Shown here piece after piece: positions 1 to 64,000 of a DNA stretch of 64,000 bases. The first letter of the stretch is position 1. Every line of letters begins with the position of its first letter. The translations under genes and the position numbers were made by a program. Under the pieces are notes generated by a model. It was not told where the DNA came from. It did not search any database and saw only the letters and a list, made by a program, of their open reading frames with translations. This DNA is from Halomonas sp. (GTDB lineage Bacteria > Pseudomonadota > Gammaproteobacteria > Pseudomonadales > Halomonadaceae): the NCBI RefSeq assembly GCF_017515565.1, contig NZ_JAFWFN010000026.1, positions 1 through 64,000 of the forward strand, in the 5' to 3' direction.

Positions 1-116
1 CGGGTCATCAGGTAACGGGCACGATCTTCGCCCTCACGATCCAGTACCGATTCCAGGGAGTCCAGCCACTCCGTGGTTTCGACTGTATCGAGATCTTCTC
101 TTGTCTCCAGACTCAT
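1..116 (-). CDS. aceE: Pyruvate dehydrogenase E1 component, N-terminal fragment (runs off the window)
   Basis: Only the first 38 codons are in the window. They begin at an ATG at 116-114 preceded by a GGAGAG ribosome-binding site. The visible peptide (MSLETREDLDTVETTEWLDS, then an ESV..REG..RARYL stretch) matches the conserved start of homodimeric pyruvate dehydrogenase E1, in which a D-P/T-x-E-T-x-x-W-L motif is followed by S-V-x-x-x-E-G. The full enzyme is about 890 residues and decarboxylates pyruvate with thiamine diphosphate, handing the acetyl group to E2 (AceF). No catalytic residue is visible because the gene leaves the window, so the call rests on the N-terminal signature alone. Confidence 0.8.
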   Translation of the reverse strand, partial: MSLETREDLDTVETTEWLDSLESVLDREGEDRARYLMT

Positions 117-247
117 AGAGGTCTCTCCGAATGACGATAAAGGGTAAGCCTCACAGCCTGAAGGGTGGTCACCGTTCAGGCTGTGGGAAAAGCAGTCATG
201 CTAAGCGTGCGAAAAGTAAGTATTTGAAAAATTGAGTGTGTGAAAAC

Positions 248-780
248 TTACTCTGCCATCTCAGCACGTACATGCAGGCGAAAGCGCGCTATTTGAATGA
301 TTTGGTCAATGGCGGTTTGTCGTTCAGTCGCTGCGTCGTTTTCAAGACGCGTTTCGAACGCAGCGAGAATGGCGTGGCGATCAAGCCCTTTAACGGCAAT
401 GACGAAGGGAAAGCCGAACTTATCTTGGTAAGCCTGATTCATCCGTTGGAAGCGCTCAAACTCTTCAGTCGAACACTGATCTAGCCGGCACCTGCTTGTT
501 CACGGGTGGAGTCCTGAGTTAACTCGCCGGCCAAAGCGGCTTTTCCCGCGAGGTCAGGGTGAGCGCGGATAACGGCAATTTGTTCATCGATAGCTGCGTT
601 GCGAAGCACTGCTCCCATGGTGTCTGCCAGTACGTCGGCATCATCATGCTGGGCGGTAAGGCCCTGTTTCCAAGCAGTTTCTGCTACCCATGGCGAGTGT
701 TCAAATATATCGCCGTAGTGGGCAAGAAAGGCTTCTAAACCGAGGCTGCTAGGACGGGCGGCGTTTAAAGTGTGCGGCAT
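248..780 (-). pseudogene. uraD: uraD: OHCU decarboxylase interrupted by a frameshift
   Basis: The first 99 codons (start 780, GGAGCATACG before ATG) encode the N-terminal half of 2-oxo-4-hydroxy-4-carboxy-5-ureidoimidazoline decarboxylase, with the conserved AHPDLAGKAA active-site stretch and the S-T-R-E-Q-A-G-A-G segment. That frame stops at 481-483. The adjacent frame continues exactly where the family would: LDQCSTEEFERF, then MNQAYQDKFGFPFVIAVKG to a stop at 248-250. Restoring one C near 483-487 would give about 176 residues, the usual family length. UraD performs the last step converting urate oxidation product to S-allantoin. No slippery heptamer is evident, so this is either a real inactivating deletion or a base-call error. 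Confidence 0.8.
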
Positions 781-814
781 CGTATGCTCCAGTTGTATGT
801 TTTTGTCTTTCTTA

Positions 815-824
815 TTGTATACAA
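815..824. promoter_or_regulatory. Candidate GntR-type operator (TTGTATACAA palindrome)
   Basis: A perfect 10-bp palindrome, TTGTATACAA, flanked by CTTA and GAAA, lies between uraD (start 780, minus strand) and the Tsx-like gene (start 952, plus strand). Its form resembles operators of GntR-family repressors (HutC/FadR style). It is well placed to control both divergent genes. No GntR gene is visible in the window, so the regulator is unknown. Confidence 0.35.
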
Positions 825-951
825 GAAATATGTCTAAATGTACTCTAAGTAGTGCCGTTATCGCAAAAAAAACGGTTGTTTACGCCAGCAGAAGCATTCG
901 CGGCGTTGAAAAATGCGTCTAAAAACAAAATCAAACAAACGAGGTTTTCGC

Positions 952-1818
952 ATGTTGAAGAGAAACCGTGCAGTGGCTAAGTATGTATCAGTGGTCACGC
1001 TTCTTGGCGGTATGTCGGCAGGAGCCCATGCGGCGACGTGGAGCGATACGTTTGTGGGGTATCGCTATGGAACACAGTTTACGGAGCCTAATAACCCCGA
1101 GAATGTGGAGAAGCATATTCTCCAGTTCACCCATGTAAGTGGTTATTCACTGGGACAAAATTTTTTCAATCTGGATGTTCTTCAATCCAGCAGTGAAGAC
1201 CCTGCCAATAACAGTGATTCAGGGGCAACAGAAGCGTACCTGGCATATCGTCATCAGCTGCATGCCGGGGGGGTGTTTGATGAGCCGCTCGCGTTTGGGC
1301 CGGTGAGGGATATGGCGCTGACCTTTGGGTTTGACCTAAACACCAAAAATACCGGCTTTGCGCCGCGTAAGCGCCAGCTGCTGGTTGGGCCAACGTTTAA
1401 GTTTGACGTGCCACGTGGCTTTGTAGACCTAAGCCTGTTTTATAGCCGGGAATGGAATCACTGCGGTCTACCGCCCTGTGGGCTACCGGAAAACCAGAAC
1501 AGCATCTCCTTTGATCCTTATTACCAAATCAATTTGGCTTGGGGGTTACCGTTTGAAGCCGCTGCTTTACCGCTTAAATTCCAAGGCTTCTATAGCTACA
1601 ACGGTGCGAAAGGCGATGACTACTTTGGCGTGTCGACCAAACCTGAGCAGTTAATGCGCACCTCGCTAATGCTGGATGTAGGGCAGGTTGCATGGGGAGC
1701 AGAAAACTCCCTATGGGCAGGTGTTGGCTATGAGTATTGGCGCAATAAATTTGGTAATCACGACAAGCCCGGTGTGGATACTGATGCCATGACCTTCAAT
1801 CTAGAGTGGCATTTCTGA
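952..1818 (+). CDS. Tsx/OmpK-family nucleoside-specific outer-membrane channel
   Basis: The protein has 288 residues. The ATG at 952 is chosen over one at 913 because GAGG lies 8 bases before it and it leaves a clean signal peptide (MLKRNRAVAKYVSV, hydrophobic core, AHA cleavage). The mature protein starts ATWSDTFVGYRYGTQFTEP, which together with KHILQFTHVSGYSLGQNFF is typical of the Tsx/OmpK 12-stranded beta-barrel family. It ends in an aromatic-rich strand closing in W-H-F, the normal outer-membrane assembly signal. Tsx-type channels admit nucleosides and similar solutes. Divergence from the purine-catabolic uraD suggests a purine, nucleoside or ureide substrate; that is inference. An extracellular loop carries an HCGLPPCG pair that could form a disulfide. 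Confidence 0.82.
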   Translation: MLKRNRAVAKYVSVVTLLGGMSAGAHAATWSDTFVGYRYGTQFTEPNNPENVEKHILQFTHVSGYSLGQNFFNLDVLQSSSEDPANNSDSGATEAYLAYRHQLHAGGVFDEPLAFGPVRDMALTFGFDLNTKNTGFAPRKRQLLVGPTFKFDVPRGFVDLSLFYSREWNHCGLPPCGLPENQNSISFDPYYQINLAWGLPFEAAALPLKFQGFYSYNGAKGDDYFGVSTKPEQLMRTSLMLDVGQVAWGAENSLWAGVGYEYWRNKFGNHDKPGVDTDAMTFNLEWHF

Positions 1819-1854
1819 TTATTCAGCAAGACACATAACGTTATTGGTATCACG

Positions 1855-1877
1855 GCTGGGGGCTTTAGGCCCCCAGC
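1855..1877. terminator. Hairpin terminator between the Tsx-like gene and the convergent LysR gene
   Basis: GCTGGGGGC (1855-1863) pairs perfectly with GCCCCCAGC (1869-1877) across a TTTAG loop. It lies 36 bases after the channel gene stop and 15 before the convergent LysR stop. The T-tract is weak (GTTACGTTT), so it may act on both strands as a convergent terminator. Confidence 0.7.
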
Positions 1878-1892
1878 GTTACGTTTAAACGA

Positions 1893-2777
1893 TCAACACG
1901 CCTGCATAATATGCGCTACAAAGCGCCTTACCTTCGCCAGTTCCCCTAGGTGCTCGGGGTACACCAGGTAATAAGCGCTCTCACTGAGCCTTTTATGCGG
2001 CCAAGCAAGCGTCAGCCGTTCGGCGGCGAGCTCTTCATCCACTATAAAGTGGGGTACTAATGCAACGCCGCCACCCGCCATGGCGGTTCGTACTAGCATG
2101 GTAAACGTCTCAAAGCGCGTACCATGATAGCTGCGATCAGTGGTGATTTTTTGGCCCGCAAACCAGTGGTGCCAAGCATCCGGGCGGGTGGAAAGGTGGA
2201 GTAACGGTAGTTGTGCTAGGTCATCCACCGTGTGAACAGGGTGTTGAGCCAGCAGCGCAGGGGCGGCGACCGCCACCATTTCTTCATCAAATAATTTATG
2301 GCAGGCAAGGCTAGGCCAACTGCCATGACCGTAAAAAAAGGCGATGTCTATATTTTGCTGCTCAAGATCAAAATCTTTTACCCGGTCATGAAACTCCAAG
2401 CTAATACCGGGGTTGTTGGCTAAAAAAGCGGGCAATTTATCAGCTAACCAACGGCTGCCAAAGCTTGGCAGCGTCGCAATCTTCAGCACCTCGCTATTCC
2501 CGCTAAAGGTCATAATGGTGTGGGCCGACATCTCAATTTGGGTGAGCACTTTGCGAACATCGCTAAGAAAGATGGCGCCTTCAGGCGTCAGCAGCAAGCT
2601 TCGTCTTACGCGACGAAAAAGCTTGTGCTGCAGCAGGGTTTCAAGATGAGCGACCTGCTTGCTTACCGCACTTTGTGTAAGGCTCAACTCATCGGCTGCG
2701 CGAGTGAAGCTCATATGCCGTGCAGCGGCTTCAAAGCACTGCATTGCCGCCGTTGAGGGAAGGTTACGAGATGCCAA
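1893..2777 (-). CDS. LysR-family transcriptional regulator (GcvA-like)
   Basis: An N-terminal winged helix-turn-helix (FTRAADELSLTQSAVSKQVA, about residues 22-41) is followed by a two-lobed LysR effector domain. The longer frame opens with a GTG at 2804. A TTG at 2777 sits 8 bases after AGGAG and gives the usual MASRNLPS...CFEAAARH start of GcvA-like regulators, so I chose it (294 residues). The gene is divergent from hglS with a LysR-box-like dyad between them. It is therefore probably the local activator or repressor of hglS, responding to a lysine or 2-oxoadipate-type metabolite; the effector is not deducible from sequence. Confidence 0.88.
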   Translation of the reverse strand: MASRNLPSTAAMQCFEAAARHMSFTRAADELSLTQSAVSKQVAHLETLLQHKLFRRVRRSLLLTPEGAIFLSDVRKVLTQIEMSAHTIMTFSGNSEVLKIATLPSFGSRWLADKLPAFLANNPGISLEFHDRVKDFDLEQQNIDIAFFYGHGSWPSLACHKLFDEEMVAVAAPALLAQHPVHTVDDLAQLPLLHLSTRPDAWHHWFAGQKITTDRSYHGTRFETFTMLVRTAMAGGGVALVPHFIVDEELAAERLTLAWPHKRLSESAYYLVYPEHLGELAKVRRFVAHIMQAC

Positions 2778-2859
2778 ACAAAACGCTCCTGCTGCTTTAT
2801 GCACTGTCTTAATGTTTCACCACCCCGGCGAGGAGTGGAGCAGTAACAATCAGTGCTTA

Positions 2860-2878
2860 TATCTCAAACGTTGAGTAT
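2860..2878. promoter_or_regulatory. Candidate LysR box between the LysR gene and hglS
   Basis: CTCAA (2863-2867) and TTGAG (2871-2875) form a dyad containing a T-N11-A arrangement (T2862 to A2874), the classical LysR recognition pattern. It sits in the divergent intergenic region about 100 bp upstream of hglS. It supports cross-regulation, but the motif is short and could occur by chance. Confidence 0.45.
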
Positions 2879-2978
2879 ACATTCCTGTTAGGCATGCATT
2901 CGGCTATTTTTTTCGTTTGTGATCCGTTACGTGTACTTGTTTTGATAGATGTATTAAACGGAAATTGAGAGCCATAAC

Positions 2979-4340
2979 ATGACCCACACAGATCTTCTTT
3001 CAACCAATGATGTTCGCGACCGTTTCTCTAAGGCGATGTCGGCCATGTATCAAGCCGAAGTGCCCCAGTACGGCACGCTACTTGAACTTGTCGAGCGCGT
3101 TAATCAAGAAACCCTGAGCCAACAGCCTGAGCTGCACCGCCGCCTGGAAGCGCAGGGTGAGTTGGCTCGTTTGAGCGTAGAACGCCACGGGGCGATTCGC
3201 GTGGGAACCGCCGCAGAGCTTTCCATGCTGCGCCGCCTGTTTGCCGTGATGGGCATGTATCCGGTGGGCTATTACGATCTTTCTGAAGCGGGGGTGCCGG
3301 TTCATTCAACTGCCTTCCGGCCTATCGAAGATGACGCCTTGGCGATGAACCCTTTCCGTGTTTTTACCTCGCTACTGCGTTTAGAGCTCATTGAAAGCGA
3401 GGCGCTGCGCCAGCGTTCAGAAGAGATTCTGGCTAAGCGCGATATCTTTACCCCAGGGGCGCGCGAACTTATTGAGCGTCATGAAACCCAGGGTGGACTA
3501 ACCAGCGAAGAGGCCGATCAGTTCGTAAAAGAAGCCCTGGAAACCTTCCGTTGGCATCAGGATGCGACGGTCGATCTGGAGACCTATCATGCGTTACATG
3601 ATGAGCACCGTTTGATTGCCGATGTGGTGTGCTTCCGTGGGCCGCATATTAATCACCTGACGCCGCGCACTCTGGATATCGACGAAGTACAGCGGCGCAT
3701 GCCGGAGATGGGGATGAACCCCAAAGCCGTCATTGAAGGGCCGCCGCGTCGTGAGTGCCCCATTTTGCTGCGCCAAACCAGCTTTAAAGCGTTAGAAGAA
3801 TCGATTCGCTTTGCTGGTGACGCACAAGGCACCCACACCGCCCGCTTTGGTGAAATTGAGCAGCGTGGAGTGGCGCTAACACCAAAAGGCCGTGCGCTTT
3901 ATGACCAGTTGCTTACTGAAGGTCGCAAGCAAACCGCTGGGTTGGATAACGACGCGCACCAAACGGTCATGAAAAACGTATTCGCCAAGTTTCCTGATAA
4001 CGATGAGGCAATGCGCCGTGAGGCGTTAGCGTATTTTCACTATCATCTGACCGAGAAAGGTCAGGTTGCTAAAGATGCTGATAGTGCCGATATTGATGCG
4101 TTAATCGCGCAGGGATTGGTGGAAGCACAGCCGATTACCTATGAAGACTTTCTGCCGGTTAGCGCGGCGGGTATTTTTCAGTCGAATCTGGGTGGTGCAG
4201 AGAGCCAAGCCTATGCCGGAAATGCTAATCGCGATGCCTTTGAAGAAGCACTGGGTGCCCAGGTAACCGATGAATTGGCGCTTTATGCTGAGCGGGAAAA
4301 TGCGTCTAAAGAGAACGTATTGGCACGTTTAAAAAGCTAA
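2979..4340 (+). CDS. hglS: 2-oxoadipate dioxygenase/decarboxylase (HglS/YdcJ, DUF1338)
   Basis: The protein has 453 residues, normal for the family. HglS is a mononuclear non-heme iron enzyme that converts 2-oxoadipate to D-2-hydroxyglutarate in the D-lysine branch of lysine catabolism. The residues known to bind metal and substrate in the Pseudomonas putida enzyme fall at the same numbers here: His70 and Arg74 in SVERHGAIRVG, His226 in RGPHINHLTPR, and Glu294 in FGEIEQRG. The AVMGMYPVGYYDL and GVPVHSTAFRP blocks are also family hallmarks. The gene stands alone apart from the divergent LysR gene. No other lysine-degradation enzyme is in the window, so its pathway partners must lie elsewhere. 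Confidence 0.92.
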   Translation: MTHTDLLSTNDVRDRFSKAMSAMYQAEVPQYGTLLELVERVNQETLSQQPELHRRLEAQGELARLSVERHGAIRVGTAAELSMLRRLFAVMGMYPVGYYDLSEAGVPVHSTAFRPIEDDALAMNPFRVFTSLLRLELIESEALRQRSEEILAKRDIFTPGARELIERHETQGGLTSEEADQFVKEALETFRWHQDATVDLETYHALHDEHRLIADVVCFRGPHINHLTPRTLDIDEVQRRMPEMGMNPKAVIEGPPRRECPILLRQTSFKALEESIRFAGDAQGTHTARFGEIEQRGVALTPKGRALYDQLLTEGRKQTAGLDNDAHQTVMKNVFAKFPDNDEAMRREALAYFHYHLTEKGQVAKDADSADIDALIAQGLVEAQPITYEDFLPVSAAGIFQSNLGGAESQAYAGNANRDAFEEALGAQVTDELALYAERENASKENVLARLKS

Positions 4341-4360
4341 TGCGTCGTTTGTAATTAATG

Positions 4361-4382
4361 TACAGCATAAGGATGTGCTGTA
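4361..4382 (+). terminator. Weak hairpin after hglS
   Basis: TACAGCA (4361-4367) pairs with TGCTGTA (4376-4382) across an 8-base loop and is followed by TTTATTGTTTT. It is 20 bp past the hglS stop and is the best termination signal there, though low in GC. Confidence 0.4.
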
Positions 4383-4471
4383 TTTATTGTTTTAATTCAT
4401 GGGTTAAAAGCTAAAAATTAATATAATTATCTAGCGTATAAAAACATTTATGTATTTGCTGTTGACGCGAG

Positions 4472-4631
4472 TGATATAGAAGCGCAAACTGTTTGCAGTT
4501 GGTTAGCAAGTCGAACGTTGTCAGCAGTATCGAAGCATTTTAGCGTTGAGCCTGGTGAAAGTTTCTTGTTCTACCCTCTGTAACTCGGGTATTACCCCGG
4601 CATTAATTTCGCTAAATCGAGGATTTCGATC
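4472..4631 (+). promoter_or_regulatory. Cold-shock gene promoter and long 5' leader
   Basis: An extended -10 box (TG-A-TATAGA, 4472-4480) would start transcription near 4487, about 145 nt before the cold-shock ATG. A leader of this length is typical of cspA-type mRNAs, whose 5' region refolds with temperature. I do not recognise a canonical cold-box sequence. GAGG (4619-4622) ahead of ATTTCGATC is the ribosome-binding site. Confidence 0.4.
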
Positions 4632-4838
4632 ATGGCAACTGGTACCGTAAAGTGGTTTAACGACACTAAAGGCTTCGGCTTTATTTCTCCTGAAGTTAGC
4701 GGCGACGATCTGTTCGCACACTTCTCCGAAATTCAAGCAGACGGCTTTAAATCCCTGCAAGACGGTCAAAAGGTTTCTTTTGACGTCACCCAGGGCCAAA
4801 AAGGCCTTCGGGCTTCTAATATCAAGGTTATGGAATAA
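4632..4838 (+). CDS. Cold-shock protein, CspA family
   Basis: The protein has 68 residues and forms one cold-shock domain. The RNP1-like motif KGFGFISP and RNP2-like DLFAHFSEI are both present, after the family start [14 protein letters not shown]. These five-stranded OB-fold proteins bind single-stranded RNA and DNA and melt mRNA structure at low temperature; some members are constitutive or respond to growth phase. It is monocistronic, with its own long leader and a strong terminator. The sequence does not say whether it is truly cold-induced. Confidence 0.95.
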
Positions 4839-4883
4839 ACCCCATATCACGATATTAGCTACCGACTAGATCGGTAAGCTTAA

Positions 4884-4907
4884 AACCCCGCCTAGTGCGG
4901 GGTTTTT
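4884..4907 (+). terminator. Strong intrinsic terminator after the cold-shock gene
   Basis: AACCCCGC (4884-4891) and GCGGGGTT (4897-4904) form a perfect stem over CTAGT, followed by T residues to 4907. A second small hairpin, TACCGA/TCGGTA (4860-4876), precedes it. Confidence 0.9.
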
Positions 4908-5021
4908 GCGTTATTGCCTTTTTTATTAGAGCTTTTCAATCTCGGTTATTGATTGTGCTTTTAAGCGTTTCATAAACCAATAGCTTTAAATAGTGATGGG
5001 CGCTGTAAGAGGGGCGTTTCG

Positions 5022-5645
5022 CTATACCTGCCTTCTGTCTAATTCATTCATCAGCTTAGAAATGTTTTTGGCGGAGCTGCCTGTATCGTCAGCAAGTTTG
5101 CGCACGTTATCAGCCACTACAGCAAACCCTTTACCAGCCTCGCCAGCACGCGCAGCCTCAATACCGGCGTTAATGCTCAATAAGCGCAGCATTTTTAACG
5201 TATGTACGATTTGTTCGGTTTCTGAGGCGATTCCACGGCTAATCGTCGCAAGCCGTTCCTCGTTTTGACGCCGTGCCTGGATATCGGTGACCACACCTTC
5301 CAAATAGATAACGGTGCCGTTTTCATCTGTCACTGCGCCGCCATACTCACTTACCCAGCGTAGGCTACCGTCTTTATTTTTTAAGCGGTAGTCGGCTTGC
5401 CAGTTTTGTTTGGCATCAATGGCTTTTTCGATAGCCTGGTCAAGCGCAGCAGCGTCATCGGGATAAATCAGCTCTACATAGGATTGATGGCGATTGTTTA
5501 GCAAATCCTCAACCATATACCCGGTCAGGTCTTTTACCCGGCCTGTCAGATTCAGCATCGTGTAGTGTTCGTCGTTTCTGCAGCGGTATAAGAAGCCGTT
5601 CATACGCGTAGCGATACTTTCATACACATTGTCGTGCTCAGACAT
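5022..5645 (-). CDS. Short soluble PAS protein with a minimal chemoreceptor signalling tip
   Basis: The protein has 207 residues and no membrane segment. A PAS fold spans about residues 15-125 ([15 protein letters not shown], then [22 protein letters not shown] and a DITxxR-type end). A short piece of methyl-accepting chemotaxis protein signalling domain follows, containing the hairpin-tip consensus [22 protein letters not shown]-like block at about 163-185. Full receptors carry far longer coiled-coil arms; here only the tip and about 20 residues on either side remain. It may couple a PAS signal to CheA/CheW arrays or act as a decoy tip. No che genes are nearby. The domains are certain, the function is not. 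Confidence 0.8.
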
Positions 5646-5899
5646 TCGGCGGTGACCTTTTCTCTTGTGTGGGACGTGACTATTGCACTGTGCCGCCGTT
5701 GGGGGTTGTAGTCCAGCGTGGTGTGAAGCTGTCTAGATTTTATCCGGATGGTCAAGCGGGTTAACCGACTCTTAGCTACTTCTTTTTAGCAGTTTGAAGG
5801 GGGAGTAATTTAGCGATTTTCTTGCATTGCTTGTGAGTGGTGTCATTGAGAAGATGGCGCTGGTTGATGCAGGCAGCACACGGCCGTGGAGGGTCCAGT

Positions 5900-7207
5900 A
5901 TGAAAACCTTGTCGAATATGGGGTTTGCTCTTTTTGGGGCAGCCCTGGTCGCGATTAGCTATGGGCTTGCGCGCTTTGCGTTTGGTTTGTTTGTGCCTTC
6001 CATTAGCGCCGAACTGGAGCTGACCGCGTACTTGGTGGGCATTATTGGGGCACTGCCGTTCATCAGTTTTGTACTGGCCACGCTGGTTGCCCCACTTGCT
6101 GCAGACCGGTTTGGTGCGCGTAACTTGGCGGTGCTTTCTGGCGGGACTGGAGTGGCAGGGCTTGTTGTCATAAGCCAGTCAACCAGTGCTTTGTCGCTTG
6201 GTGTGGGTGTGTTCATCTGCGGCATTTGCACGGGGTTGATGATGCCCGCACTGACCGCCGCTATGCAGGCATTGGTGAGCCGAACGATGCACGGCCGTGT
6301 CAGCTCGATCATGAATGCAGGCACCAGTGTTGGCATTATCGTCGCAGTGCCTACCGTCGTGTTCCTGGCGGATGCCTGGCGTTTTACCTACTCAAGCTTT
6401 GCCGTGTTAGCGGGCTTGGGGGTTGTTGCGGCATGGTACTTTATTCCCTCGGTCTCTCGGGTTGTGCCAGCGAATGCTGCACCGCCACCGCCGATCACGC
6501 GACTGCAATGGTCGCGCCTTACCCGGCTTTCACTATTTGCCTTTGCTATGGGCTTTGTGGCTGCACCATACTGGCTTTTCGCCCCCGATTTGGCCGTTAC
6601 TCTTGGCGCTTTGCCACCACACCAAACCGGTTGGCTCTGGTTTGCCGTGGGGCTTGCTGGGCTTGGGGGTGCCGTAGTGAGTGATTTGGCTGACCGTAAC
6701 AACCCACCTATTACGCAAGCATTAATGCTGATGATGCTCTCTTCAAGCTTAGTGTTGCTGGCGGCTAGCCCAAGTCAGTTAGCGTTGGCGATGTTTTCGG
6801 CCATGGTATTTGGCCTTGCTTACATGAGCTTGACCGGGCTTTATCTGATGACGGGCATTCGGCTATTGCCGGGGCGGCTTTCCATGGGGCCGGTGTTGCC
6901 CTTTATGGCCTGTGCCCTTGGGCAGGCCGCAGGATCGCCGGTTGTAGGCGTACTGGTGGACGGCTTTGGTTATGCCTATGCGTTTTCAGTGTTTTCAGCT
7001 ATTGGCATTGTAGTGGCGATTTTATCACCTGCTTATCCAGGTCATATTGACTATTGGGCAGATTGGACGGAGGAAACGGCGGAAGAAGCACAAGGTGAGC
7101 CGCTATCTGTTGAAGATACGGGTCTTCAGGCAGCGTACGACTACCAGCTGCTTGACGAGAACGGTGAACCTCTTGAACCCGCCGCTGAAGAGTCCAATAC
7201 CTCTTAG
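5900..7207 (+). CDS. Major facilitator superfamily transporter (CynX/YbfB-like)
   Basis: The protein has 435 residues and about 12 hydrophobic segments. The ATG at 5900 follows GGAGGG and is preferred to an upstream start at 5837, which would add a charged, non-conserved extension. The N-terminal half shows the MFS loop 2-3 signature (LAADRFGARNLAVL). The first helix contains ISYGLARFAFGLFVPSI, typical of the YbfB/YjiJ and CynX groups. The C-terminus is an acidic cytoplasmic tail of about 55 residues (EETAEEAQGEP...EPAAEESNTS). Substrate cannot be inferred. The gene stands alone, with a convergent microprotein gene just downstream. Confidence 0.85.
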   Translation: MKTLSNMGFALFGAALVAISYGLARFAFGLFVPSISAELELTAYLVGIIGALPFISFVLATLVAPLAADRFGARNLAVLSGGTGVAGLVVISQSTSALSLGVGVFICGICTGLMMPALTAAMQALVSRTMHGRVSSIMNAGTSVGIIVAVPTVVFLADAWRFTYSSFAVLAGLGVVAAWYFIPSVSRVVPANAAPPPPITRLQWSRLTRLSLFAFAMGFVAAPYWLFAPDLAVTLGALPPHQTGWLWFAVGLAGLGGAVVSDLADRNNPPITQALMLMMLSSSLVLLAASPSQLALAMFSAMVFGLAYMSLTGLYLMTGIRLLPGRLSMGPVLPFMACALGQAAGSPVVGVLVDGFGYAYAFSVFSAIGIVVAILSPAYPGHIDYWADWTEETAEEAQGEPLSVEDTGLQAAYDYQLLDENGEPLEPAAEESNTS

Positions 7208-7258
7208 CCGTTGTGCTGCAGATGAAATTGAACAGCAGACGCCGCTGTTAAGGTGGCG

Positions 7259-7390
7259 TTAAAGTTGTTTAGCTATTTTCCGCCATGGCTTGCCTTCACA
7301 GGTAGCATAGTTTGCGCAATCGGCTAGGCAGCCACGACAGGGTAGCCGCAGTGGCGTAGGGGAAGGCGTTGGTTTTATGGGGGTTGTCAT
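7259..7390 (-). CDS. Putative Cys-rich microprotein, 43 residues
   Basis: A 44-codon frame from ATG (7390-7388) to TAA (7261-7259) encodes a Pro/Thr-rich start and a four-cysteine core CRGCLADCANYATCEGKPWR. The C-x2-C-x3-C-x5-C spacing followed by E-G-K-P-W-R looks like a small metal-binding knuckle, and I believe similar short proteins occur in pseudomonads, though I cannot name a family. A modest AAAGG sits 9-10 bases upstream. It faces the MFS gene and is divergent from the ABC exporter, and it fills an otherwise unexplained 300-bp gap. Zinc or iron-sulfur binding is speculation; the coding call rests on the regular motif and lack of an alternative. Confidence 0.5.
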   Translation of the reverse strand: MTTPIKPTPSPTPLRLPCRGCLADCANYATCEGKPWRKIAKQL

Positions 7391-7608
7391 AATTCTGGCC
7401 TTTATAGCAGGCGTGTTTAAAGGGGGCTGCACGTTCAAAGATTGGTGCTATTGCTTACTTTGATAGAAGCACCGTCATTCACTTTAGCACCCCTTGGTCT
7501 CGTAACCCAGCAGTGACAAAAGCGCGCTCCAGCGCAATCGTCGGCTGCATGCCACCCTGTGGCCTGCTATGGTCAAAAGCCGCTTCTTATTACCGAGCCT
7601 TTGCCCTT

Positions 7609-9405
7609 ATGAGCCAGTACCCCAACCGCCGTGTTCTGCTTCGGTTATTAGGGCTCCTGCGCCCTTATCGCTTGCGTCTTGCCTTGGCAGGCTTAGCGTT
7701 ACTGTTTGCCTCGGGCAGCGTACTGTTGTTAGGCAATGGACTGCGCTTGGTGATTGACAATGGCTTTATGGCGGCAGACTCGCGGGCACTGGCCAAAACG
7801 CTGGGACTGATGCTAGGCGTGGTGGCGCTGTTATCGATGGCATCAGCGCTGCGCTACTACCAAGTGACCTGGATTGGGGAACGTCTGGCCGCAGATCTTC
7901 GCCAGCGTGTTTTTGATCATTTGCTCAGCCTGGAGCCTAGTTTTTTCGAGAGTGCCAGTGATGGCCGTGCAGCGGGGGAAATTGCGTCGCGGCTGACCGC
8001 GGATACCAGCGTGCTGCAAAGCTTGTTTGGCTCATCAATTTCGCTGGCGTTGCGTAATCTGGTCATGCTGGTGGGGGCAGTGGCGCTCATGCTGGTAACC
8101 CAGCCGTGGCTTTCGGCAATGGTGCTTGTGGGTATTCCCGCCACGCTACTGCCCATTGTGTGGTATGGCCGCCGCGTGCGACGGCTTTCGCGCACCAGCC
8201 AGGACCGTGTTGCGGAGCTTGGCCGCTATGCTGAAGAGGCACTAAGCGGCCTCCAAACACTCCAGGCGTTTAACCACGAAGCCGTTGATAAAGTCCGCTA
8301 TGGTCAGCGTGTTGAGCAGGCATTTGGTAGCGCGGTGGCACGCACTCAGCAGCGTGCCTGGCTAACCGGCGTTGCAATGTTGGTGGTATTCAGCGGCGTT
8401 GGCTTAATGCTTTGGCATGGTGGGCAGGCGGTATTGGCCGGAACAATGAGTGCTGGTGAGCTATCGGCATTTATATTTTACGCGCTGCTTGCAGCGGGGG
8501 CGGTGGCTACCTTGGCTGAGGTAGCGGGTGATGTACAGCGCGCTGCGGGGGCGGCAGAACGGCTGCTGGAACTTTTGGATACCCAGCCCGCCATACGGTC
8601 GCCCGCTAACGCGGTGGTATTGCCGACCCCCACGCGCGGCGAGATCACCTTAGAAAACATTCACTTCACATATCCGGGGCGGGAAACGCCGGCCCTTAGC
8701 GGCTTTGACCTGAGCATTCAGGCCGGAGAGCGCGTGGCCGTTGTCGGGCCCTCCGGAGCGGGTAAAAGTACTCTGTTGGGGCTACTGCTTCGCTTTTACG
8801 ACCCTGACCAGGGGCGCGTCACGTTGGATGGCTTTGATATTCGTAGGTTAGAGACCGCCACCTTGCGCAGCGCCCTTGGGTTAGTGGCTCAAGAGCCCGT
8901 GCTGTTTAGCGGCTCTGTTGCGGACAACCTTCGCTACGGTTGCCCTGAGGCGAGTGATGAAAGGCTGCGTGCGGCGGCAGTGGATGCCAGCGCCATCGAC
9001 TTCATCGACGCGCTTCCCCAAGGGTTTGATACGCCCCTTGGCCCGGGCGGCGTGCAGCTTTCTGGTGGCCAGCGCCAACGGCTCGCGATTGCCCGTGCGC
9101 TGCTTAAAAACCCGGCAGTACTGCTGCTTGATGAAGCGACCAGTGCATTGGATGCGGAGAGCGAGCGCCTTGTCCAGCAGGCGTTGGATAGGCTAATGCG
9201 TGGTCGCACCAGTATTGTGATTGCCCACCGGCTAGCCACGGTGATTAACGCGGATCGCCTGCTGGTACTGAAAGAGGGGCGGCTTGTGGCATCGGGTACC
9301 CATGTTGAATTAATTACGACGAGCCCGCTGTATCGCCATTTAGCGGCGTTACAGTTTGGCGCAGAAACGCCGCCAGGAACCGAGTCGGTTTCATCCCGTG
9401 CGTAG
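7609..9405 (+). CDS. ABC exporter half-transporter, fused membrane and ATPase domains (MsbA-like)
   Basis: The protein has 598 residues from the ATG at 7609; the open frame reaches back to a GTG at 7513, but the first 32 residues look non-native. Six transmembrane helices (about residues 20-320) precede a complete ATP-binding domain: Walker A GPSGAGKSTL, Q-loop VAQEPVLF, signature LSGGQRQRLAIARALL, Walker B VLLLDEATSALD and H-loop IVIAHRLAT. This is a type IV exporter that works as a homodimer, as in MsbA and related lipid or drug exporters. No adaptor or outer-membrane partner is encoded nearby, and the substrate is unknown. Confidence 0.9.
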   Translation: MSQYPNRRVLLRLLGLLRPYRLRLALAGLALLFASGSVLLLGNGLRLVIDNGFMAADSRALAKTLGLMLGVVALLSMASALRYYQVTWIGERLAADLRQRVFDHLLSLEPSFFESASDGRAAGEIASRLTADTSVLQSLFGSSISLALRNLVMLVGAVALMLVTQPWLSAMVLVGIPATLLPIVWYGRRVRRLSRTSQDRVAELGRYAEEALSGLQTLQAFNHEAVDKVRYGQRVEQAFGSAVARTQQRAWLTGVAMLVVFSGVGLMLWHGGQAVLAGTMSAGELSAFIFYALLAAGAVATLAEVAGDVQRAAGAAERLLELLDTQPAIRSPANAVVLPTPTRGEITLENIHFTYPGRETPALSGFDLSIQAGERVAVVGPSGAGKSTLLGLLLRFYDPDQGRVTLDGFDIRRLETATLRSALGLVAQEPVLFSGSVADNLRYGCPEASDERLRAAAVDASAIDFIDALPQGFDTPLGPGGVQLSGGQRQRLAIARALLKNPAVLLLDEATSALDAESERLVQQALDRLMRGRTSIVIAHRLATVINADRLLVLKEGRLVASGTHVELITTSPLYRHLAALQFGAETPPGTESVSSRA

Positions 9406-9479
9406 CAGATGGCCTGAAGCAGTAGCGCTCATTGTTTTGGTGGTTATCAACGGGATGCTTTTCTAGCACGATGGGCGTT

Positions 9480-10331
9480 TTACCGGTGCTTTTTGACGGT
9501 GTACATAGCGCTGTCGGCATGCTTAAGCAGCGTGTCAGCATCTTCTCCATCGGAGGGATAACACGCCACACCAATACTGCAGGATGGCATGCGGATTTCA
9601 CCGAATTCTGCGCCTAGCGGCTCGGCCATGGCGGTGAGAATCTGATCAACCTTACGTGCCACGGCGTCCATCGACTGGATGTCTGTCAGCAGTACCGTAA
9701 ATTCGTCACCGCCCATCCTCGCTACCGTGTCTGTTTCACGGAGGCAGCCCTCCAGTCGTCGAGCGACCGTACAGAGCACCCCATCACCTATGTCATGTCC
9801 ATAGGTATCGTTGATTGCCTTGAAGTCATTAACATCCAGAAATAGCAGCGCAAGGAGGCTCTGATGGCGACGAGCCGTACTCAAACCTGAGGTTAACCGA
9901 TCATAAAAGAGCGACCTATTCGTTAGCTTTGTTAATGGATCATGATGGGCGCGGAAGCGCAATTCCTCTTCGGCTTGCACGAGGGCTGTCACGTCCCGCG
10001 CAACACCGATACGAACTTCCTCTTCTTCATACCATCGGGCAGACCATAAAATGTGCACGGTGCTGCCATCCTTGCGGAGATAGCGGTTGCGGAAATCGAT
10101 GTGTTGCTGGCCGTTCATGACGCGCGCAATGGAAGCTCGCGTGAGCGCCAAATCGTCAGGATGCATGTAGTGGGTGATGAAGGTGCCAATTAGCTCATCG
10201 GCACGGTAGCCAAGCAGTGACTCACAGGCATTACTCACAAAGAGGATCTGATTGTCTCCATCAACCACGAAGACCGTGTCCAGCATCAAGTGAATCAGCT
10301 TGGGGTAGAGTGCTTGCAGGTCCTCGGGCAT
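9480..10331 (-). CDS. PAS-GGDEF diguanylate cyclase
   Basis: The protein has 283 residues and is soluble. A PAS domain (about 10-120; DTVFVVDGDNQILFVSNACE, then a DVTALV end) leads into a GGDEF domain (about 125-283). The catalytic MGGDEF is intact and is preceded by R-E-T-D five residues upstream, the standard RxxD product-inhibition site. It should therefore make c-di-GMP from two GTP and be feedback-inhibited. The protein ends abruptly after SAMYTVKKHR, slightly short of the usual C-terminus but beyond the catalytic core. The gene is monocistronic. It is one of four intact c-di-GMP-related genes in this window. Confidence 0.92.
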   Translation of the reverse strand: MPEDLQALYPKLIHLMLDTVFVVDGDNQILFVSNACESLLGYRADELIGTFITHYMHPDDLALTRASIARVMNGQQHIDFRNRYLRKDGSTVHILWSARWYEEEEVRIGVARDVTALVQAEEELRFRAHHDPLTKLTNRSLFYDRLTSGLSTARRHQSLLALLFLDVNDFKAINDTYGHDIGDGVLCTVARRLEGCLRETDTVARMGGDEFTVLLTDIQSMDAVARKVDQILTAMAEPLGAEFGEIRMPSCSIGVACYPSDGEDADTLLKHADSAMYTVKKHR

Positions 10332-10729
10332 AGGCTAATCCGTTTAACATTGTTCGATGGCGGCTAGTCGTCAAAGAGCACTAAGCACCTTGGAATACTG
10401 ATCATAACCCATGGTTCAAACCCTAATACGTTGACCAGGCAGTAGCCGTTAGTGGTTTTAAGCATCCAATTACCTACATCATTGTGATGAGGGCACCCAC
10501 TGAGAGGTGCCTTTTACACTCTATTATTCTCTCGAAATGCGCACCATGTGAGAGCATCGCTATACCACTAATACACTAAGCTACGTTTAGCTACTTAGGC
10601 TAGATGTCTTTTTTTAGACAGTATCAATTGGTTACGCCATAAAAATAGCAACCTAGCTAATTATCAGGGACTATATGGAACTATAGAGAGTTTACCTATG
10701 AATCATCGTGACATTGTCCAAGGTAGATC
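10332..10729. other. 398-bp intergenic region with an isolated hairpin terminator
   Basis: This stretch separates the divergent PAS-GGDEF and PAS-GGDEF-EAL genes. No open frame in it looks coding. It should hold both promoters, and AAGGTAG just before 10730 is the ribosome-binding site of the downstream gene. The one clear structure is the terminator-like hairpin at 10491-10515, described separately. Confidence 0.6.
10491..10515 (+). terminator. Intrinsic terminator with no gene upstream (possible small RNA end)
   Basis: GGCACC (10492-10497) and GGTGCC (10506-10511) pair over CACTGAGA and are followed by TTTT. On the plus strand nothing is annotated upstream for about 160 bp, because the neighbouring cyclase gene runs away on the other strand. 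It may end an unannotated short transcript beginning after about 10340, or attenuate the downstream gene. Confidence 0.45.
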
Positions 10730-12472
10730 ATGTATACATCCAACCGATTTTCGCTCGATACGTTCCCAGTGGGATGCATGATTACCGACAGTAAGCGCCG
10801 CATTCTTTACTGCAACCGCTATCTTGAGGAGTATCACGGCCACTCAACAGATGAGCTGTTGGGCGCCGATTTGTTTACCTTGCTGAGTAAAGCGTCCCAG
10901 ATTATGTATGACACGTATTTAGTGCCCATTTTGGTGCGAGAAAAAAAGTGTCATGAAATCCGCCTGTGTATGGTGAGTCACTGCAACACTTCTTTGCCGG
11001 TAGTGGTGAGTATTTTGTGCGATGACAGCGCTAACGGACAACTTTTCTGGAGTATTAGCAGTGCCCGCCGGTCTGATCGATTATTTGAGGAGCTGACGGA
11101 AACCAAGCAGCTGCTTGAGCAGAAGGTGTCTTTACTGCGTAGGATCTCTGATACGGATCAGTTAACGGGCCTGCCTAACCGTACGGCCATGGCTAAGCAT
11201 CTTGATCAGAAAATTATCGAACAAAAAAAAGATGATATGGCATTTGCACTTGCGTTTGTGGACCTTGATGGTTTCAAAGAGGTCAATGACCACTATGGGC
11301 ATCAGATGGGCGACAAAATTCTTCAGCTCGTCGCCAAGCGCTTAGCCAGTAATCTAAGAAGTGATGACGTAATTGCCCGCTTTGGCGGCGATGAGTTTGT
11401 GATTTTTTTAAATGGCCGCTTTAGTGCGCGCTTAGTAGAGGAGTCGCTTTCGCGGCTTATTAACAAGCTCGCTGAGCCCTTTGATATAGACTCCGTATTG
11501 TTAACGCTTTCGGCCAGTATTGGCGTTACGCTATACCCGCAGTCGAAAGAGGTTGAAGCGGATCACTTGATTCGCCAAGCTGACCAAGCGATGTATCAAG
11601 CTAAACTGTTAGGCAAGAATCAGATCTGCTTATTTAATGTGGACAATGAACACGTTCAACAAGGTAAACAGTCAGAACTATCTGCTATTAAAGCGGCCAT
11701 GGAAGCTAAGGAGTTCGAGCTTTACTACCAACCTAAGATCAACATGCTTACCGGCAGAGTGCTGGGGGCTGAAGCACTCATACGCTGGAACCACCCCAGT
11801 GAAGGGTTAAAGGCACCGGTAACTTTTTTGCCCGTTCTCACTAATACCTCTACGGGCGTGGCGCTAGGGCGGTGGGTTATTACCAGTGCACTTCGCCAAC
11901 TGCAAACTTGGCTTCAGCAGGGCCTGGATGTGCACGTCAGCGTTAATATCGACGGGTATCACTTACAGCACTCCCACTTTCTTCATGATTTAAGCAACAT
12001 ACTTGCCGATTTTCCAAGCCTACCTAAGCAACGGCTTGAGCTGGAAGTGCTTGAAACAAGCACTATCGAAGATGTGGGGCATGTCTACTCCGTGCTGAAT
12101 GCTTGCAGAATGATGGGGATCCGAATCTCGTTAGATGATTTTGGCACAGGCTATTCTTCTTTAAGCCATCTCAGAGACCTTTCGGTCGATACGCTCAAAA
12201 TTGACCGTAGTTTTGTGCAGAACATGCTGACCAGTACCGGTGACCGAGCCATTCTAAAAGGGGTGATTGGTTTTGCGCGAGCATTCGAGTGTGATGTCGT
12301 TGCTGAAGGTGTTGAGGCGCTAGCGCATAGCCAACAGCTTATTGAGTTTGGTTGTGAGTGTGGGCAGGGGTATTTTATTGCTCACCCTATGCCTGCTCAA
12401 GACTTCGCAGGCTGGGTGGATAAGTGGCACCAGCGAGGGTTTCAAAATAAGTTTAACCGTGATGTTATTTGA
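10730..12472 (+). CDS. PAS-GGDEF-EAL bifunctional c-di-GMP enzyme with an RsbP-like PAS domain
   Basis: The protein has 580 residues and is soluble. A PAS domain (about 8-112), a short coiled coil (about 117-140), a GGDEF domain with intact FGGDEF (219-223) and RSDD inhibition site (210-213), and an EAL domain from about 320 follow in order. The EAL domain keeps E348-A-L, VNID, LEVLET, DDFGTGYSS, LKIDRSFV and AEGVE, so both synthesis and hydrolysis of c-di-GMP look chemically possible. The PAS domain resembles that of Bacillus RsbP, notably LFTLLSKAS...YDTYLVPIL and a T/D-x-P-V-V-V strand. The stop lies 20 bp before the RsbQ-type gene, implying one transcript and one signalling unit. Confidence 0.93.
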   Translation: MYTSNRFSLDTFPVGCMITDSKRRILYCNRYLEEYHGHSTDELLGADLFTLLSKASQIMYDTYLVPILVREKKCHEIRLCMVSHCNTSLPVVVSILCDDSANGQLFWSISSARRSDRLFEELTETKQLLEQKVSLLRRISDTDQLTGLPNRTAMAKHLDQKIIEQKKDDMAFALAFVDLDGFKEVNDHYGHQMGDKILQLVAKRLASNLRSDDVIARFGGDEFVIFLNGRFSARLVEESLSRLINKLAEPFDIDSVLLTLSASIGVTLYPQSKEVEADHLIRQADQAMYQAKLLGKNQICLFNVDNEHVQQGKQSELSAIKAAMEAKEFELYYQPKINMLTGRVLGAEALIRWNHPSEGLKAPVTFLPVLTNTSTGVALGRWVITSALRQLQTWLQQGLDVHVSVNIDGYHLQHSHFLHDLSNILADFPSLPKQRLELEVLETSTIEDVGHVYSVLNACRMMGIRISLDDFGTGYSSLSHLRDLSVDTLKIDRSFVQNMLTSTGDRAILKGVIGFARAFECDVVAEGVEALAHSQQLIEFGCECGQGYFIAHPMPAQDFAGWVDKWHQRGFQNKFNRDVI

Positions 12473-12492
12473 CGTAAGGGAGTGGTTCTAGC

Positions 12493-13302
12493 GTGCTATC
12501 GAAAGAGCAGGTGATGATTCGCAATAATGTAACGGTTATGGGTTCTGGCGAGAAAACACTAATGCTAGCCCACGGTTTTGGCTGTGATCAAAATATGTGG
12601 CAATACATCGCTCCCCAGTTAAAAGAGCGCTACACGTTAGTGTTATTTGATTATGTGGGGTCAGGTCATTCGCAAGCATCCGCTTTTAGTGAATCACGCT
12701 ATAGCACGCTGGAAGGCTATGCCCTTGATGTAAGAGAGATCTGTGAAGCGCTAGACCTTAACGAAGTGCATTTCGTAGGACACTCGGTTAGTTGCAGTAT
12801 TGGCCTGCTTGCCTCTATTGCTAGCCCAGAGCGTTTCGCCAGTCAGGTCATGATTTGCCCATCGCCCTGTTTTTTGAATATGCCGCCGGACTATCACGGT
12901 GGCTTTGAAAAAAAAGACCTTGAAGAGCTGATTGATCTTATGGGGCGCAATTATATGGGGTGGGCTAATTACCTAGCACCCCTTGTCGTGGGAGGTGAAA
13001 ACTCATCGGTATTCATTGATGAGCTTTCAAGCAGTTTTTGTTCTACCGATCCGGTGTTGGCGAAGACATTCGCGAAGGCTACGTTCTTTTCAGATTATCG
13101 CCATCTACTGCCACAAGCACAGCATGCTGCGCTTGTGCTTCAAAGCCAAGATGATGCGCTTGCCAACCCGGAAGTAGGTCGTTACATCCATGCGCAGATG
13201 CCTCAGAGCACACTGCGCATGGTGGAAAGCAAAGGGCACTGTATCCACATGACACACCCAGCGCTTGTTTTGCGAGAAATTCATGCCTGGTTAGATGACT
13301 AA
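12493..13302 (+). CDS. rsbQ: RsbQ-type alpha/beta hydrolase, probable PAS-partner signalling hydrolase
   Basis: The protein has 269 residues. The triad is Ser98 in GHSVS, Asp220 in QSQDDAL and His249 in SKGHCIH. Blocks such as SPCFLNMPPDYHGGFE, YMGWANY, FCSTDPVLAKTFAKATFFSD and KGHCIHMTHP are hallmarks of RsbQ and the related D14/KAI2 receptors. In Bacillus, RsbQ binds a small hydrophobic ligand and is required to activate RsbP, a PAS-phosphatase. Here the neighbour is a PAS-GGDEF-EAL protein instead. The start is a GTG with AAGGGAG 10 bases upstream; an ATG at 12514 is a less likely alternative. Partner and role are inferred from adjacency and PAS similarity. Confidence 0.9.
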   Translation: MLSKEQVMIRNNVTVMGSGEKTLMLAHGFGCDQNMWQYIAPQLKERYTLVLFDYVGSGHSQASAFSESRYSTLEGYALDVREICEALDLNEVHFVGHSVSCSIGLLASIASPERFASQVMICPSPCFLNMPPDYHGGFEKKDLEELIDLMGRNYMGWANYLAPLVVGGENSSVFIDELSSSFCSTDPVLAKTFAKATFFSDYRHLLPQAQHAALVLQSQDDALANPEVGRYIHAQMPQSTLRMVESKGHCIHMTHPALVLREIHAWLDD

Positions 13303-13335
13303 TCGGTGTCATTTAGCAGGCACAAACGGCTGCTT

Positions 13336-13464
13336 TTAAACAAGTTCGCGTTTTTCCTTACGTGCTTGGCGGCGGTCTTGAAGTACGGCCCGGCAGATGA
13401 CGAACAAAACCCCAAGTGTTAACGCTGGCCAAATGAGCACATAGAACGTAAAGGCGGTTGTCAT
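13336..13464 (-). CDS. Small single-pass membrane protein, probable symporter small subunit
   Basis: The protein has 42 residues: MTTAFTFYVLIWPALTLGVL begins a single hydrophobic helix (about 5-26), followed by a strongly basic tail (DRRQARKEKREL). The ATG at 13464 has AAGGAA nine bases upstream. It lies 72 bp downstream of the sodium:solute symporter on the same strand, where short one-helix putative transporter small subunits are often annotated in halomonads and pseudomonads. I therefore read it as a real accessory gene rather than noise. Its role in folding or activity of the symporter is unproven. Confidence 0.72.
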   Translation of the reverse strand: MTTAFTFYVLIWPALTLGVLFVICRAVLQDRRQARKEKRELV

Positions 13465-13536
13465 AACGGTAAATTCCTTAGTGGCGGGTGCGGCACTCTT
13501 GGGTGGTGCCACACCGTGTTTTAGGGAGGTGCGGTA

Positions 13537-15186
13537 TTAACGTGGCTCGACCGCTGGCTCGTAGTTACCTACACGCTCGTTGATAAGCTTGAAGTTAAAG
13601 CGCTTCTGACGGCTGCTCAGACTCATGACCACACACACCAAGGTGCTGGTGCCGTAGGCGGTAAGTGAGGCCAGGAGCACGGTGTAGTCACGTAGGAAGC
13701 CGGTAGCGAAAATCAGCATGGCGAGCATCGCCAGTACCGCCGCGATGAAGCCAGCGGTGCGGCCAAGAAAACCAAACACCATAAGGCCGATAATCACCCC
13801 ACCCCCAATACTGGCAAGCAGTTCAAAGAACAGGCCGCCGAGTCCTCCTAAAGGCACTAATTCAAACCGCGCGATGCAGAACAGCACCATGGCGGTTAAT
13901 ACCGAGGTAGTGAAGGCGGCATTGGTCACACGATCCCAAAAACAGCTGGCGATGACGGGGAAAACAATCGCCCCCCACAGCGCACCGACGAACACTAACA
14001 TCACAAGAATATCCAGCGAGAAACTGGCAAACACAATGCCAATGACCGTGGCGGTAATCATGGTGAGCCTTCCAATCAGTAACATGCGCTTGGGGTTTGC
14101 CTTGCCCTTAGCAATGTTTTTGCCATACACATCCGCCATCATAATCGCCGATAACGCCGAAAGATCTGAGTCCGCCGTCGATGAAAGCGAGCCGATTACT
14201 AGAATGAAGAACAAGGCAATAAACAGCGGCGGCAAATACTCAGAAACCATCTGGGGAATCAGATTGTTCATATCCCCATCAAGTGGCTGCAGGCCAAGCG
14301 TCAGGGCCATTAAGCCGATCATGCCCAGGCCGATAACGATAGCGCCATAACCCACGGTGGCTGTCAGGAAGGTGGACTTGATGTGCTTCTCGTTGACCGC
14401 GAATAAGCGCTGAGAAATCGTCTGGTTACCAATCGCGTAGGCCAGTACGGCGACGAAGAAAGGCGCCCCCTGATTGAGAATGGCGTCCGTAGAGAAGAAG
14501 TTATTCTGCTGAGGCGTTAGGTTCTCCAAACCGGCAACCAGCTCAGAAGGGCCGCCCATGGCGAAGAACACGGCCGGTATGATCACAATGGCGATCACCA
14601 TGAGCGCTACCAGTTGCGCAAAGTCAGTGAGTACTGAAGCACGGAAACCGGACTGCAGCGTGTAAAGCAGCACGCCAATGCCGGCGATTATCACCCCCGC
14701 CTGGAACGATAGCGGCGACAGCACCGATACTAGCGCACCTGCTGCGGTGAAATTCACCATCAGGCTAATCACGCTGCCTAGCACGTTTGAGAGTGCCAAA
14801 ATTAGCTGGCTAGAGGCGCCGTGGCGCGCGTGGATCAGCTCGCCTAGGGTATGTGCGTTAGGTGCCAGTTTTCGAAAGCGGCGCCCAAAGGGGTAGATAA
14901 ACAGAATCATCAGCGCGCCCCACAACCCGTAATGGATGGGGCCTGAAACACCATAAATATAGCCAGAAGTGGCGGCAGCGTAGAAGGAGGCCGCCCATAT
15001 CCAGGTGGCGGTCATGCTAGCCGCCCCCATGCCAAACCCAACGCGGTGATTGGAGACCATAAACGCATCAGCGTCTTCGTTTTTTTTGCGGATGCCTTGG
15101 GTTATCAGATAGGTGCCGCCGTAGAAGGCAAGCATTAATAAAATAACGGTGAGGGTCGAGAATTGATATAACGATACGCTATTCAA
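13537..15186 (-). CDS. Sodium:solute symporter (SSS family)
   Basis: About 549 residues from a TTG at 15186 (AAGAGAC upstream, giving MNSVSLYQFSTLTVILLM); the frame extends to a GTG at 15216 and the exact start is unsure. Around 13-14 hydrophobic helices are visible. The core matches SSS transporters with an LeuT fold: AFMVSNHRVGFGMGAASMTATWIWA near the N-terminus and SSTADSDLSALSAIMMADVYG in the middle, the latter a signature of urea/proline-type symporters. It should import a small organic solute with sodium. The substrate is unknown. A one-helix small subunit gene follows on the same strand. Confidence 0.88.
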   Translation of the reverse strand: MNSVSLYQFSTLTVILLMLAFYGGTYLITQGIRKKNEDADAFMVSNHRVGFGMGAASMTATWIWAASFYAAATSGYIYGVSGPIHYGLWGALMILFIYPFGRRFRKLAPNAHTLGELIHARHGASSQLILALSNVLGSVISLMVNFTAAGALVSVLSPLSFQAGVIIAGIGVLLYTLQSGFRASVLTDFAQLVALMVIAIVIIPAVFFAMGGPSELVAGLENLTPQQNNFFSTDAILNQGAPFFVAVLAYAIGNQTISQRLFAVNEKHIKSTFLTATVGYGAIVIGLGMIGLMALTLGLQPLDGDMNNLIPQMVSEYLPPLFIALFFILVIGSLSSTADSDLSALSAIMMADVYGKNIAKGKANPKRMLLIGRLTMITATVIGIVFASFSLDILVMLVFVGALWGAIVFPVIASCFWDRVTNAAFTTSVLTAMVLFCIARFELVPLGGLGGLFFELLASIGGGVIIGLMVFGFLGRTAGFIAAVLAMLAMLIFATGFLRDYTVLLASLTAYGTSTLVCVVMSLSSRQKRFNFKLINERVGNYEPAVEPR

Positions 15187-16049
15187 GGCTAGTCTCTTGG
15201 TTAGTGAAATGAACACGTCGACGGCACGTTGAACAGAGCAACGTACTCGGCGCCTTTTTTTAAAAGGGGGCGTGCGCGAACACTAAAGCCGTGCGTTTAT
15301 AAAAAAGCAGCAAGCACAACATGCGATACCGCATGGGCTATCGCGGTCGGCGAATTACGGCAATAAGATGCCGTAGAGCGGCATTACCCCAAAGCAGGGT
15401 AGTGGGGGGGCGGGCGTCGCGGCATGCAGCGGCCCTCATCTGAATAGTGGCCTGAGTAGAGGCTTGACATGGATTCCCTCTTATATCGATTGCATCTGCT
15501 CCGGGCAGGGAGTCGAAAATACCGGTGATCCAGCTTTGTAATAGGGCAAGATGGTATGCCCCATTTTGGGCGTTACAGTAGGTTCACGGGCTAATAATTT
15601 CGAACCTAAGGGGCACCTACCTTAAGCTGCAAGGTAAAAAATGTCTACTTTGTCTAATTTTCAAAAGTGTTAAGACAAGTGTTGTAAATGTTTAATATGT
15701 GTTGTTTGGTGGTTTCATCAAGTTAGTTTTATTTATTTTATTATAAAGCAAAGGTTTTTCACGATTTGATTATTTTAATAAATAAGTGAATGAGTGGTTG
15801 TTTTTTTTGTGGTTTTTTAGTATTGTCTTGCTGGATTTTTATTTCTAAATAAAAAGGTGTCTTTTTGATTAATTTTAATGCACTAAAGATAAGTTTTGAG
15901 ATAAAAAATAAGTTTTGTCATGTGTTATGGCTACATATTAGGTGTGTCATTTGTACAAGCGTTTCGTCTATTTTGTGGCATTCATTGGCTTATGGGTGAC
16001 GCTTGTTTAAGATCAATGATGACTTCTCATCAACCAGCGAGCCGATCTC
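15187..16049. other. Long intergenic region between the symporter and metY, markedly AT-rich in its second half
   Basis: No convincing coding frame occurs in these 860 bp. Positions 15187-15600 resemble the surrounding base composition and contain a perfect hairpin, ATGCCG/CGGCAT (15368-15384). From about 15640 to 16000 the sequence turns strongly AT-rich with runs of A and T. It should contain the promoters of both divergent neighbours. I looked for a SAM-type riboswitch ahead of metY and did not see one. Confidence 0.6.
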
Positions 16050-17324
16050 ATGAAGCCTGAAACCATTGCCCTCCATCATGGCTATGCGCCTGATTCACAA
16101 AACGCCGTTGCTGTACCGATTCATCAGACCACCTCTTTCTCTTTTGATAATGCGCAGCACGCAGCGGACCTGTTTGATTTGAAAGTAGAAGGAAATATTT
16201 ACTCGCGCATCATGAACCCCACCTGCGCGGTGCTGGAGCAACGGGTAGCCGCGTTGGAAGGCGGAATTGCGGGCCTTGCGGTAGCCTCTGGCATGGCGGC
16301 GATTACCTATGCCATTCAAACCATTGCCGAGGCGGGCGATAATATCGTCTCAATTAGCGAACTGTATGGAGGCACTTATAACCTGTTCGCCCACACGCTG
16401 CCGCGCCAAGGTATCCAAGTACGCTTTGCCAATAAAGATGATATCAACGGCATTGAAGCCCTGATTGATGAGCGCACTAAAGCGGTGTTCTGCGAGAGTA
16501 TTGGTAACCCATCCGGTGGGGTGGTGGATCTTAAAAAGCTTTCTGAAGCAGCCCATCGTCATGGGGTGCCGGTCATTGTTGATAACACCACCGCAACGCC
16601 GTTTTTGTGTCGACCCATTGAGCACGGGGCGGATATCGTCGTCCATTCGGCGACTAAATATATCGGTGGCCACGGCACCACAGTGGGGGGTGTAATCGTT
16701 GATTCAGGCAAATTCCCCTGGGCGGAAAACGCTAGCCGTTTCCCGCTACTCAACGAGCCCGATATCTCCTATCACGGTGTTAGCTATACTCGCGATGTCG
16801 GGGAGGCGGCCTTTATTGCTCGTGCCCGCGTTGTGCCACTGCGCAACATGGGGGCAGCGCTCTCTGCCCAAGCCGCCTGGAATCTATTGCAGGGGTTAGA
16901 AACACTGTCGCTGCGCATCGAGCGGATTTGTGCCAACGCCTTAGCGGTCGCCAAGCATTTGGAGAACCACCCTCAGGTAGAGTGGGTGCACTATGCAGGG
17001 CTGGAAAGCCACCCCGATCATGCACTGGCCCAGCACTATATGCAGGGCCAAGCGTCCGGCATTTTAAGCTTTGGCATTGCGGGCGGCCAAGCGGCGGGTG
17101 AGCGCTTTTATGATGCGCTGTCACTGATTCTGCGTTTGGTTAATATCGGCGATGCCAAGAGCTGTTCTTCTATTCCCGCATCCACCACGCACCGTCAGTT
17201 GAACGAGCAAGAGCTAAAGGCCGCTGGTGTTACGCCAGATATGGTGCGGCTGTCGATTGGTATAGAGCATATTGACGACCTACTGGCAGATATCGACCAA
17301 GCACTAGCTGCCTCCCAAGGGTAG
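16050..17324 (+). CDS. metY: O-acetylhomoserine aminocarboxypropyltransferase (sulfhydrylase)
   Basis: The protein has 424 residues, normal for MetY. This PLP enzyme makes homocysteine from O-acetylhomoserine and sulfide, giving direct sulfhydrylation in methionine synthesis. The Cys/Met-metabolism fold is clear: IYSRIMNPT, SGMAAITYAI, the S-x-LYGGTYNLF block, and the PLP lysine K203 in HSATKYIGGHG. The MetY-specific insert with the FPLLNEPDISYHG stretch distinguishes it from MetB, MetC and MetZ. A GCGAG ribosome-binding site precedes ATG. It is monocistronic with a long AT-rich upstream region. Confidence 0.93.
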   Translation: MKPETIALHHGYAPDSQNAVAVPIHQTTSFSFDNAQHAADLFDLKVEGNIYSRIMNPTCAVLEQRVAALEGGIAGLAVASGMAAITYAIQTIAEAGDNIVSISELYGGTYNLFAHTLPRQGIQVRFANKDDINGIEALIDERTKAVFCESIGNPSGGVVDLKKLSEAAHRHGVPVIVDNTTATPFLCRPIEHGADIVVHSATKYIGGHGTTVGGVIVDSGKFPWAENASRFPLLNEPDISYHGVSYTRDVGEAAFIARARVVPLRNMGAALSAQAAWNLLQGLETLSLRIERICANALAVAKHLENHPQVEWVHYAGLESHPDHALAQHYMQGQASGILSFGIAGGQAAGERFYDALSLILRLVNIGDAKSCSSIPASTTHRQLNEQELKAAGVTPDMVRLSIGIEHIDDLLADIDQALAASQG

Positions 17325-17326
17325 AA

Positions 17327-17383
17327 AGGCCGCCGTTGATGGGTTGCCGCGTGTTGGCTCAGTCAGCTAATACGCGGCGGCCT
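17327..17383. terminator. Large hairpin between convergent metY and speB
   Basis: AGGCCGCCG (17327-17335) pairs with CGGCGGCCT (17375-17383), with an alternative inner stem CCGCGT/ACGCGG. It occupies the whole gap between two convergent genes and so probably ends both transcripts, although no T-tract follows. Confidence 0.55.
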
Positions 17384-17392
17384 AGGGGGAAG

Positions 17393-18337
17393 CTAACGGT
17401 TATAAGCGCTTTTAGACGCGGCCAGCGTGTATAAAAACTCAAGCCCCAGCGTGGCCGCGGCGAGGGACGTGATGTCACCGTGGTCGTAAGCGGGGTTCAC
17501 TTCCACTACGTCCATCCCTACCAAGTCCATCCCTACCATGCCGCGAATCACTTTCAGCATTAAATCGGTGGACATACCACCGCAGACGGGTGTGCCAGTG
17601 CCGGGTGCATAGGCGGGGTCTAAGCCGTCGATGTCCAAGCTCACATAGGCCGGGTGATGACCCACGCGGGCTCGGATGCGCTCCAGCACCGCAGCGGCGC
17701 CGTGGTCGTTCACCCAGTCGGCATCCAACACGTCGTAAGGGTGATTGTGACGGTCGTAGCTGGTGCGAATGCCAATTTGTAGTGAGTGCTCAGGCACTAC
17801 CAGCCCCTCTTTTAGGGCGTGGTGGAAAATGGTGCCGTGGTCAAAGCGTGTGCCTTGCTCATAGGTGTCGGTATGGGCATCAAAATGTATCAGTGCCAGT
17901 GGGCCATGTTCCCGGGCGTGAGCGCGCAGCAGTGGGAGGCTGATGTAGTGGTCGCCCCCCAGCGTCAGCATTTTTTTACCCGCTTTTAGCCAACGCATCG
18001 CATGAGTTTCAAGGTTGTCTACCAAGCTTTCCGGCTCGCCGTAGGCATAGTCCAGATTGCCCGCATCGCACACCCGCAGACGCTCTTCCAGGGCGAAATC
18101 CCAAGGCCAGCGCTTGCCTTCCCAAATTAAATTGGCGGTACTTTGGCGAATGGCATTGGGCCCCATGCGGGTACCCGATCGGCCAGAACATGCCAAGTCG
18201 AAGGGTACACCGCTTACCACTACCTCAGCATCGGTCGTTTTGGGATCAATAGCTTTGGGTACGCCCATAAAAGTAGAGATAACATCGCCATACAAGCTGG
18301 GCATGGTGGGTGCAGAGAGAGTTTGCGGGAGTGTCAC
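17393..18337 (-). CDS. speB: Agmatinase-family ureohydrolase
   Basis: The protein has 314 residues. The binuclear manganese site of the arginase/agmatinase family is intact: H130 in GGDHYI, D153/H155/D157 in FDAHTDTY, and the later DIDGLDPAYAPGTGTP motif. The enzyme hydrolyses agmatine, or a related guanidino compound such as guanidinobutyrate, to urea plus the amine. The start is a GTG with AGGAGA eight bases upstream. A divergent LysR gene 140 bp away is probably its regulator. In Halomonas-type genomes several paralogues exist, so the exact substrate is uncertain. Confidence 0.88.
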   Translation of the reverse strand: MTLPQTLSAPTMPSLYGDVISTFMGVPKAIDPKTTDAEVVVSGVPFDLACSGRSGTRMGPNAIRQSTANLIWEGKRWPWDFALEERLRVCDAGNLDYAYGEPESLVDNLETHAMRWLKAGKKMLTLGGDHYISLPLLRAHAREHGPLALIHFDAHTDTYEQGTRFDHGTIFHHALKEGLVVPEHSLQIGIRTSYDRHNHPYDVLDADWVNDHGAAAVLERIRARVGHHPAYVSLDIDGLDPAYAPGTGTPVCGGMSTDLMLKVIRGMVGMDLVGMDVVEVNPAYDHGDITSLAAATLGLEFLYTLAASKSAYNR

Positions 18338-18441
18338 TGCGGGCGTCTCCTGACGTACTTAAAAAGGAGGTGACATCGCCTATAGAGGCGAAAGAGGGGT
18401 GACGATAAGGCGTTTTTGGTAATGAATGAAATGAATGTTTA

Positions 18442-18455
18442 GAATGAAACCATTC
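18442..18455. promoter_or_regulatory. Dyad in the speB/LysR divergent promoter
   Basis: GAATG (18442-18446) and CATTC (18451-18455) form an inverted repeat, with further ATGAATG copies just upstream (18421-18440). It lies 23 bp before the LysR start, a common place for an autoregulatory LysR site. The evidence is only the symmetry. Confidence 0.3.
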
Positions 18456-18477
18456 GTACTACAAATAGTGAGTCGCC

Positions 18478-19416
18478 ATGCGTTCGCTCCGCCACTTCGA
18501 TCTAAATTTACTCTTGGTATTTGAGGCGTTAATGCGCGAACGCCATGTAACGCGGGCGGCAGAAAAGCTGCACCTAAGTCAGCCAGCGCTTAGTCACGCC
18601 TTAAAGCGGCTGCGAGAAGCGCTAGACGACCCGCTGTTAATACGTACGGGTAATGGCTTGCAGCCAACCCCAAGAGCGCTGGCGCTGCTGCCGGTGGTGC
18701 AGCAAGCATTGGCACTGCTGCAAGCAGGCTTGGCCCCGCCAGAATCGTTCACCCCGGCGACCAGCACGCGGCGCTTTACCCTGGCCACTACCGATTACTT
18801 TGAAGAGGTGATGTATCCGGCATTTCTGAGTCAATTGCTGACTTACGCGCCGGGGATCAGCTTTTCGATAGAGTTAATTACGCCTGACGTGCTTAGCGGT
18901 GCACTAGAGCAGCGCCAGGTAGATATGGTGGTGGGGTTAGACAGCCAGAACGTATTGCCCAGTGGCGTCATCCAAACGCCGTGGATGGATGAAGCGTTGG
19001 TCTGCTTAGCCGCAGCGGATAATGACTGCGTGGGAGAGGCGCTGACCATTGAGCAGTTTGCCCGTCAGCCCCATGTTGAGTTAGCCGATATCAGCGGTTT
19101 ATTACCCAGTAATATCGAAAATTGCTTAGCACAGCATAAGTTAAGCCGCCGCGTTATTTCAAAAAATCTAAACTACATCGCGGCGGCCAGAGTCGTGTCA
19201 TTAACCGATGCCATTATGACCCTGCCGAGGCAAATGGCTGAGCGGTTTATCACGATGCTACCGGTGCGCATCGTTGCCCCGCCTCAAGAGCTGCCCACGC
19301 TCAACATGACGCTGATCCAGCATGGGCTGTATGCCAATGATCCTGCGATAGCTTGGCTCAAACACTCACTGCTTGAATATGCCTGCCTATTTAAGCAAAA
19401 GTTACCACCGCTCTGA
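18478..19416 (+). CDS. LysR-family transcriptional regulator (NodD/LeuO-like) next to speB
   Basis: The protein has 312 residues. The DNA-binding segment (VTRAAEKLHLSQPALSHALK, about residues 24-43) follows the typical MRSLRHFDLNLLLVFEAL start. The C-terminal part is a periplasmic-binding-protein-like effector domain. The gene is divergently transcribed from speB, so regulation of agmatinase by a guanidino compound or polyamine is the natural hypothesis. The effector cannot be read from sequence. Confidence 0.88.
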   Translation: MRSLRHFDLNLLLVFEALMRERHVTRAAEKLHLSQPALSHALKRLREALDDPLLIRTGNGLQPTPRALALLPVVQQALALLQAGLAPPESFTPATSTRRFTLATTDYFEEVMYPAFLSQLLTYAPGISFSIELITPDVLSGALEQRQVDMVVGLDSQNVLPSGVIQTPWMDEALVCLAAADNDCVGEALTIEQFARQPHVELADISGLLPSNIENCLAQHKLSRRVISKNLNYIAAARVVSLTDAIMTLPRQMAERFITMLPVRIVAPPQELPTLNMTLIQHGLYANDPAIAWLKHSLLEYACLFKQKLPPL

Positions 19417-19540
19417 GTGGATATGTATGAGGCGTTAGGAAGTTGTAATAGAAGTTGCTTCAATAAAAGCGGGTGACTTAGTAGAGTGTTAAAACAGAAG
19501 TAGAAAGCGAGATTTAGCTTAACCATAGGCAACCATAATA

Positions 19541-20212
19541 ATGACAGAAACGTATAAATTCCTGATTGCCGACGATCATCCCCTGGTGCGCGATGCCGTA
19601 GCGCGAGTGATCCGCGAAGCATACGCAGATGCCGACGTCATTGAAGTCGAAGACTTTGATATGGCACTCGCTCACGCCCAACAAGACCCCGATATCGATT
19701 TGATTTTGCTGGATTTAAATATGCCCGGCATGAGCGGGTTAACGGGGCTTTTGCAGCTACGCAACGAGCAACCGACGATTCCGGTGGTGATTGTCTCTGC
19801 GGAAGAGGATAAGCAGATTATTCTGCAGGCGGTTTCCTGTGGCGCAGCAGGCTTTATCACCAAATCATTGCCCCGTGATCAGATGCGCCACGCCATTGCC
19901 CAAGTGCTGGAAGGCAATATCTATCTGCCTGCGGATGCCATGCGCGCACCGGATAGCATTCGTAAACGTCGTCACCAGGATCAGGGGTTTACAGCGGAAC
20001 AGCTGCGCTTGTTGACCCGCAAACAGCTGCAGGTGTTGGAGCATATGACCCGTGGTGAATCCAACAAGATGATTGCTTATCATCTCAATATTGCGGAAAC
20101 AACGGTGAAAGCCCATGTGTCGGCCATTTTGCGCAAGCTGGGGGTAACCAGCCGTGTACAGGCCATTTTATCCGCCAACGATATCGATTTTTCCCAGTTC
20201 CTCAATCGCTGA
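19541..20212 (+). CDS. erbR: NarL/FixJ-family response regulator of quinoprotein alcohol oxidation (ErbR/AgmR type)
   Basis: The protein has 223 residues. The receiver domain has the acidic pair DD (11-12), phospho-acceptor D58 in [11 protein letters not shown], and the family stretch [21 protein letters not shown] LuxR helix-turn-helix occupies about 158-210 ([21 protein letters not shown]-type block, then [18 protein letters not shown]). These stretches resemble Pseudomonas AgmR/ErbR, the activator of PQQ-dependent ethanol oxidation genes. Its position at the edge of the pqq/quinoprotein island, convergent with pqqF, fits that role. The hybrid kinase encoded at 22433-24130 is a candidate partner. 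Confidence 0.85.
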
Positions 20213-20217
20213 CTTCC

Positions 20218-22440
20218 TCAGTCGTTAAATTGTTGATAGTGGCCAGCGCTATTCAGCCAGTGGGTCTGCCAACGGCCGTGGGTGTTTACCTGGGTTAGTA
20301 ACTCGGTAACTGTTCGTTGATCAGTCTGTTCCTTATCCAGCCGATGCAGCGGCTGCGTGGTGCCTGCCAAAAGGCTTTGCCACTGAATAATCAGCGCAGC
20401 AATCGGCGTTTCAGGCGGTGTTAGCGTCGGCAGTTGCGCCTGCAGAATTTTATCGGAGGTCTGCCAGAGGGCGTCGGTAATCGATAGTAGCTTTTCTTCT
20501 ATCCGTTTTTCCCCTGCCGGGCCAGCGCCTTCGCTGGTTTGCACCCCGTTGCTAGTTTGCACCACATAGCCAAGTGAGCAGGGCGCACCGTCGCCCCTGC
20601 GAACCGCCGCCACATACCCCAGGCGATGTTCATACCGTGCCTGCTGAAAAAACGTTGCGCTGTGATACTTTTCAGCGGCCGCCAATAGCCAGCGTTGAGC
20701 GGGCGAGCCCGGTAAGCTCAGCGTGCGCATCACTGCTACATTCGCTGGTTGTGTATCGGCGGCTGACGGAGCAGCTCTTGGTGTGTTTCCATCAGCAGTT
20801 GTCAGTGAGCGACAGGTCAGGGCGGCCAGTGCCTGCGAAATGGCGTCTAACTCTGCTTGGTGAGAGACCCACACTGCGGGTGTGGCAGGCAGAGGCGTTA
20901 AGCGCTGAACCAACTGCTGAGCCAGCAGCCCTTCCTGGGCGTCGGAGGCTGATAAAACGGCGTCTTCCAACAACGCCAACATGGCGTTGTTGGCTTTGCT
21001 ACCCACCACTATCACCCAACTGCCGTGGGGAGAGTTTTGCTGTTTGAAGACAATGCCCTGTAGCGCCAGCCGCTGAGCGGTGAGCGGTCCGGGTACGATC
21101 ACTGCCTCGGGCACAAAGCAGGCCGCCCAGGCATCATCGGCAAGTGCATTGAAGTCCTCATCAACAGAGTACTGGCCGCACCAGCACTGCACGGCGGGGG
21201 AAGGCGCTGGGGAAGCATCAACAGCGCGAGGTGAAGCCGGTGTAGGCGCGTTGCCGATTAGCCAACGGACGTTGCCAGCGGAGAACGGGCTTGGGGCCGG
21301 TTGATGTTCAGAGGGCGGCGTAGCGAAACGACGAGCAAGCGCTTGGCGGCGGGCGTGTGCAAACCAAGCAGGGGCTAACTGCACCGTATCAGCGGGTGGC
21401 TGCCAAATAGTGTCGTGATCGTTAGGTGTTGTCCCAGGCAGGGTTGTGAAGAAGGTTGCTAAGCGCTCACTTAGAGCAGCCGCAAGGGCTTTCACCTGTT
21501 CCTGTGTTGCAGTGCCACTTAACATTAAGCTAAAGGCGTCTGTCGCCCCGCTAGGGGCCAGAGTTGCGCGGTAGTCGGTAATCGAATCAGGAAATTGTTC
21601 TACAAAATAGCCTTGCTGTACCGAATCAGCTAAGCCGCTAAGGGCGATAAGCTGATGACGTGCAATGGTCGAGGGCAGCGGCCACAGTAGCTCAACGGTA
21701 TTGCCCGTACTGGCTACCTTCGCGCTGAGCTGGCGGCTCCAACGAGGCGCAATGGAAAGCGAAGGAGCGTTGGGTGGTGATGGACTAAACCGCGCTGCCA
21801 TGTGTTGGGCAAGGCGCGTCATGTCTACTATCTCCCAGGGGCTGATAATGGCGATGCTAACGCGGCCGCCATGGTAATAGGCGCGATGAAACGTGGTGAG
21901 CGCTTTAAGTAGCAGCGTCGTGTCACTGCATAGGGTTTGCGCGTTGCCATGGCGGCAGCCTGCACCAACATGCTGTGGGTCAGCAAGTGCCGCGAGGGCA
22001 TCCAGACGTTGCATTTGGGCGCTGTTCTGACGGGCGTTCCACTCGGCATCGATAGCCGCCACTTCAGCGCGAATAGTCGATAAGGGCAGCGGTGGCCTAG
22101 CGAGCTGACGGGCAACGGTGAGCGCTGCTGCTTTTAGTTTGTTTGCTGGTATCGAGAAGTGCACATCAGTGACGTAGTCATCAGTATGGGCATTCAGGCT
22201 GCCCTGGTGCTGGGCAAACCAGGTGAGCAGGCTGGTGTTAGAAGAGGCTTCCAGTGGCGCTGTGGTCAGCACGTGCTCTAACAGGTGGGCCAGCCCAGGC
22301 AGGGCGGTTGGCTCATCCAAATAGCCCGCTGCAACAGCAATACTGATGTGGGCGCGGGTGATGTGTGGTGCGTGAGCCAACACGCCCTGCGCCCCGTTAG
22401 GCAGGGAGATACAGGTCTGTGGGAAGCTCAGATTAGCCAT
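20218..22440 (-). CDS. pqqF: M16-family zinc peptidase PqqF
   Basis: The protein has 740 residues. It carries the inverted zinc motif HLLEH (His52, Glu55, His56) with the third ligand Glu133 in AAIDAEW, at the normal M16 spacing of about 77 residues. In pseudomonads PqqF releases the modified Glu-Tyr unit from the PqqA peptide, acting with a partner. The C-terminal half is more divergent, as usual for the inactive half of M16 proteins. Its start overlaps the sensor kinase end by 8 bp, so it is expressed from the ercA-kinase-pqqF operon rather than from pqqABCDE, 14 kb away. Confidence 0.88.
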   Translation of the reverse strand: MANLSFPQTCISLPNGAQGVLAHAPHITRAHISIAVAAGYLDEPTALPGLAHLLEHVLTTAPLEASSNTSLLTWFAQHQGSLNAHTDDYVTDVHFSIPANKLKAAALTVARQLARPPLPLSTIRAEVAAIDAEWNARQNSAQMQRLDALAALADPQHVGAGCRHGNAQTLCSDTTLLLKALTTFHRAYYHGGRVSIAIISPWEIVDMTRLAQHMAARFSPSPPNAPSLSIAPRWSRQLSAKVASTGNTVELLWPLPSTIARHQLIALSGLADSVQQGYFVEQFPDSITDYRATLAPSGATDAFSLMLSGTATQEQVKALAAALSERLATFFTTLPGTTPNDHDTIWQPPADTVQLAPAWFAHARRQALARRFATPPSEHQPAPSPFSAGNVRWLIGNAPTPASPRAVDASPAPSPAVQCWCGQYSVDEDFNALADDAWAACFVPEAVIVPGPLTAQRLALQGIVFKQQNSPHGSWVIVVGSKANNAMLALLEDAVLSASDAQEGLLAQQLVQRLTPLPATPAVWVSHQAELDAISQALAALTCRSLTTADGNTPRAAPSAADTQPANVAVMRTLSLPGSPAQRWLLAAAEKYHSATFFQQARYEHRLGYVAAVRRGDGAPCSLGYVVQTSNGVQTSEGAGPAGEKRIEEKLLSITDALWQTSDKILQAQLPTLTPPETPIAALIIQWQSLLAGTTQPLHRLDKEQTDQRTVTELLTQVNTHGRWQTHWLNSAGHYQQFND

Positions 22441-24130
22441 TAAGAAGGCTACGCAGCAGCGCGCGCAGTTTGCCGGGTCGTACCGGCTTGTTTAACTGTG
22501 GTACACCAGCATGGCGTAGGCGGCGCTGCCAGTGGTCGGAGCGGTCGGCACTGATAATGGCCGCTGGCAAGCGCGGGTCGTGCCAGTGTTGGCGCAACTG
22601 TCGAATGGCCTCTAGGCCAGTGACGTTATCATCCAGATGCAGGTCAACCAACAGCATATCCGGTGCCTCCGGGCAGGCTTTGGCAGCATCGATCTCCAGG
22701 GCGGTGTCACAGCTGATCTGCCATTCACTTAGCAGCAGTGACATACCTTCCAGAATCGTTGGCTCGTTATCCAGGATCAGTACGCGAAGTCCTTTGAACT
22801 CAGCTTCAGCGGAGGGCGGCGTGGTGGGCGCGGGAGCTTGGCTGAAGGAGATGCCGCTGGCTCGGGGCACCTCAACCGCAAAACAAGAGCCTCTGCCGGC
22901 TGCTGAACGAACAGAAAGCGGGTGCTCCAGGCGCTGGCTAATTCGCTCCACAATGGCAAGCCCCAGGCCAACGCCCTGGCGATCCCGCGCGCGGGTGGCG
23001 TTGAGCTGGTGAAACTCGCGGAAAATAAGCTGGTAGTCGCTTTCGGGAATGCCGATACCACTATCGACTACTTGAATAGCTAGGCTGTCGTCATTCTGGC
23101 GGCGAACGCCCAGGCAGATGCCGCCACGCTGGGTATAGCGGCAGGCGTTAGCAAGGAAGTTGCGCACAATGCGGCTGAGTAGGTAAGGGTCGCTGGTCAC
23201 TGCTTGATGAGAAGGCACATAGCGCAGCGTTAGCCCTTTACGTTGCGCCACTGGAGCAAACTCATCGACAAGATTGCTAAGAATGTCATCGAGCTTAAAG
23301 TGGCGTAGCTGAGGCTGTACCTGGCCGTGATCCAGACGGGAGATATCGAGCAGGTCGGAAAGTATTGCTTCAGCGCCTTCTAGTGAGTTTTGCACGCTCT
23401 CAATCAGGGCTAAATTATCGCTGTCGGTCAGCCGCTCCTGCAGTGAGGCTACCAGTAGTCGTGCAGCGTTCATGGGTTGCAGCAGGTCATGGCTAGCGGC
23501 GGCTAGGTAGCGGTCTTTGCTTTGGTTTGCAAACTCAGCGGCGTCGCGTGCGCTTCTAAGCGCCTCATTGAGCCGCTCAAGCTCCTGGGTGCGTTCAGCA
23601 ACCCGGGCTTCCAAGTGGGCGTTTAGTGTTTCTAAGTGCTGGCGGGCGCGCTCACGCTCGGTGATATCTGCTACAAAGCCTTCGATGAGATCTTCATCTC
23701 CGGCAAGCTCGGCGGGTTTTTTTATCAGCGTAACGGCTACTGGTACTTGGCGGCCAGAGGCCGCCTGCAGCAAAGTGGTGTGGCCCGTTACGTGGCCGTG
23801 GGCGAGCAGTAGGTCGCGCAGCTGCTGGCCAGTTGTGCTACTGACAAATAGGGCATCGAAACGTGCGCAGCGCTCTAAAGTATGCGTCACGCAGGGGTCG
23901 TCGAGCATGGCGGCAAGCGCCGGGTTAGCGGCGCGCAGTTTGCCGGAAAGCGACGCCTGGAAAATACCGTGTAACGCGTTTTCAAATAGCCACTTATAGC
24001 GATTGCGCTCGACTTCAAGCTCTTCTAAACGCACAGAAAGCTCGCGATAGTAACTTTTACGCGCCGACTGCTGACCTAGCCCGAGCAGGTCGCTGACCGA
24101 AAAGCCCGAGGGGTCGCTGGCTTTTTTCAT
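22433..24130 (-). CDS. PAS hybrid histidine kinase of the quinoprotein regulon (NahK/ErcS'-like)
   Basis: The protein has 565 residues with no transmembrane segment. Order: short coiled coil (30-45), PAS (about 46-158), coiled coil (160-200), HisKA with H214 in ASHDLLQPMNAARLL, HATPase with DSGIGIP (356-362) and GVGLGLA (386-392), Pro-rich linker, and a C-terminal receiver with D496 in LLVDLHLDD. The H-box and layout match the NahK/ErcS' group of Pseudomonas, some of which act in the alcohol-oxidation cascade. It overlaps ercA (ATGA) upstream and pqqF downstream, so the three are co-translated. The sensed ligand is unknown. Confidence 0.88.
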   Translation of the reverse strand: MKKASDPSGFSVSDLLGLGQQSARKSYYRELSVRLEELEVERNRYKWLFENALHGIFQASLSGKLRAANPALAAMLDDPCVTHTLERCARFDALFVSSTTGQQLRDLLLAHGHVTGHTTLLQAASGRQVPVAVTLIKKPAELAGDEDLIEGFVADITERERARQHLETLNAHLEARVAERTQELERLNEALRSARDAAEFANQSKDRYLAAASHDLLQPMNAARLLVASLQERLTDSDNLALIESVQNSLEGAEAILSDLLDISRLDHGQVQPQLRHFKLDDILSNLVDEFAPVAQRKGLTLRYVPSHQAVTSDPYLLSRIVRNFLANACRYTQRGGICLGVRRQNDDSLAIQVVDSGIGIPESDYQLIFREFHQLNATRARDRQGVGLGLAIVERISQRLEHPLSVRSAAGRGSCFAVEVPRASGISFSQAPAPTTPPSAEAEFKGLRVLILDNEPTILEGMSLLLSEWQISCDTALEIDAAKACPEAPDMLLVDLHLDDNVTGLEAIRQLRQHWHDPRLPAAIISADRSDHWQRRLRHAGVPQLNKPVRPGKLRALLRSLLNG

Positions 24131-25290
24131 AGTGCCTCTTCGTACACCACCGCCACGTCCCGTGAGTTGGAGCGACGAGGGTTAGTCAGAATGCAGGGGT
24201 CGCCCAGCGCGTGGTTGGTGAGAAACGGAACGTCGCTGCGTGAGACGCCCATTATCCCTAGGGTTCCTCCCAGGCCCACGGCATGTTTTAAATCGACTAA
24301 GTACTGAAACAGCGCTTTTTTGACCTGCTGCTGTGACAGCCCCCGACAGTCGATACCGACGGCTTCGGCAACCCGCTTAAAACGATCAGGAGCGGCTTCG
24401 TAGTTATAGGCCACCACATGCTCCAACAGCATGGCGTTGCACAACCCGTGGGGTAAATCTAAGAAGCCGCCCAAGCTATGCGACATCGCATGTACCGCGC
24501 CCAAAATCGCGTTTGAGAACGCCAGCCCCGCTTGCATACTGCCCAGCATTACCTGGGCGCGCAGCTCGCCATCGGTGGGGTTCGCCACCAGTGCTTCGAG
24601 ATGACTGCTAATTAAGCGCATGGCTTCTAACGCGTGGGCATCGGTGAGCGGGCCGCTGCCGGTTGAAACAAACGCTTCGATGGCATGCACTAGCGCGTCG
24701 ACCCCGGTACACGCGGTCAGGTAGGGCGACATGGTCATGGTGACTTCGGGGTCGATCAGCGACACATCCGGCACCACGGCCTTGCTGATAATCGAGAATT
24801 TCATGCGCCGCTGCTGGTCGGAAATAATTGCAAACTGGGAAATATCCGCCGAGGTGCCCGCTGTTGAGGGAATAAAAATTAGCGGAGGAATGGGCACGCG
24901 AATCGTATCCACACCTTCGAAATCGAGAATGTGGCCGCCGTGGGCGGTGACGATGCCAATCCCTTTGGCGCAGTCCATGGGGCTGCCACCGCCTATCGCT
25001 ACAATCGCCTTGCAGCCAGTTTCTCGGTAGATCTCGGCACCAGCCATAATTTCATCTACCCGTGGGTTGGGCGATACGGCGGTAAAGCGCTCAACAGCAA
25101 TGTTGGCTTCCAGCAGTTTGGCTTCAATATCGGCAACCCAACCCGCCAGCAGTACGCCAGGGTCGGAGACCAGTAGTACTTTTTCTGCCCCGAAAGTAGT
25201 GACGTAGTTGCCTGCAGCGTGGCGCGCCCCGTCGCCAAAAATAATTTCAGGAGCGACAAACTTACGAAGTTGTGTGAGCGGCGAAGTCAT
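24127..25290 (-). CDS. ercA: Iron-containing alcohol dehydrogenase, ErcA type
   Basis: The protein has 387 residues from the ATG at 25290; the frame reaches back to 25332, but homologues begin near MTSPLTQLRKFVAPEIIFG. The dinucleotide-binding loop AIGGGSPMDCAKG and the type III ADH metal region (GVDALVHAIEAFVS, then AVHAMSHSLGG and LPHGLCNAMLLEHV, supplying His ligands) are present. ErcA in Pseudomonas aeruginosa is encoded in the ethanol-oxidation regulatory cluster and has a proposed regulatory rather than catabolic role. The ATGA overlap with the sensor kinase here supports the same idea. Confidence 0.87.
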   Translation of the reverse strand: MTSPLTQLRKFVAPEIIFGDGARHAAGNYVTTFGAEKVLLVSDPGVLLAGWVADIEAKLLEANIAVERFTAVSPNPRVDEIMAGAEIYRETGCKAIVAIGGGSPMDCAKGIGIVTAHGGHILDFEGVDTIRVPIPPLIFIPSTAGTSADISQFAIISDQQRRMKFSIISKAVVPDVSLIDPEVTMTMSPYLTACTGVDALVHAIEAFVSTGSGPLTDAHALEAMRLISSHLEALVANPTDGELRAQVMLGSMQAGLAFSNAILGAVHAMSHSLGGFLDLPHGLCNAMLLEHVVAYNYEAAPDRFKRVAEAVGIDCRGLSQQQVKKALFQYLVDLKHAVGLGGTLGIMGVSRSDVPFLTNHALGDPCILTNPRRSNSRDVAVVYEEAL

Positions 25291-25385
25291 GGGGCGGTCT
25301 CGTTTATAGTTATTAACCATCATCTTAAGCACCTTAGAGGATTGTTGCGCTACGACCTTGGTGCTGTCGTTAGGAGTAAGCCGTC

Positions 25386-27137
25386 TTATTGATAAAAGGC
25401 CAGCTCGCGGGCCAGCATTGTCTGACGAGCTTTGGGGTGGCGAATGCCGTGACGTTCGTTATCAAACTGCAGTGTTTGTGCTTCGCCACCATGGTGCTCA
25501 ATATGTCGCGCCATGGCGTGTGTCTGCTCTGGTACCACCACAGCGTCTTTGCCACCTTGAATAAACAGCGCCTGAATAGGTCGCGTACAGAGGGTGACCT
25601 GATAGGCAGGGCTGCGCTGAGCAAGCAGGAAATCATCGCCGATTAACCAACCCAGGTAGCCAGACTCAAAGCGGTGCGTTTGTGCTGCTAGCGTAAGGGC
25701 ATTGGTCACGCCGTACAGGCTGGTGGCCGCAGCAAACAGTGACGTGGTTGCCAGCGCATTGAGGGCGGTGAATCCCCCGGCGCTTTGGCCGCGAATAAAG
25801 CAGCGCGCTGTGTCAATCGCAAAGCGTGTGCAAGCGGCGTTCACCAGAGCAATCACGTCGTCAGTATCGCTGATGCCCCATTGGCCCGCTAAGCACTCAC
25901 GGTAGTGTCGGCCAAAGTTACCGCTGCCCCGTGGGTTGATATCCAGCACATGAAAGCCCTGCTGCTGCCAATAAGCCACCAGCGGGTCGTAGATGGGATA
26001 GGTGGCGGCGGTTGGCCCGCCGTGAACGCGCACAATCATCGGCGCAGCGCGGTTGGCTGAGGCTGAGTAGAAAAAGCCGTGAACCCTTGCCCCCTCACTG
26101 CCAACCGGGGCTTCAAGCCACTGGGCGGTGGCAGAAGCTTTTGCCACTATGTTACCCACTAAGCAGCGGCGTGGGCGGTTCTCCGCGAAGTGGATAAGCT
26201 GGGCGCCGCTAGTGTCGCTTTGCACGATGGCGTAATCGCCGTGTTCTGCCAGCGCGACACTTGCCACGCGGCCGGGGGTTGGTAGCAGTGCTTCCACCTG
26301 CTCGCCGGTACGGCGATATAGCTGAGCTGCGCCCTGGTGCAGCTGGCAGTAAACCTGCCGATTGTTTCGCCAGGCGTGCTGGCGCTCACCCAGTTGCCAC
26401 GGCGTGGTGGCATGATCAACGGGGGCGCTGCTCAGGCACATGGGGGCGACTAAGTTAACCTGCCAGGGTTGCCACCAGCCAGCATGATCGCTCATGCAGA
26501 TCAGCGCGTTGTGCGGACCAAACTGTGGCTGGCTAATTGCGGCGCCGAAATCCCAGCGCTCAAAGGCCTTAAGCCTACCGTTAGCCGTCACCTGAGCGAG
26601 GTGCAACTGACTACGCTGCCAAGGCATGTGAGGCAGTGACCAGCTCACCCAGGCTAGATAGTTGCCATCGTCGCTTATTATTGGCGCGCCGTAGAAGTCG
26701 GCACCTTCTGCCAATACCTGCCGATTGCTGTCAGTGATGGCGACCAATCGCTGACCGTGGGCATCTTCCTCCACCGCTAATACGCGCTGCCGCTTAGGGT
26801 CTGCACACAGCCCTCCGTAGGCTGTTTGTGGGCGCTTCTGCCAGCAGTGGCTGGCAGCGTGGTAGTCGAGGTGCATGATGGCCTGGTCGTGCTGGCGCAC
26901 CCATACGACGCCCCCACGCAGTGGTGTATAGCTGCCGCCGCCGTACTGGTTCACGTGGCTACCTACCGCATCTTCTACTAAACAGTGCGGCGGTTCGCTG
27001 CTGTTGGCGCGCCACTGCCAAAGCTGCAAGGAGCCTGCCAGTTGGCAGCGAGCGAGCCAGTAAACGGCCTGGGTGTCGCTGTGCAGTTCGCTCAGGGTAT
27101 CGGTGGGTTCGGCGGCATCTGCCAGGGTAAGCAGCAT
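25386..27137 (-). CDS. S9-family serine peptidase (prolyl oligopeptidase type) of the PQQ island
   Basis: The protein has 583 residues. The ATG at 27137 has an ideal AAGGAG eight bases upstream and is preferred to a start 10 codons earlier. A beta-propeller-like N-terminal region leads to an alpha/beta hydrolase: nucleophile Ser in RGQSAGGF, Asp in GGKDAVV, His in NERHGI. It shows no signal peptide, so it is probably cytoplasmic. It is last in the cytochrome c-550 operon. Peptidases of this kind accompany pqq genes in pseudomonads, so it might trim PqqA-derived peptide together with PqqF; that is inference. Confidence 0.85.
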   Translation of the reverse strand: MLLTLADAAEPTDTLSELHSDTQAVYWLARCQLAGSLQLWQWRANSSEPPHCLVEDAVGSHVNQYGGGSYTPLRGGVVWVRQHDQAIMHLDYHAASHCWQKRPQTAYGGLCADPKRQRVLAVEEDAHGQRLVAITDSNRQVLAEGADFYGAPIISDDGNYLAWVSWSLPHMPWQRSQLHLAQVTANGRLKAFERWDFGAAISQPQFGPHNALICMSDHAGWWQPWQVNLVAPMCLSSAPVDHATTPWQLGERQHAWRNNRQVYCQLHQGAAQLYRRTGEQVEALLPTPGRVASVALAEHGDYAIVQSDTSGAQLIHFAENRPRRCLVGNIVAKASATAQWLEAPVGSEGARVHGFFYSASANRAAPMIVRVHGGPTAATYPIYDPLVAYWQQQGFHVLDINPRGSGNFGRHYRECLAGQWGISDTDDVIALVNAACTRFAIDTARCFIRGQSAGGFTALNALATTSLFAAATSLYGVTNALTLAAQTHRFESGYLGWLIGDDFLLAQRSPAYQVTLCTRPIQALFIQGGKDAVVVPEQTHAMARHIEHHGGEAQTLQFDNERHGIRHPKARQTMLARELAFYQ

Positions 27138-27148
27138 AGGCGTGCTCC

Positions 27149-28093
27149 TTAGTGTGGGGCGCCCCACAGCAGCCGTGCTTCATAGCGTGGGTAAAGTTGC
27201 ATCACGCTGCGGGTGTACTCGTACTCGGTGAGTGCCATGGTGCTAAAGGCGTCGGGAAGTTCAATGGTCAAGGCGTGATTGGCGCCCAGCCCTTCGCTAG
27301 CCACATCACTTAAGCGCTGGTCTAGCCAGGTAAGGTAGTGAGCCGTTTGCTCTAAAACCGTGTCGGACGGTGCGCTGGGGCCATGGCCGGGCACCGCGAT
27401 TCTGGCGTCGAGCGCGCGTAGGTCGCTCAGTTCTTCCAGCCACTGTTGAAGGCCAGGGGTGTGAGCGGTGGCGGCAGTGCGTTGGTAGAAACCCATGTCG
27501 CCCAAAAACAGCACGCCGGTGGCGTGATCCATAATCACCAGATCCCCTCCGCTATGGCCGCCCATGGCATATAGGGTGAGAGGGTAGCTGCCCAGTGTTA
27601 TATCACCGGCCTCGATTGCATCAGGTAGGGCAATGAGCGAGCGCTCTAGGCTGCGACCAGTCAGCCGTTCTACATTATCGATTAGCGCGTCTCGGTCGCG
27701 GGCCATCAGCGCACGGGTCGTGGTGAGAGTGAGATGCTGTGCCTCGTCAAAGGCGGCATTGCCAAAAAAATGGTCGGGGTGGTGGTGAGTATTCAAGACC
27801 CAGCGTACGGGTTGAGAGGAGTGCTGAGCAATCAGCGTTTTTAGCGCCTCGCCAAAGTGTGGGCTACTGCCGCTGTCGATGAGGATGACGCCGCTGGGCG
27901 TGGCAATAAACGCTTGGTTACCGATATGGCCGCAGTTGCTGGCGGAAAGCTCTTCTTTTAAGCCTTCCACCATCCAGGTGTTTTTCGCGACCGGCTGAGC
28001 CACTAGCGGGCGTTCGCAGAACATCACCGGTTCGCTGGCCATCAGCGGTGGAGCTAGCAGCGCCGCTAGGCTAACAAAGAAGTGCGCTTTCAT
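27149..28093 (-). CDS. Quinoprotein relay system zinc metallohydrolase (MBL fold)
   Basis: The protein has 314 residues with a signal peptide (to about residue 19, PPLMAS) and a metallo-beta-lactamase zinc motif HHHPDH at 103-108, plus later His and Asp ligands (GGHSGGD, FLGDMGF, VPGHGP). It overlaps the SoxYZ-like gene by ATGA. The pairing of such a hydrolase with a SoxYZ-like carrier next to a PQQ enzyme is a recognised set called the quinoprotein relay system. The chemistry of the relay is not established; by analogy with Sox, a cysteine-bound intermediate might be hydrolysed. Confidence 0.85.
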   Translation of the reverse strand: MKAHFFVSLAALLAPPLMASEPVMFCERPLVAQPVAKNTWMVEGLKEELSASNCGHIGNQAFIATPSGVILIDSGSSPHFGEALKTLIAQHSSQPVRWVLNTHHHPDHFFGNAAFDEAQHLTLTTTRALMARDRDALIDNVERLTGRSLERSLIALPDAIEAGDITLGSYPLTLYAMGGHSGGDLVIMDHATGVLFLGDMGFYQRTAATAHTPGLQQWLEELSDLRALDARIAVPGHGPSAPSDTVLEQTAHYLTWLDQRLSDVASEGLGANHALTIELPDAFSTMALTEYEYTRSVMQLYPRYEARLLWGAPH

Positions 28094-28911
28094 GGCTGCA
28101 GGCCTATGGAAAAACGATTGCCGTTGTTGTCCCGCGCACCAATCACATAGCCACCCGGCGAGGGGCGCATATGCAGCCCTAAGGTAGGGTTGGCGCTTAC
28201 CGATGCTTCGATATCCAAGGTGGCCACTTGCTGACCCTGGTGGTCGAGCATTTCAAAGGACTGCACGTAAAAGGCCGGTTGGCTGGGTATTAAGCCGCTG
28301 TCCATGGGGTGAGAAAGGCGCACCCGCAGGCGCTGTTCATCCTCACCAGCAAATAGGCGGCCTTGCAGCTCGCCGAAGGTGTTTTCCCAGCCAGTGTCAG
28401 CGGTGGCAATGCCAGGAGTGGAGCAACCGCCGCCTTCTGCTTCAATGTAGGTGCCGCCTACATGCCAGGTGCCCCCCTGCTTTACTGCTACACGCACGGC
28501 GGAGGCTTGTTCTAAGCGAATATTTAACGAAAGCTTGGCTAAGCCATGGCTCATAGGGGAATAGCGGAACAAGCGGGGTATCGGGTTGAGATCCACCCAA
28601 GCGATGATGTCGGTTATCGGCTCGCCGCTGGCTTCCAGGGCGCTGGCATCTAGTTCAAGGGGCACTTGACCTGAGTCTTCGGCAAACCCTGGTGCGCTAA
28701 CGATGACTCGCTCATCAAATACTACGGGGGCATCGCCCAGGAAGCGCTCGCGGTGCACAGGCCACATAAAGGAATTAAGCGGATCTTTCTCGGCGGTATT
28801 CATTGTCGCCGCGTGAGTGGCGGGGGGCAACACGGTGGTCAACAAGCAGGCAAGTGCCGCGAGGGCTGTGGCGAGCCGCTGAGGGATAAACGTCTGCATT
28901 AATAAAGCCAT
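28090..28911 (-). CDS. Quinoprotein dehydrogenase-associated SoxYZ-like carrier protein
   Basis: The protein has 273 residues with a signal peptide ending near THAA (residue 35). The N-terminal domain resembles SoxY and carries a single cysteine, C163, in the glycine-rich swinging-arm motif EAEGGGCSTPG. The C-terminal part (about 175-273) resembles SoxZ (HPMDSGL, PAFYVQSFEMLD, NPTLGLHMRPSPGG). In sulfur oxidation this cysteine carries the substrate; here, next to a PQQ alcohol dehydrogenase and without other sox genes, it is presumably adapted to another cargo. RBS GGAGAGGC precedes ATG. Confidence 0.88.
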   Translation of the reverse strand: MALLMQTFIPQRLATALAALACLLTTVLPPATHAATMNTAEKDPLNSFMWPVHRERFLGDAPVVFDERVIVSAPGFAEDSGQVPLELDASALEASGEPITDIIAWVDLNPIPRLFRYSPMSHGLAKLSLNIRLEQASAVRVAVKQGGTWHVGGTYIEAEGGGCSTPGIATADTGWENTFGELQGRLFAGEDEQRLRVRLSHPMDSGLIPSQPAFYVQSFEMLDHQGQQVATLDIEASVSANPTLGLHMRPSPGGYVIGARDNNGNRFSIGLQP

Positions 28912-28932
28912 GATGCCTCTCCGCTATGCGCG

Positions 28933-29430
28933 TTATTGGCCCTGAGTGGTTTCCATGCTGACTGTTTCCAGCCAGGCGCGAATGGCCCAGAGGCCTTCTT
29001 GGCTAACGTAGTCGGACATACGTGGCATCAGTACGCGGCCGTTACGTTCAGCACCGTTGGTGACCAGCTCTTTGTACCACTCATCGCCCCATGCGCCGTT
29101 TTCTAGCTCACGTAGGTCGGGGGCAATGCCTCCGGATTTTGCCTCTAGGCCGTGGCAGGCCGCGCAGTTGCTGTTGTAGGCACGGGCACCGATATCCACG
29201 GCTAGTTCGTGCTGAGGATGATCTTCACGGTAGGGGTTCTCTGCTAGCCATTCGTCTCCTAGAAGCTCTAACCCTTTAATATCGACTGGCTGGGGGGTGA
29301 CATCGCCATGTGACCAAGCCAGCGGCGACGCAAGCAAAGCAACGAGGGCGAGAGCACCCGCTTGGCCGCAGAAGCGTAAAGAGGTTGTTGTTAGGGCGGT
29401 TTGTGTCAGCACGTTTTTTGTAATGGCCAT
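28933..29430 (-). CDS. pedF: Cytochrome c-550 (PedF family), electron acceptor of the quinoprotein ADH
   Basis: The protein has 165 residues from the ATG at 29430, which follows GAGGAG by seven bases; the longer frame adds only five residues. A signal peptide (to SPLAWSHG) is followed by one c-type heme site, CAACH, and a plausible distal Met in RVLMPRMSDY. Family members accept electrons from PQQ ethanol dehydrogenases in the periplasm. It is the first gene of an operon with the SoxYZ-like carrier, the metallohydrolase and the S9 peptidase. It is divergent from the dehydrogenase gene, so both can share one control region. Confidence 0.88.
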   Translation of the reverse strand: MAITKNVLTQTALTTTSLRFCGQAGALALVALLASPLAWSHGDVTPQPVDIKGLELLGDEWLAENPYREDHPQHELAVDIGARAYNSNCAACHGLEAKSGGIAPDLRELENGAWGDEWYKELVTNGAERNGRVLMPRMSDYVSQEGLWAIRAWLETVSMETTQGQ

Positions 29431-29613
29431 GGGAAAGCTCCTCAAGGGGTCGGTGTTACGTCACTTGAGTGAGCATAGGCAGACAGGCCACCAGCCCCTA
29501 TAGCACCTTAGGCATCGCTAGCCTCCTCCTTTGGAAGTAGTGCTAAATCAGGATGAGAACGCGACTGGAGGGGTAGGTTGGTTTTTTATCCGAGCTTCTA
29601 AGCTGAGCTTAGT

Positions 29614-29634
29614 CTTGCAAGCCCCCCATGCAAG
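29614..29634. promoter_or_regulatory. Inverted repeat in the pedF / quinoprotein ADH divergent promoter
   Basis: CTTGCA (29614-29619) and TGCAAG (29629-29634) frame a C-rich centre, 59 bp before the dehydrogenase start. Nearby GAGCTT is repeated (29592-29597 and 29605-29610). These are candidate binding sites for a regulator of the island, such as the ErbR-type protein; no consensus is known to me to test against. Confidence 0.35.
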
Positions 29635-29692
29635 CAGCAGCTTGGCCGCTTTATAGCCATTGCATTGTGATCATTACTCGGATGGAAAACCC

Positions 29693-31594
29693 ATGACATA
29701 CGCTACCAATAACAACACGTCAGCTCGTAACATTTCGTGGCCCTTTCGCCTGCGTACGCTCACCGCCGCCGTTGCTTATGCCTCTGCACTAGGTATAGGC
29801 GGTGTTGCGATGACGGCTAATGCCGGTCAAGTGACCTGGGATGACATTCTCAATGACCATAACAACACTGAAACTGTGTTGATGTATGGCATGGGCGTGA
29901 AAGCGCAGCGCTACAGCCCGCTCGACCAAATTAATGCTGACAACGTAGAGATGCTTTCCCCCGCGTGGTCGCACTCCTTCGGTGATGAAATGCAGCGTGG
30001 CCAGGAATCCCAAGCGCTGATTCATGAAGGGGTGATTTATGTCACCGGCTCTTATTCACGTATTTTTGCCATTGATGCGCGTACCGGTCAGCGCCTGTGG
30101 TCCTACAATCACCGTCTGCCCAGCGATATTCGCCCCTGCTGTGATGTTGTTAACCGTGGTGCGGCCATTTACGGCGATAAGGTGTTCTTCGGCACCCTGG
30201 ATGCAGGCATCGTAGCGTTGAATAAAGATACCGGGGATGTGGTGTGGCGCGAGCGCTTTGGTGACCACCGTTCGGGTTACACCATGACCGGCGCGCCGAC
30301 TATTGTGGAAGACCAGGAAACGGGTCGTGTAATGCTCATACATGGCTCTTCGGGGAATGAGTTTGGCATTGTCGGTAAGCTCTATGCCCGTGATGTGGAA
30401 ACCGGCGAAGAGATCTGGATGCGGCCCTTTGTTGAAGGCCACGTGGGCCGCTTGAATGGCGAAGAGAGCACGCCCACAGGTGATGCCAGCGCACCTTCCT
30501 GGCCTGATGACCCCGATAGCGAAACCGGTAAAGTGCAAGCCTGGAGCCAAGGTGGTGGTGCGCCGTGGCAGAGTGCCAGCTTTGATCCCGATACCAATAC
30601 CATCATCATTGGGGCAGGCAACCCCGCGCCTTGGAACGGCTGGGCACGCACCTCAGAAGATGGCGACCCGTCTGACTACGACAGTCTTTATACCTCTGGC
30701 CAGCTAGGGGTTGACCCCTCCACCGGTGAAGTGAAGTGGTTCTACCAACACACCCCCAATGACACCTGGGATTTCTCAGGCAATAACGAGATCGTGTTGT
30801 TCGAGTACGAAGATGAAAACGGCGAAATGGTCAACGCAGGTGCCCACGCTGACCGTAACGGTTTCTTCTATATCACTGACCGTACCAACGGTGAGTTGAT
30901 TAATGCCTTCCCGTTTGTCGATAACATCACTTGGGCAACCCACATTGACCTGGAAACAGGTCGCCCGGTAGAGGTGGAAGGCCAGCGTCCAGCTCGCCTG
31001 GAAGAGGGTGAAACCCGCTCTGAAGTCGTTGAGGTGTCGCCACCGTTCCTTGGCGGAAAGAACTGGAACCCCATGGCCTATAGCCAAGACACGGGACTGT
31101 TCTACGTGCCTGGCAACCACTGGAAGGAAGATTACTGGACAGAAGAAGTCGACTACGTAGAAGGAGCGGCTTACCTGGGAATGGGCTTCCGTATTAAGCG
31201 TATGTATGACGACCACGTCGGTATTTTACGTGCCGTTGACCCGCTGACCGGCGAGTTTGCCTGGGAGCATAAAGAGCCAATGCCGCTATGGGCAGGTGTC
31301 TTGGCGACCCACGGTAATCTGGTGTTTACCGGCACAGGGGATGGCTACTTCAAAGCCTTCCATGCTGAAACTGGCGAAGAGCTTTGGAAGTTCCAGGTAG
31401 GCACCGGCATCATCTCGCCACCGATTACCTGGGAGATGGATGGTGAGCAGTACATTGGTGTTACTGCAGGCTACGGCGGCGCAGTCCCGCTATGGGGTGG
31501 CGATATGGCTGACCTGACACGGCCGATTGCACAGGGCGGCTCGTTCTGGGTCTTTAAACTGCCTTCCTTCGTTCAAGACCTGGCTAATCGTTAA
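29693..31594 (+). CDS. pedE: PQQ-dependent alcohol dehydrogenase (quinoprotein, PedE/ExaA class)
   Basis: The protein has 633 residues from the ATG at 29693, giving a signal peptide cleaved after TANA (about residue 44). It forms an eight-bladed propeller. The vicinal disulfide Cys149-Cys150 (DIRPCCDVV) next to PQQ and the catalytic Asp360 in NDTWDFSGNNE are present. Two residues after that Asp is Ser362; lanthanide-dependent XoxF and PedH enzymes have a second Asp there, so this looks calcium-dependent. It oxidises primary alcohols and aldehydes in the periplasm. The symbol could equally be exaA or qedH. Confidence 0.92.
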   Translation: MTYATNNNTSARNISWPFRLRTLTAAVAYASALGIGGVAMTANAGQVTWDDILNDHNNTETVLMYGMGVKAQRYSPLDQINADNVEMLSPAWSHSFGDEMQRGQESQALIHEGVIYVTGSYSRIFAIDARTGQRLWSYNHRLPSDIRPCCDVVNRGAAIYGDKVFFGTLDAGIVALNKDTGDVVWRERFGDHRSGYTMTGAPTIVEDQETGRVMLIHGSSGNEFGIVGKLYARDVETGEEIWMRPFVEGHVGRLNGEESTPTGDASAPSWPDDPDSETGKVQAWSQGGGAPWQSASFDPDTNTIIIGAGNPAPWNGWARTSEDGDPSDYDSLYTSGQLGVDPSTGEVKWFYQHTPNDTWDFSGNNEIVLFEYEDENGEMVNAGAHADRNGFFYITDRTNGELINAFPFVDNITWATHIDLETGRPVEVEGQRPARLEEGETRSEVVEVSPPFLGGKNWNPMAYSQDTGLFYVPGNHWKEDYWTEEVDYVEGAAYLGMGFRIKRMYDDHVGILRAVDPLTGEFAWEHKEPMPLWAGVLATHGNLVFTGTGDGYFKAFHAETGEELWKFQVGTGIISPPITWEMDGEQYIGVTAGYGGAVPLWGGDMADLTRPIAQGGSFWVFKLPSFVQDLANR

Positions 31595-31611
31595 ATTATT
31601 GGCGTGTGTTT

Positions 31612-31635
31612 GGGCGGCATTTGCCGCCCTTTTTT
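31612..31635 (+). terminator. Intrinsic terminator after the quinoprotein ADH
   Basis: GGGCGGC (31612-31618) and GCCGCCC (31623-31629) pair over ATTT and are followed by six T. It is perfect in form. It sits only 18 bp before the next start at 31653, so the pentapeptide gene is either read at low level through it or has its own promoter. Confidence 0.9.
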
Positions 31636-31652
31636 AGATGGAGAGAATAATA

Positions 31653-32396
31653 ATGAAAAATCGTATCGCTCAGCGCCCCCACCGTCGTGTCATCATCCGT
31701 CGAGCAGCCCATCGCACAGCCCGCCGCAGCGCTCGACAAATAGCAGGCCTGTTACTCTGCATGGGAGTGGCGGGTGCGGTTGCCACTGCCTCGGCAGATA
31801 GCAGCTATGATGAATTTGAGCCCCCTGTATTTAACGGCTGCGAGCTGGTGCCCGGCACCCAGTGCGCCAACATGGACTTATCCGGCGGCGACTTTTCCAA
31901 CCTTGACCTGCAAGGGGCTAACTTTGCGGGTAGCAATTTAGATAATGCGGACTTTCGTCACAGCAATTTACGCAGCGTTGATTTCGAAGGTGCATCGCTG
32001 CGGCATGCCAACCTTAATCGCGCGCGTATGCCAAACACGCATCTGCGTGGCGCAGACCTTTCCCATGCGAGTTTGATTGGGCTAGATAGTTGGAGTATTT
32101 ACGCCCAAGGCGCGACCTTTGACTATGCCGACTTAACCGGCGCCAACCTTGAATTTGCCAGGCTAACAGGTGCCAGTATGCAAGAGGCTATTTTACTGGG
32201 CAGTAACTTAGAGATGGCCTGGATGAATAAGGTAAACCTTATTGGTGCTGACCTGCGGGATGCCAATCTACAAGAGTCTAAAATGAATATTACTCGCCTG
32301 AATAATGCCGATATGACAGGTGCGCGTATCCACTACGGGAACTTTCAGCTAGCGCAAATGGAGGGATGTACCGCCTGCCCATTTGATTGGGATTGA
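31653..32396 (+). CDS. Exported pentapeptide-repeat protein of the quinoprotein island
   Basis: The protein has 247 residues from the ATG at 31653 (GGAGAGAATAATA upstream). A very Arg/His-rich n-region (KNRIAQRPHRRVIIRR) precedes a hydrophobic core and ASA cleavage site near residue 45, suggesting export. From about residue 70 there are roughly 30 A(D/N)LxX-type pentapeptides (DLSGGDFSNLDLQGANFAGS and onward) forming a right-handed beta-helix. Two Cys pairs (CELVPGTQC and CTACP) may form disulfides at its ends. Pentapeptide genes also neighbour the ethanol dehydrogenase genes in Pseudomonas putida, to my knowledge, so the link looks functional but is unexplained. Confidence 0.85.
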   Translation: MKNRIAQRPHRRVIIRRAAHRTARRSARQIAGLLLCMGVAGAVATASADSSYDEFEPPVFNGCELVPGTQCANMDLSGGDFSNLDLQGANFAGSNLDNADFRHSNLRSVDFEGASLRHANLNRARMPNTHLRGADLSHASLIGLDSWSIYAQGATFDYADLTGANLEFARLTGASMQEAILLGSNLEMAWMNKVNLIGADLRDANLQESKMNITRLNNADMTGARIHYGNFQLAQMEGCTACPFDWD

Positions 32397-32403
32397 ATGA
32401 CGC

Positions 32404-33003
32404 ATGTTGACCAAACGCACGGCGCACGTAGTGCGCCATTACGCTGCGCTGGTTGTTTGGCTAAGTGGAATGCTCATCAATCCGACCACGATTGCCGAAG
32501 AACCCTCAGGGCTCTTTAACCAGCAAGGCTACCGCTTACCGCCCTATCGTACGTCTGTGACTGCGCCGATACCTGGCGTTACTGCGCTGAATGATGGTGC
32601 TTTTAGCGCGTTAGTGGCGTCACCGCCAGCAATCTTAGTAGACGTTTACGCGCTGACCTGGCACGACGGCATGTTTTTACAAGATAGCCCCCACCTAACT
32701 ATCCCCGGCAGTGTTTGGCTGCCCAACGTTGGCGCGCCTACGTTGGAAGAGGAGTGGATCGGCTATTTCGCCGATGCACTTGATGCGCTTCGCGAGTATG
32801 AAGAGGGAGCACCGTTGGTATTTTTCTGCCGTGCCGACTGCTGGCTTGCCTGGAACGCTGCCCGGCGTGCCCAGGCAATGGGCTATGAAGGACTGTATTG
32901 GTACCCCAATGGGGTGGATGGCTGGCAGGCGAGCGGTGGTGCGTTAGAGGCGGTTTGCCCGCAACTACCCGCTCATGCTGAGTGGGTAACCTGCGAGCCT
33001 TAA
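32404..33003 (+). CDS. PQQ-dependent catabolism-associated CXXCW motif protein (rhodanese-like)
   Basis: The protein has 199 residues with an N-terminal hydrophobic signal (about 10-32, cleavage near TIAEE). A rhodanese-like fold contains the loop FFCRADCWLAWNAARRAQ, in which two cysteines and a Trp (C-R-A-D-C-W) define the family name used with PQQ loci. Two more cysteines are near the C-terminus (EAVCPQLP and VTCEP). It starts 7 bp after the pentapeptide gene and is clearly co-transcribed. A periplasmic thiol or redox role alongside the SoxYZ-like carrier is plausible but unproven. Confidence 0.85.
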   Translation: MLTKRTAHVVRHYAALVVWLSGMLINPTTIAEEPSGLFNQQGYRLPPYRTSVTAPIPGVTALNDGAFSALVASPPAILVDVYALTWHDGMFLQDSPHLTIPGSVWLPNVGAPTLEEEWIGYFADALDALREYEEGAPLVFFCRADCWLAWNAARRAQAMGYEGLYWYPNGVDGWQASGGALEAVCPQLPAHAEWVTCEP

Positions 33004-33046
33004 TGGGTTTATTACCGATAACTAGATTTATTACAAATAAATAGGT

Positions 33047-34270
33047 TTATTGCCGATAAATCAGCTCGGGTAGTTGGCGGGGCGAAGGTGCTGCCAAACT
33101 ACTCTGACTTTCAGCCTGACCCTGTAACTGCTTTGTTTGCAACAGCTTTGACTGGCGAGCATTGCGGGGAATCAGGGTCGCTTGATCAGAAGTGATTGTG
33201 GCATTTTCTGTGATCAGGCTCTCTAACAACCCATGTTGAGGAGAGTGCTGGCACACGGGGTCGGTAGCGTTCATATCGCCGGTTAACAAGTATGCCTGAC
33301 AACGGCAGCCGCCATGGTCTTTATCACGGTCGTCGCACTGCTGGCAGAGCGTTGGCATCCACTGGGTGCCGCGAAAACGGTTGAAGGCATCGCTCTGGTA
33401 CCAAATGTCCTGCAGCGATGTCTCTTGTACGTTGGGAAACGTCATCGGCAGCTCTCTGGCGCTATGGCAGGGCAATACGGCGCCATCTGGAGCAACGGTC
33501 ATAAAAATACTGCCCCAACCGCCCATGCACGCTTTAGGCGCTTGTTCAAAGTAGTCCGGCACCACAAACAGCAACGACATATCGCGGCCCCGTGCCGCCA
33601 GTGTTTCCCGCCAGCGGTTGGTTTCCGCCTCGGCGCGAACCAGCTGTTCACGGGTGGGCATCAGCGCCTTACGGTTCAAAAACGCCCAGCCGTAATATTG
33701 GCAGTTGGCCAGTTCAACAGCATCCGCGCCTAGTTCATCGCAGAGGGCAATCAGGTCGCCAATTTGATCGATATTGTGCCGATGCAACACCACATTCAAT
33801 ACCATGGGGTAGCCTGCCGCTTTGACGGCTTTGGCCATGGCCAGCTTGTTAGCGTGGGCCTTGGCAGAGCCTGCCAGCGCCTGGGCCAGTTCGGGATCGG
33901 CAGCTTGTAGGCTAATCTGGATATGATCCAGACCTGCTTCTGCCAGGGCGTCTACCCGCTGAGCAGTAAGACCCACGCCGGAAGTCAGCAGGTTGGTATA
34001 AAAGCCTAGCTGGCGTGCTTCGCTTACCAGTGCTTCTAGGTCTTGGCGAATCAGCGGCTCGCCGCCGGAAAACCCCAGCTGAGCCGCGCCCATGGCCCGG
34101 GCCTGGCGCAGAACGCTAAACCACGCCTCGGTATCCAACTCGTTTTGGTAGCGGGTAAATGCCAGGGGATTAGAGCAGTAAGCGCACTGCAGCGGGCAGC
34201 GGTAGGTGAGTTCCGCCAGCAGCCATAAGGGTGGTGAGGTCGCTTCAGCGGCTGGGTTAAGATTAACCAC
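33047..34270 (-). CDS. pqqE: PqqA peptide cyclase (radical SAM)
   Basis: The protein has 407 residues. The radical SAM cluster motif is C25-PLQ-C29-AY-C32, followed by [10 protein letters not shown]. The C-terminal SPASM region supplies auxiliary cluster cysteines ([31 protein letters not shown]). PqqE makes the carbon-carbon bond between Glu and Tyr of PqqA, with PqqD as chaperone. The start is a GTG after AAGGAGG, overlapping pqqD by 8 bp. A C-terminal extension of about 40 residues beyond the usual end is rich in Gln and Ser and looks dispensable. Confidence 0.95.
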
Positions 34271-34565
34271 AATGCACCTCCTTCACAGCTAGCCAGCCGT
34301 TGCTGCGCGCTTCATCGATAAACTGCACGACGTCATCTGCTAAGGTCTCTGCGCCTGGGTAGCGCTGCTGTAGGATGGCAGTAATGTCGCCGATAGTTTG
34401 GTGGCCATCGACCTGTTCAAGAATCGCGCCGGCAGTCGCGCTGAGCTTGACCATGCCCTCGGGGTAGAGAATAACGTGGCAGCCCTGAATGGCTTCCCAC
34501 TGTAAGCGCCAGCCGCGTCGCAGCTGGTAAATATCGTGATGTGACATGGCGAGTTGCTGTGACAT
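34263..34565 (-). CDS. pqqD: PQQ biosynthesis peptide chaperone
   Basis: The protein has 100 residues with the family's [20 protein letters not shown] block and the [18 protein letters not shown] winged-helix stretch. PqqD binds the PqqA precursor and presents it to PqqE. It is the fourth gene of pqqABCDE and overlaps pqqE. ATG at 34565 follows GGGGAAT; a second ATG at codon 7 (MSHHDIY) is an alternative. Confidence 0.94.
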
Positions 34566-34596
34566 GGTGAATTCCCCAACGCTGGTCGATCATGGC

Positions 34597-35385
34597 CTAG
34601 TAATGTGAGTGCTCAAGCCCACGGTGATATACCGCTTCGCGGGTGACGGTGTGGTAAGGCGGCCGATCTAACTGGTAGGCCATGGTCATGGCATCCAACA
34701 TGCTCCACAGCACATCGAGCTTAAATTGCAGAATGTCCAGCGCGCGCTGCTGCAGCGCCACTGTCGTACATACGCCTAAGGCGATTTCCAGGCCGTGCTC
34801 AACGTCTCGGCGGGCTTCGCTGAGCCGCTTGCGGAAATAGCGATAGCCCTGCTCGTTTATCCATGGGTAGTGCTGGGGCCAGGTATCCAAGCGGTTTTGG
34901 TGGGCAAGTGGCGCAAACAGTTCAGTCAGCGATGAGATCGCTGCCTCCTGCCAGGGGGCACGGGCGACAAAGTTGCGGTAGGCATCAACTGCAAAGCGCA
35001 CGCCGGGTAACACATGCTCCTGGGAAAGCAGTGTATGACGCGGTAAACTTACGGCTTCACCGAGCGCCAACCATGCTTCAATTCCGCCTTCATCTTCAGC
35101 GTGGCCGTCGTGGTCAAGCAGGCGTTGTACCCATCGCCTGCGGGTAGCGGCATCGGGGCAGTTGGCCAGCAGCGCGGCGTCTTTTTGGGGAATCATCAGC
35201 TGGTAGTAAAAGCGGTTAGCCACCCAGCCCTGCAGCTGTTCCCGGGTAAGTTCGCCATTGGCCATCGCCTGCTGAAAGGGGTGGTTAAGGTGGTAGTACT
35301 GCCCTTTATTCATCAGCGCTTCACGAAACGCCTCCCGGCTGAGCGGGGTGGCAGAAGCGCAGGGCGTAATCGCTGTCAGCGCCAT
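34597..35385 (-). CDS. pqqC: Pyrroloquinoline-quinone synthase
   Basis: The protein has 262 residues, cofactorless oxidase of the heme-oxygenase-like fold. PqqC performs the last ring closure and eight-electron oxidation that yields PQQ. Diagnostic blocks are [51 protein letters not shown] and [20 protein letters not shown], which supply the substrate-binding His, Arg and Tyr residues. RBS AGGAG lies seven bases before ATG at 35385. Confidence 0.96.
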
Positions 35386-35450
35386 GATCTATCTCCTGAT
35401 TGTTATTGTTAGTGCTGCTGATGTCAGTGCTCTATAAAGAAAAAGGTCGG

Positions 35451-36386
35451 CTATAGGGTAAGTTTCATACCGTCGTAAGCGGTTTCGATGCCTGCGGCCT
35501 GCAGTGTTTTCGCTGCATCGCTAGCGCAGTCCAATATCGGATTAGTGTTGTTGATATGAATCAAAATGCGCCGCGTGCTGCTGGGTAGGGCGTTCAGAAG
35601 CTCACACATACCGCCGATACCGTTGAGCGCGAGGTGACCCATCTGCTGGCCTGTCGAGGTGCCAACGCCTAGCGCCTGCATTTCATCGTCTTCCCACAGA
35701 GTGCCATCGACCATCACCACATCTGCGGCGTTTAAGAAACGCATGGCCAGCGGTGTGGGGTTGCCAAGCCCAGGGGCATAGCAAAGCGACTTGCCGCTGC
35801 GGCGGTCGACCATATACAGGCCTAAATTATCGCCACAGGAAGGTGCGCCGCGCCGTGGTGAGTAGGGCGGGGCATTGCTATGCAGCGCAAAGGCGGTGAT
35901 TGCGATATCGGGCAGGAAGGGAATCGAAAACTCGACAACCTCTTGATTGCCTTCCAAGCCAATCGGCTGCCAGCGTAGTCCGCCCCAGTGCTCCAGCATC
36001 GGGAATAGCGGAAAGCCGGTAGATAAATCGCGATGCACATTGGGCGTGCACCATACATCCAGTGGACAGCCCTCTCTTAGGGAAAGTAGCCCAGTAACAT
36101 GGTCGATCTGGGCATCCACCAGCAGCACGCCGCGAACACCGCTGCCACGGAGCTTGTTTGGCCATCGTTCTGGGCATAGTTCCGGATTGGCATTGAGCTG
36201 GGCGCGAATGTCAGGGGACGCATTGCATAGTAACCACTGTTTGCCATCCACGCTTAACGCAATCGATGACTGGGTGCGCGGCTGATGGTCGGTACTGCCC
36301 TGGCGAGCGTGATAGCAGTTCGGGCAGTTGCAATTCCACTGGGGAAAGCCGCCGCCTGCGGCAGCCCCAAGCACTAAAACCTGCAT
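35451..36386 (-). CDS. pqqB: PQQ biosynthesis protein PqqB (MBL-fold oxygenase)
   Basis: The protein has 311 residues with the PqqB signature start MQVLVLGAAAGGGFPQWNCN, a C-x-C-x2-C zinc knuckle (CNCPNC), VDAQIDHVTGLL in place of the hydrolytic HxHxDH motif, and VMVDGTLWEDDEM. PqqB hydroxylates the Tyr of the crosslinked Glu-Tyr product. ATG at 36386 has AGGAGG upstream. It is 92 bp after pqqA, the usual gap that lets pqqA be expressed in excess. Confidence 0.95.
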   Translation of the reverse strand: MQVLVLGAAAGGGFPQWNCNCPNCYHARQGSTDHQPRTQSSIALSVDGKQWLLCNASPDIRAQLNANPELCPERWPNKLRGSGVRGVLLVDAQIDHVTGLLSLREGCPLDVWCTPNVHRDLSTGFPLFPMLEHWGGLRWQPIGLEGNQEVVEFSIPFLPDIAITAFALHSNAPPYSPRRGAPSCGDNLGLYMVDRRSGKSLCYAPGLGNPTPLAMRFLNAADVVMVDGTLWEDDEMQALGVGTSTGQQMGHLALNGIGGMCELLNALPSSTRRILIHINNTNPILDCASDAAKTLQAAGIETAYDGMKLTL

Positions 36387-36478
36387 AGGCTGGCCTCCTA
36401 CGTTGGTGCTGTGGTGAAAGCCCCTGCCAAGTACGAACGAGTTGATAAAGACAGGGGCCGCGGCTCGGTTGCTAGAGA

Positions 36479-36550
36479 TTAGCGGGTAGAGATATACAGC
36501 GTTACTTCAAAGCCAAGGCGCATGTCTTGATAAGTCGGTTTAGTCCACAT
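36479..36550 (-). CDS. pqqA: PQQ precursor peptide PqqA
   Basis: The peptide has 23 residues, beginning [20 protein letters not shown] and ending STR. Glu15 and Tyr19 are the E-x3-Y pair that become PQQ. An AGGAGAG ribosome-binding site precedes ATG at 36550. It leads pqqABCDE; the 260 bp upstream of it down from pilY1 hold its promoter. PqqF, needed for release of the modified unit, is encoded separately at 20218-22440. Confidence 0.97.
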
Positions 36551-36811
36551 AAGAGACTCTCCTGCGTTGTTAAGCATGTTGTTGTGAGTGTTAGCGCGAG
36601 CGTTATCGCTAGCCCGCACTTTCAGTTAATCACTGGTGGGGCTAGCTGCCTGCAGTACTTTGGGAGTAGTTTTCTCGCCATTTTGGCGGGGGGAAGGTGT
36701 CTTTAAGCGTTATAGCGCTGGAATGAGCATAAGAAAACAGACCAATACTCAAGGTGGGATCATTTCGCATAGCGCTTTCCGCTTACTAGGATTCAACGAG
36801 GGTAGGTGGCT

Positions 36812-39800
36812 TTAAGTGCCGGTTTCTTCATCGGCCTCTTCTTCAAACAGCTGACGCCATGAGCGGCGGCCTAAGTGGTCATCGCTAAAGCCAATAGCTA
36901 TTGACCCATCCCCATTAGGTGAAGCGTTGTGGTCATCGGGGTTGCCGATAAACAAGCGCTCTACCTGCCCATCGTTAACGCCCACTAAGCGCTCACCTGT
37001 GCCGGCTTGAAGGCCGGTGATGGCATCGCCGTTGATAGTCTCATCGCTGTCCGGATTTCCGTCGCCACTGAGGTCAAAGGTAGTTGTGCCGCCGCTGCCG
37101 CCGGTATCGGCTAATAGCGACATGAAGAAACCGCTACGCCCGCCGCCACAGGGGTCGGACTCATCGGGGAGTAGCGTAGAGAAGCGCACTCGGCGCGGCA
37201 AGCTGCTGGAGATCGAAGGGGCAGCGATCACACGCTCGCCTGCGGGCAGCTTTATGAGCCACCCGCGCTGATTGCCGGAAGGGGCAAGATTGGTGCTCGC
37301 ACGTAGATTGAAACCATCCCGTGTCGCGTTGCCGGTAATGTGCTGCTCAACCAGATCAGATGTGCCGTAGGACGCGGTGCGCCCTACACGATCCTGAATA
37401 CCCAGGAATTGCTGAGGCGCGCTATCACCGATATCACTGTTACGGAAATAGCTGCCGGTGCCAAATAGCACCATCAGCGTGTCAGGAGAGCCACTGCTCA
37501 TCGTCACAGCCGGGGCGGAAGTGATCGGCTGGTTGGCGCTGCCCGAGTAGAGTTGGTTGACACTGCTTCCCTCGGTCAGTGGGAAGCGCCACATATTGCC
37601 CGCAAGATCCCCTGCGTAGGCAAAGCGTGCGCCCGCAAAGCTTGGCCAAGCGGTAATGGTAGGCGTGGCAAGGCCGTTAGGGACTTCGGCACTACCTGCG
37701 TTTGTTTTTAAATGGTAAAGCAGTTTGCCATCTTTAAGACTAACCACGAACAGCGACGCTTGGTAGCTAGTGCTATTGTAGCCGTTGCTAAAAATAGCGA
37801 CCCAGGTCCAGTTGTCATTATACTTGAGCTGAGTAATGGTGGGTTCGCTTACTCCTGTGCCGAGTTCGGGGTGGCGGAACTCCCATAGTACCTTGCTCGG
37901 CCCCATGTTAGTTGGGTCGCTGACGTCCAGAGCAAACACTGTTCGCCCGCCTGCGCCCATGGCGCCGACGGCGACCGCACTAGGGCCCCCCGGAATATTG
38001 ACCTCACGTACGGCGGGGGTGCCGTCCATAAAGTAGCGGTGGCTATAACCTTCTTGGGTTAACGGGCGCAGGGCGGGTTCTTCACCTTGGGTTAGCTCGG
38101 CAGGCAGGTAAGCAAATAGCTCTTGGCCGGTAGCTGCGTCAAAACCATGGAGCATGCCGTCATTCGCGGCTGCCAATAACAGCGGCGCGCGGCCCTGCTT
38201 ACCCTGCAGCACGACGGGGTTGGCATTGATAATATCGCCCAGCAGCGATTGGCGTGACCTTAGGCCAGAAACACTTTCACCCTGAAACCAGCGCACCTCG
38301 TCATCGGTTAAGCCGGTGCTTTCAGCCTTAAGTAATACGCCAGTGCGCGTGCCATCTTCGAGCCGCTGAGAAGTCAGCAAGTGACGACTACCTGCCTGTT
38401 GAGCAAGCTCTGTTTCAGCATTCCAGCGACTGCTCCTGCTGCCGTCTGCCTGAATGGCAAAGGCGGCCAGGCGGCCCGACCAATCTTCACTTCTAAACCC
38501 AGCCGTATAGAGCAGATTGCCGTCTTCCACGCCAAACTCATCGCTATTCACTGCGGCTGAAGTGTTCGATTGAGAAGCGGCAATAATATTACCGAATACT
38601 TGCTGCATGACTCGGTTAAGGGAGGCTTCGTCATTGGCAAAGTAGGCACGCCCCGTGCCGCCTGCACGGGCTAAATCCCCTAGCGGGTCTTCAGATACAT
38701 TGGGCAGGTTGGCAATATCTGGTGGCAGGTTAAAGCCCACCACATACGTTTTAACTGGGTTGGGAAGCTGGGCATTTGTATCATCATATAGCCGCTTAAT
38801 AGCGTCTTCAGCGCTGTTGAGTGCCCCGCTAACGTTGCTGCCTAGCGAATTACCAGAGCGGTCTACGGAGGGTAAGCCATCGGTTAGCCATATATTGGCA
38901 TTGACCAGACACTGTTGAGCATCGGGATTGTTGCTATTCGGAATCGTAATTCCTGCACGCTGCCCCTGCGCGTTCCGAAAGGCGCTGCCTGTGCCAGTGT
39001 TGTTTAAGAAGTAATCTCGCGCGGTATACATGGTGCCTTCGATAGGCGTTAGCCCAGCTGCAACAAGCGGCCAGCTTGGGTCGGTCATGGGGTTGCCGTT
39101 GCCGTTCCACTCGTGTCGCTGGGTGCCTAGCTTGGTCTCGATAGCTGCCCAGTGTGCATTGTTAACAGTACCATCCGCATTGAGGCCGCCTATTGGCACA
39201 TGTAAATAACCAAGCCCTGGTGAAGTAGTGGTACGCCATTCCCACTGGTTGAGCTGTATCGAAGCCGTATGGGCACCCCAGTTTGGAATGCCGCGTTGGC
39301 GTAGGCTGTCAACTAATGGAAGCGTAAAGTTAGAGTTCACTGGGTTGCTGTAGGAGACGCCATCGCCAATAGAGGGAGAGTTTGAAAAGCCTGTGGTTAA
39401 TCCACGAAAGCGCTCAGAAAGCTGGTCAGAGGTGGCGGTTGGGTTAGATATACGACGCCAATACTCTGTAACGTCGTTACGCGGTAAACCCGTCGAGAAA
39501 TTTTCCTCGAACATATAGCCGGGCACGCCAACGTTGAAGAATGCATAGATATCGGTACCCGGAAGCCTTGCGCGATAGCGTTTGGTGCTGGCGTTCCAGG
39601 CTCCATCAAAGTCCGAATCGTACCAACTGGGATTGGCGTTGCTAGAGTAGCGCGCTGCCAAGGCACGTTCGGTTAGTCGCCACACAACGGTATTTCCACT
39701 AAAAGCATCATTACGTGTTAGTGACGCTGGGTTCTGCTGGTAAGCCATGAGGCCCATATTGATATCGCTCTGGTAACGTTCTACCAAGTCGCGGCCAACC

Positions 39801-40279
39801 CGTTTCATAATGCTGGATTTACTCAGCGGTGAGCGGGCACCTGCGGGGCAAAGTGTGGCATTAAATGTATTGGGCTGGCAGGCCGCTAGGGTGTCACGAT
39901 CCCCTGTTTCTGTACCAACTGCTACACGGCCATCAAGCCCTTCTTGGCCGCTTTCGGAGTTGTCGAGTATCAGCAGTACGTTAGGGGGCACGCGACTAAC
40001 GACGTTTAAGGGCGCTGTCGAAATACCTGTTTGGTCATCTGGTATTTCATAATCCTCATCAATAGGATCGTCACCACCGCCAATGGGGGGCTCGGGGTCT
40101 GGCGTAGGCTCCGGTTCCGGTTCCGGCTCTGGTTCCTGAGGGGGCTGTGGCTCTGGCTCAGAGGGAGGGTCAGGGGGAGTCGGGGGAGGGCGGTTGCCCA
40201 TTCCATAGGCTGTATGATCAACATAGCCAAGTAGTAGCGTTAGCGCTAAAAGGGCAACCGATAACCGATAACACATCAT
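36812..40279 (-). CDS. pilY1: Type IV pilus tip adhesin / biogenesis protein PilY1
   Basis: The protein has 1155 residues with a signal peptide (to about 25). A striking Pro/Glu-rich linker (about residues 29-65, repeated EP and DP units) comes first. A von Willebrand A-like domain follows with MIDAS D-N-S-E-S near residue 107 (LLILDNSESG). The C-terminal half (about 600-1130) is the PilY1 beta-propeller (LLLAANDGMLHGFDA, VAVGAMGAGGRTVFALDVSD), with an acidic calcium-loop-like segment DLSGDGNPDSDE near 1080. PilY1 primes pili with minor pilins and senses surfaces. It is last in the minor-pilin operon and overlaps pilX by 4 bp. Confidence 0.92.
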   Translation of the reverse strand: MMCYRLSVALLALTLLLGYVDHTAYGMGNRPPPTPPDPPSEPEPQPPQEPEPEPEPEPTPDPEPPIGGGDDPIDEDYEIPDDQTGISTAPLNVVSRVPPNVLLILDNSESGQEGLDGRVAVGTETGDRDTLAACQPNTFNATLCPAGARSPLSKSSIMKRVGRDLVERYQSDINMGLMAYQQNPASLTRNDAFSGNTVVWRLTERALAARYSSNANPSWYDSDFDGAWNASTKRYRARLPGTDIYAFFNVGVPGYMFEENFSTGLPRNDVTEYWRRISNPTATSDQLSERFRGLTTGFSNSPSIGDGVSYSNPVNSNFTLPLVDSLRQRGIPNWGAHTASIQLNQWEWRTTTSPGLGYLHVPIGGLNADGTVNNAHWAAIETKLGTQRHEWNGNGNPMTDPSWPLVAAGLTPIEGTMYTARDYFLNNTGTGSAFRNAQGQRAGITIPNSNNPDAQQCLVNANIWLTDGLPSVDRSGNSLGSNVSGALNSAEDAIKRLYDDTNAQLPNPVKTYVVGFNLPPDIANLPNVSEDPLGDLARAGGTGRAYFANDEASLNRVMQQVFGNIIAASQSNTSAAVNSDEFGVEDGNLLYTAGFRSEDWSGRLAAFAIQADGSRSSRWNAETELAQQAGSRHLLTSQRLEDGTRTGVLLKAESTGLTDDEVRWFQGESVSGLRSRQSLLGDIINANPVVLQGKQGRAPLLLAAANDGMLHGFDAATGQELFAYLPAELTQGEEPALRPLTQEGYSHRYFMDGTPAVREVNIPGGPSAVAVGAMGAGGRTVFALDVSDPTNMGPSKVLWEFRHPELGTGVSEPTITQLKYNDNWTWVAIFSNGYNSTSYQASLFVVSLKDGKLLYHLKTNAGSAEVPNGLATPTITAWPSFAGARFAYAGDLAGNMWRFPLTEGSSVNQLYSGSANQPITSAPAVTMSSGSPDTLMVLFGTGSYFRNSDIGDSAPQQFLGIQDRVGRTASYGTSDLVEQHITGNATRDGFNLRASTNLAPSGNQRGWLIKLPAGERVIAAPSISSSLPRRVRFSTLLPDESDPCGGGRSGFFMSLLADTGGSGGTTTFDLSGDGNPDSDETINGDAITGLQAGTGERLVGVNDGQVERLFIGNPDDHNASPNGDGSIAIGFSDDHLGRRSWRQLFEEEADEETGT

Positions 40280-40719
40280 GGCAATACCACCTCAGCCTGC
40301 TGTTGGCGAACGTAGAGGGCTTCGAGGGTGACACTGGTGTCGGCGGCGTTGCCAAAACCTTGTGCTTCAATACGATATAGTGCCTCTACTACTTCACCAG
40401 TCTCGTTGCTGGAGTGTGAGCCGACAGGGCCGAGCGTTTGTATAAGGTAGCGTGGGCTACGCGCAAGCTGCTCAACATTCATTGTATAGGTTACCCACCC
40501 AGTCGCTGGCGTTGTGCCATTTTGAAGTTGATTTTCAGCATCGCGTAAGGCGGCTTCTGCGGCTTGAAAAGCCACCGTGTGGTCACGCTGGCTAGAAGCC
40601 ATGCGATCCTGAGTAAGAGCGCCCTGCATAGAGGAGACGCTAAGAATGGTCACAATGGCGAGGAAAATCAGGCTGAGCACCAGCGCCATGCCTCGCTGTG
40701 AGGCTACCCTTTCATGCAT
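40276..40719 (-). CDS. pilX: Minor pilin PilX
   Basis: The protein has 147 residues. The N-terminus is a type IV prepilin-like helix (SQRGMALVLSLIFLAIVTIL) after a short basic leader, then AFQAAEAALRDAENQL, a PilX hallmark. It joins PilV, PilW, FimT/U and PilY1 in the tip-priming complex. It overlaps pilY1 and starts 2 bp after pilW. Confidence 0.9.
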   Translation of the reverse strand: MHERVASQRGMALVLSLIFLAIVTILSVSSMQGALTQDRMASSQRDHTVAFQAAEAALRDAENQLQNGTTPATGWVTYTMNVEQLARSPRYLIQTLGPVGSHSSNETGEVVEALYRIEAQGFGNAADTSVTLEALYVRQQQAEVVLP

Positions 40720-40721
40720 CC

Positions 40722-41804
40722 TTAACGGTTCCTCAGTGTCACAGTAGTGGTAAATGCTTGATACAGGCGACCATCCTCAGCCCTAAAGGCGTCATCGCCG
40801 CGAAAGTTGCCCACGTTAAGGATGGTATCGGCACGGCGAAGGTTATCTTGATCACTTTGTACGATGAGGCTGATTCTGATGGCGCGAACGTCTGCCCACT
40901 GAGCTTGGTCGAGATCGTCAGGAGATAGGTACTGCTCATCAACTAAAAAGCGGGTTCGCATCGCGACAACATTGCTGGCTAACACCTCGTTTCGAGGAGT
41001 TGTTTGACTTATATCTAGTCGCATTAATGCAGCGGCATTAGCGTTATTAACATCCTGACCGATATAGTAAATAGCGCTGCTGAGCGCGCTGAGCGAAACA
41101 TTTTGCTCAGCGCTATAGGCTAACCCACCCGCGTTACCCCACGGACTATTATTTGCTGCTACGTTACCCAGCCACCATCCACTGGAGGATTTTTGCAATA
41201 GGCTGGGGTTAGCGGCGGTATTGTAGAAAATATCGCAGCTCTGCATACCTTGCAGAAGCACCAGCTGGCCGCTTAATAGGTTGTGATCGCGGTTTAAGGT
41301 GAGCTGTTGGGCGCTATCAACACTGCTAATTTCCAGCGACTCATCGGCAAAGCCCGTGCGAGTTATCAATGCGCCGCGAAACCCCAGGCTGTGCTGGCCC
41401 GCTACTGGGTTGCTGAGGTGGCTAGCAAATGTCGTCGTACTGGTATCACTCCACGCTTCTAATGCGTGAGGTGTGCTACCAGCGCTGGCAATATTTCGCA
41501 GATGAACTGTAGTCTGGGTAGGCGCGCAGCCGCCGCTATAGTCAGCTTGACGCAGCTCACGCGACAGCGTATCTAGCGCAAACCGGCCGGTGTCTTGCAT
41601 ATCCGCAAGCGCTGATTGAAAGCGAAAGCTTTGCTGGGAGGAAATGAAGAGCTGAGCGGCACCGGCCATAACCAATAGACCTATCACCATGGCCACTAGT
41701 AGCTCTACCAGCGTAAAGCCCGCCTGTGGTGAAAAAAGCGGTCGCTTGTAGGCATGCCATGCGCTTATGTTATGAAGGTTAGGCATGCCAGCAGGGTGAT
41801 GCAT
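40722..41804 (-). CDS. pilW: Minor pilin PilW
   Basis: The protein has 360 residues from the ATG at 41804, which follows CGGAG by seven bases inside the pilV end. The frame extends 25 codons further upstream, but that part only overlaps pilV. The leader is unusually long (about 28 residues) before the prepilin peptidase motif QAGFTLVELLVAMVIGLLVM, cleaved after G with N-methylation of F. The large variable C-terminal domain has SQQSFRFQSALADMQDTGRFALDTLSRELR, typical of PilW. Confidence 0.88.
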   Translation of the reverse strand: MHHPAGMPNLHNISAWHAYKRPLFSPQAGFTLVELLVAMVIGLLVMAGAAQLFISSQQSFRFQSALADMQDTGRFALDTLSRELRQADYSGGCAPTQTTVHLRNIASAGSTPHALEAWSDTSTTTFASHLSNPVAGQHSLGFRGALITRTGFADESLEISSVDSAQQLTLNRDHNLLSGQLVLLQGMQSCDIFYNTAANPSLLQKSSSGWWLGNVAANNSPWGNAGGLAYSAEQNVSLSALSSAIYYIGQDVNNANAAALMRLDISQTTPRNEVLASNVVAMRTRFLVDEQYLSPDDLDQAQWADVRAIRISLIVQSDQDNLRRADTILNVGNFRGDDAFRAEDGRLYQAFTTTVTLRNR

Positions 41805-41805
41805 A

Positions 41806-42210
41806 TTATAGCTCCGAGACGAGTTCGATTTGACGCACATCATCAGGTGCCGATGTGTCAGCCCAGCGAACGGTAACACGCATACGATTACTGCTGATGG
41901 AGATGCCGCCCTCGCCGCTTGGCAGCGTAGTGGCTAGATCTTCCGCCCACTCGCTACGGTCAACAGCAGATAAGCTACTCCCAATGACTTCGCTTCCTAC
42001 CCCAAGTGCATAGGTTGACGCGTTGTCACTATTGGCGCGTATTCGATCCAGCATGTCTTGAGCCATATTGGTGGCCTGGGTTTCAAAGTACGCTGCACGG
42101 TTATGAATAAGCGACTGGGTTTGCAAACCTACAACGCCTAATAAGCCAATCGATAGCACAAAAAGTGCAATCAGCGACTCTAATAACGAAATTCCTTGCT
42201 GCTTATACAT
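41806..42210 (-). CDS. pilV: Minor pilin PilV
   Basis: The protein has 134 residues from the ATG at 42210; a TTG at 42222 overlapping fimT is an alternative start. The leader is short (MYKQQG) before ISLLESLIALFVLSIGLLGVVGLQ, the PilV-type prepilin helix with the essential Glu at position 5. ATNMAQDMLDRIRAN follows, typical of the family. It lies between fimT and pilW with translational coupling. Confidence 0.9.
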   Translation of the reverse strand: MYKQQGISLLESLIALFVLSIGLLGVVGLQTQSLIHNRAAYFETQATNMAQDMLDRIRANSDNASTYALGVGSEVIGSSLSAVDRSEWAEDLATTLPSGEGGISISSNRMRVTVRWADTSAPDDVRQIELVSEL

Positions 42211-42211
42211 G

Positions 42212-42697
42212 TTATTGCTCAACGCTTGGCTGGCATGCTTGGCGGTCGGTTAGTACGCGCGCCATACCGCTTGGTTCAACCCGAACGCAGCGGCCCCGCT
42301 CATCCAGCGTAATAGAAACTTGTGGTGCGATAAATGTGTCGGTTACTAGCCGCCCTTGGCTATTGAAGGTAAAGCTGTCGGGTGCGCCGGTGATGGTGAT
42401 GCTGGAGCGCAATTGCGGCCAAGTGCGTAAGGTGGTTGTACTGCTAGCCGCTTCCCAGCCGGTGCTCCACCCGTTTGATGATGGACGAAGGTTGACGGGT
42501 TGGTTGCGTTTAACCGCTTCGCTGCGAGCAAAGCTCAGCCCGGTTTTTAAGTCATTGGCAGCGGTAATAACGCGGTTTTCTTGAATAATTCGTGAGAAAT
42601 TCGGAACCGCTATGGTGGCTAATACGGCAAATAGTGCAAGCGTCACCAGCAGCTCTAACAGCGTGAAGCCTAAGGGGGTGCGTTTTGCCGTGAACAT
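42212..42697 (-). CDS. fimT: GspH/FimT-family minor pilin
   Basis: The protein has 161 residues. The prepilin motif GFTLLELLVTLALFAVLATI follows a basic leader, then DLKTGLSFARSEAVKRNQPVNL and a C-terminal beta domain of the GspH type (FNSQGRLVTD, CVRVEPSGMARV). It heads the five-gene minor-pilin operon. FimT and FimU proteins share this fold; FimT members have been linked to DNA uptake in competent bacteria. I cannot separate FimT from FimU with certainty. Confidence 0.85.
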   Translation of the reverse strand: MFTAKRTPLGFTLLELLVTLALFAVLATIAVPNFSRIIQENRVITAANDLKTGLSFARSEAVKRNQPVNLRPSSNGWSTGWEAASSTTTLRTWPQLRSSITITGAPDSFTFNSQGRLVTDTFIAPQVSITLDERGRCVRVEPSGMARVLTDRQACQPSVEQ

Positions 42698-45263
<2,566 letters not shown>

Positions 45264-45300
45264 TCATTACACGCTTTATTTGTCTTAAATAGAGTGCTCA

Positions 45301-45329
45301 GCCCGCATCGAAAGATGCGGGCTTTTTTT
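45301..45329 (+). terminator. Strong intrinsic terminator after katG
   Basis: GCCCGCATC and GATGCGGGC form a nine-base-pair perfect stem with a GAAA tetraloop, followed by seven T. It ends the katG transcript 38 bp past its stop. Confidence 0.96.
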
Positions 45330-45453
45330 GCGGTTGAAGTAACACACAATTTTAATCGTAGTGTCACTAATACTTCATGAGTATTGCTGATGCTTATCTC
45401 CTGGTTTTGTCGGTGCTGTAGGCCGCACACGTTTATTGAAAGGGAGATTTTTT

Positions 45454-47475
45454 ATGACGCAGCGTACTTTTCCAGGTGAGGTTTCATCAGTTCTGGCGGA
45501 AGGTGATGAGCCGCTTAGCAACGCCTCTAACAATGCTTATTTTGGCGATGTTCTCGAAAAGCGTTTGAGTCGACGGGGCGTGCTGAAGGGAAGCCTGGCA
45601 ACGGTTATTGCTGGTTTGATGGCAACGAAGCTTCCCTTTACTAATGCTTTCGCAGCCCAAGAGGGTGTGTCATCTCCCAGTCTAGGGTTTAAGCCAGTTG
45701 CTATCAGCGCCGCGGATAATGTGGTGGTCCCTGAAGGTTATCGTGTACAGAGCTTTATTCCGTGGGGCACGCCTGTCAGTGGGGATATGCCTGCCTTTAC
45801 CCAGAATGCCAGTGGCGATGACCAGGCGCATCAGGTGGGAAGTCACCATGATGGCATGCACTTTTTCCCGTTAAACGGTAGTTCCACTGATGGCTTGCTA
45901 GTGCTTAATCATGAGTATGTAGAGCCACGCTTTTTACATGCGGCTGCCAGCGGGTTAGCACTGGATCGAAATGGCTTCCCACAGCATGAGGATGGCAGCC
46001 GGGATACTGACCAGGTGATTAAGGAGATGAATGCTCACGGTGTCACGATTGTACGTATCCGCCAAGGTGAGGGTGGTGAGTGGGAGGTGGTACCAGACGC
46101 TCACAATCGCCGTATTACTGGGCAAACGCCAATGCGTCTTGCTGGGCCAGTGGCCGAGACAGGTCATGTGAAAACCAAATATAGCCCTGGCGGCACCATG
46201 ACACGGGGAACGCTTAATAACTGTGCCCATGGCGTTACGCCGTGGAACACATATTTGGCTGCAGAAGAGAACTGGGCGGGTTACTTCGCCAATGAAGATA
46301 CTGACATTGATCGCCGTCAGGCTCGCTATGGGATCGAGACGCGCGACACTGGGCGCTATCAATGGCATCGCGCTGACCGCGCTGATGACATGTTCACCCG
46401 CTTTGATGCGAGCAGCAAAGGGGCAAGTGCCGCTGATGATTTCCGCAACGAGCCCCATGCCTTTGGCTGGATGGTGGAAATTGATCCTATGGCACCCGAG
46501 GCAGATCCCATCAAGCGCACGCACCTTGGTCGCTTTGCTCATGAAGGGGTTATTTTCGCGCCAGCGGTGGAAGGGCAGCCCGTGGTCGCCTACTCGGGAG
46601 ATGATGCCCGCTTCGAATACATCTATAAATTTGTTTCTAGCCAGCCGTTTCACTCTGCCACTGCGGACGGCTCGCTGTTGGATGAGGGGATTCTCTACGT
46701 TGCTAAATTTAATGAAGATGGCAGCGGTGAGTGGCTGGCACTCGCACCCGGTCAGCATGACCTAACGCCAGAAAATGGCTTTGCAGATTTGGCCGATATC
46801 CTAGTCAATACCCGTAGCGCTGCAGATTTTGCAGGTGCCACTAAGATGGATCGCCCCGAGTGGGGCGCGGTCGATCCGGTAACCGGGCAGGTTTATTTCA
46901 CCCTGACCAATAACACCCGCCGGGAAGAGGGGGACGAGCACCCCGCCAACCCACGTGCTAACAACAGCTTTGGGCATATCATTCGCTGGCAAGAAGAGGG
47001 TTCCCACGCGGGGGAGCGTTTTGAGTGGGATCTGTTTGTGATTGCTGGGGATCATGAAGACAGTCGTGATTTAGCAGGTAACTCACTGGACGATGACAAT
47101 ATTTTCTGTAGTCCAGATGGTTTATGGATTGATCCTGATCGTCGGGTATGGATACAAACGGATATCAGTGAATCCGTCATGAATACCGGTATCTTTGAGG
47201 TGTTCGGTAATAACCAAATGTTGGTCGCTAATCCTGAAACGGGCGAGATCAAGCGTTTCCTGACGGGGCCTGTGGGGCAAGAAATTACTGGCGTGGTGAC
47301 AACGCCAGACCAGCGCACCATGTTCGTCAACGTACAACACCCAGGCGCAACCACCACCGCTGAAGACTTTGCCAATGGCACTCTTACTAGCTATTGGCCA
47401 GAGGGTAGCGGCGCTATTCCTCGTTCGGCAACACTGGTCATTACCCGTGAGGACGGCGGTATTATCGGTGCCTAA
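45454..47475 (+). CDS. phoX: PhoX-family alkaline phosphatase, Tat-exported
   Basis: The protein has 673 residues. The ATG at 45454 follows AAAGGGAG. A twin-arginine signal (LSRRGVLKGSLATVIAGLMA) is preceded by a 40-residue N-region, as in PhoX proteins. Conserved DUF839 blocks include GLLVLNHEYVEPRFL, GTLNNCAHGVTPWNTYLAAEEN, PHAFGWMVEIDP, GRFAHEGV, and the C-terminal DNIFCSPDGLWIDPDRRVWIQTD. PhoX enzymes are calcium-iron phosphomonoesterases released under phosphate limitation. No Pho box was recognised upstream. It is monocistronic, between two terminators. Confidence 0.9.
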   Translation: MTQRTFPGEVSSVLAEGDEPLSNASNNAYFGDVLEKRLSRRGVLKGSLATVIAGLMATKLPFTNAFAAQEGVSSPSLGFKPVAISAADNVVVPEGYRVQSFIPWGTPVSGDMPAFTQNASGDDQAHQVGSHHDGMHFFPLNGSSTDGLLVLNHEYVEPRFLHAAASGLALDRNGFPQHEDGSRDTDQVIKEMNAHGVTIVRIRQGEGGEWEVVPDAHNRRITGQTPMRLAGPVAETGHVKTKYSPGGTMTRGTLNNCAHGVTPWNTYLAAEENWAGYFANEDTDIDRRQARYGIETRDTGRYQWHRADRADDMFTRFDASSKGASAADDFRNEPHAFGWMVEIDPMAPEADPIKRTHLGRFAHEGVIFAPAVEGQPVVAYSGDDARFEYIYKFVSSQPFHSATADGSLLDEGILYVAKFNEDGSGEWLALAPGQHDLTPENGFADLADILVNTRSAADFAGATKMDRPEWGAVDPVTGQVYFTLTNNTRREEGDEHPANPRANNSFGHIIRWQEEGSHAGERFEWDLFVIAGDHEDSRDLAGNSLDDDNIFCSPDGLWIDPDRRVWIQTDISESVMNTGIFEVFGNNQMLVANPETGEIKRFLTGPVGQEITGVVTTPDQRTMFVNVQHPGATTTAEDFANGTLTSYWPEGSGAIPRSATLVITREDGGIIGA

Positions 47476-47521
47476 TGACGTAAGCACGCCGCTATTTCGC
47501 AACTAGTGTCTGTCCTGCATT

Positions 47522-47544
47522 AAGGCACCCTTAATAGGTGCCTT
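47522..47544. terminator. Hairpin between convergent phoX and pxpC
   Basis: AAGGCACC (47522-47529) pairs with GGTGCCTT (47537-47544) over CTTAATA. It lies midway in the 76-bp gap between the convergent genes and can serve both strands. Confidence 0.75.
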
Positions 47545-47551
47545 AGTGTTA

Positions 47552-48487
47552 TTAGCGCGAATGCCACACGCTCAGCTGGCGCCGATAAGCCTCCTGCGCT
47601 TGGCTGGCGCTCATCGGCGTTAGCCACACCTCGGTACCGGGCAGGCACTGGGCCAGGGTGGCGCAGGCGATGGGTGTTAGCGCGCCTAAGCGCGGGTAGC
47701 CGCCGATGGTTTGACGGTCATTCATCAGCACAATAGGTTGCCCATCGGGGGGGATTTGCACCGCGCCAAGGGGAATGCCTTCAGAAACGATACCGGCCTG
47801 TGTACTCAGTAGCGGCTGGCCGGTTAGACGGATGCCCATGCGGTCAGCGCGGTTATCTACTTTCCATGGCTGATTAAACGCTCGAAAAAGCCCCCGGCCA
47901 CTGAAAGAGGCGATTTGCGAGCCGAGTACGATGGGTAAGTGGCAGTCTGAGCCTGGCATCGACAGGCCATGATGTTCAGGGATACGACGCACCGCCGGTG
48001 CGTTGCCTTTCCAAGTTAAGCAGTCGCCTACTTGCAGTGGTTTACCATCTTCGTGCAGGCCGCCGACTTGCTCCCGTGCGGTGCAGGCGCGGCTGCCCAG
48101 TACTTCGGGTGCATGTAAGCCGCCGGGAAAGGCCAAATAGGCGCGTAAACCTTTGCGTGGCTGGCGAAACACTAAAGACTGCCCTGGCTGGAGCTTAAAG
48201 CTTATGTTAGGCGCCAGCGGCTTGCCGTCGAGGGTAGCGGCCAAATCAGCACCGGTGAGCGCCAAGCGAACCTCGCTGTTGGTTTCTAGCGTTAGGTTAC
48301 CGCCCATGACGATTTCCAGCGCGGCGCTATCTGGCGCATTGCCAAGCAGCCAGTTGGCCCAGCGAAACGCTATCCAATCGGCGGCACCACCTTGAGTAAA
48401 TCCCAGGTGGCCCACGCCAAAGCGCCCAAGGTCTTGAACGAGTGCGAGCGGCCCTGCCTGTTTGACGGTCAGCATTGCTTGGCTCAT
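47552..48487 (-). CDS. pxpC: 5-oxoprolinase subunit C (KipA/biotin-dependent carboxyltransferase-like)
   Basis: The protein has 311 residues of the cyclophilin-like KipA/urea amidolyase fold. Family blocks are VQDLGRFGVGHLGFTQGGAADW, the N-x-A-x-x-x-x-LE-like stretch NAPDSAALEIVMGG, RKGLRAYLAFPGG, and NRADRMGIRLTG with SEGIPLGAVQIPPDGQPIVLMNDRQTIGGYP. With PxpA and PxpB it forms the ATP-dependent enzyme that opens 5-oxoproline (pyroglutamate) to glutamate. It overlaps pxpB by ATGA and is last in the operon. Confidence 0.93.
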   Translation of the reverse strand: MSQAMLTVKQAGPLALVQDLGRFGVGHLGFTQGGAADWIAFRWANWLLGNAPDSAALEIVMGGNLTLETNSEVRLALTGADLAATLDGKPLAPNISFKLQPGQSLVFRQPRKGLRAYLAFPGGLHAPEVLGSRACTAREQVGGLHEDGKPLQVGDCLTWKGNAPAVRRIPEHHGLSMPGSDCHLPIVLGSQIASFSGRGLFRAFNQPWKVDNRADRMGIRLTGQPLLSTQAGIVSEGIPLGAVQIPPDGQPIVLMNDRQTIGGYPRLGALTPIACATLAQCLPGTEVWLTPMSASQAQEAYRRQLSVWHSR

Positions 48488-49188
48488 GGACGCTCCTCCA
48501 TAGGCGAGGTGTCACCACCCGATGCTTCGAACTCAGCCTTGGTAATCGCTTTAAAACGCACTTTATCGCCTGGGCGCAATAAAGGTTCGCCCCGTTTGGC
48601 GTAGTCAAACAGCGGCACGGATGTTCGCCCTAAAATATTCCACCCTCCTGGGGATGGCAGCGGGTAAATAGCCGTTTGGCGTTCGGCAATCCCAACACTA
48701 CCTGCCGTCACCCGGCGGCGTGGTGTTTTCAGCCTGGGTGTGGCTAAGCTTTCATCCACTAAGCCCATAAAGCCGTAGCCGGGCGCGAAGCCAAGCGCGA
48801 AGACACAGTAGTCGTGGTTACAGTGACGCTCAATGAGGGCAGCAACACTCAGCCCTGCACGTTCAGCGACCAGCGGTAGCTCTGGGCCGACGCTTTCGTC
48901 ATACCAAACGGGGATTTCGTGCAGTTGGCCCTGCTGGTTCTCAGCAGGCGTTAAATGGCGTAAGGCGTTGCGGATCAGCGTGGTGGCCTGGGCAAAGGGT
49001 AGCTGTTGACAGTCGTAGTGCACCAGCAACGTGGTGTAGGAGGGAATCAGGTCGATGAGGGCATTACCAAAGGCCTCGCGTAAGGCGTGATCAGCGGCAA
49101 TAATCCACGCCATATTGGTTTCGTCGATCTCATCGAATAGGCGCACGGTAAGTGCGTCCATTGCCGCTGTTTCTAAACGCAGCTTCAC
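48484..49188 (-). CDS. pxpB: 5-oxoprolinase subunit B (KipI-like)
   Basis: The protein has 234 residues with the KipI motifs [15 protein letters not shown] and [20 protein letters not shown], then [12 protein letters not shown]. It is slightly longer than the Bacillus homologue because of an acidic C-terminal tail. It is coupled to both neighbours by ATGA overlaps (49185-49188 and 48484-48487), so the three subunits are made in balance. Confidence 0.93.
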
Positions 49189-49937
49189 GCGGACTCCAGC
49201 GCTGTAAAGGCCTCTCGGATAGCACGAACGGCGGCAACGGATTCAGGGTTATCGCCATGAACACATAATGTGTCGCAGGGAAGGTTGAGCGCTGTGCCAT
49301 CGAGGGCCGTCAACGCTTCCCCTTTCGCGAGCGCCACGGCCTGAGCGACGATGGTCGCTTGATCGTGGTGAACGGCGCCTGGTAGGCGGCGTGAGGCAAG
49401 GTGACCGCTGGCTTCATAGGCGCGATCGGCAAAGGTTTCAAACCAAAGAGTTACCCCCATCTTGGCGGCTAGTTCACGGTGAGGCTCAGGGTTGGCAGTG
49501 GCCATGACCATCAGGGGAAGGCGGGCGTTGTAAGCACGAACGGCGCGCATGACACCCTCCAAGAGTTCAAGATTTGCCGCCATGTCGTTATACATTGCCC
49601 CGTGGGGTTTTATATAGCTAAGCGAGGCACCTTCTGCTTGGCAAATCCCCGCCAGCGCCCCCACTTGGTAAAGCACCATATCTTCCACTTCAGCGGGCGA
49701 GCAGGCCATGGAACGGCGGCCAAAGCCCATCAAGTCAGGATAACCAGGGTGTGCGCCGATGCGCACGTTATGTTTGGCAGCGAGAGCAACGGTACGACGC
49801 ATAACGTGGGGGTCAGAGGCGTGGTAGCCGCAGGCAATGTTGGCACAGTCAACGTGGGGCATTACCTCAGCATCAAGGCCAATCGACCAGTTGCCGAAGC
49901 TTTCGCCCATATCGCAGTTAAGCAGCGGGATTGCCAT
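49185..49937 (-). CDS. pxpA: 5-oxoprolinase subunit A (LamB/YcsF family)
   Basis: The protein has 250 residues beginning [15 protein letters not shown], the hallmark of LamB/YcsF proteins. It continues with [45 protein letters not shown] and a final [16 protein letters not shown]. It is the first gene of pxpABC, with GGAG and a short spacer before ATG. Its divergent upstream region is shared with a LysR gene and TRAP transporter. Confidence 0.95.
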
Positions 49938-50386
49938 AACGTCTCCTGGGTGTGGGGGTTTATTAGCTCTTAAGAGCTTTTATTAATTAAAAGTAGTTAA
50001 AAAACAGTGTAAGAAAACAGCGTTATTAGTTGTTATTTGTAAATGGCTAATATAGTAAGCGCAGTTAGTTAATTAACAGTGTAAAGCCAATATATGGAGC
50101 TGGCTCGCTAAGTGCCAATCGTTTTTAGCGATATTAAGTATCGGCACTTTCTATCATGCTGTTATTTAGTGGAAAAATAGTTGACGCTGAGGCTCTATAC
50201 GATTATCAACTAAATAAAGCGTTTCAATAAAAAGACAAAAAAGAAGCGCATACGCCAGCCAGACACCGCAGAGCCAACGCCTGAACAGGCGAGGTGCTGC
50301 ATCATGGAACGGTAAGGTAAGCCAGTGCATCGGCGCCTGTGCAGGATCCTAGAAAATGTATTTAAAAATGCTGGTTAGGCAAGATT
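49938..50386. promoter_or_regulatory. 449-bp divergent control region between pxpABC and the LysR-TRAP genes
   Basis: No coding frame is supported. A perfect 14-bp palindrome AGCTCTTAAGAGCT (49965-49978) lies 28 bp before pxpA, where a repressor or activator could bind. A second palindrome GTTAATTAAC (50068-50077) sits in an AT-rich patch. A hairpin CGCCTG-AA-CAGGCG (50278-50291) lies about 100 bp before the LysR start and would be in its leader. Confidence 0.5.
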
Positions 50387-51376
50387 ATGCTCGATTTTAA
50401 AGAACTCGAAGCGTTTGTGTGGGCAGTGCGGTTCGGCTCCTTTCGTAAGGCGGCAGTGCGCTTACATATTACTCAGCCTTCTGTATCTGAGCGTATATCA
50501 CGCTTGGAAACGACGGTGGGAGAGCTGCTGCTTGAGCGCTCGGCCCGGCCTATTCAGCCTACGATGCGCGGTCGGGAGTTCTTCTTGCACGCAGAGCGCA
50601 TGTTGGAGCAACGCGATGAAGCGCTGAAGTTATTTGATAGTAAAGAAGCATTTTCAGCACCGCTAAGGCTCGGCACGATTGAAACTATTGTTCACAGTTG
50701 GTTTCCGGTATTTATGCAGCGCCTTACCGAGCGCTACCCAAAGTTGATGATTGAGCTCACTGTTGACTACTCGCCTGCGCTGAATGATCGGCTGATGAGT
50801 AACGAGCTGGATATTTTATTGGCGATGAATGGCTACTTATCGCCCGAGCATATTGAGTACGACACGCTAAGCCCTTATGAGATGGGGATGTTTGTAGCCC
50901 CTCGTCACGCCGAAATGCTTAGTGAAAGTGCTCATGCGTGGTGCCGCACGCTACCTTTTATCTCCTTTGGTAAATTAGCCAGGCCTTATGAAGAGCTTGT
51001 CCGCTATTTGGCCGACCAAGGCCTGAAACAGCCGCGTATTCATAGCGTTAGTACGTTAATGACGATAGTGCGGTTAACTATCGAAGGATTGGGTATAGGG
51101 GCACTACCAGTGGCCACGGTGCTGGATGAGTGGCGACGAGGAGAGCTATACCGCCTCGCGCTGCCCAAGCCTTTGCCGCCAATGAACTATGATGTGATAT
51201 GGCGCAGCGCCAGCCACCCGCGCTTTTGCCGCAGCGTAGGACGCCTTGCCCAGGAGTGTGCCACCCAGTATGCAAGCGCTAGGCACGCTGAAATGACAAC
51301 GTCGCATTTTACGGGGCTCTGGGTGCCGCCCAATGCCTCCGTTTTTACCCCCGAAGCAACACCTCCACTAATATGA
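50387..51376 (+). CDS. LysR-family regulator of the pxp/TRAP locus
   Basis: The protein has 329 residues. The winged helix (FRKAAVRLHITQPSVSERIS, about 19-38) and effector domain (APLRLGTIETIVHSWFPVFM onward) are complete. About 30 C-terminal residues after the usual end (HFTGLWVPPNASVF...) are an unusual tail. The stop overlaps an upstream in-frame start of dctP (ATGA, 51373), so it is co-transcribed with the TRAP genes and divergent from pxpABC. The layout suggests it controls both uptake and hydrolysis of one substrate. Confidence 0.88.
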   Translation: MLDFKELEAFVWAVRFGSFRKAAVRLHITQPSVSERISRLETTVGELLLERSARPIQPTMRGREFFLHAERMLEQRDEALKLFDSKEAFSAPLRLGTIETIVHSWFPVFMQRLTERYPKLMIELTVDYSPALNDRLMSNELDILLAMNGYLSPEHIEYDTLSPYEMGMFVAPRHAEMLSESAHAWCRTLPFISFGKLARPYEELVRYLADQGLKQPRIHSVSTLMTIVRLTIEGLGIGALPVATVLDEWRRGELYRLALPKPLPPMNYDVIWRSASHPRFCRSVGRLAQECATQYASARHAEMTTSHFTGLWVPPNASVFTPEATPPLI

Positions 51377-51393
51377 ATAAGAGGACTTTCCCC

Positions 51394-52377
51394 ATGCGTA
51401 CACGCATTTTTACTCCGCTGCTTTTAGCCACTGCCTGTAGTCTCGCTGCCACGGCACATGCCGCCCAGTGGACAATGGCGACTCCCTACGGCGATGCCAG
51501 CTTCCATACCCAAAACACCAAGCAGTTTGCAGAGGATGTGGCGGAAGCGACCAATGGCGAGCTGACCATTACGGTTCACAGCGGTGGTTCGCTAGTCTCC
51601 CATGGTGAAATTAAACCATCGGTACGCCGTGGCACGATTGACGCGGGAGAGGTGTTCCTTTCGGTACTCTCTAACGATGATCCGATTTTTGAAGTTGACA
51701 CGTTGCCGGGCGTGGCGGGTAGCTACGAAGATGCCTACGCCTTATGGGAAGCCACTAAGCCAATGATTACCGAGCTGTTCGCTTATGAAGGACTGGTTCC
51801 TTTATACGCCGTTGCTTGGCCTGCCCAGGGCATTTACACCGCTAAGCCGCTAACAGACCCCGCGCAGTTTGAAGGCTTACGCGTTCGAGCGCCGAACATC
51901 AATACCCAGCGCTTTGTGAATAACCTGGGCGGCAGCCCAACCGAAACCGAAGAGTCTGATATCCCCACGGCATTTAGCACCGGCCGCGTAGACGCCATGA
52001 TTACGTCAAGCGCGACCGGCAACGCCATGGCTGCCTGGGATTATGTATCCGACTACACCGACGCCAACCTGTGGCTGCCTAAGAATATTGTGTTCATGAG
52101 TCAGCGTAGCTTTGACCGTTTAGACGATGCCACGCAAGAAGCACTGCTGGAAGCAGCTGCGCGGGCTGAAAAGCGTGGCTGGCAGATGAGCCGCGATAAC
52201 AATGACACCAGTACGGCAGCGCTCATTGACAACGGCGTCACGGTTTCTGAACCGAATGAAGCCGTTGCCGATGCGTTACGAGCCGCTGGCGCAGAGCTAT
52301 TTGCCGACTGGGAAGCGCGTGCTGATGACGAAGCCAAGCAAGCGTTAGAAGCCTACCGCGAGCAGCTTTCGAACTAA
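51394..52377 (+). CDS. dctP: TRAP transporter substrate-binding protein (DctP family)
   Basis: The protein has 327 residues from the ATG at 51394, which has GAGGA eight bases upstream; an ATG at 51373 would add seven residues ahead of the signal peptide. The signal ends TAHAAQW. TRAP features include GGSLVSHGEIKPSVRRGTIDAGE and the FEGLRVRAPNINTQRFVNNLGGSP block, whose Arg binds a substrate carboxylate. Neighbouring pxpABC makes pyroglutamate a reasonable ligand, since some TRAP receptors of Bordetella bind it. That assignment is inference. Confidence 0.9.
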   Translation: MRTRIFTPLLLATACSLAATAHAAQWTMATPYGDASFHTQNTKQFAEDVAEATNGELTITVHSGGSLVSHGEIKPSVRRGTIDAGEVFLSVLSNDDPIFEVDTLPGVAGSYEDAYALWEATKPMITELFAYEGLVPLYAVAWPAQGIYTAKPLTDPAQFEGLRVRAPNINTQRFVNNLGGSPTETEESDIPTAFSTGRVDAMITSSATGNAMAAWDYVSDYTDANLWLPKNIVFMSQRSFDRLDDATQEALLEAAARAEKRGWQMSRDNNDTSTAALIDNGVTVSEPNEAVADALRAAGAELFADWEARADDEAKQALEAYREQLSN

Positions 52378-52447
52378 GCCGTTAGCGACGTTAAAGAGGC
52401 GGCGTTTTGCCGTCTCTTCCATCCACGCGCTCTAAGAGGCTGCGAAC

Positions 52448-53011
52448 ATGACGTTTAAATTCGACAAACTCTACCGCCTTGGTGCTTGGGGTGCTGCGGC
52501 GTGCATGGTCGCTATCTGTGCGCTAATTGCACTTCAAGTCACCTTTCGCCTGATTGATGCGCTGCTGATTTTGGTAGGGTTAGGCCGCTTGGGCCTTAGC
52601 ATCACGGGTGTGTCAGAAATGGCGGCCTACCTACTGGTCGGTGCTACCTTTCTCGGGCTTGCCTACACTTTCGTGCATCACGCGCATATTCGCGTGACGC
52701 TGTTGATTTCGCGGTTGCCATCGGCAATTCGTGTTTGGTTTGAAGTATTTGGCTTGATTGTTGCCTTAGCTATCGGCCTGCTACTCGGTTACGGCTTGAT
52801 TGAGTTGGCGCGAGAGAGCCTTCAGTACAACGATGTCTCATCGGGCTTTTTATCGATTCCCCTATGGATTCCCCAAACTGTTCTGGCTACCAGCGTAGGG
52901 CTACTGTGCTTGGCGCTTGCTGAAGCCCTGTTGATGGCGCTGCGTATCGCCGCTCGTGACCCCTCTAGTTTTCGTGAGGCCACAGCGATTGATGACAGCG
53001 AGACGCACTAA
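52448..53011 (+). CDS. dctQ: TRAP transporter small permease (DctQ)
   Basis: The protein has 187 residues with four predicted helices. The DctQ feature is the EMAAYLLVGATFLGLAYTFV helix followed by HHAHIRVTLLISRLP. It pairs with DctM to form the membrane complex. AGAGG precedes ATG. It lies 70 bp after dctP and 30 bp before dctM. Confidence 0.92.
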   Translation: MTFKFDKLYRLGAWGAAACMVAICALIALQVTFRLIDALLILVGLGRLGLSITGVSEMAAYLLVGATFLGLAYTFVHHAHIRVTLLISRLPSAIRVWFEVFGLIVALAIGLLLGYGLIELARESLQYNDVSSGFLSIPLWIPQTVLATSVGLLCLALAEALLMALRIAARDPSSFREATAIDDSETH

Positions 53012-53041
53012 GCCTGAGCCTTCTACCCTGGAGAATCTCCC

Positions 53042-54346
53042 GTGTTACTACTAAGTTTAGCGACTGTTTTTACCCTGGTACTGCTCCTGGGCAGTGGGGT
53101 GTGGATCGCCATCGCGCTGATGGGGACTGCATGGATTGCGTTGGAGTTTTTTAGCCCCTTTTCACCGGGTCCGATTTTAGCCTCCGATTTTTGGGGCGCA
53201 AGCTACGGCTGGGATCTAACCGCGCTGCCGATGTTTATCTGGATGGGTGAGATACTGTTTCGCTCTGGGCTTGCTGACAATATGTTCCGGGGGCTCTCCC
53301 CTTGGCTTAACCGGTTACCGGGACGCTTGCTACATACCAATATTATTGGCAGCGGCATGTTTGCAGCAGTGTGTGGTTCGTCAGCGACGACCTGCGCAAC
53401 TGTGGGCAAAATGACCTTGCCAGAGCTTGAGCGCAGAGGCTACGACAGCAATATGGCGATTGGTACGTTAGCCAGCGCCTCTACCCTGGGGCTATTAATC
53501 CCCCCCTCTATCGTGTTGATTGTTTACGGCGTGGTCACTGAGCAGTCTATTTCGCGCTTGTTTATGGCGGGTATCGGGCCGGGTCTGATGATCCTTGCCA
53601 TGTTTATGACGTATCTGGTTCTCTGGGCCTTATTGAAAGGTAACCGAAACGGCTTAACCGGCGCTGATGAATCAAGCATGAGCTTCGCTGAAAAGCTGCG
53701 CAATACCTGGGCGTTGTTACCTATTTTGCTGCTAATTGGCGGAATCATTGTATCGATTTATGGGGGGCTTGCGTCGCCTACGGAAGCGGCGGCGGTGGGC
53801 GTTGTGCTATCCATGGTCATCGCCCGGTTTAACGGCCATTTTAATCGCGAGATATTTACCAGCTCGCTATTCGCCGCCGTGCGTACCGCGTGCATGATTG
53901 GGTTTATTATTGCGGGTGCTTCGTTTCTCACCTCCGCCATGGGCTTTACCCAGGTGCCCATGCAACTGGCGCGCACCATCGGTGAGATGGGGCTTTCGCC
54001 GACCATGTTGCTGATAGCGTTAACGCTGTTACTGCTAATCATGGGCTGCTTTCTTGACGGTATTTCACTGATTCTGCTGGTTACCGCGATTATTATGCCA
54101 GTGGTGAGTGCGGCTGGGTTTGATCTGATTTGGTTCGGTATTTACCTGGTGATCGTCGTGGAAATGTCGCAGATAACGCCCCCCGTAGGGTTTAACCTGT
54201 TTGTTATCCAGGGGTTAACGGGTAAAGATATTTTTACGATTACCAAAGCGACGCTGCCTTTCTTCCTGCTCATGGCACTGGCTATTGCGCTAATGCACAT
54301 CTTTCCGGAGATCGCGCTTTATCTACCCCAGGCCATGAATCGTTAG
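53042..54346 (+). CDS. dctM: TRAP transporter large permease (DctM)
   Basis: The protein has 434 residues with about 12 helices. Conserved parts are the GSGVWIAIALMG start, FAAVCGSSATTCATVGKMTLPELERRGYD, STLGLLIPPSIVLIVYG, and EMSQITPPVGFNLFVIQG near the end. DctM carries the sodium-coupled elevator transport. The start is GTG after GGAGA. It ends the locus, 13 bp before a convergent gene, with no clear terminator hairpin. Confidence 0.93.
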   Translation: MLLLSLATVFTLVLLLGSGVWIAIALMGTAWIALEFFSPFSPGPILASDFWGASYGWDLTALPMFIWMGEILFRSGLADNMFRGLSPWLNRLPGRLLHTNIIGSGMFAAVCGSSATTCATVGKMTLPELERRGYDSNMAIGTLASASTLGLLIPPSIVLIVYGVVTEQSISRLFMAGIGPGLMILAMFMTYLVLWALLKGNRNGLTGADESSMSFAEKLRNTWALLPILLLIGGIIVSIYGGLASPTEAAAVGVVLSMVIARFNGHFNREIFTSSLFAAVRTACMIGFIIAGASFLTSAMGFTQVPMQLARTIGEMGLSPTMLLIALTLLLLIMGCFLDGISLILLVTAIIMPVVSAAGFDLIWFGIYLVIVVEMSQITPPVGFNLFVIQGLTGKDIFTITKATLPFFLLMALAIALMHIFPEIALYLPQAMNR

Positions 54347-54359
54347 CCGTTAGTGGCGC

Positions 54360-55892
54360 TCACTCCTCACCATAGATAGCAATGCCGCCCCGGCCAGAGC
54401 GTTTGATGAAGTACATGCTCTTGTCGGCGGCATCTATTAGTTCGCGTTCATTACCAAAGTCGCCATCACATAAGCAGGCCACGCCGATGGAGACCGACAC
54501 ATAAATCGGTTGTTGGTCAACGTTGGCCATTGGACGCTCTTGGAGGTGCTGGGTAATGCGTTGGGAGAAAAGCTTGGCCGATTGGGCCGTCTCGTCAGGC
54601 AGGATAATTAAAAACTCTTCACCGCCGTAACGTCCGGCTAAATCACCTGCGCGAATCAGTGATGACAGGGTGTGGCCAAAGTGCTCAAGTACTTGGTCGC
54701 CGGTGCGGTGGCCATGCCGGTCGTTGAGCGACTTAAAGTGATCAAGGTCGATAAATACCACTGACATGGTTCGATTGTTTTCTCGGCAAAATGCAAAGCG
54801 CTCTCGTAATTGCTCCTCTAGCCAAGCGCGATTGGCAAGCTGGGTCAATGGGTCGAGACGGCTCTGTTTTTCAAGCGTTGCGTATTGCTGGTGCAAGCTT
54901 TCTAACCGCTGGCTCTGTTCGTCAAGCCGGGCGCTAAGGGTAAGCGTGTGCTGAAAAAGCAGTTGCTGCGCTTCAATGAGCAGTGCATGACTATCCATGT
55001 CAATGGGCTGAGCAAGCTGCAGTGTGTCAGCGACTATCGCTAAGTCTTCCTGCAAGCGTTGCAGTAAGTTGTCTAGCGTCAGTATGGGAGAGTTTTCCAC
55101 CGCTGAGAGCTGGCGTAGCAGGGTGGCAAATGCACTGATCGGTTCCTCTGACAGCCAAGCATCGGCAATTGGCCCAGATAAACGTACACATAGTGTTGCC
55201 AGCTGATCAGTTAAAAAGCCATTGTGGCTTTGGTAAATCGCATCCACGAGGGAGGTGGGCATGCCCCATTTAGCCGCTAGCCAAGCGCCTACCAAGGTGT
55301 GGTCGCAACCAAACTGTTGCCGTTCAGTGCGGGCTGTTTGCTGGTGGGGAGCTTCACTATTAACGTAGAGCTTTTCCATTTCCTGAGGATAAGCTGCCTG
55401 CAGGGCTAAGATGCCAATATCCTGCAACAATGCCGCAGTAAAAGCGCTGCCCCTATGTGCAGGGCAAAGCTGGTGGGCTAAGCGACTTGCCACAATGGCC
55501 GAGATGATCGCGCGCTGCCAGATGCGAACTTGAGTTTTGTTCCCCTGGGCGTGGCGCAGCAGGCTAAAGCTCAAAACAGTGGCTAGGGTGGCATCAAGCC
55601 CCAGCCGTTGGGTGGCTTCGAGGCTGGTGTCTACAGGTTGACTGGAGTGAATAAAGTGCACGCTATTCGCCACCGCTATGAGCCGTGCGGTTAACGCCGG
55701 ATCGTACTCAATTGTTTGTGCATAATCGTGGAGAGTGGCATTCGGTGTGCGGGCAATCTCTAATATTTTTAACGCCACTGCTGGTAGCGTTGGCAGGCTT
55801 GAGCACCGTAAAAGTGCTTGACTGACTAAACAGGGAAGCTCGTCAGTAAGCGCTATGTAGCGTGTTTTATCCACTGCTGAAAGGCTTGTCAT
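54360..55892 (-). CDS. HDOD-GGDEF protein (diguanylate cyclase)
   Basis: The protein has 510 residues from the ATG at 55892, just after GGAGAAAAC; the frame runs 36 codons further upstream without support. An HDOD domain (about 25-235; LPTLPAVALKILEIARTPNA, ALLQDIGILALQAAYP) is followed by a linker with a coiled coil (about 320-345) and a GGDEF domain (about 348-505). The active motif is GGEEF, which is functional in the family, with R-A-G-D five residues upstream as inhibition site. HDOD modules often regulate signalling partners. Soluble. Function in motility or biofilm is plausible only by class. Confidence 0.9.
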   Translation of the reverse strand: MTSLSAVDKTRYIALTDELPCLVSQALLRCSSLPTLPAVALKILEIARTPNATLHDYAQTIEYDPALTARLIAVANSVHFIHSSQPVDTSLEATQRLGLDATLATVLSFSLLRHAQGNKTQVRIWQRAIISAIVASRLAHQLCPAHRGSAFTAALLQDIGILALQAAYPQEMEKLYVNSEAPHQQTARTERQQFGCDHTLVGAWLAAKWGMPTSLVDAIYQSHNGFLTDQLATLCVRLSGPIADAWLSEEPISAFATLLRQLSAVENSPILTLDNLLQRLQEDLAIVADTLQLAQPIDMDSHALLIEAQQLLFQHTLTLSARLDEQSQRLESLHQQYATLEKQSRLDPLTQLANRAWLEEQLRERFAFCRENNRTMSVVFIDLDHFKSLNDRHGHRTGDQVLEHFGHTLSSLIRAGDLAGRYGGEEFLIILPDETAQSAKLFSQRITQHLQERPMANVDQQPIYVSVSIGVACLCDGDFGNERELIDAADKSMYFIKRSGRGGIAIYGEE

Positions 55893-56096
55893 GTTTTCTC
55901 CCGTTGCACTCATCAGCGTGGCGGCTAGCACCAAGGCATGTTCTTTGCGTTTAATCATATACCCATGATGAGTAATCGTCCTCATTTGTAAGCATTGCAA
56001 AGTCGTAAAGTTGCTGTTTATCCTTAGTTATTCGCTGTGCTCTATCGATACAGCGTACATTGCTTAGCGGCTTCAAAATAATAAGGCGAGTGCGAT

Positions 56097-58793
56097 ATGC
56101 ACAAACGTAATGATGCGGCAGATACCTTCCGACAGCTAGCGGAAGGGTTATCGCTAAGCGGTACGCCTAATTTTTTTAAGGCGCTGGTGAGGCAGCTGGC
56201 TCACCTGTTACACGTTGATCACGTCCTGATAGCATCTGTTGTCTCTGACGGGCGTATAGCAGACACCTTGGCCGTTTGGTCGGCGGGGGAGCTGCAAGCC
56301 AATTTCACCTACCCTCTGCTGGGTACGCCCTGCGAAACGGTGGTGGGTCGCGAGTCCTGCCTATATCCCTGCGACGTCCAGTCGCGCTTTCCTAGAGATG
56401 AACTGCTGGGCCAGCTAGGGGCCGAGAGCTATTTGGGAGTGCCGCTATTTGCATCAGACGGGTCTGCCATCGGCTTGCTCGCCATCTTGCATAATCGGCC
56501 AATGCAAGTTGACGCTGTTGAAAACGACATTATTCGCATTGCGGCCGCCCAAGCGGGGGCAGAATTGGGGCGTCGCCAAGCCGAAGATGCATTGCGAAGA
56601 AGTGAGTTAACGTCTCGGGAGAGTGAGCGACGCTTAAATACGCTGCTGAATCATCTGCCGGGTATGGCTTACCGCTGTTTAAATGATAGTGATTGGACCA
56701 TTCAGCTGGTAAGTCAGGGGGCCGAGGCGTTGATTGGCTACCGGCCAGATGAATTGGAAGGCAGTCGCTTAGTGAGTTTCGCCTCCCTTGTTCACCCAGA
56801 GGATAAACCGCGCCTTGAGCAGGAAGTAGAAGCGTCGATTCGTCAGCGGCGCCCTTATCAAATTGTCTATCGCAATCGCCACCGGAACGGCAATTACCGC
56901 TGGGTGTGGGAGCAAGGACATGCGCTATTTGATGATGCGGGCGAGGTTGTCTGTTTAGAAGGCTTTATTACGGATGTTACCGACCAGCATGAGGCCCAGC
57001 GCGTGCAGAGCGCCGTGGTTCAGGTGGCCTCCACGGTGACCTCACGGGCGGGGGATGGCTACTTTCAACAGCTGATTGCCACCCTGGTGGAGTTGTTAGA
57101 AGCAGACGCAGGTTTTATCGGGCTGCTCAATCATCCCGTCGCCATGGAGAGGACTGCACCCACAAAAGCGCTACTTGCTAACGCGACAATGAGCACTGTA
57201 AGCCTAGTGGCTTCCCATACAACGCTCGATAATCTGACGTTTATGTTGCCTGGCACACCCGCTGAGCGCGTTGTGCTAGAGCAAGAGAGCGTTGTTTATC
57301 AAGGTGAGGAACTCACCTTCCCCGGTGTGCCACTTCGAGCCAAAGCCTGGATAGGGCGTCGTCTTGATAACGCCCGTGGAGAAGCCATTGGGGTCATGAT
57401 GGTGTTCTACCGGAAGCCCCTAACGACGAATGCATTTGCGAGGTCGGTACTGCAAATTCTCTCCACAGGTGCTGCTGCTGAATTAGAGCGTCGTCGCGAC
57501 CACCGGCACATGCATCGCCTTGCCTATACCGATGGCATCACGGGGTTGCCCAACCGCATTCGTTTTATGGAGCTGCTCGCCAGTATGAGCGAAGAGGCGG
57601 TGGCGTTAGGGCACTCCCTTTCGCTGCTGTTGGTGGATATTCGCCGCTTTAAAGAGATCAACGACCTGCATGGGCATTACGTAGGTGACCAGCTGTTAGC
57701 CACGGTGGCTGGGCGTATACAGAACTACGAACTCCCCCAGCGAGCGGTTGCAAGGCTATCGGGAGACGAGTTTGCCTTACTGCTACCGCTGGCCGATGAG
57801 GCGCGGCTATTGGAAACCGTCAGGGAGCTAGGCGTTGTCATTAAGCAGCCTATTCAACTAGATCATCGCGTGTTTAATCTGGAGGTTAGTATCGGGTTTG
57901 CCCGCTACCCGAATAATGTGCCGGACGTGGGTGAATTGTTTAACGCCGCCAGCATCGCCCTGCATCATGCAAAAAGGGGCGAAGCCACTCACTGCCCCTA
58001 TACCCATGCGATGCGCCATGCCTTAGAGCGCCGGCAATGGATGACTGAGCGGCTCCATCTCGCCATCCTAGAGGGCCGGTTAGAACTCTATTTTCAGCCT
58101 CAGGTTGACCTCGCCAGCTACACACTAACAGGTGCCGAGGCGCTATGCCGTTGGCACGATGCTGAGTGGGGGTGGATAAGCCCAAGCGAGTTTATCCCGC
58201 TGGCAGAAGAGCGTGGGTTGATTCGTATGCTGGGTGACTGGGTGCTAGAAGAGGCAGCCCGCCAGCTTTCTAGTTGGCAAGCTTGTGATACGCCACTACC
58301 GGGCAGGTTGTCGATCAACATGTCGGCCCAGCAGTTTGCCGACCCCCAATTGACGACGCATGTGGGCGAGCTAACCGCCAGCGTGGCGCCAAGTGCCATT
58401 GCCCTCGAACTCACTGAAAGCGATTTTATGCGTGACCCCGATCAAGCGGTCATTATTACCCAAGCCATGCGGCGAGCGGGCTACGCGCTGTTTATTGATG
58501 ATTTTGGTACCGGCTACTCATCGCTTGCCTATTTGCGCCGGTTTGCCGCCGATGCGCTTAAAATCGACATCTCTTTCGTTCGTGACATGCTTGATAACCA
58601 TCACGACCGAGCCATCGTACAAACCATCATCGCCATGGCCGATAACCTGGAAATGAAAACCTTGGCCGAAGGTGTAGAAAGCGCCGCCCAAGCCGAGCTG
58701 TTAGCGAAAATGGGCTGCAACCAAGCCCAAGGTTACTGGTTTGGCCGCCCGCTTCCCGCAGATGAGTTTGCCGCGAAGTGGTTAACGACTTAA
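56097..58793 (+). CDS. GAF-PAS-GAF-GGDEF-EAL protein, probable c-di-GMP phosphodiesterase
   Basis: The protein has 898 residues and is soluble. Approximate order: GAF (20-155), PAS (175-300, ending ITDVTDQ), GAF (305-455), GGDEF (470-630), EAL (640-890). The GGDEF signature is changed to S555-G-D-E-F and the RxxD site is missing, so cyclase activity is doubtful and the domain may only bind GTP. The EAL part is complete: E681-A-L, INMS, ELTES, DDFGTGYSS, LKIDISFV, AEGVE. Net phosphodiesterase activity is therefore likely. It is divergent from the HDOD-GGDEF gene, giving an opposed pair. Confidence 0.9.
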   Translation: MHKRNDAADTFRQLAEGLSLSGTPNFFKALVRQLAHLLHVDHVLIASVVSDGRIADTLAVWSAGELQANFTYPLLGTPCETVVGRESCLYPCDVQSRFPRDELLGQLGAESYLGVPLFASDGSAIGLLAILHNRPMQVDAVENDIIRIAAAQAGAELGRRQAEDALRRSELTSRESERRLNTLLNHLPGMAYRCLNDSDWTIQLVSQGAEALIGYRPDELEGSRLVSFASLVHPEDKPRLEQEVEASIRQRRPYQIVYRNRHRNGNYRWVWEQGHALFDDAGEVVCLEGFITDVTDQHEAQRVQSAVVQVASTVTSRAGDGYFQQLIATLVELLEADAGFIGLLNHPVAMERTAPTKALLANATMSTVSLVASHTTLDNLTFMLPGTPAERVVLEQESVVYQGEELTFPGVPLRAKAWIGRRLDNARGEAIGVMMVFYRKPLTTNAFARSVLQILSTGAAAELERRRDHRHMHRLAYTDGITGLPNRIRFMELLASMSEEAVALGHSLSLLLVDIRRFKEINDLHGHYVGDQLLATVAGRIQNYELPQRAVARLSGDEFALLLPLADEARLLETVRELGVVIKQPIQLDHRVFNLEVSIGFARYPNNVPDVGELFNAASIALHHAKRGEATHCPYTHAMRHALERRQWMTERLHLAILEGRLELYFQPQVDLASYTLTGAEALCRWHDAEWGWISPSEFIPLAEERGLIRMLGDWVLEEAARQLSSWQACDTPLPGRLSINMSAQQFADPQLTTHVGELTASVAPSAIALELTESDFMRDPDQAVIITQAMRRAGYALFIDDFGTGYSSLAYLRRFAADALKIDISFVRDMLDNHHDRAIVQTIIAMADNLEMKTLAEGVESAAQAELLAKMGCNQAQGYWFGRPLPADEFAAKWLTT

Positions 58794-58908
58794 GCCTTTT
58801 GAAGAGCAACAAGGAGCAGCAACTCTACTTTCAGCACTGGCGTCATCGTCCTGTCATCATCCTTGGCATACCCTACGCGCCGCCGAACTCGCGAAAAAGG
58901 AGTGCCTT

Positions 58909-59613
58909 ATGCGCCTCGCTCTGTTTGACCTTGATGACACCCTCCTGGATGGAGACTGCAGCGACCGCTGGAATTTATGGATGATAGAGCAAGGTTGGAT
59001 TAGCGATGCCGAGACCTTTATGGCCCGCGCGGAGCAGATGCAGCGAGCCTATCATGCCGGCAAGTTAAAGCTGGAAGAGTACTTGTCCATGACCCTGGCC
59101 CCCCTGCGAGGCCGCCGAGTGGCAGATGTTCAAAAAGAGGTCGAGCGCTTTGCTGCCACGCATCTACAGCCGCGTATTTTTGAACAAGCCTGGACCTGCC
59201 TAGAAACACATCGCCAGGCAGGCGATACCCTGCTACTGATTTCCGCTTCATCGCGCCACTTAGTAGAGCCTGTTGCGACCATCTTGGGCATTGAGCACGT
59301 GCTGGCAGTAGAGCTAAGCGTGGAGCGCGGCATCAATGAAGAAGCGCGCTATACCGGCCAAAGTGAAGGCATATTTTCTTATCGCGGTGGCAAAGTGCTG
59401 CGTTTGAAACAGTGGCTGGCCGAACAGCAGGTCACACCCAGTCACACCACGTTCTACTCTGATTCACGCAACGACTTACCGTTACTGCAATATGTCGATT
59501 GCCCCGTGGCGGTTAACCCAGACCCGGTACTCGCCGAGGTGGCTAGCGTTGAAGGGTGGCGGCGCTTAGATTGGCGAATATCAGCGCTTACCTTAGCTGA
59601 CGGCTCATGCTAA
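58909..59613 (+). CDS. HAD-IB family hydrolase (SerB-like phosphatase)
   Basis: The protein has 234 residues. HAD motif I DLDDTLLDGD (nucleophile Asp), motif II LISASSRHLVEP, and motif III/IV GGKVLRL...YSDSRNDLPLL are intact. The helical cap after motif I (CSDRWNLWMIEQGW) matches the HAD-IB group of SerB-like phosphatases and related proteins. Substrate is uncertain; phosphoserine or another small phosphomonoester is possible. AAAAAGGAG lies eight bases before the ATG at 58909. It begins about 115 bp after the EAL gene. Confidence 0.88.
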   Translation: MRLALFDLDDTLLDGDCSDRWNLWMIEQGWISDAETFMARAEQMQRAYHAGKLKLEEYLSMTLAPLRGRRVADVQKEVERFAATHLQPRIFEQAWTCLETHRQAGDTLLLISASSRHLVEPVATILGIEHVLAVELSVERGINEEARYTGQSEGIFSYRGGKVLRLKQWLAEQQVTPSHTTFYSDSRNDLPLLQYVDCPVAVNPDPVLAEVASVEGWRRLDWRISALTLADGSC

Positions 59614-59702
59614 ATGGCCTGCCAGATTAAGTTTATGCCCACCAAGATCATGGCTAGGATTACCAAGCGGTAAAATAGCGCTTCATTGACGCGGCTTTGC
59701 AG
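59610..59702 (-). pseudogene. C-terminal remnant resembling a TauE/SafE (TSUP) permease
   Basis: On the minus strand a 30-codon frame without a start reads LQSRVNEALFYRLVILAMIL then VGINLIWQAI and a stop at 59610-59612. The pattern R-V/I-N/S-E-x-LFYRLV followed by a hydrophobic helix and L-I-W closely resembles the last helix of sulfite-exporter TauE/SafE family permeases. A TAG just before it cuts it off, and nothing else of the gene is visible upstream. I read it as the residue of a deleted transporter gene, its end overlapping the HAD gene stop. Chance resemblance is possible at this length. Confidence 0.4.
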
Positions 59703-59759
59703 CTATAACGCGTCAAGGCCTCTTTGGAGGGTTGCGGAGTATTAGGTAGATTAAGTAAC

Positions 59760-60107
59760 TCAGTGCCGCGTCTCAAACGCCACGCGAACGCCGTATGCCA
59801 TGCGCTGTTGAGCGGTAACTGGCGGGGTGTCGTTGCCAACCATCTCATCGGTGGCTTCTGCCCAGGTGAGTACACCGTGGGTAAAGCCTAGCGGCGCCAG
59901 TGCGCGGCTGACCCACTGTGTGCCGCTAAAACGCTGGGCTTCACCCTGGGCATCGACCAGTAGACTCACAGAGTCATGGTGATGAAGACGCACAATATAC
60001 CAGCCCATATCAAGGCCATGTAGCTCTACGTCGGGAAGCGGCGTTGAGGTTTTGGTGCGCTGTGACAGTTCTTCAAGGGTCAGGCGCGGGGGGAGTGTAG
60101 ACGACAT
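59760..60107 (-). CDS. Small conserved hypothetical protein (probably DUF6482)
   Basis: The protein has 115 residues, soluble, with no signal or membrane helix. The stretch DMGWYIVRLHHHDSVSLLVDAQGEAQRFSG, of two beta strands with a charged turn, and the LGFTHGVLTWAEATDEMVG end suggest a compact beta-rich domain like the DUF6482 proteins of halomonads. The family assignment is from memory of the pattern. It is flanked on both sides by gene remnants, so the neighbourhood has been rearranged. Function unknown. Confidence 0.65.
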   Translation of the reverse strand: MSSTLPPRLTLEELSQRTKTSTPLPDVELHGLDMGWYIVRLHHHDSVSLLVDAQGEAQRFSGTQWVSRALAPLGFTHGVLTWAEATDEMVGNDTPPVTAQQRMAYGVRVAFETRH

Positions 60108-60188
60108 GGCATCACCTCAATAGACGGTAAACTTATATTTCAAAGTCTAAAGTTTGTGATGTTTTTGTACAGTTGTTTTTGGCGTCAT

Positions 60189-60269
60189 TGTCACCGCCGT
60201 TTACGCGTTGATAACGCCCTGTATCGCGCCAAAGAGAAAGGGCGGGATCGTGTGGAGTTTGAATCTTAG
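60189..60269 (+). pseudogene. C-terminal remnant of a GGDEF domain
   Basis: A short frame reads RRLRVDNALYRAKEKGRDRV then EFES and a stop at 60267-60269. D-N/Q-A-L-Y-R-A-K-E-x-G-R-D-R-V is the invariant end of GGDEF diguanylate cyclases. The catalytic part and any start are absent, and the sequence before 60189 is unrelated. It is therefore a truncated leftover of a cyclase gene, consistent with a deletion here. Confidence 0.75.
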
Positions 60270-60287
60270 TATTAAGCCAGCAGAGAT

Positions 60288-60311
60288 AAAGGGGCCCACG
60301 AGCCCCTTTTT
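60288..60311. terminator. Hairpin terminator downstream of dadA
   Basis: AAAGGGGC (60288-60295) and GCCCCTTT (60302-60309) pair perfectly over CCACGA, with A and T tracts on both flanks. It stands 8 bp after the dadA stop (minus strand) and about 19 bp after the GGDEF remnant (plus strand), so it works in either direction. Confidence 0.85.
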
Positions 60312-60318
60312 AAATTGA

Positions 60319-61557
60319 TTAGCGCATCGCGACGGAGGCCGCCTGAGAGGTATCCACTGCATCTGCTAGCATTTCGGCGGTGATGGCCGAGAGTGTCCAA
60401 CCTAGATGACCGTGGCCGGTGTTGTAGAACACCGTAGGTAGTTTGCCGGGGCCAACTTTAGGCAGCATGTTGGGCATCATCGGGCGCAAGCCCGCCCAAG
60501 GCACTACCCGCTGGGTGCTAACACCCGGGAAGCACTCTTCTACCCAGCGAATGAGCGGCTGAATACGATCGTTGCGAATATCGCGGTTCGCGCCGTTAAA
60601 TTCGGCGGTACCCGCTATTCGGAAACGGTCGTTACCCAGGCGGCTGGTGACCAGCTTGGTTTCGTCATCCAGCAGGCTGACGGTGGGCGCTGCCTGCTGT
60701 GAGGCTTCATCATCCAACTGCACGGTGATGGAGTAGCCTTTAACCGGGTAAATGTTAACTCGGTCGCCCAACTTCGCGGCAATGGCGCGGCTGCCTACGC
60801 CTGCGCATACCACAACGCTGTCAAAGCTTTGGCTGATGGTTTCGTCATCCACTGCCGCCGTCACCCAGGCACCGTTTTCATCCGCGCCAATATCAGTGAT
60901 CTGGTGGCCGTAATTAAGCGTTACGCCGCGCTTTGCAGCCGCTTGGGCGAGACCGTTGGTGTACTTGTGGATGTCGCCGGTGGCGTCGCTCTCAGTAAAA
61001 AAGCCGCCGTAGTAGGTGCCCGCAAGCGTAGGTTCAATGGCACGCATTTCATCGGGGGTAACTGCCCGGCGCTCAAGCCCGCCTTTGCTAAGCAGTTGCG
61101 ATACCTTGGCGGCGTGGTCGTAGCCTGCTTTATCGCGGTAAATATGCAGAATACCTTTCTGCTTCACATCGAAATCAATCTGCTCGTCTTTCGCCCACTG
61201 AAATAGGTGCTCTCGGGCAGCAATGGCGAGGCGGGTCGTTTCCGTGGTGTTGTCGGCATAGCGGGGAATGGCGGCGATAAACTCAGCAAACCAGCTCAGT
61301 TTATGCCAGCTCGGGCGAGGATTGACCAGCAGTGGCGCGTCGTTTTTTAACATCCAACGCATACCTTTAATCACTGTTGGCCAGTGGTTCCACACTTCTG
61401 CGTTCGAGGCCGATAGCTGCCCGCCGTTAGCAAAAGAGGTTTCCATCGCCGCGTAGCGGTGTTTTTCAAATACGGTGACATCAAAGCCGCGTTTGACGAG
61501 GGCGTAGGCGCTAGTAATACCGGTAATGCCACCGCCGATAACTGCAATGCGTTGCAT
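60319..61557 (-). CDS. dadA: D-amino acid dehydrogenase family FAD oxidoreductase (DadA-like)
   Basis: The protein has 412 residues from the ATG at 61557, preceded by GGAGA; a start four codons upstream is less good. The dinucleotide motif IAVIGGGITGITSAYALVKRG opens the protein. ETSFANGGQLSASNAEVW and the C-terminal GHGHLGWTLSAITAEMLAD are typical of DadA, which oxidises D-amino acids to 2-oxo acids with electrons passing to the membrane quinone pool. A tandem glycine riboswitch occupies its leader. Glycine, or a glycine-related amine, may therefore be a substrate or a signal for it. It has no racemase gene beside it here. Confidence 0.9.
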   Translation of the reverse strand: MQRIAVIGGGITGITSAYALVKRGFDVTVFEKHRYAAMETSFANGGQLSASNAEVWNHWPTVIKGMRWMLKNDAPLLVNPRPSWHKLSWFAEFIAAIPRYADNTTETTRLAIAAREHLFQWAKDEQIDFDVKQKGILHIYRDKAGYDHAAKVSQLLSKGGLERRAVTPDEMRAIEPTLAGTYYGGFFTESDATGDIHKYTNGLAQAAAKRGVTLNYGHQITDIGADENGAWVTAAVDDETISQSFDSVVVCAGVGSRAIAAKLGDRVNIYPVKGYSITVQLDDEASQQAAPTVSLLDDETKLVTSRLGNDRFRIAGTAEFNGANRDIRNDRIQPLIRWVEECFPGVSTQRVVPWAGLRPMMPNMLPKVGPGKLPTVFYNTGHGHLGWTLSAITAEMLADAVDTSQAASVAMR

Positions 61558-61621
61558 GAAGTTCTCCACAGATTGTATGAGCGTCGGGCGATACCCCCAG
61601 CAGCGTGTTTGCTAGGCGTAC

Positions 61622-61818
61622 CCCTTCCGTCATGGAACCTGAGAGATTCACGCATCAATTGAGGCGCTTGCTCCTTCGGTGGGCTGAGTGACGCAGTCAT
61701 CAACCGCTCTTCGGAACGTACTGGTAACGATGTTTGCCGTCGCGGTCCGTTGGCCTGAGAGTTTCCGGGGTCGTTGCTCCTTCGGCGCTGGTGTCGTGCA
61801 CCAGTCTCTCCCGCGATG
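61622..61818 (-). ncRNA. Tandem glycine riboswitch in the dadA leader
   Basis: Read on the minus strand, aptamer 1 has GCGGGAGAGAC, GCCGAAGGAGCAA (61785-61774) and GGAAACTCTCAGGCC. A linker of about 40 nt leads to aptamer 2 with CGAAGAGCGG, ACCGAAGGAGCAA (61680-61668) and AATCTCTCAGG (61648-61638). The two copies of CCGAAGGAGCAA each followed by CTCTCAGG are diagnostic of the two-domain glycine riboswitch. About 65-80 nt then separate it from the dadA ATG, where the expression platform must lie. Whether it turns the gene on or off with glycine cannot be told by eye; most such switches turn glycine-use genes on. Confidence 0.93.
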
Positions 61819-61954
61819 GCAGAGTTAGACGTTGTAACGCGTTAAACGGTTCATGGGAATAAGGCTAACGTCGTAGAGAGCTGGCAGCATTGCTTTGCCA
61901 GGGATGACATTTTGGTCGAAAATGCCCCACACCTTACAGCGATGGACGAAATGC

Positions 61955-62248
61955 ATGCAGGCGAACGGATTTTTTAGTGAAGCGGGACAAATAATTGGCG
62001 ATATCATTCGCGCGGTAGTCGAGTTTTTACTGGCGATATTTACCAATTTCTTCGGCGCGCTTGAAGACTTTGTCGATGGGCTGAGCCGATCACTGGGTAT
62101 CAACGCCTCATTTTTCAGTATTCTTGTACTGGTGATCGGCCTTTGGCTATTGTGGCGCGGTATCCGTGCGCTGCTGCGAGGCTCCTTGCTGGGCGCCATT
62201 GTGCGTATTGTGCTGGGGCTGGTTATCCTGTCGTGGCTGATGGTGTAG
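61955..62248 (+). CDS. Small hypothetical membrane protein
   Basis: About 97 residues from the ATG at 61955; the frame runs 20 codons further upstream and the start is unsure. There is an amphipathic or hydrophobic first part (IIRAVVEFLLAIFTNFFGAL) and two hydrophobic helices near the C-terminus (FFSILVLVIGLWLLWRGI and GAIVRIVLGLVILSWLMV). No family is recognised. Its last 26 bp overlap the convergent EamA gene. It is transcribed divergently from the riboswitch-dadA unit. Confidence 0.55.
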   Translation: MQANGFFSEAGQIIGDIIRAVVEFLLAIFTNFFGALEDFVDGLSRSLGINASFFSILVLVIGLWLLWRGIRALLRGSLLGAIVRIVLGLVILSWLMV

Positions 62249-63146
62249 CTACCCGGCCGCCTAACCACGCTTGGGCAATGCCGCTGGCAAGCACCAGCGA
62301 GCACCCGGCCAACTGAAGCGGCGTGAGTGCTTCACCAAACAGACTCCAGCCAAAGATCACCACTGCCACCGGCTCGCAGTAGGCTAACGTACCGTATAGG
62401 GCAGTAGGCAGCCGGTTAATTGCCATAACAGCGCACAGCAGCGCTAAAAACCCCGGTACTAAGCCCGCCGCCAATAGCCACGGCCACTGCCAGGTAGCGG
62501 CGGTTAGCCCTTCGGGCTGCCATAGGGCAAACGGAAGAATCGCCAGCGCCCCAACCAGCAACTGCCAAAAGGCGCAGGTGCGGTCATCTAAGTGACTGGG
62601 TAAGCGGCGGTTGGTGAGTATAAAGCCGCTATAGGCCAGCATGGCTGCTAGGCCAAACCCCATCCCAATCACGTCTTGGCGGTCTTCTAGGTTAAGGCGA
62701 AACTCTTGCATCATGGCAAACCCAAATAGCGCCAAGCCAATCAACACCACCTGTTGGGGCGTAAGGCGCTCGGCAAACAGCGTATGCGCGACCACGGCGG
62801 CAAAAATTGGCGCGAGATACACCATCAAAATAGCGTTGGCCATTTGGGTGTAGTTCATGGCCTGCACGTAAAACAGAATAAATGCCGCTAAGAACAGCCC
62901 GCTAAGCACCACTTGACGCCCCGGCAGCGCTTTAAGCGATGCGTGGCGTTTTGTCAGAACCAAGTAAATAAGTAAAAACGCAGCCCCTAGGCCCAGGCGA
63001 TAAAAGGTAATGCTTTCGGCACTTAGTTCGGTAATACGTGAGATAACGCCAATGGTCGCCATACCCACGGCGGCGACGACAGCAAGCACTAAACTCGAAG
63101 GAGCGATGCTGGGTGTGCTAGGGGAGAGTACTGCTTGACGGGTCAT
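62223..63146 (-). CDS. EamA/DMT-family transporter
   Basis: The protein has 307 residues with ten hydrophobic helices in two EamA repeats (about 15-145 and 165-295). GMATIGVISRITELSAESITFYRLGLGAAF and the A-x-x-x-x-Y-x-x-P-x-x-V/A-like element of helix 4 (ILMVYLAPIFAAVVAHTLFAERL), repeated later as YGTLAYCEPVAVVIFGWSLFGEAL, are typical. These are usually amino acid or metabolite exporters. It overlaps chaC by ATGA, suggesting a shared operon; amino acid export would fit but is unproven. Confidence 0.88.
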   Translation of the reverse strand: MTRQAVLSPSTPSIAPSSLVLAVVAAVGMATIGVISRITELSAESITFYRLGLGAAFLLIYLVLTKRHASLKALPGRQVVLSGLFLAAFILFYVQAMNYTQMANAILMVYLAPIFAAVVAHTLFAERLTPQQVVLIGLALFGFAMMQEFRLNLEDRQDVIGMGFGLAAMLAYSGFILTNRRLPSHLDDRTCAFWQLLVGALAILPFALWQPEGLTAATWQWPWLLAAGLVPGFLALLCAVMAINRLPTALYGTLAYCEPVAVVIFGWSLFGEALTPLQLAGCSLVLASGIAQAWLGGRVATPSATTG

Positions 63147-63727
63147 CGCTTATGCATCCTTTCGGCAAGGCTAAAGACGTGCTCATCTTCGATGCACAAT
63201 TCGCGCAGCGCCTGGGCTAAATTCAACAAATAGGCTTTATTCGAGCCGCTCGGGCCGTGGGAGTGGGCAATTTGGTAGGCGATATCCTCCAGCGGCGCAT
63301 CGCCTAAAAAAGCAGGGTTATCTTCAGTGGCTAAGTAAATTAACCCCTTGGTTTGAGTCTTACTCTCCTGCGCTTCACCACGCTCCCCTAGAAACGTGAG
63401 CGGTACTTTTTCTCGCAGGTAGCCGTTTTTTTCCCGTACATCCAGCGGTGCCAGCACATCGGGGGTAATGCGGTACGCCATGCCGTGACACACAGCACCT
63501 TGGGCACGAATCAGCGTAGCCACCCGGCCCGGTGCGTCAGGTGTGCCACGGTGATCGTGGGAGCCTTGCCAGAACCGTCGTGCCCAGCCGGTAATGTAGG
63601 CGGGCTGCCGTTCTAGGTAGGCAAAGTCAGCCTTCCAAATCAGCGAGCCGTAACCAAAAAGCCATATATCCTCATGGCCATCGAAGAAGTTTCTTTGCTG
63701 GTTTAAAGCAGTGGTATCAAGCAACAT
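63143..63727 (-). CDS. chaC: Glutathione-specific gamma-glutamylcyclotransferase (ChaC-like)
   Basis: The protein has 194 residues. The cyclotransferase substrate loop WLFGYGSLIWKADF and the catalytic Glu in DVREKNGYLREKV are intact. GRVATLI and SHGPSGSNKAYLLNL match ChaC proteins. The enzyme splits glutathione into 5-oxoproline and Cys-Gly. Its product is the substrate of PxpABC encoded 14 kb away, so the two loci could feed one route. It is coupled to the EamA gene by ATGA overlap. Confidence 0.9.
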   Translation of the reverse strand: MLLDTTALNQQRNFFDGHEDIWLFGYGSLIWKADFAYLERQPAYITGWARRFWQGSHDHRGTPDAPGRVATLIRAQGAVCHGMAYRITPDVLAPLDVREKNGYLREKVPLTFLGERGEAQESKTQTKGLIYLATEDNPAFLGDAPLEDIAYQIAHSHGPSGSNKAYLLNLAQALRELCIEDEHVFSLAERMHKR

Positions 63728-63765
63728 AAGCTATCTATATTTATGACCAAAGTGGCTGCACGCGC

Positions 63766-64000
63766 ATGGCGTTAACGGTTGTTCATCATCCGGGTTATAC
63801 AATTGATTTACCAGCCAACCATCCTTTCCCCATGGAGAAATTCCGGTTGCTTCGCCAACTGCTTGGCGAACAGTTGCTGGCGTGCCCCATTGCGTGGCTA
63901 ACGCCTGAGCCTGCACCCATTAATACCCTTGCCCGGGTGCATACCCGCGATTATCTGAATGCTTTTTTGCAGGGCCGTTTAGAGCGTGCTGCCGAACGGC
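63766..64000 (+). CDS. Histone deacetylase family protein, N-terminal fragment (runs off the window)
   Basis: From ATG at 63766 the frame reads MALTVVHHPGYTIDLPANHP then FPMEKFRLLRQLLGE, and later LARVHTRDYLNAFLQGRLE. This is the start of bacterial class II/acetoin-utilisation-like deacetylases, where H-P-x-F-x-M-x-K-F and V-H-x-x-x-Y precede the zinc-binding centre. Only 78 codons are in the window. Substrates of these bacterial enzymes are acetylated small amines or proteins. It is divergent from chaC, with only 38 bp between starts. Confidence 0.85.
   Translation, partial: MALTVVHHPGYTIDLPANHPFPMEKFRLLRQLLGEQLLACPIAWLTPEPAPINTLARVHTRDYLNAFLQGRLERAAER

Follow-up and report, generated by a model that had tools for sequence, protein, structure and literature searches.

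A probable RsbQ-PAS input module with a GGDEF-EAL output, in reversed gene order, in Halomonas

Two adjacent genes of a Halomonas sp. probably constitute a bipartite input module, in which an RsbQ-type hydrolase and an RsbP-class PAS domain would govern a GGDEF-EAL c-di-GMP output. The pair is found in the window, the whole stretch of 64,000 nucleotides that was analysed, which comes from a genome of 3.76 Mb in 86 contigs; its parts are given in Table 1. The gene pair itself, the class of both partners, their conservation and the predicted folds were observed. In the proposed mechanism, the Ser-His-Asp site of the hydrolase would capture, and probably hydrolyse, a small hydrophobic molecule, and the hydrolase would contact the PAS domain on its F-alpha side. 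Either the PAS pocket would then receive the product or the hydrolase would alter its grip on the PAS domain, and the change would run down the PAS-GGDEF helix and shift the balance between the GGDEF and EAL activities. The hydrolase-PAS contact and the need for the triad are expected by analogy with RsbQP of B. subtilis, and we infer that a small molecule may control c-di-GMP, motility or biofilm through the pair.

Table 1. Positions in the window of the two genes and of their domains, motifs and catalytic codons
Feature	Positions	Strand	Basis
PAS-GGDEF-EAL gene, 580 aa	10730..12472	+	ORF; Pfam
N-terminal RsbP-class PAS domain (by profile), residues 1-112	10730..11065	+	PAS profile E 6.1e-28; model pLDDT 92.6
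F-alpha helix, residues 54-71	10889..10942	+	PAS alignment; helix in predicted model
Predicted continuous helix between PAS and GGDEF, residues 112-139	11063..11146	+	Predicted model
GGDEF domain, GGDEF and RxxD I-site intact	11150..11623	+	Pfam; motif reading
EAL domain carrying the EAL, N, DD, K, E and Q motifs, with a changed AEExG stretch	11684..12388	+	Pfam; motifs
20-bp gap with purine-rich AAGGGAG, likely ribosome site	12473..12492	+	Sequence
RsbQ-type alpha/beta hydrolase gene, 269 aa, GTG start	12493..13302	+	
Catalytic Ser98 codon	12784..12786	+	Homologue alignment
Catalytic Asp221 codon	13153..13155	+	Homologue alignment
Catalytic His249 codon	13237..13239	+	Homologue alignment

The gene pair was as a previous sequence-only reading had described it, with both ORFs on one strand and 20 bp apart. 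In the 580-aa protein Pfam detected EAL (E 3.9e-67), GGDEF (1.3e-47) and PAS (3.3e-07) domains; it recognised the 269-aa protein as an alpha/beta hydrolase. A search for a terminator-like site between the two genes found none; one was present at the end of the hydrolase gene, in a region where such sites are no more frequent than in shuffled sequence. Just upstream of the pair, a divergent gene (9480-10331, minus strand) encodes a 283-aa protein that reads as PAS-GGDEF, and further away (5022-5645, minus strand) a short protein of 207 aa reads as a PAS domain joined to part of a chemoreceptor signalling domain.

Among alpha/beta hydrolases, the window hydrolase matched RsbQ best and over its whole length. 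The closest match among the structures compared was Olei00960 of Oleispira antarctica (PDB 3qvm, E 1.4e-104); RsbQ of B. subtilis (1wom, E 4.4e-88) is 50% identical over the aligned segment and has the same triad, and the best plant receptor (5z7w, E 3.9e-58) matched more weakly than either. RsbQ is kin of the plant karrikin and strigolactone receptors, and members of the KAI2, D14 and DLK2 family, whose signalling partners differ from those of the bacterial module, are 30-38% identical to the window hydrolase. The RsbQ family residues F27, V97, F136 and F196 are present as F29, V99, F138 and F198. The triad had been read as Ser98-Asp220-His249, of which Ser98 and His249 stood; the acidic residue was one position off, because D occupies position 220 in 29 of 128 homologues and position 221 in all 128. 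The corrected triad, S98, D221 and H249, aligns with S96, D219 and H247 of Bacillus RsbQ (numbering from the portion of PMC3183031 used here); its S and D are present in 128/128 homologues, and its H in 125 of the 126 that have a letter there. In the same alignment, L2, K4, S66, E67, S117, R152 and W266 were peculiar to the RsbQ proteins of the window's clade (the reversed-order pairs described below). A plasmid search returned a homologue in 74 of 72,556 records, every one less than 60% identical.

The PAS domain was evaluated with a profile built from 37 of the 66 available PAS domains located downstream of and adjacent to a hydrolase in the named set (at least 587 relatives, of which the best 80 were taken), none of these PAS domains being from the window's clade. 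In the window's genome this profile had 25 matches; the window PAS ranked first (E 6.1e-28, 98.7 bits) and the runner-up was far behind (E 2.0e-6, 29.2 bits). By this similarity the window PAS belongs to the RsbP class, it did not cluster away from RsbP-type domains, and the RsbP-like character proposed in the sequence-only reading was thus borne out; the same difference in E-values rules out a generic PAS domain that merely resembles RsbP. This type of PAS domain is rare in a class-wide sample, where 1 of 369 genomes, its own, carried it at E 1e-10; it nevertheless reaches beyond the genus, since a Marinobacter MAG (L067; L and G numbers are our labels for loci and genomes) has it as well. 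A solved RsbP PAS structure was rejected as a direct reference, because the PDB sequence search returned five weak matches (best NifL, E 0.0058), and RsbP of Bacillus inaquosorum (L126) was used instead in an alignment that, counting duplicates, comprised 102 hydrolase-adjacent PAS domains.

In this alignment the F-alpha helix of the window PAS aligned with that of B. inaquosorum RsbP without gaps, and L48, Q53, Y59, P62, E72 and P86 of RsbP were kept at a constant offset of +4. Among the class residues tested, L48, Q53, Y59, E72 and P86 were identical and four were substituted (C10V, L13M, F55M and C56Y); B. inaquosorum RsbP likewise has Y at the C56 position, and L13 is variable among paired PAS domains. 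In F-alpha, Q57, M59, Y60, Y63 and P66 of the window protein correspond to Q53, F55, C56, Y59 and P62. The F55 position was F in 59 of 72 hydrolase-first rows against 0 of 28 clade rows (24 of them distinct), all of which have M, I, V or L. The clade keeps P62, E72 and P86, and its Y59 position is Y or F. Since F55 is replaced across the clade rows, the hydrolase-PAS interface must differ in detail. The DIT motif was looked for at the end of the PAS domain and is absent from the window protein, which reads FWSISSARRSD there. The predicted model (pLDDT 92.6) has a PAS fold with F-alpha at residues 54-71, and a helix from 112 to 139 leads to GGDEF.

The output part of the window protein carries RSDDVIARFGGDEF and, in the EAL domain, EAL, VNID, DDFGTG, KID, AEGVE and CECGQG, which we take to be the catalytic motifs. 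In 24/24 clade members, 66-67 residues separate the E72 position from DxLT. GGDEF is present in 23 of them, L045 having GADEF, and L041, L042, L045, L050 and L051 have another sequence in place of the RxxD I-site. To judge from the motifs, both the GGDEF and the EAL activities of the window protein are plausible; enzyme activity is not certain, because the AEExG stretch usual in EAL domains is altered and because of the GADEF of L045. In proteins that combine GGDEF and EAL, one of the two domains frequently has a regulatory role. In one form of the proposed module, the net output would be a phosphodiesterase and GGDEF would serve as a GTP-sensing accessory to EAL, which agrees with this general behaviour and with GADEF in one clade member; however, GGDEF is retained in all other members and it is the window's EAL domain that has the altered stretch, and we consider this form possible although not the one to be expected.

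Of the 80 loci in the named set (the best of at least 587 relatives), 70 encode a PAS protein directly downstream of the hydrolase and 6 directly upstream; upstream PAS-GGDEF-EAL proteins occur in five of the 80 (four Vreelandella/Halomonas and the Marinobacter MAG), an upstream PAS-class III cyclase in one (L104, Planktothrix), and in four (L086, L093, L094 and L095) no PAS partner was seen, L093 ending right after the hydrolase. In L118, L123 and L124 the downstream PAS protein was assigned by eye, and L127 was set by eye as hydrolase-first, its partner's frame reading through upstream; the duplicates L066, L068, L069, L070 and L086 were left out of the tree and retained in the PAS alignment counts and in the 80 loci. 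Pfam assigned nine chosen partners from this set to seven histidine kinases, one SpoIIE-type phosphatase and one class III cyclase. The distances between RsbQ proteins correlated with those between their PAS domains (r 0.76 for 112 pairs, against a maximum of 0.08 in 500 permutations), a value to which shared descent contributes.

In the Halomonas family, a hydrolase match was present in 52 of 275 genomes. None of the 19 family loci outside the genus had the reversed order: in 13 the hydrolase precedes a PAS-GGDEF gene, in two (L163 and L164) a 144-aa PAS ORF, three (L150-L152) are RsbQ-PAS fusions, and L153 is without a found PAS. The fusions are single ORFs of 390-399 aa (L150:4044-5243(+), L151:3664-4836(-) and L152:4018-5196(+)), whose PAS domain is RsbP-class and has no output domain behind it. 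A gene for a GAF-sigma-54 activator lies upstream of the L150 fusion by Pfam, and similar ORFs were seen by eye at L151 and L152. The Planktothrix gene (L104:3386-5325(+), P. paucivesiculata PCC 9631), directly upstream of an RsbQ homologue, encodes an RsbP-class PAS domain and, in the same protein, a class III nucleotide cyclase (PF00211, E 3.2e-20). At L058:4063-5450(+), L059:4085-5475(+), L163 and L164, an RsbQ homologue is followed by a PAS ORF of 144-205 aa in which neither GGDEF nor EAL was found; these ORFs are either stand-alone PAS proteins or broken genes. At L155 and L156, a further GGDEF-EAL gene (1007-1036 aa) follows a usual-order RsbQ/PAS-GGDEF pair. The more unusual facts, the fusions without an output domain and the class III cyclase partner, sit outside the window.

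A tree of 78 of the 128 hydrolases placed the 24 reversed-order PAS-GGDEF-EAL members in one clade (support 97/88), and the reversed order had a single origin in 98% of 200 bootstrap trees. Because these members form one supported clade, the gene order was most likely reversed once. The clade is nested, together with usual-order alpha- and gammaproteobacterial hydrolases, in a group of 48 rows whose branch (89/86) is not starred, and its sisters, on a 26-row branch (100/99), are the orphans L052 and L053.

In another form of the proposed module, corresponding to model 1 of Nadezhdin, Brody and Price (2011), the hydrolase would be the enzyme that makes the product sensed by the PAS domain and not a docked receptor. 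Equal amounts of the two proteins would then not be required, in keeping with the hydrolase gene coming second in the operon. This form, which we hold to be rather unlikely, is favoured by the order itself, by the loss of F55 and by the spacing, as the hydrolase ORF starts 5-155 bp past the end of the PAS-GGDEF-EAL gene in 17 of 21 clade loci and overlap occurs in 36 of 66 hydrolase-first pairs (in both counts the starts are those of the longest ORF, hence they weigh little). Nevertheless, the fusions in relatives argue for close contact, and the F-alpha and class positions retained by the clade (P62, E72, P86, and Y59 as Y or F) speak for a docked hydrolase.

The sequence-only reading had presented the c-di-GMP wiring, in place of a phosphatase, as a departure. 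The pairing is well supported by the profile, the linkage and the single clade, but the rewiring is not unexpected, because diguanylate cyclase and cyclase-EAL outputs were already published. In the part of the paper by Nadezhdin, Brody and Price (2011; PMC3183031) used here, 45 RsbQ/RsbP-PAS pairs are described whose output is a phosphatase, a kinase or a diguanylate cyclase, EAL being present in three, and the ligand of RsbQ was still unknown. As in that module, the window has an RsbQ gene beside an N-terminal RsbP-class PAS domain with an output domain and no DIT motif. In contrast, all 45 hydrolases are upstream of the PAS gene and that of the window is downstream, with C10 and F55 replaced; adjacency itself holds. 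The upstream position was what the 2011 search looked for, and it does not imply a functional need (PMC3183031). According to the same portion of the paper, the RsbQ triad is required in B. subtilis, and F55 and Y59 of the PAS domain matter for RsbQ contact. The RsbQ-RsbP pair of the B. subtilis sigma-B energy-stress branch is alike in the conserved F-alpha, E72 and P86 positions of its PAS domain (by alignment of B. inaquosorum RsbP) and unlike in its PP2C phosphatase output and its gene order. The Halomonas DgcY/HhmR system was rejected as the same system, since it is described as a membrane cyclase with a LysR partner in the part of PMC12421958 consulted. The central idea has thus been known since 2011, and the reversed order is a minor variant. 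The new details are this order with its one origin, the change of F55 to M, I, V or L in the clade, the close hydrolases without a partner in five genomes and, elsewhere, the RsbQ-PAS fusions and the one PAS-class III cyclase partner; among the open-access titles and abstract openings listed, none dealt with the reversal of the genes, with the fusions or with a class III cyclase as partner.

Within the genus, 33 of 82 genomes had a hydrolase match (E 1e-40 or better), and in 28 genomes the identity was at least 56%. The linkage proposed from the window was kept in related genomes, with the PAS-GGDEF-EAL gene directly before the hydrolase in 23 of these 28 (the window, 21 scanned loci, and L054, whose ORF is cut by the contig end and was recognised in the PAS alignment). 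Both genes of the pair have a low dN/dS (first 20 codons excluded). The window-type PAS was found at E 1e-8 in 25 of the 82 genomes, namely the 23 pairs, G030 (L064), where the PAS-GGDEF-EAL gene is present without a hydrolase match, and G011, where an 83-aa remnant of the PAS gene (L065:4496-4747(+)), again without a hydrolase match, is what is left of a system that seems to have decayed. More distant hydrolases (33-38% identical), in five further genomes and as a second copy in G050, are in the usual order, before PAS-GGDEF (L060-L063) or before the short PAS ORFs of L058 and L059.

In the remaining five of the 28 genomes (L052, L053 and L055-L057), no PAS was found beside the close hydrolase. 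A search for an RsbP-class PAS at E 1e-4 found none in G070, G017 and G020, and G026 and G040 had only weak matches of about 25 bits. With dN/dS values of 0.15 for L052/L053 and 0.10 for L055/L056, such a hydrolase can be kept without a partner. L052:4118-5014(-) and L053:4027-4842(-), whose genomes are among those that yielded no RsbP-class PAS, adjoin agmatinase-like and LysR genes that, by reading, resemble those at 17393-19416 of the window. These orphans and the lone PAS-GGDEF-EAL gene of G030 weaken a strict pair. They are also what favours, together with the loss of the contact residue F55, a hydrolase that is a metabolic or detoxifying esterase merely sharing the operon, with the PAS domain sensing its own cue alone; we judge this improbable in view of the adjacency conserved across phyla, the PAS class signature and the RsbQ-PAS fusions. 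Chance neighbours are ruled out by the PAS profile and by the two genes lying side by side in 23 of 28 genomes.

We favour the RsbQ-PAS module because of the distance of the window PAS from the next match in the genome, the fixed order of the pair in the genus and in the Marinobacter MAG, the PAS neighbours of most hydrolases in the named set (the top 80 of at least 587 relatives), the distance correlation, the fusions, the conserved triad, the low dN/dS and the B. subtilis data. Counting against it are F55, on which RsbQ binding depends in B. subtilis and which is missing from all clade rows, the five partnerless close hydrolases, G030, the altered AEExG stretch and the GADEF of L045. A joint reading, which we offer as doubtful, is that RsbQ-PAS is a detachable receptor that has moved between outputs and may even run alone. 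The contact would have been rebuilt in the clade, with the hydrolase behind its partner and F55 replaced, the fusions without output may control the sigma-54 activator in trans, and in Planktothrix the PAS domain is joined to a class III cyclase. If this is true, one conserved bacterial metabolite would feed into c-di-GMP, cAMP/cGMP, phosphorelay, sigma-B and sigma-54 control alike. A module driving a c-di-GMP enzyme in environmental halophiles would offer a simple readout (c-di-GMP, motility or biofilm) for the hunt for the RsbQ ligand, and the natural RsbQ-PAS fusions would be good candidates for solving the complex.
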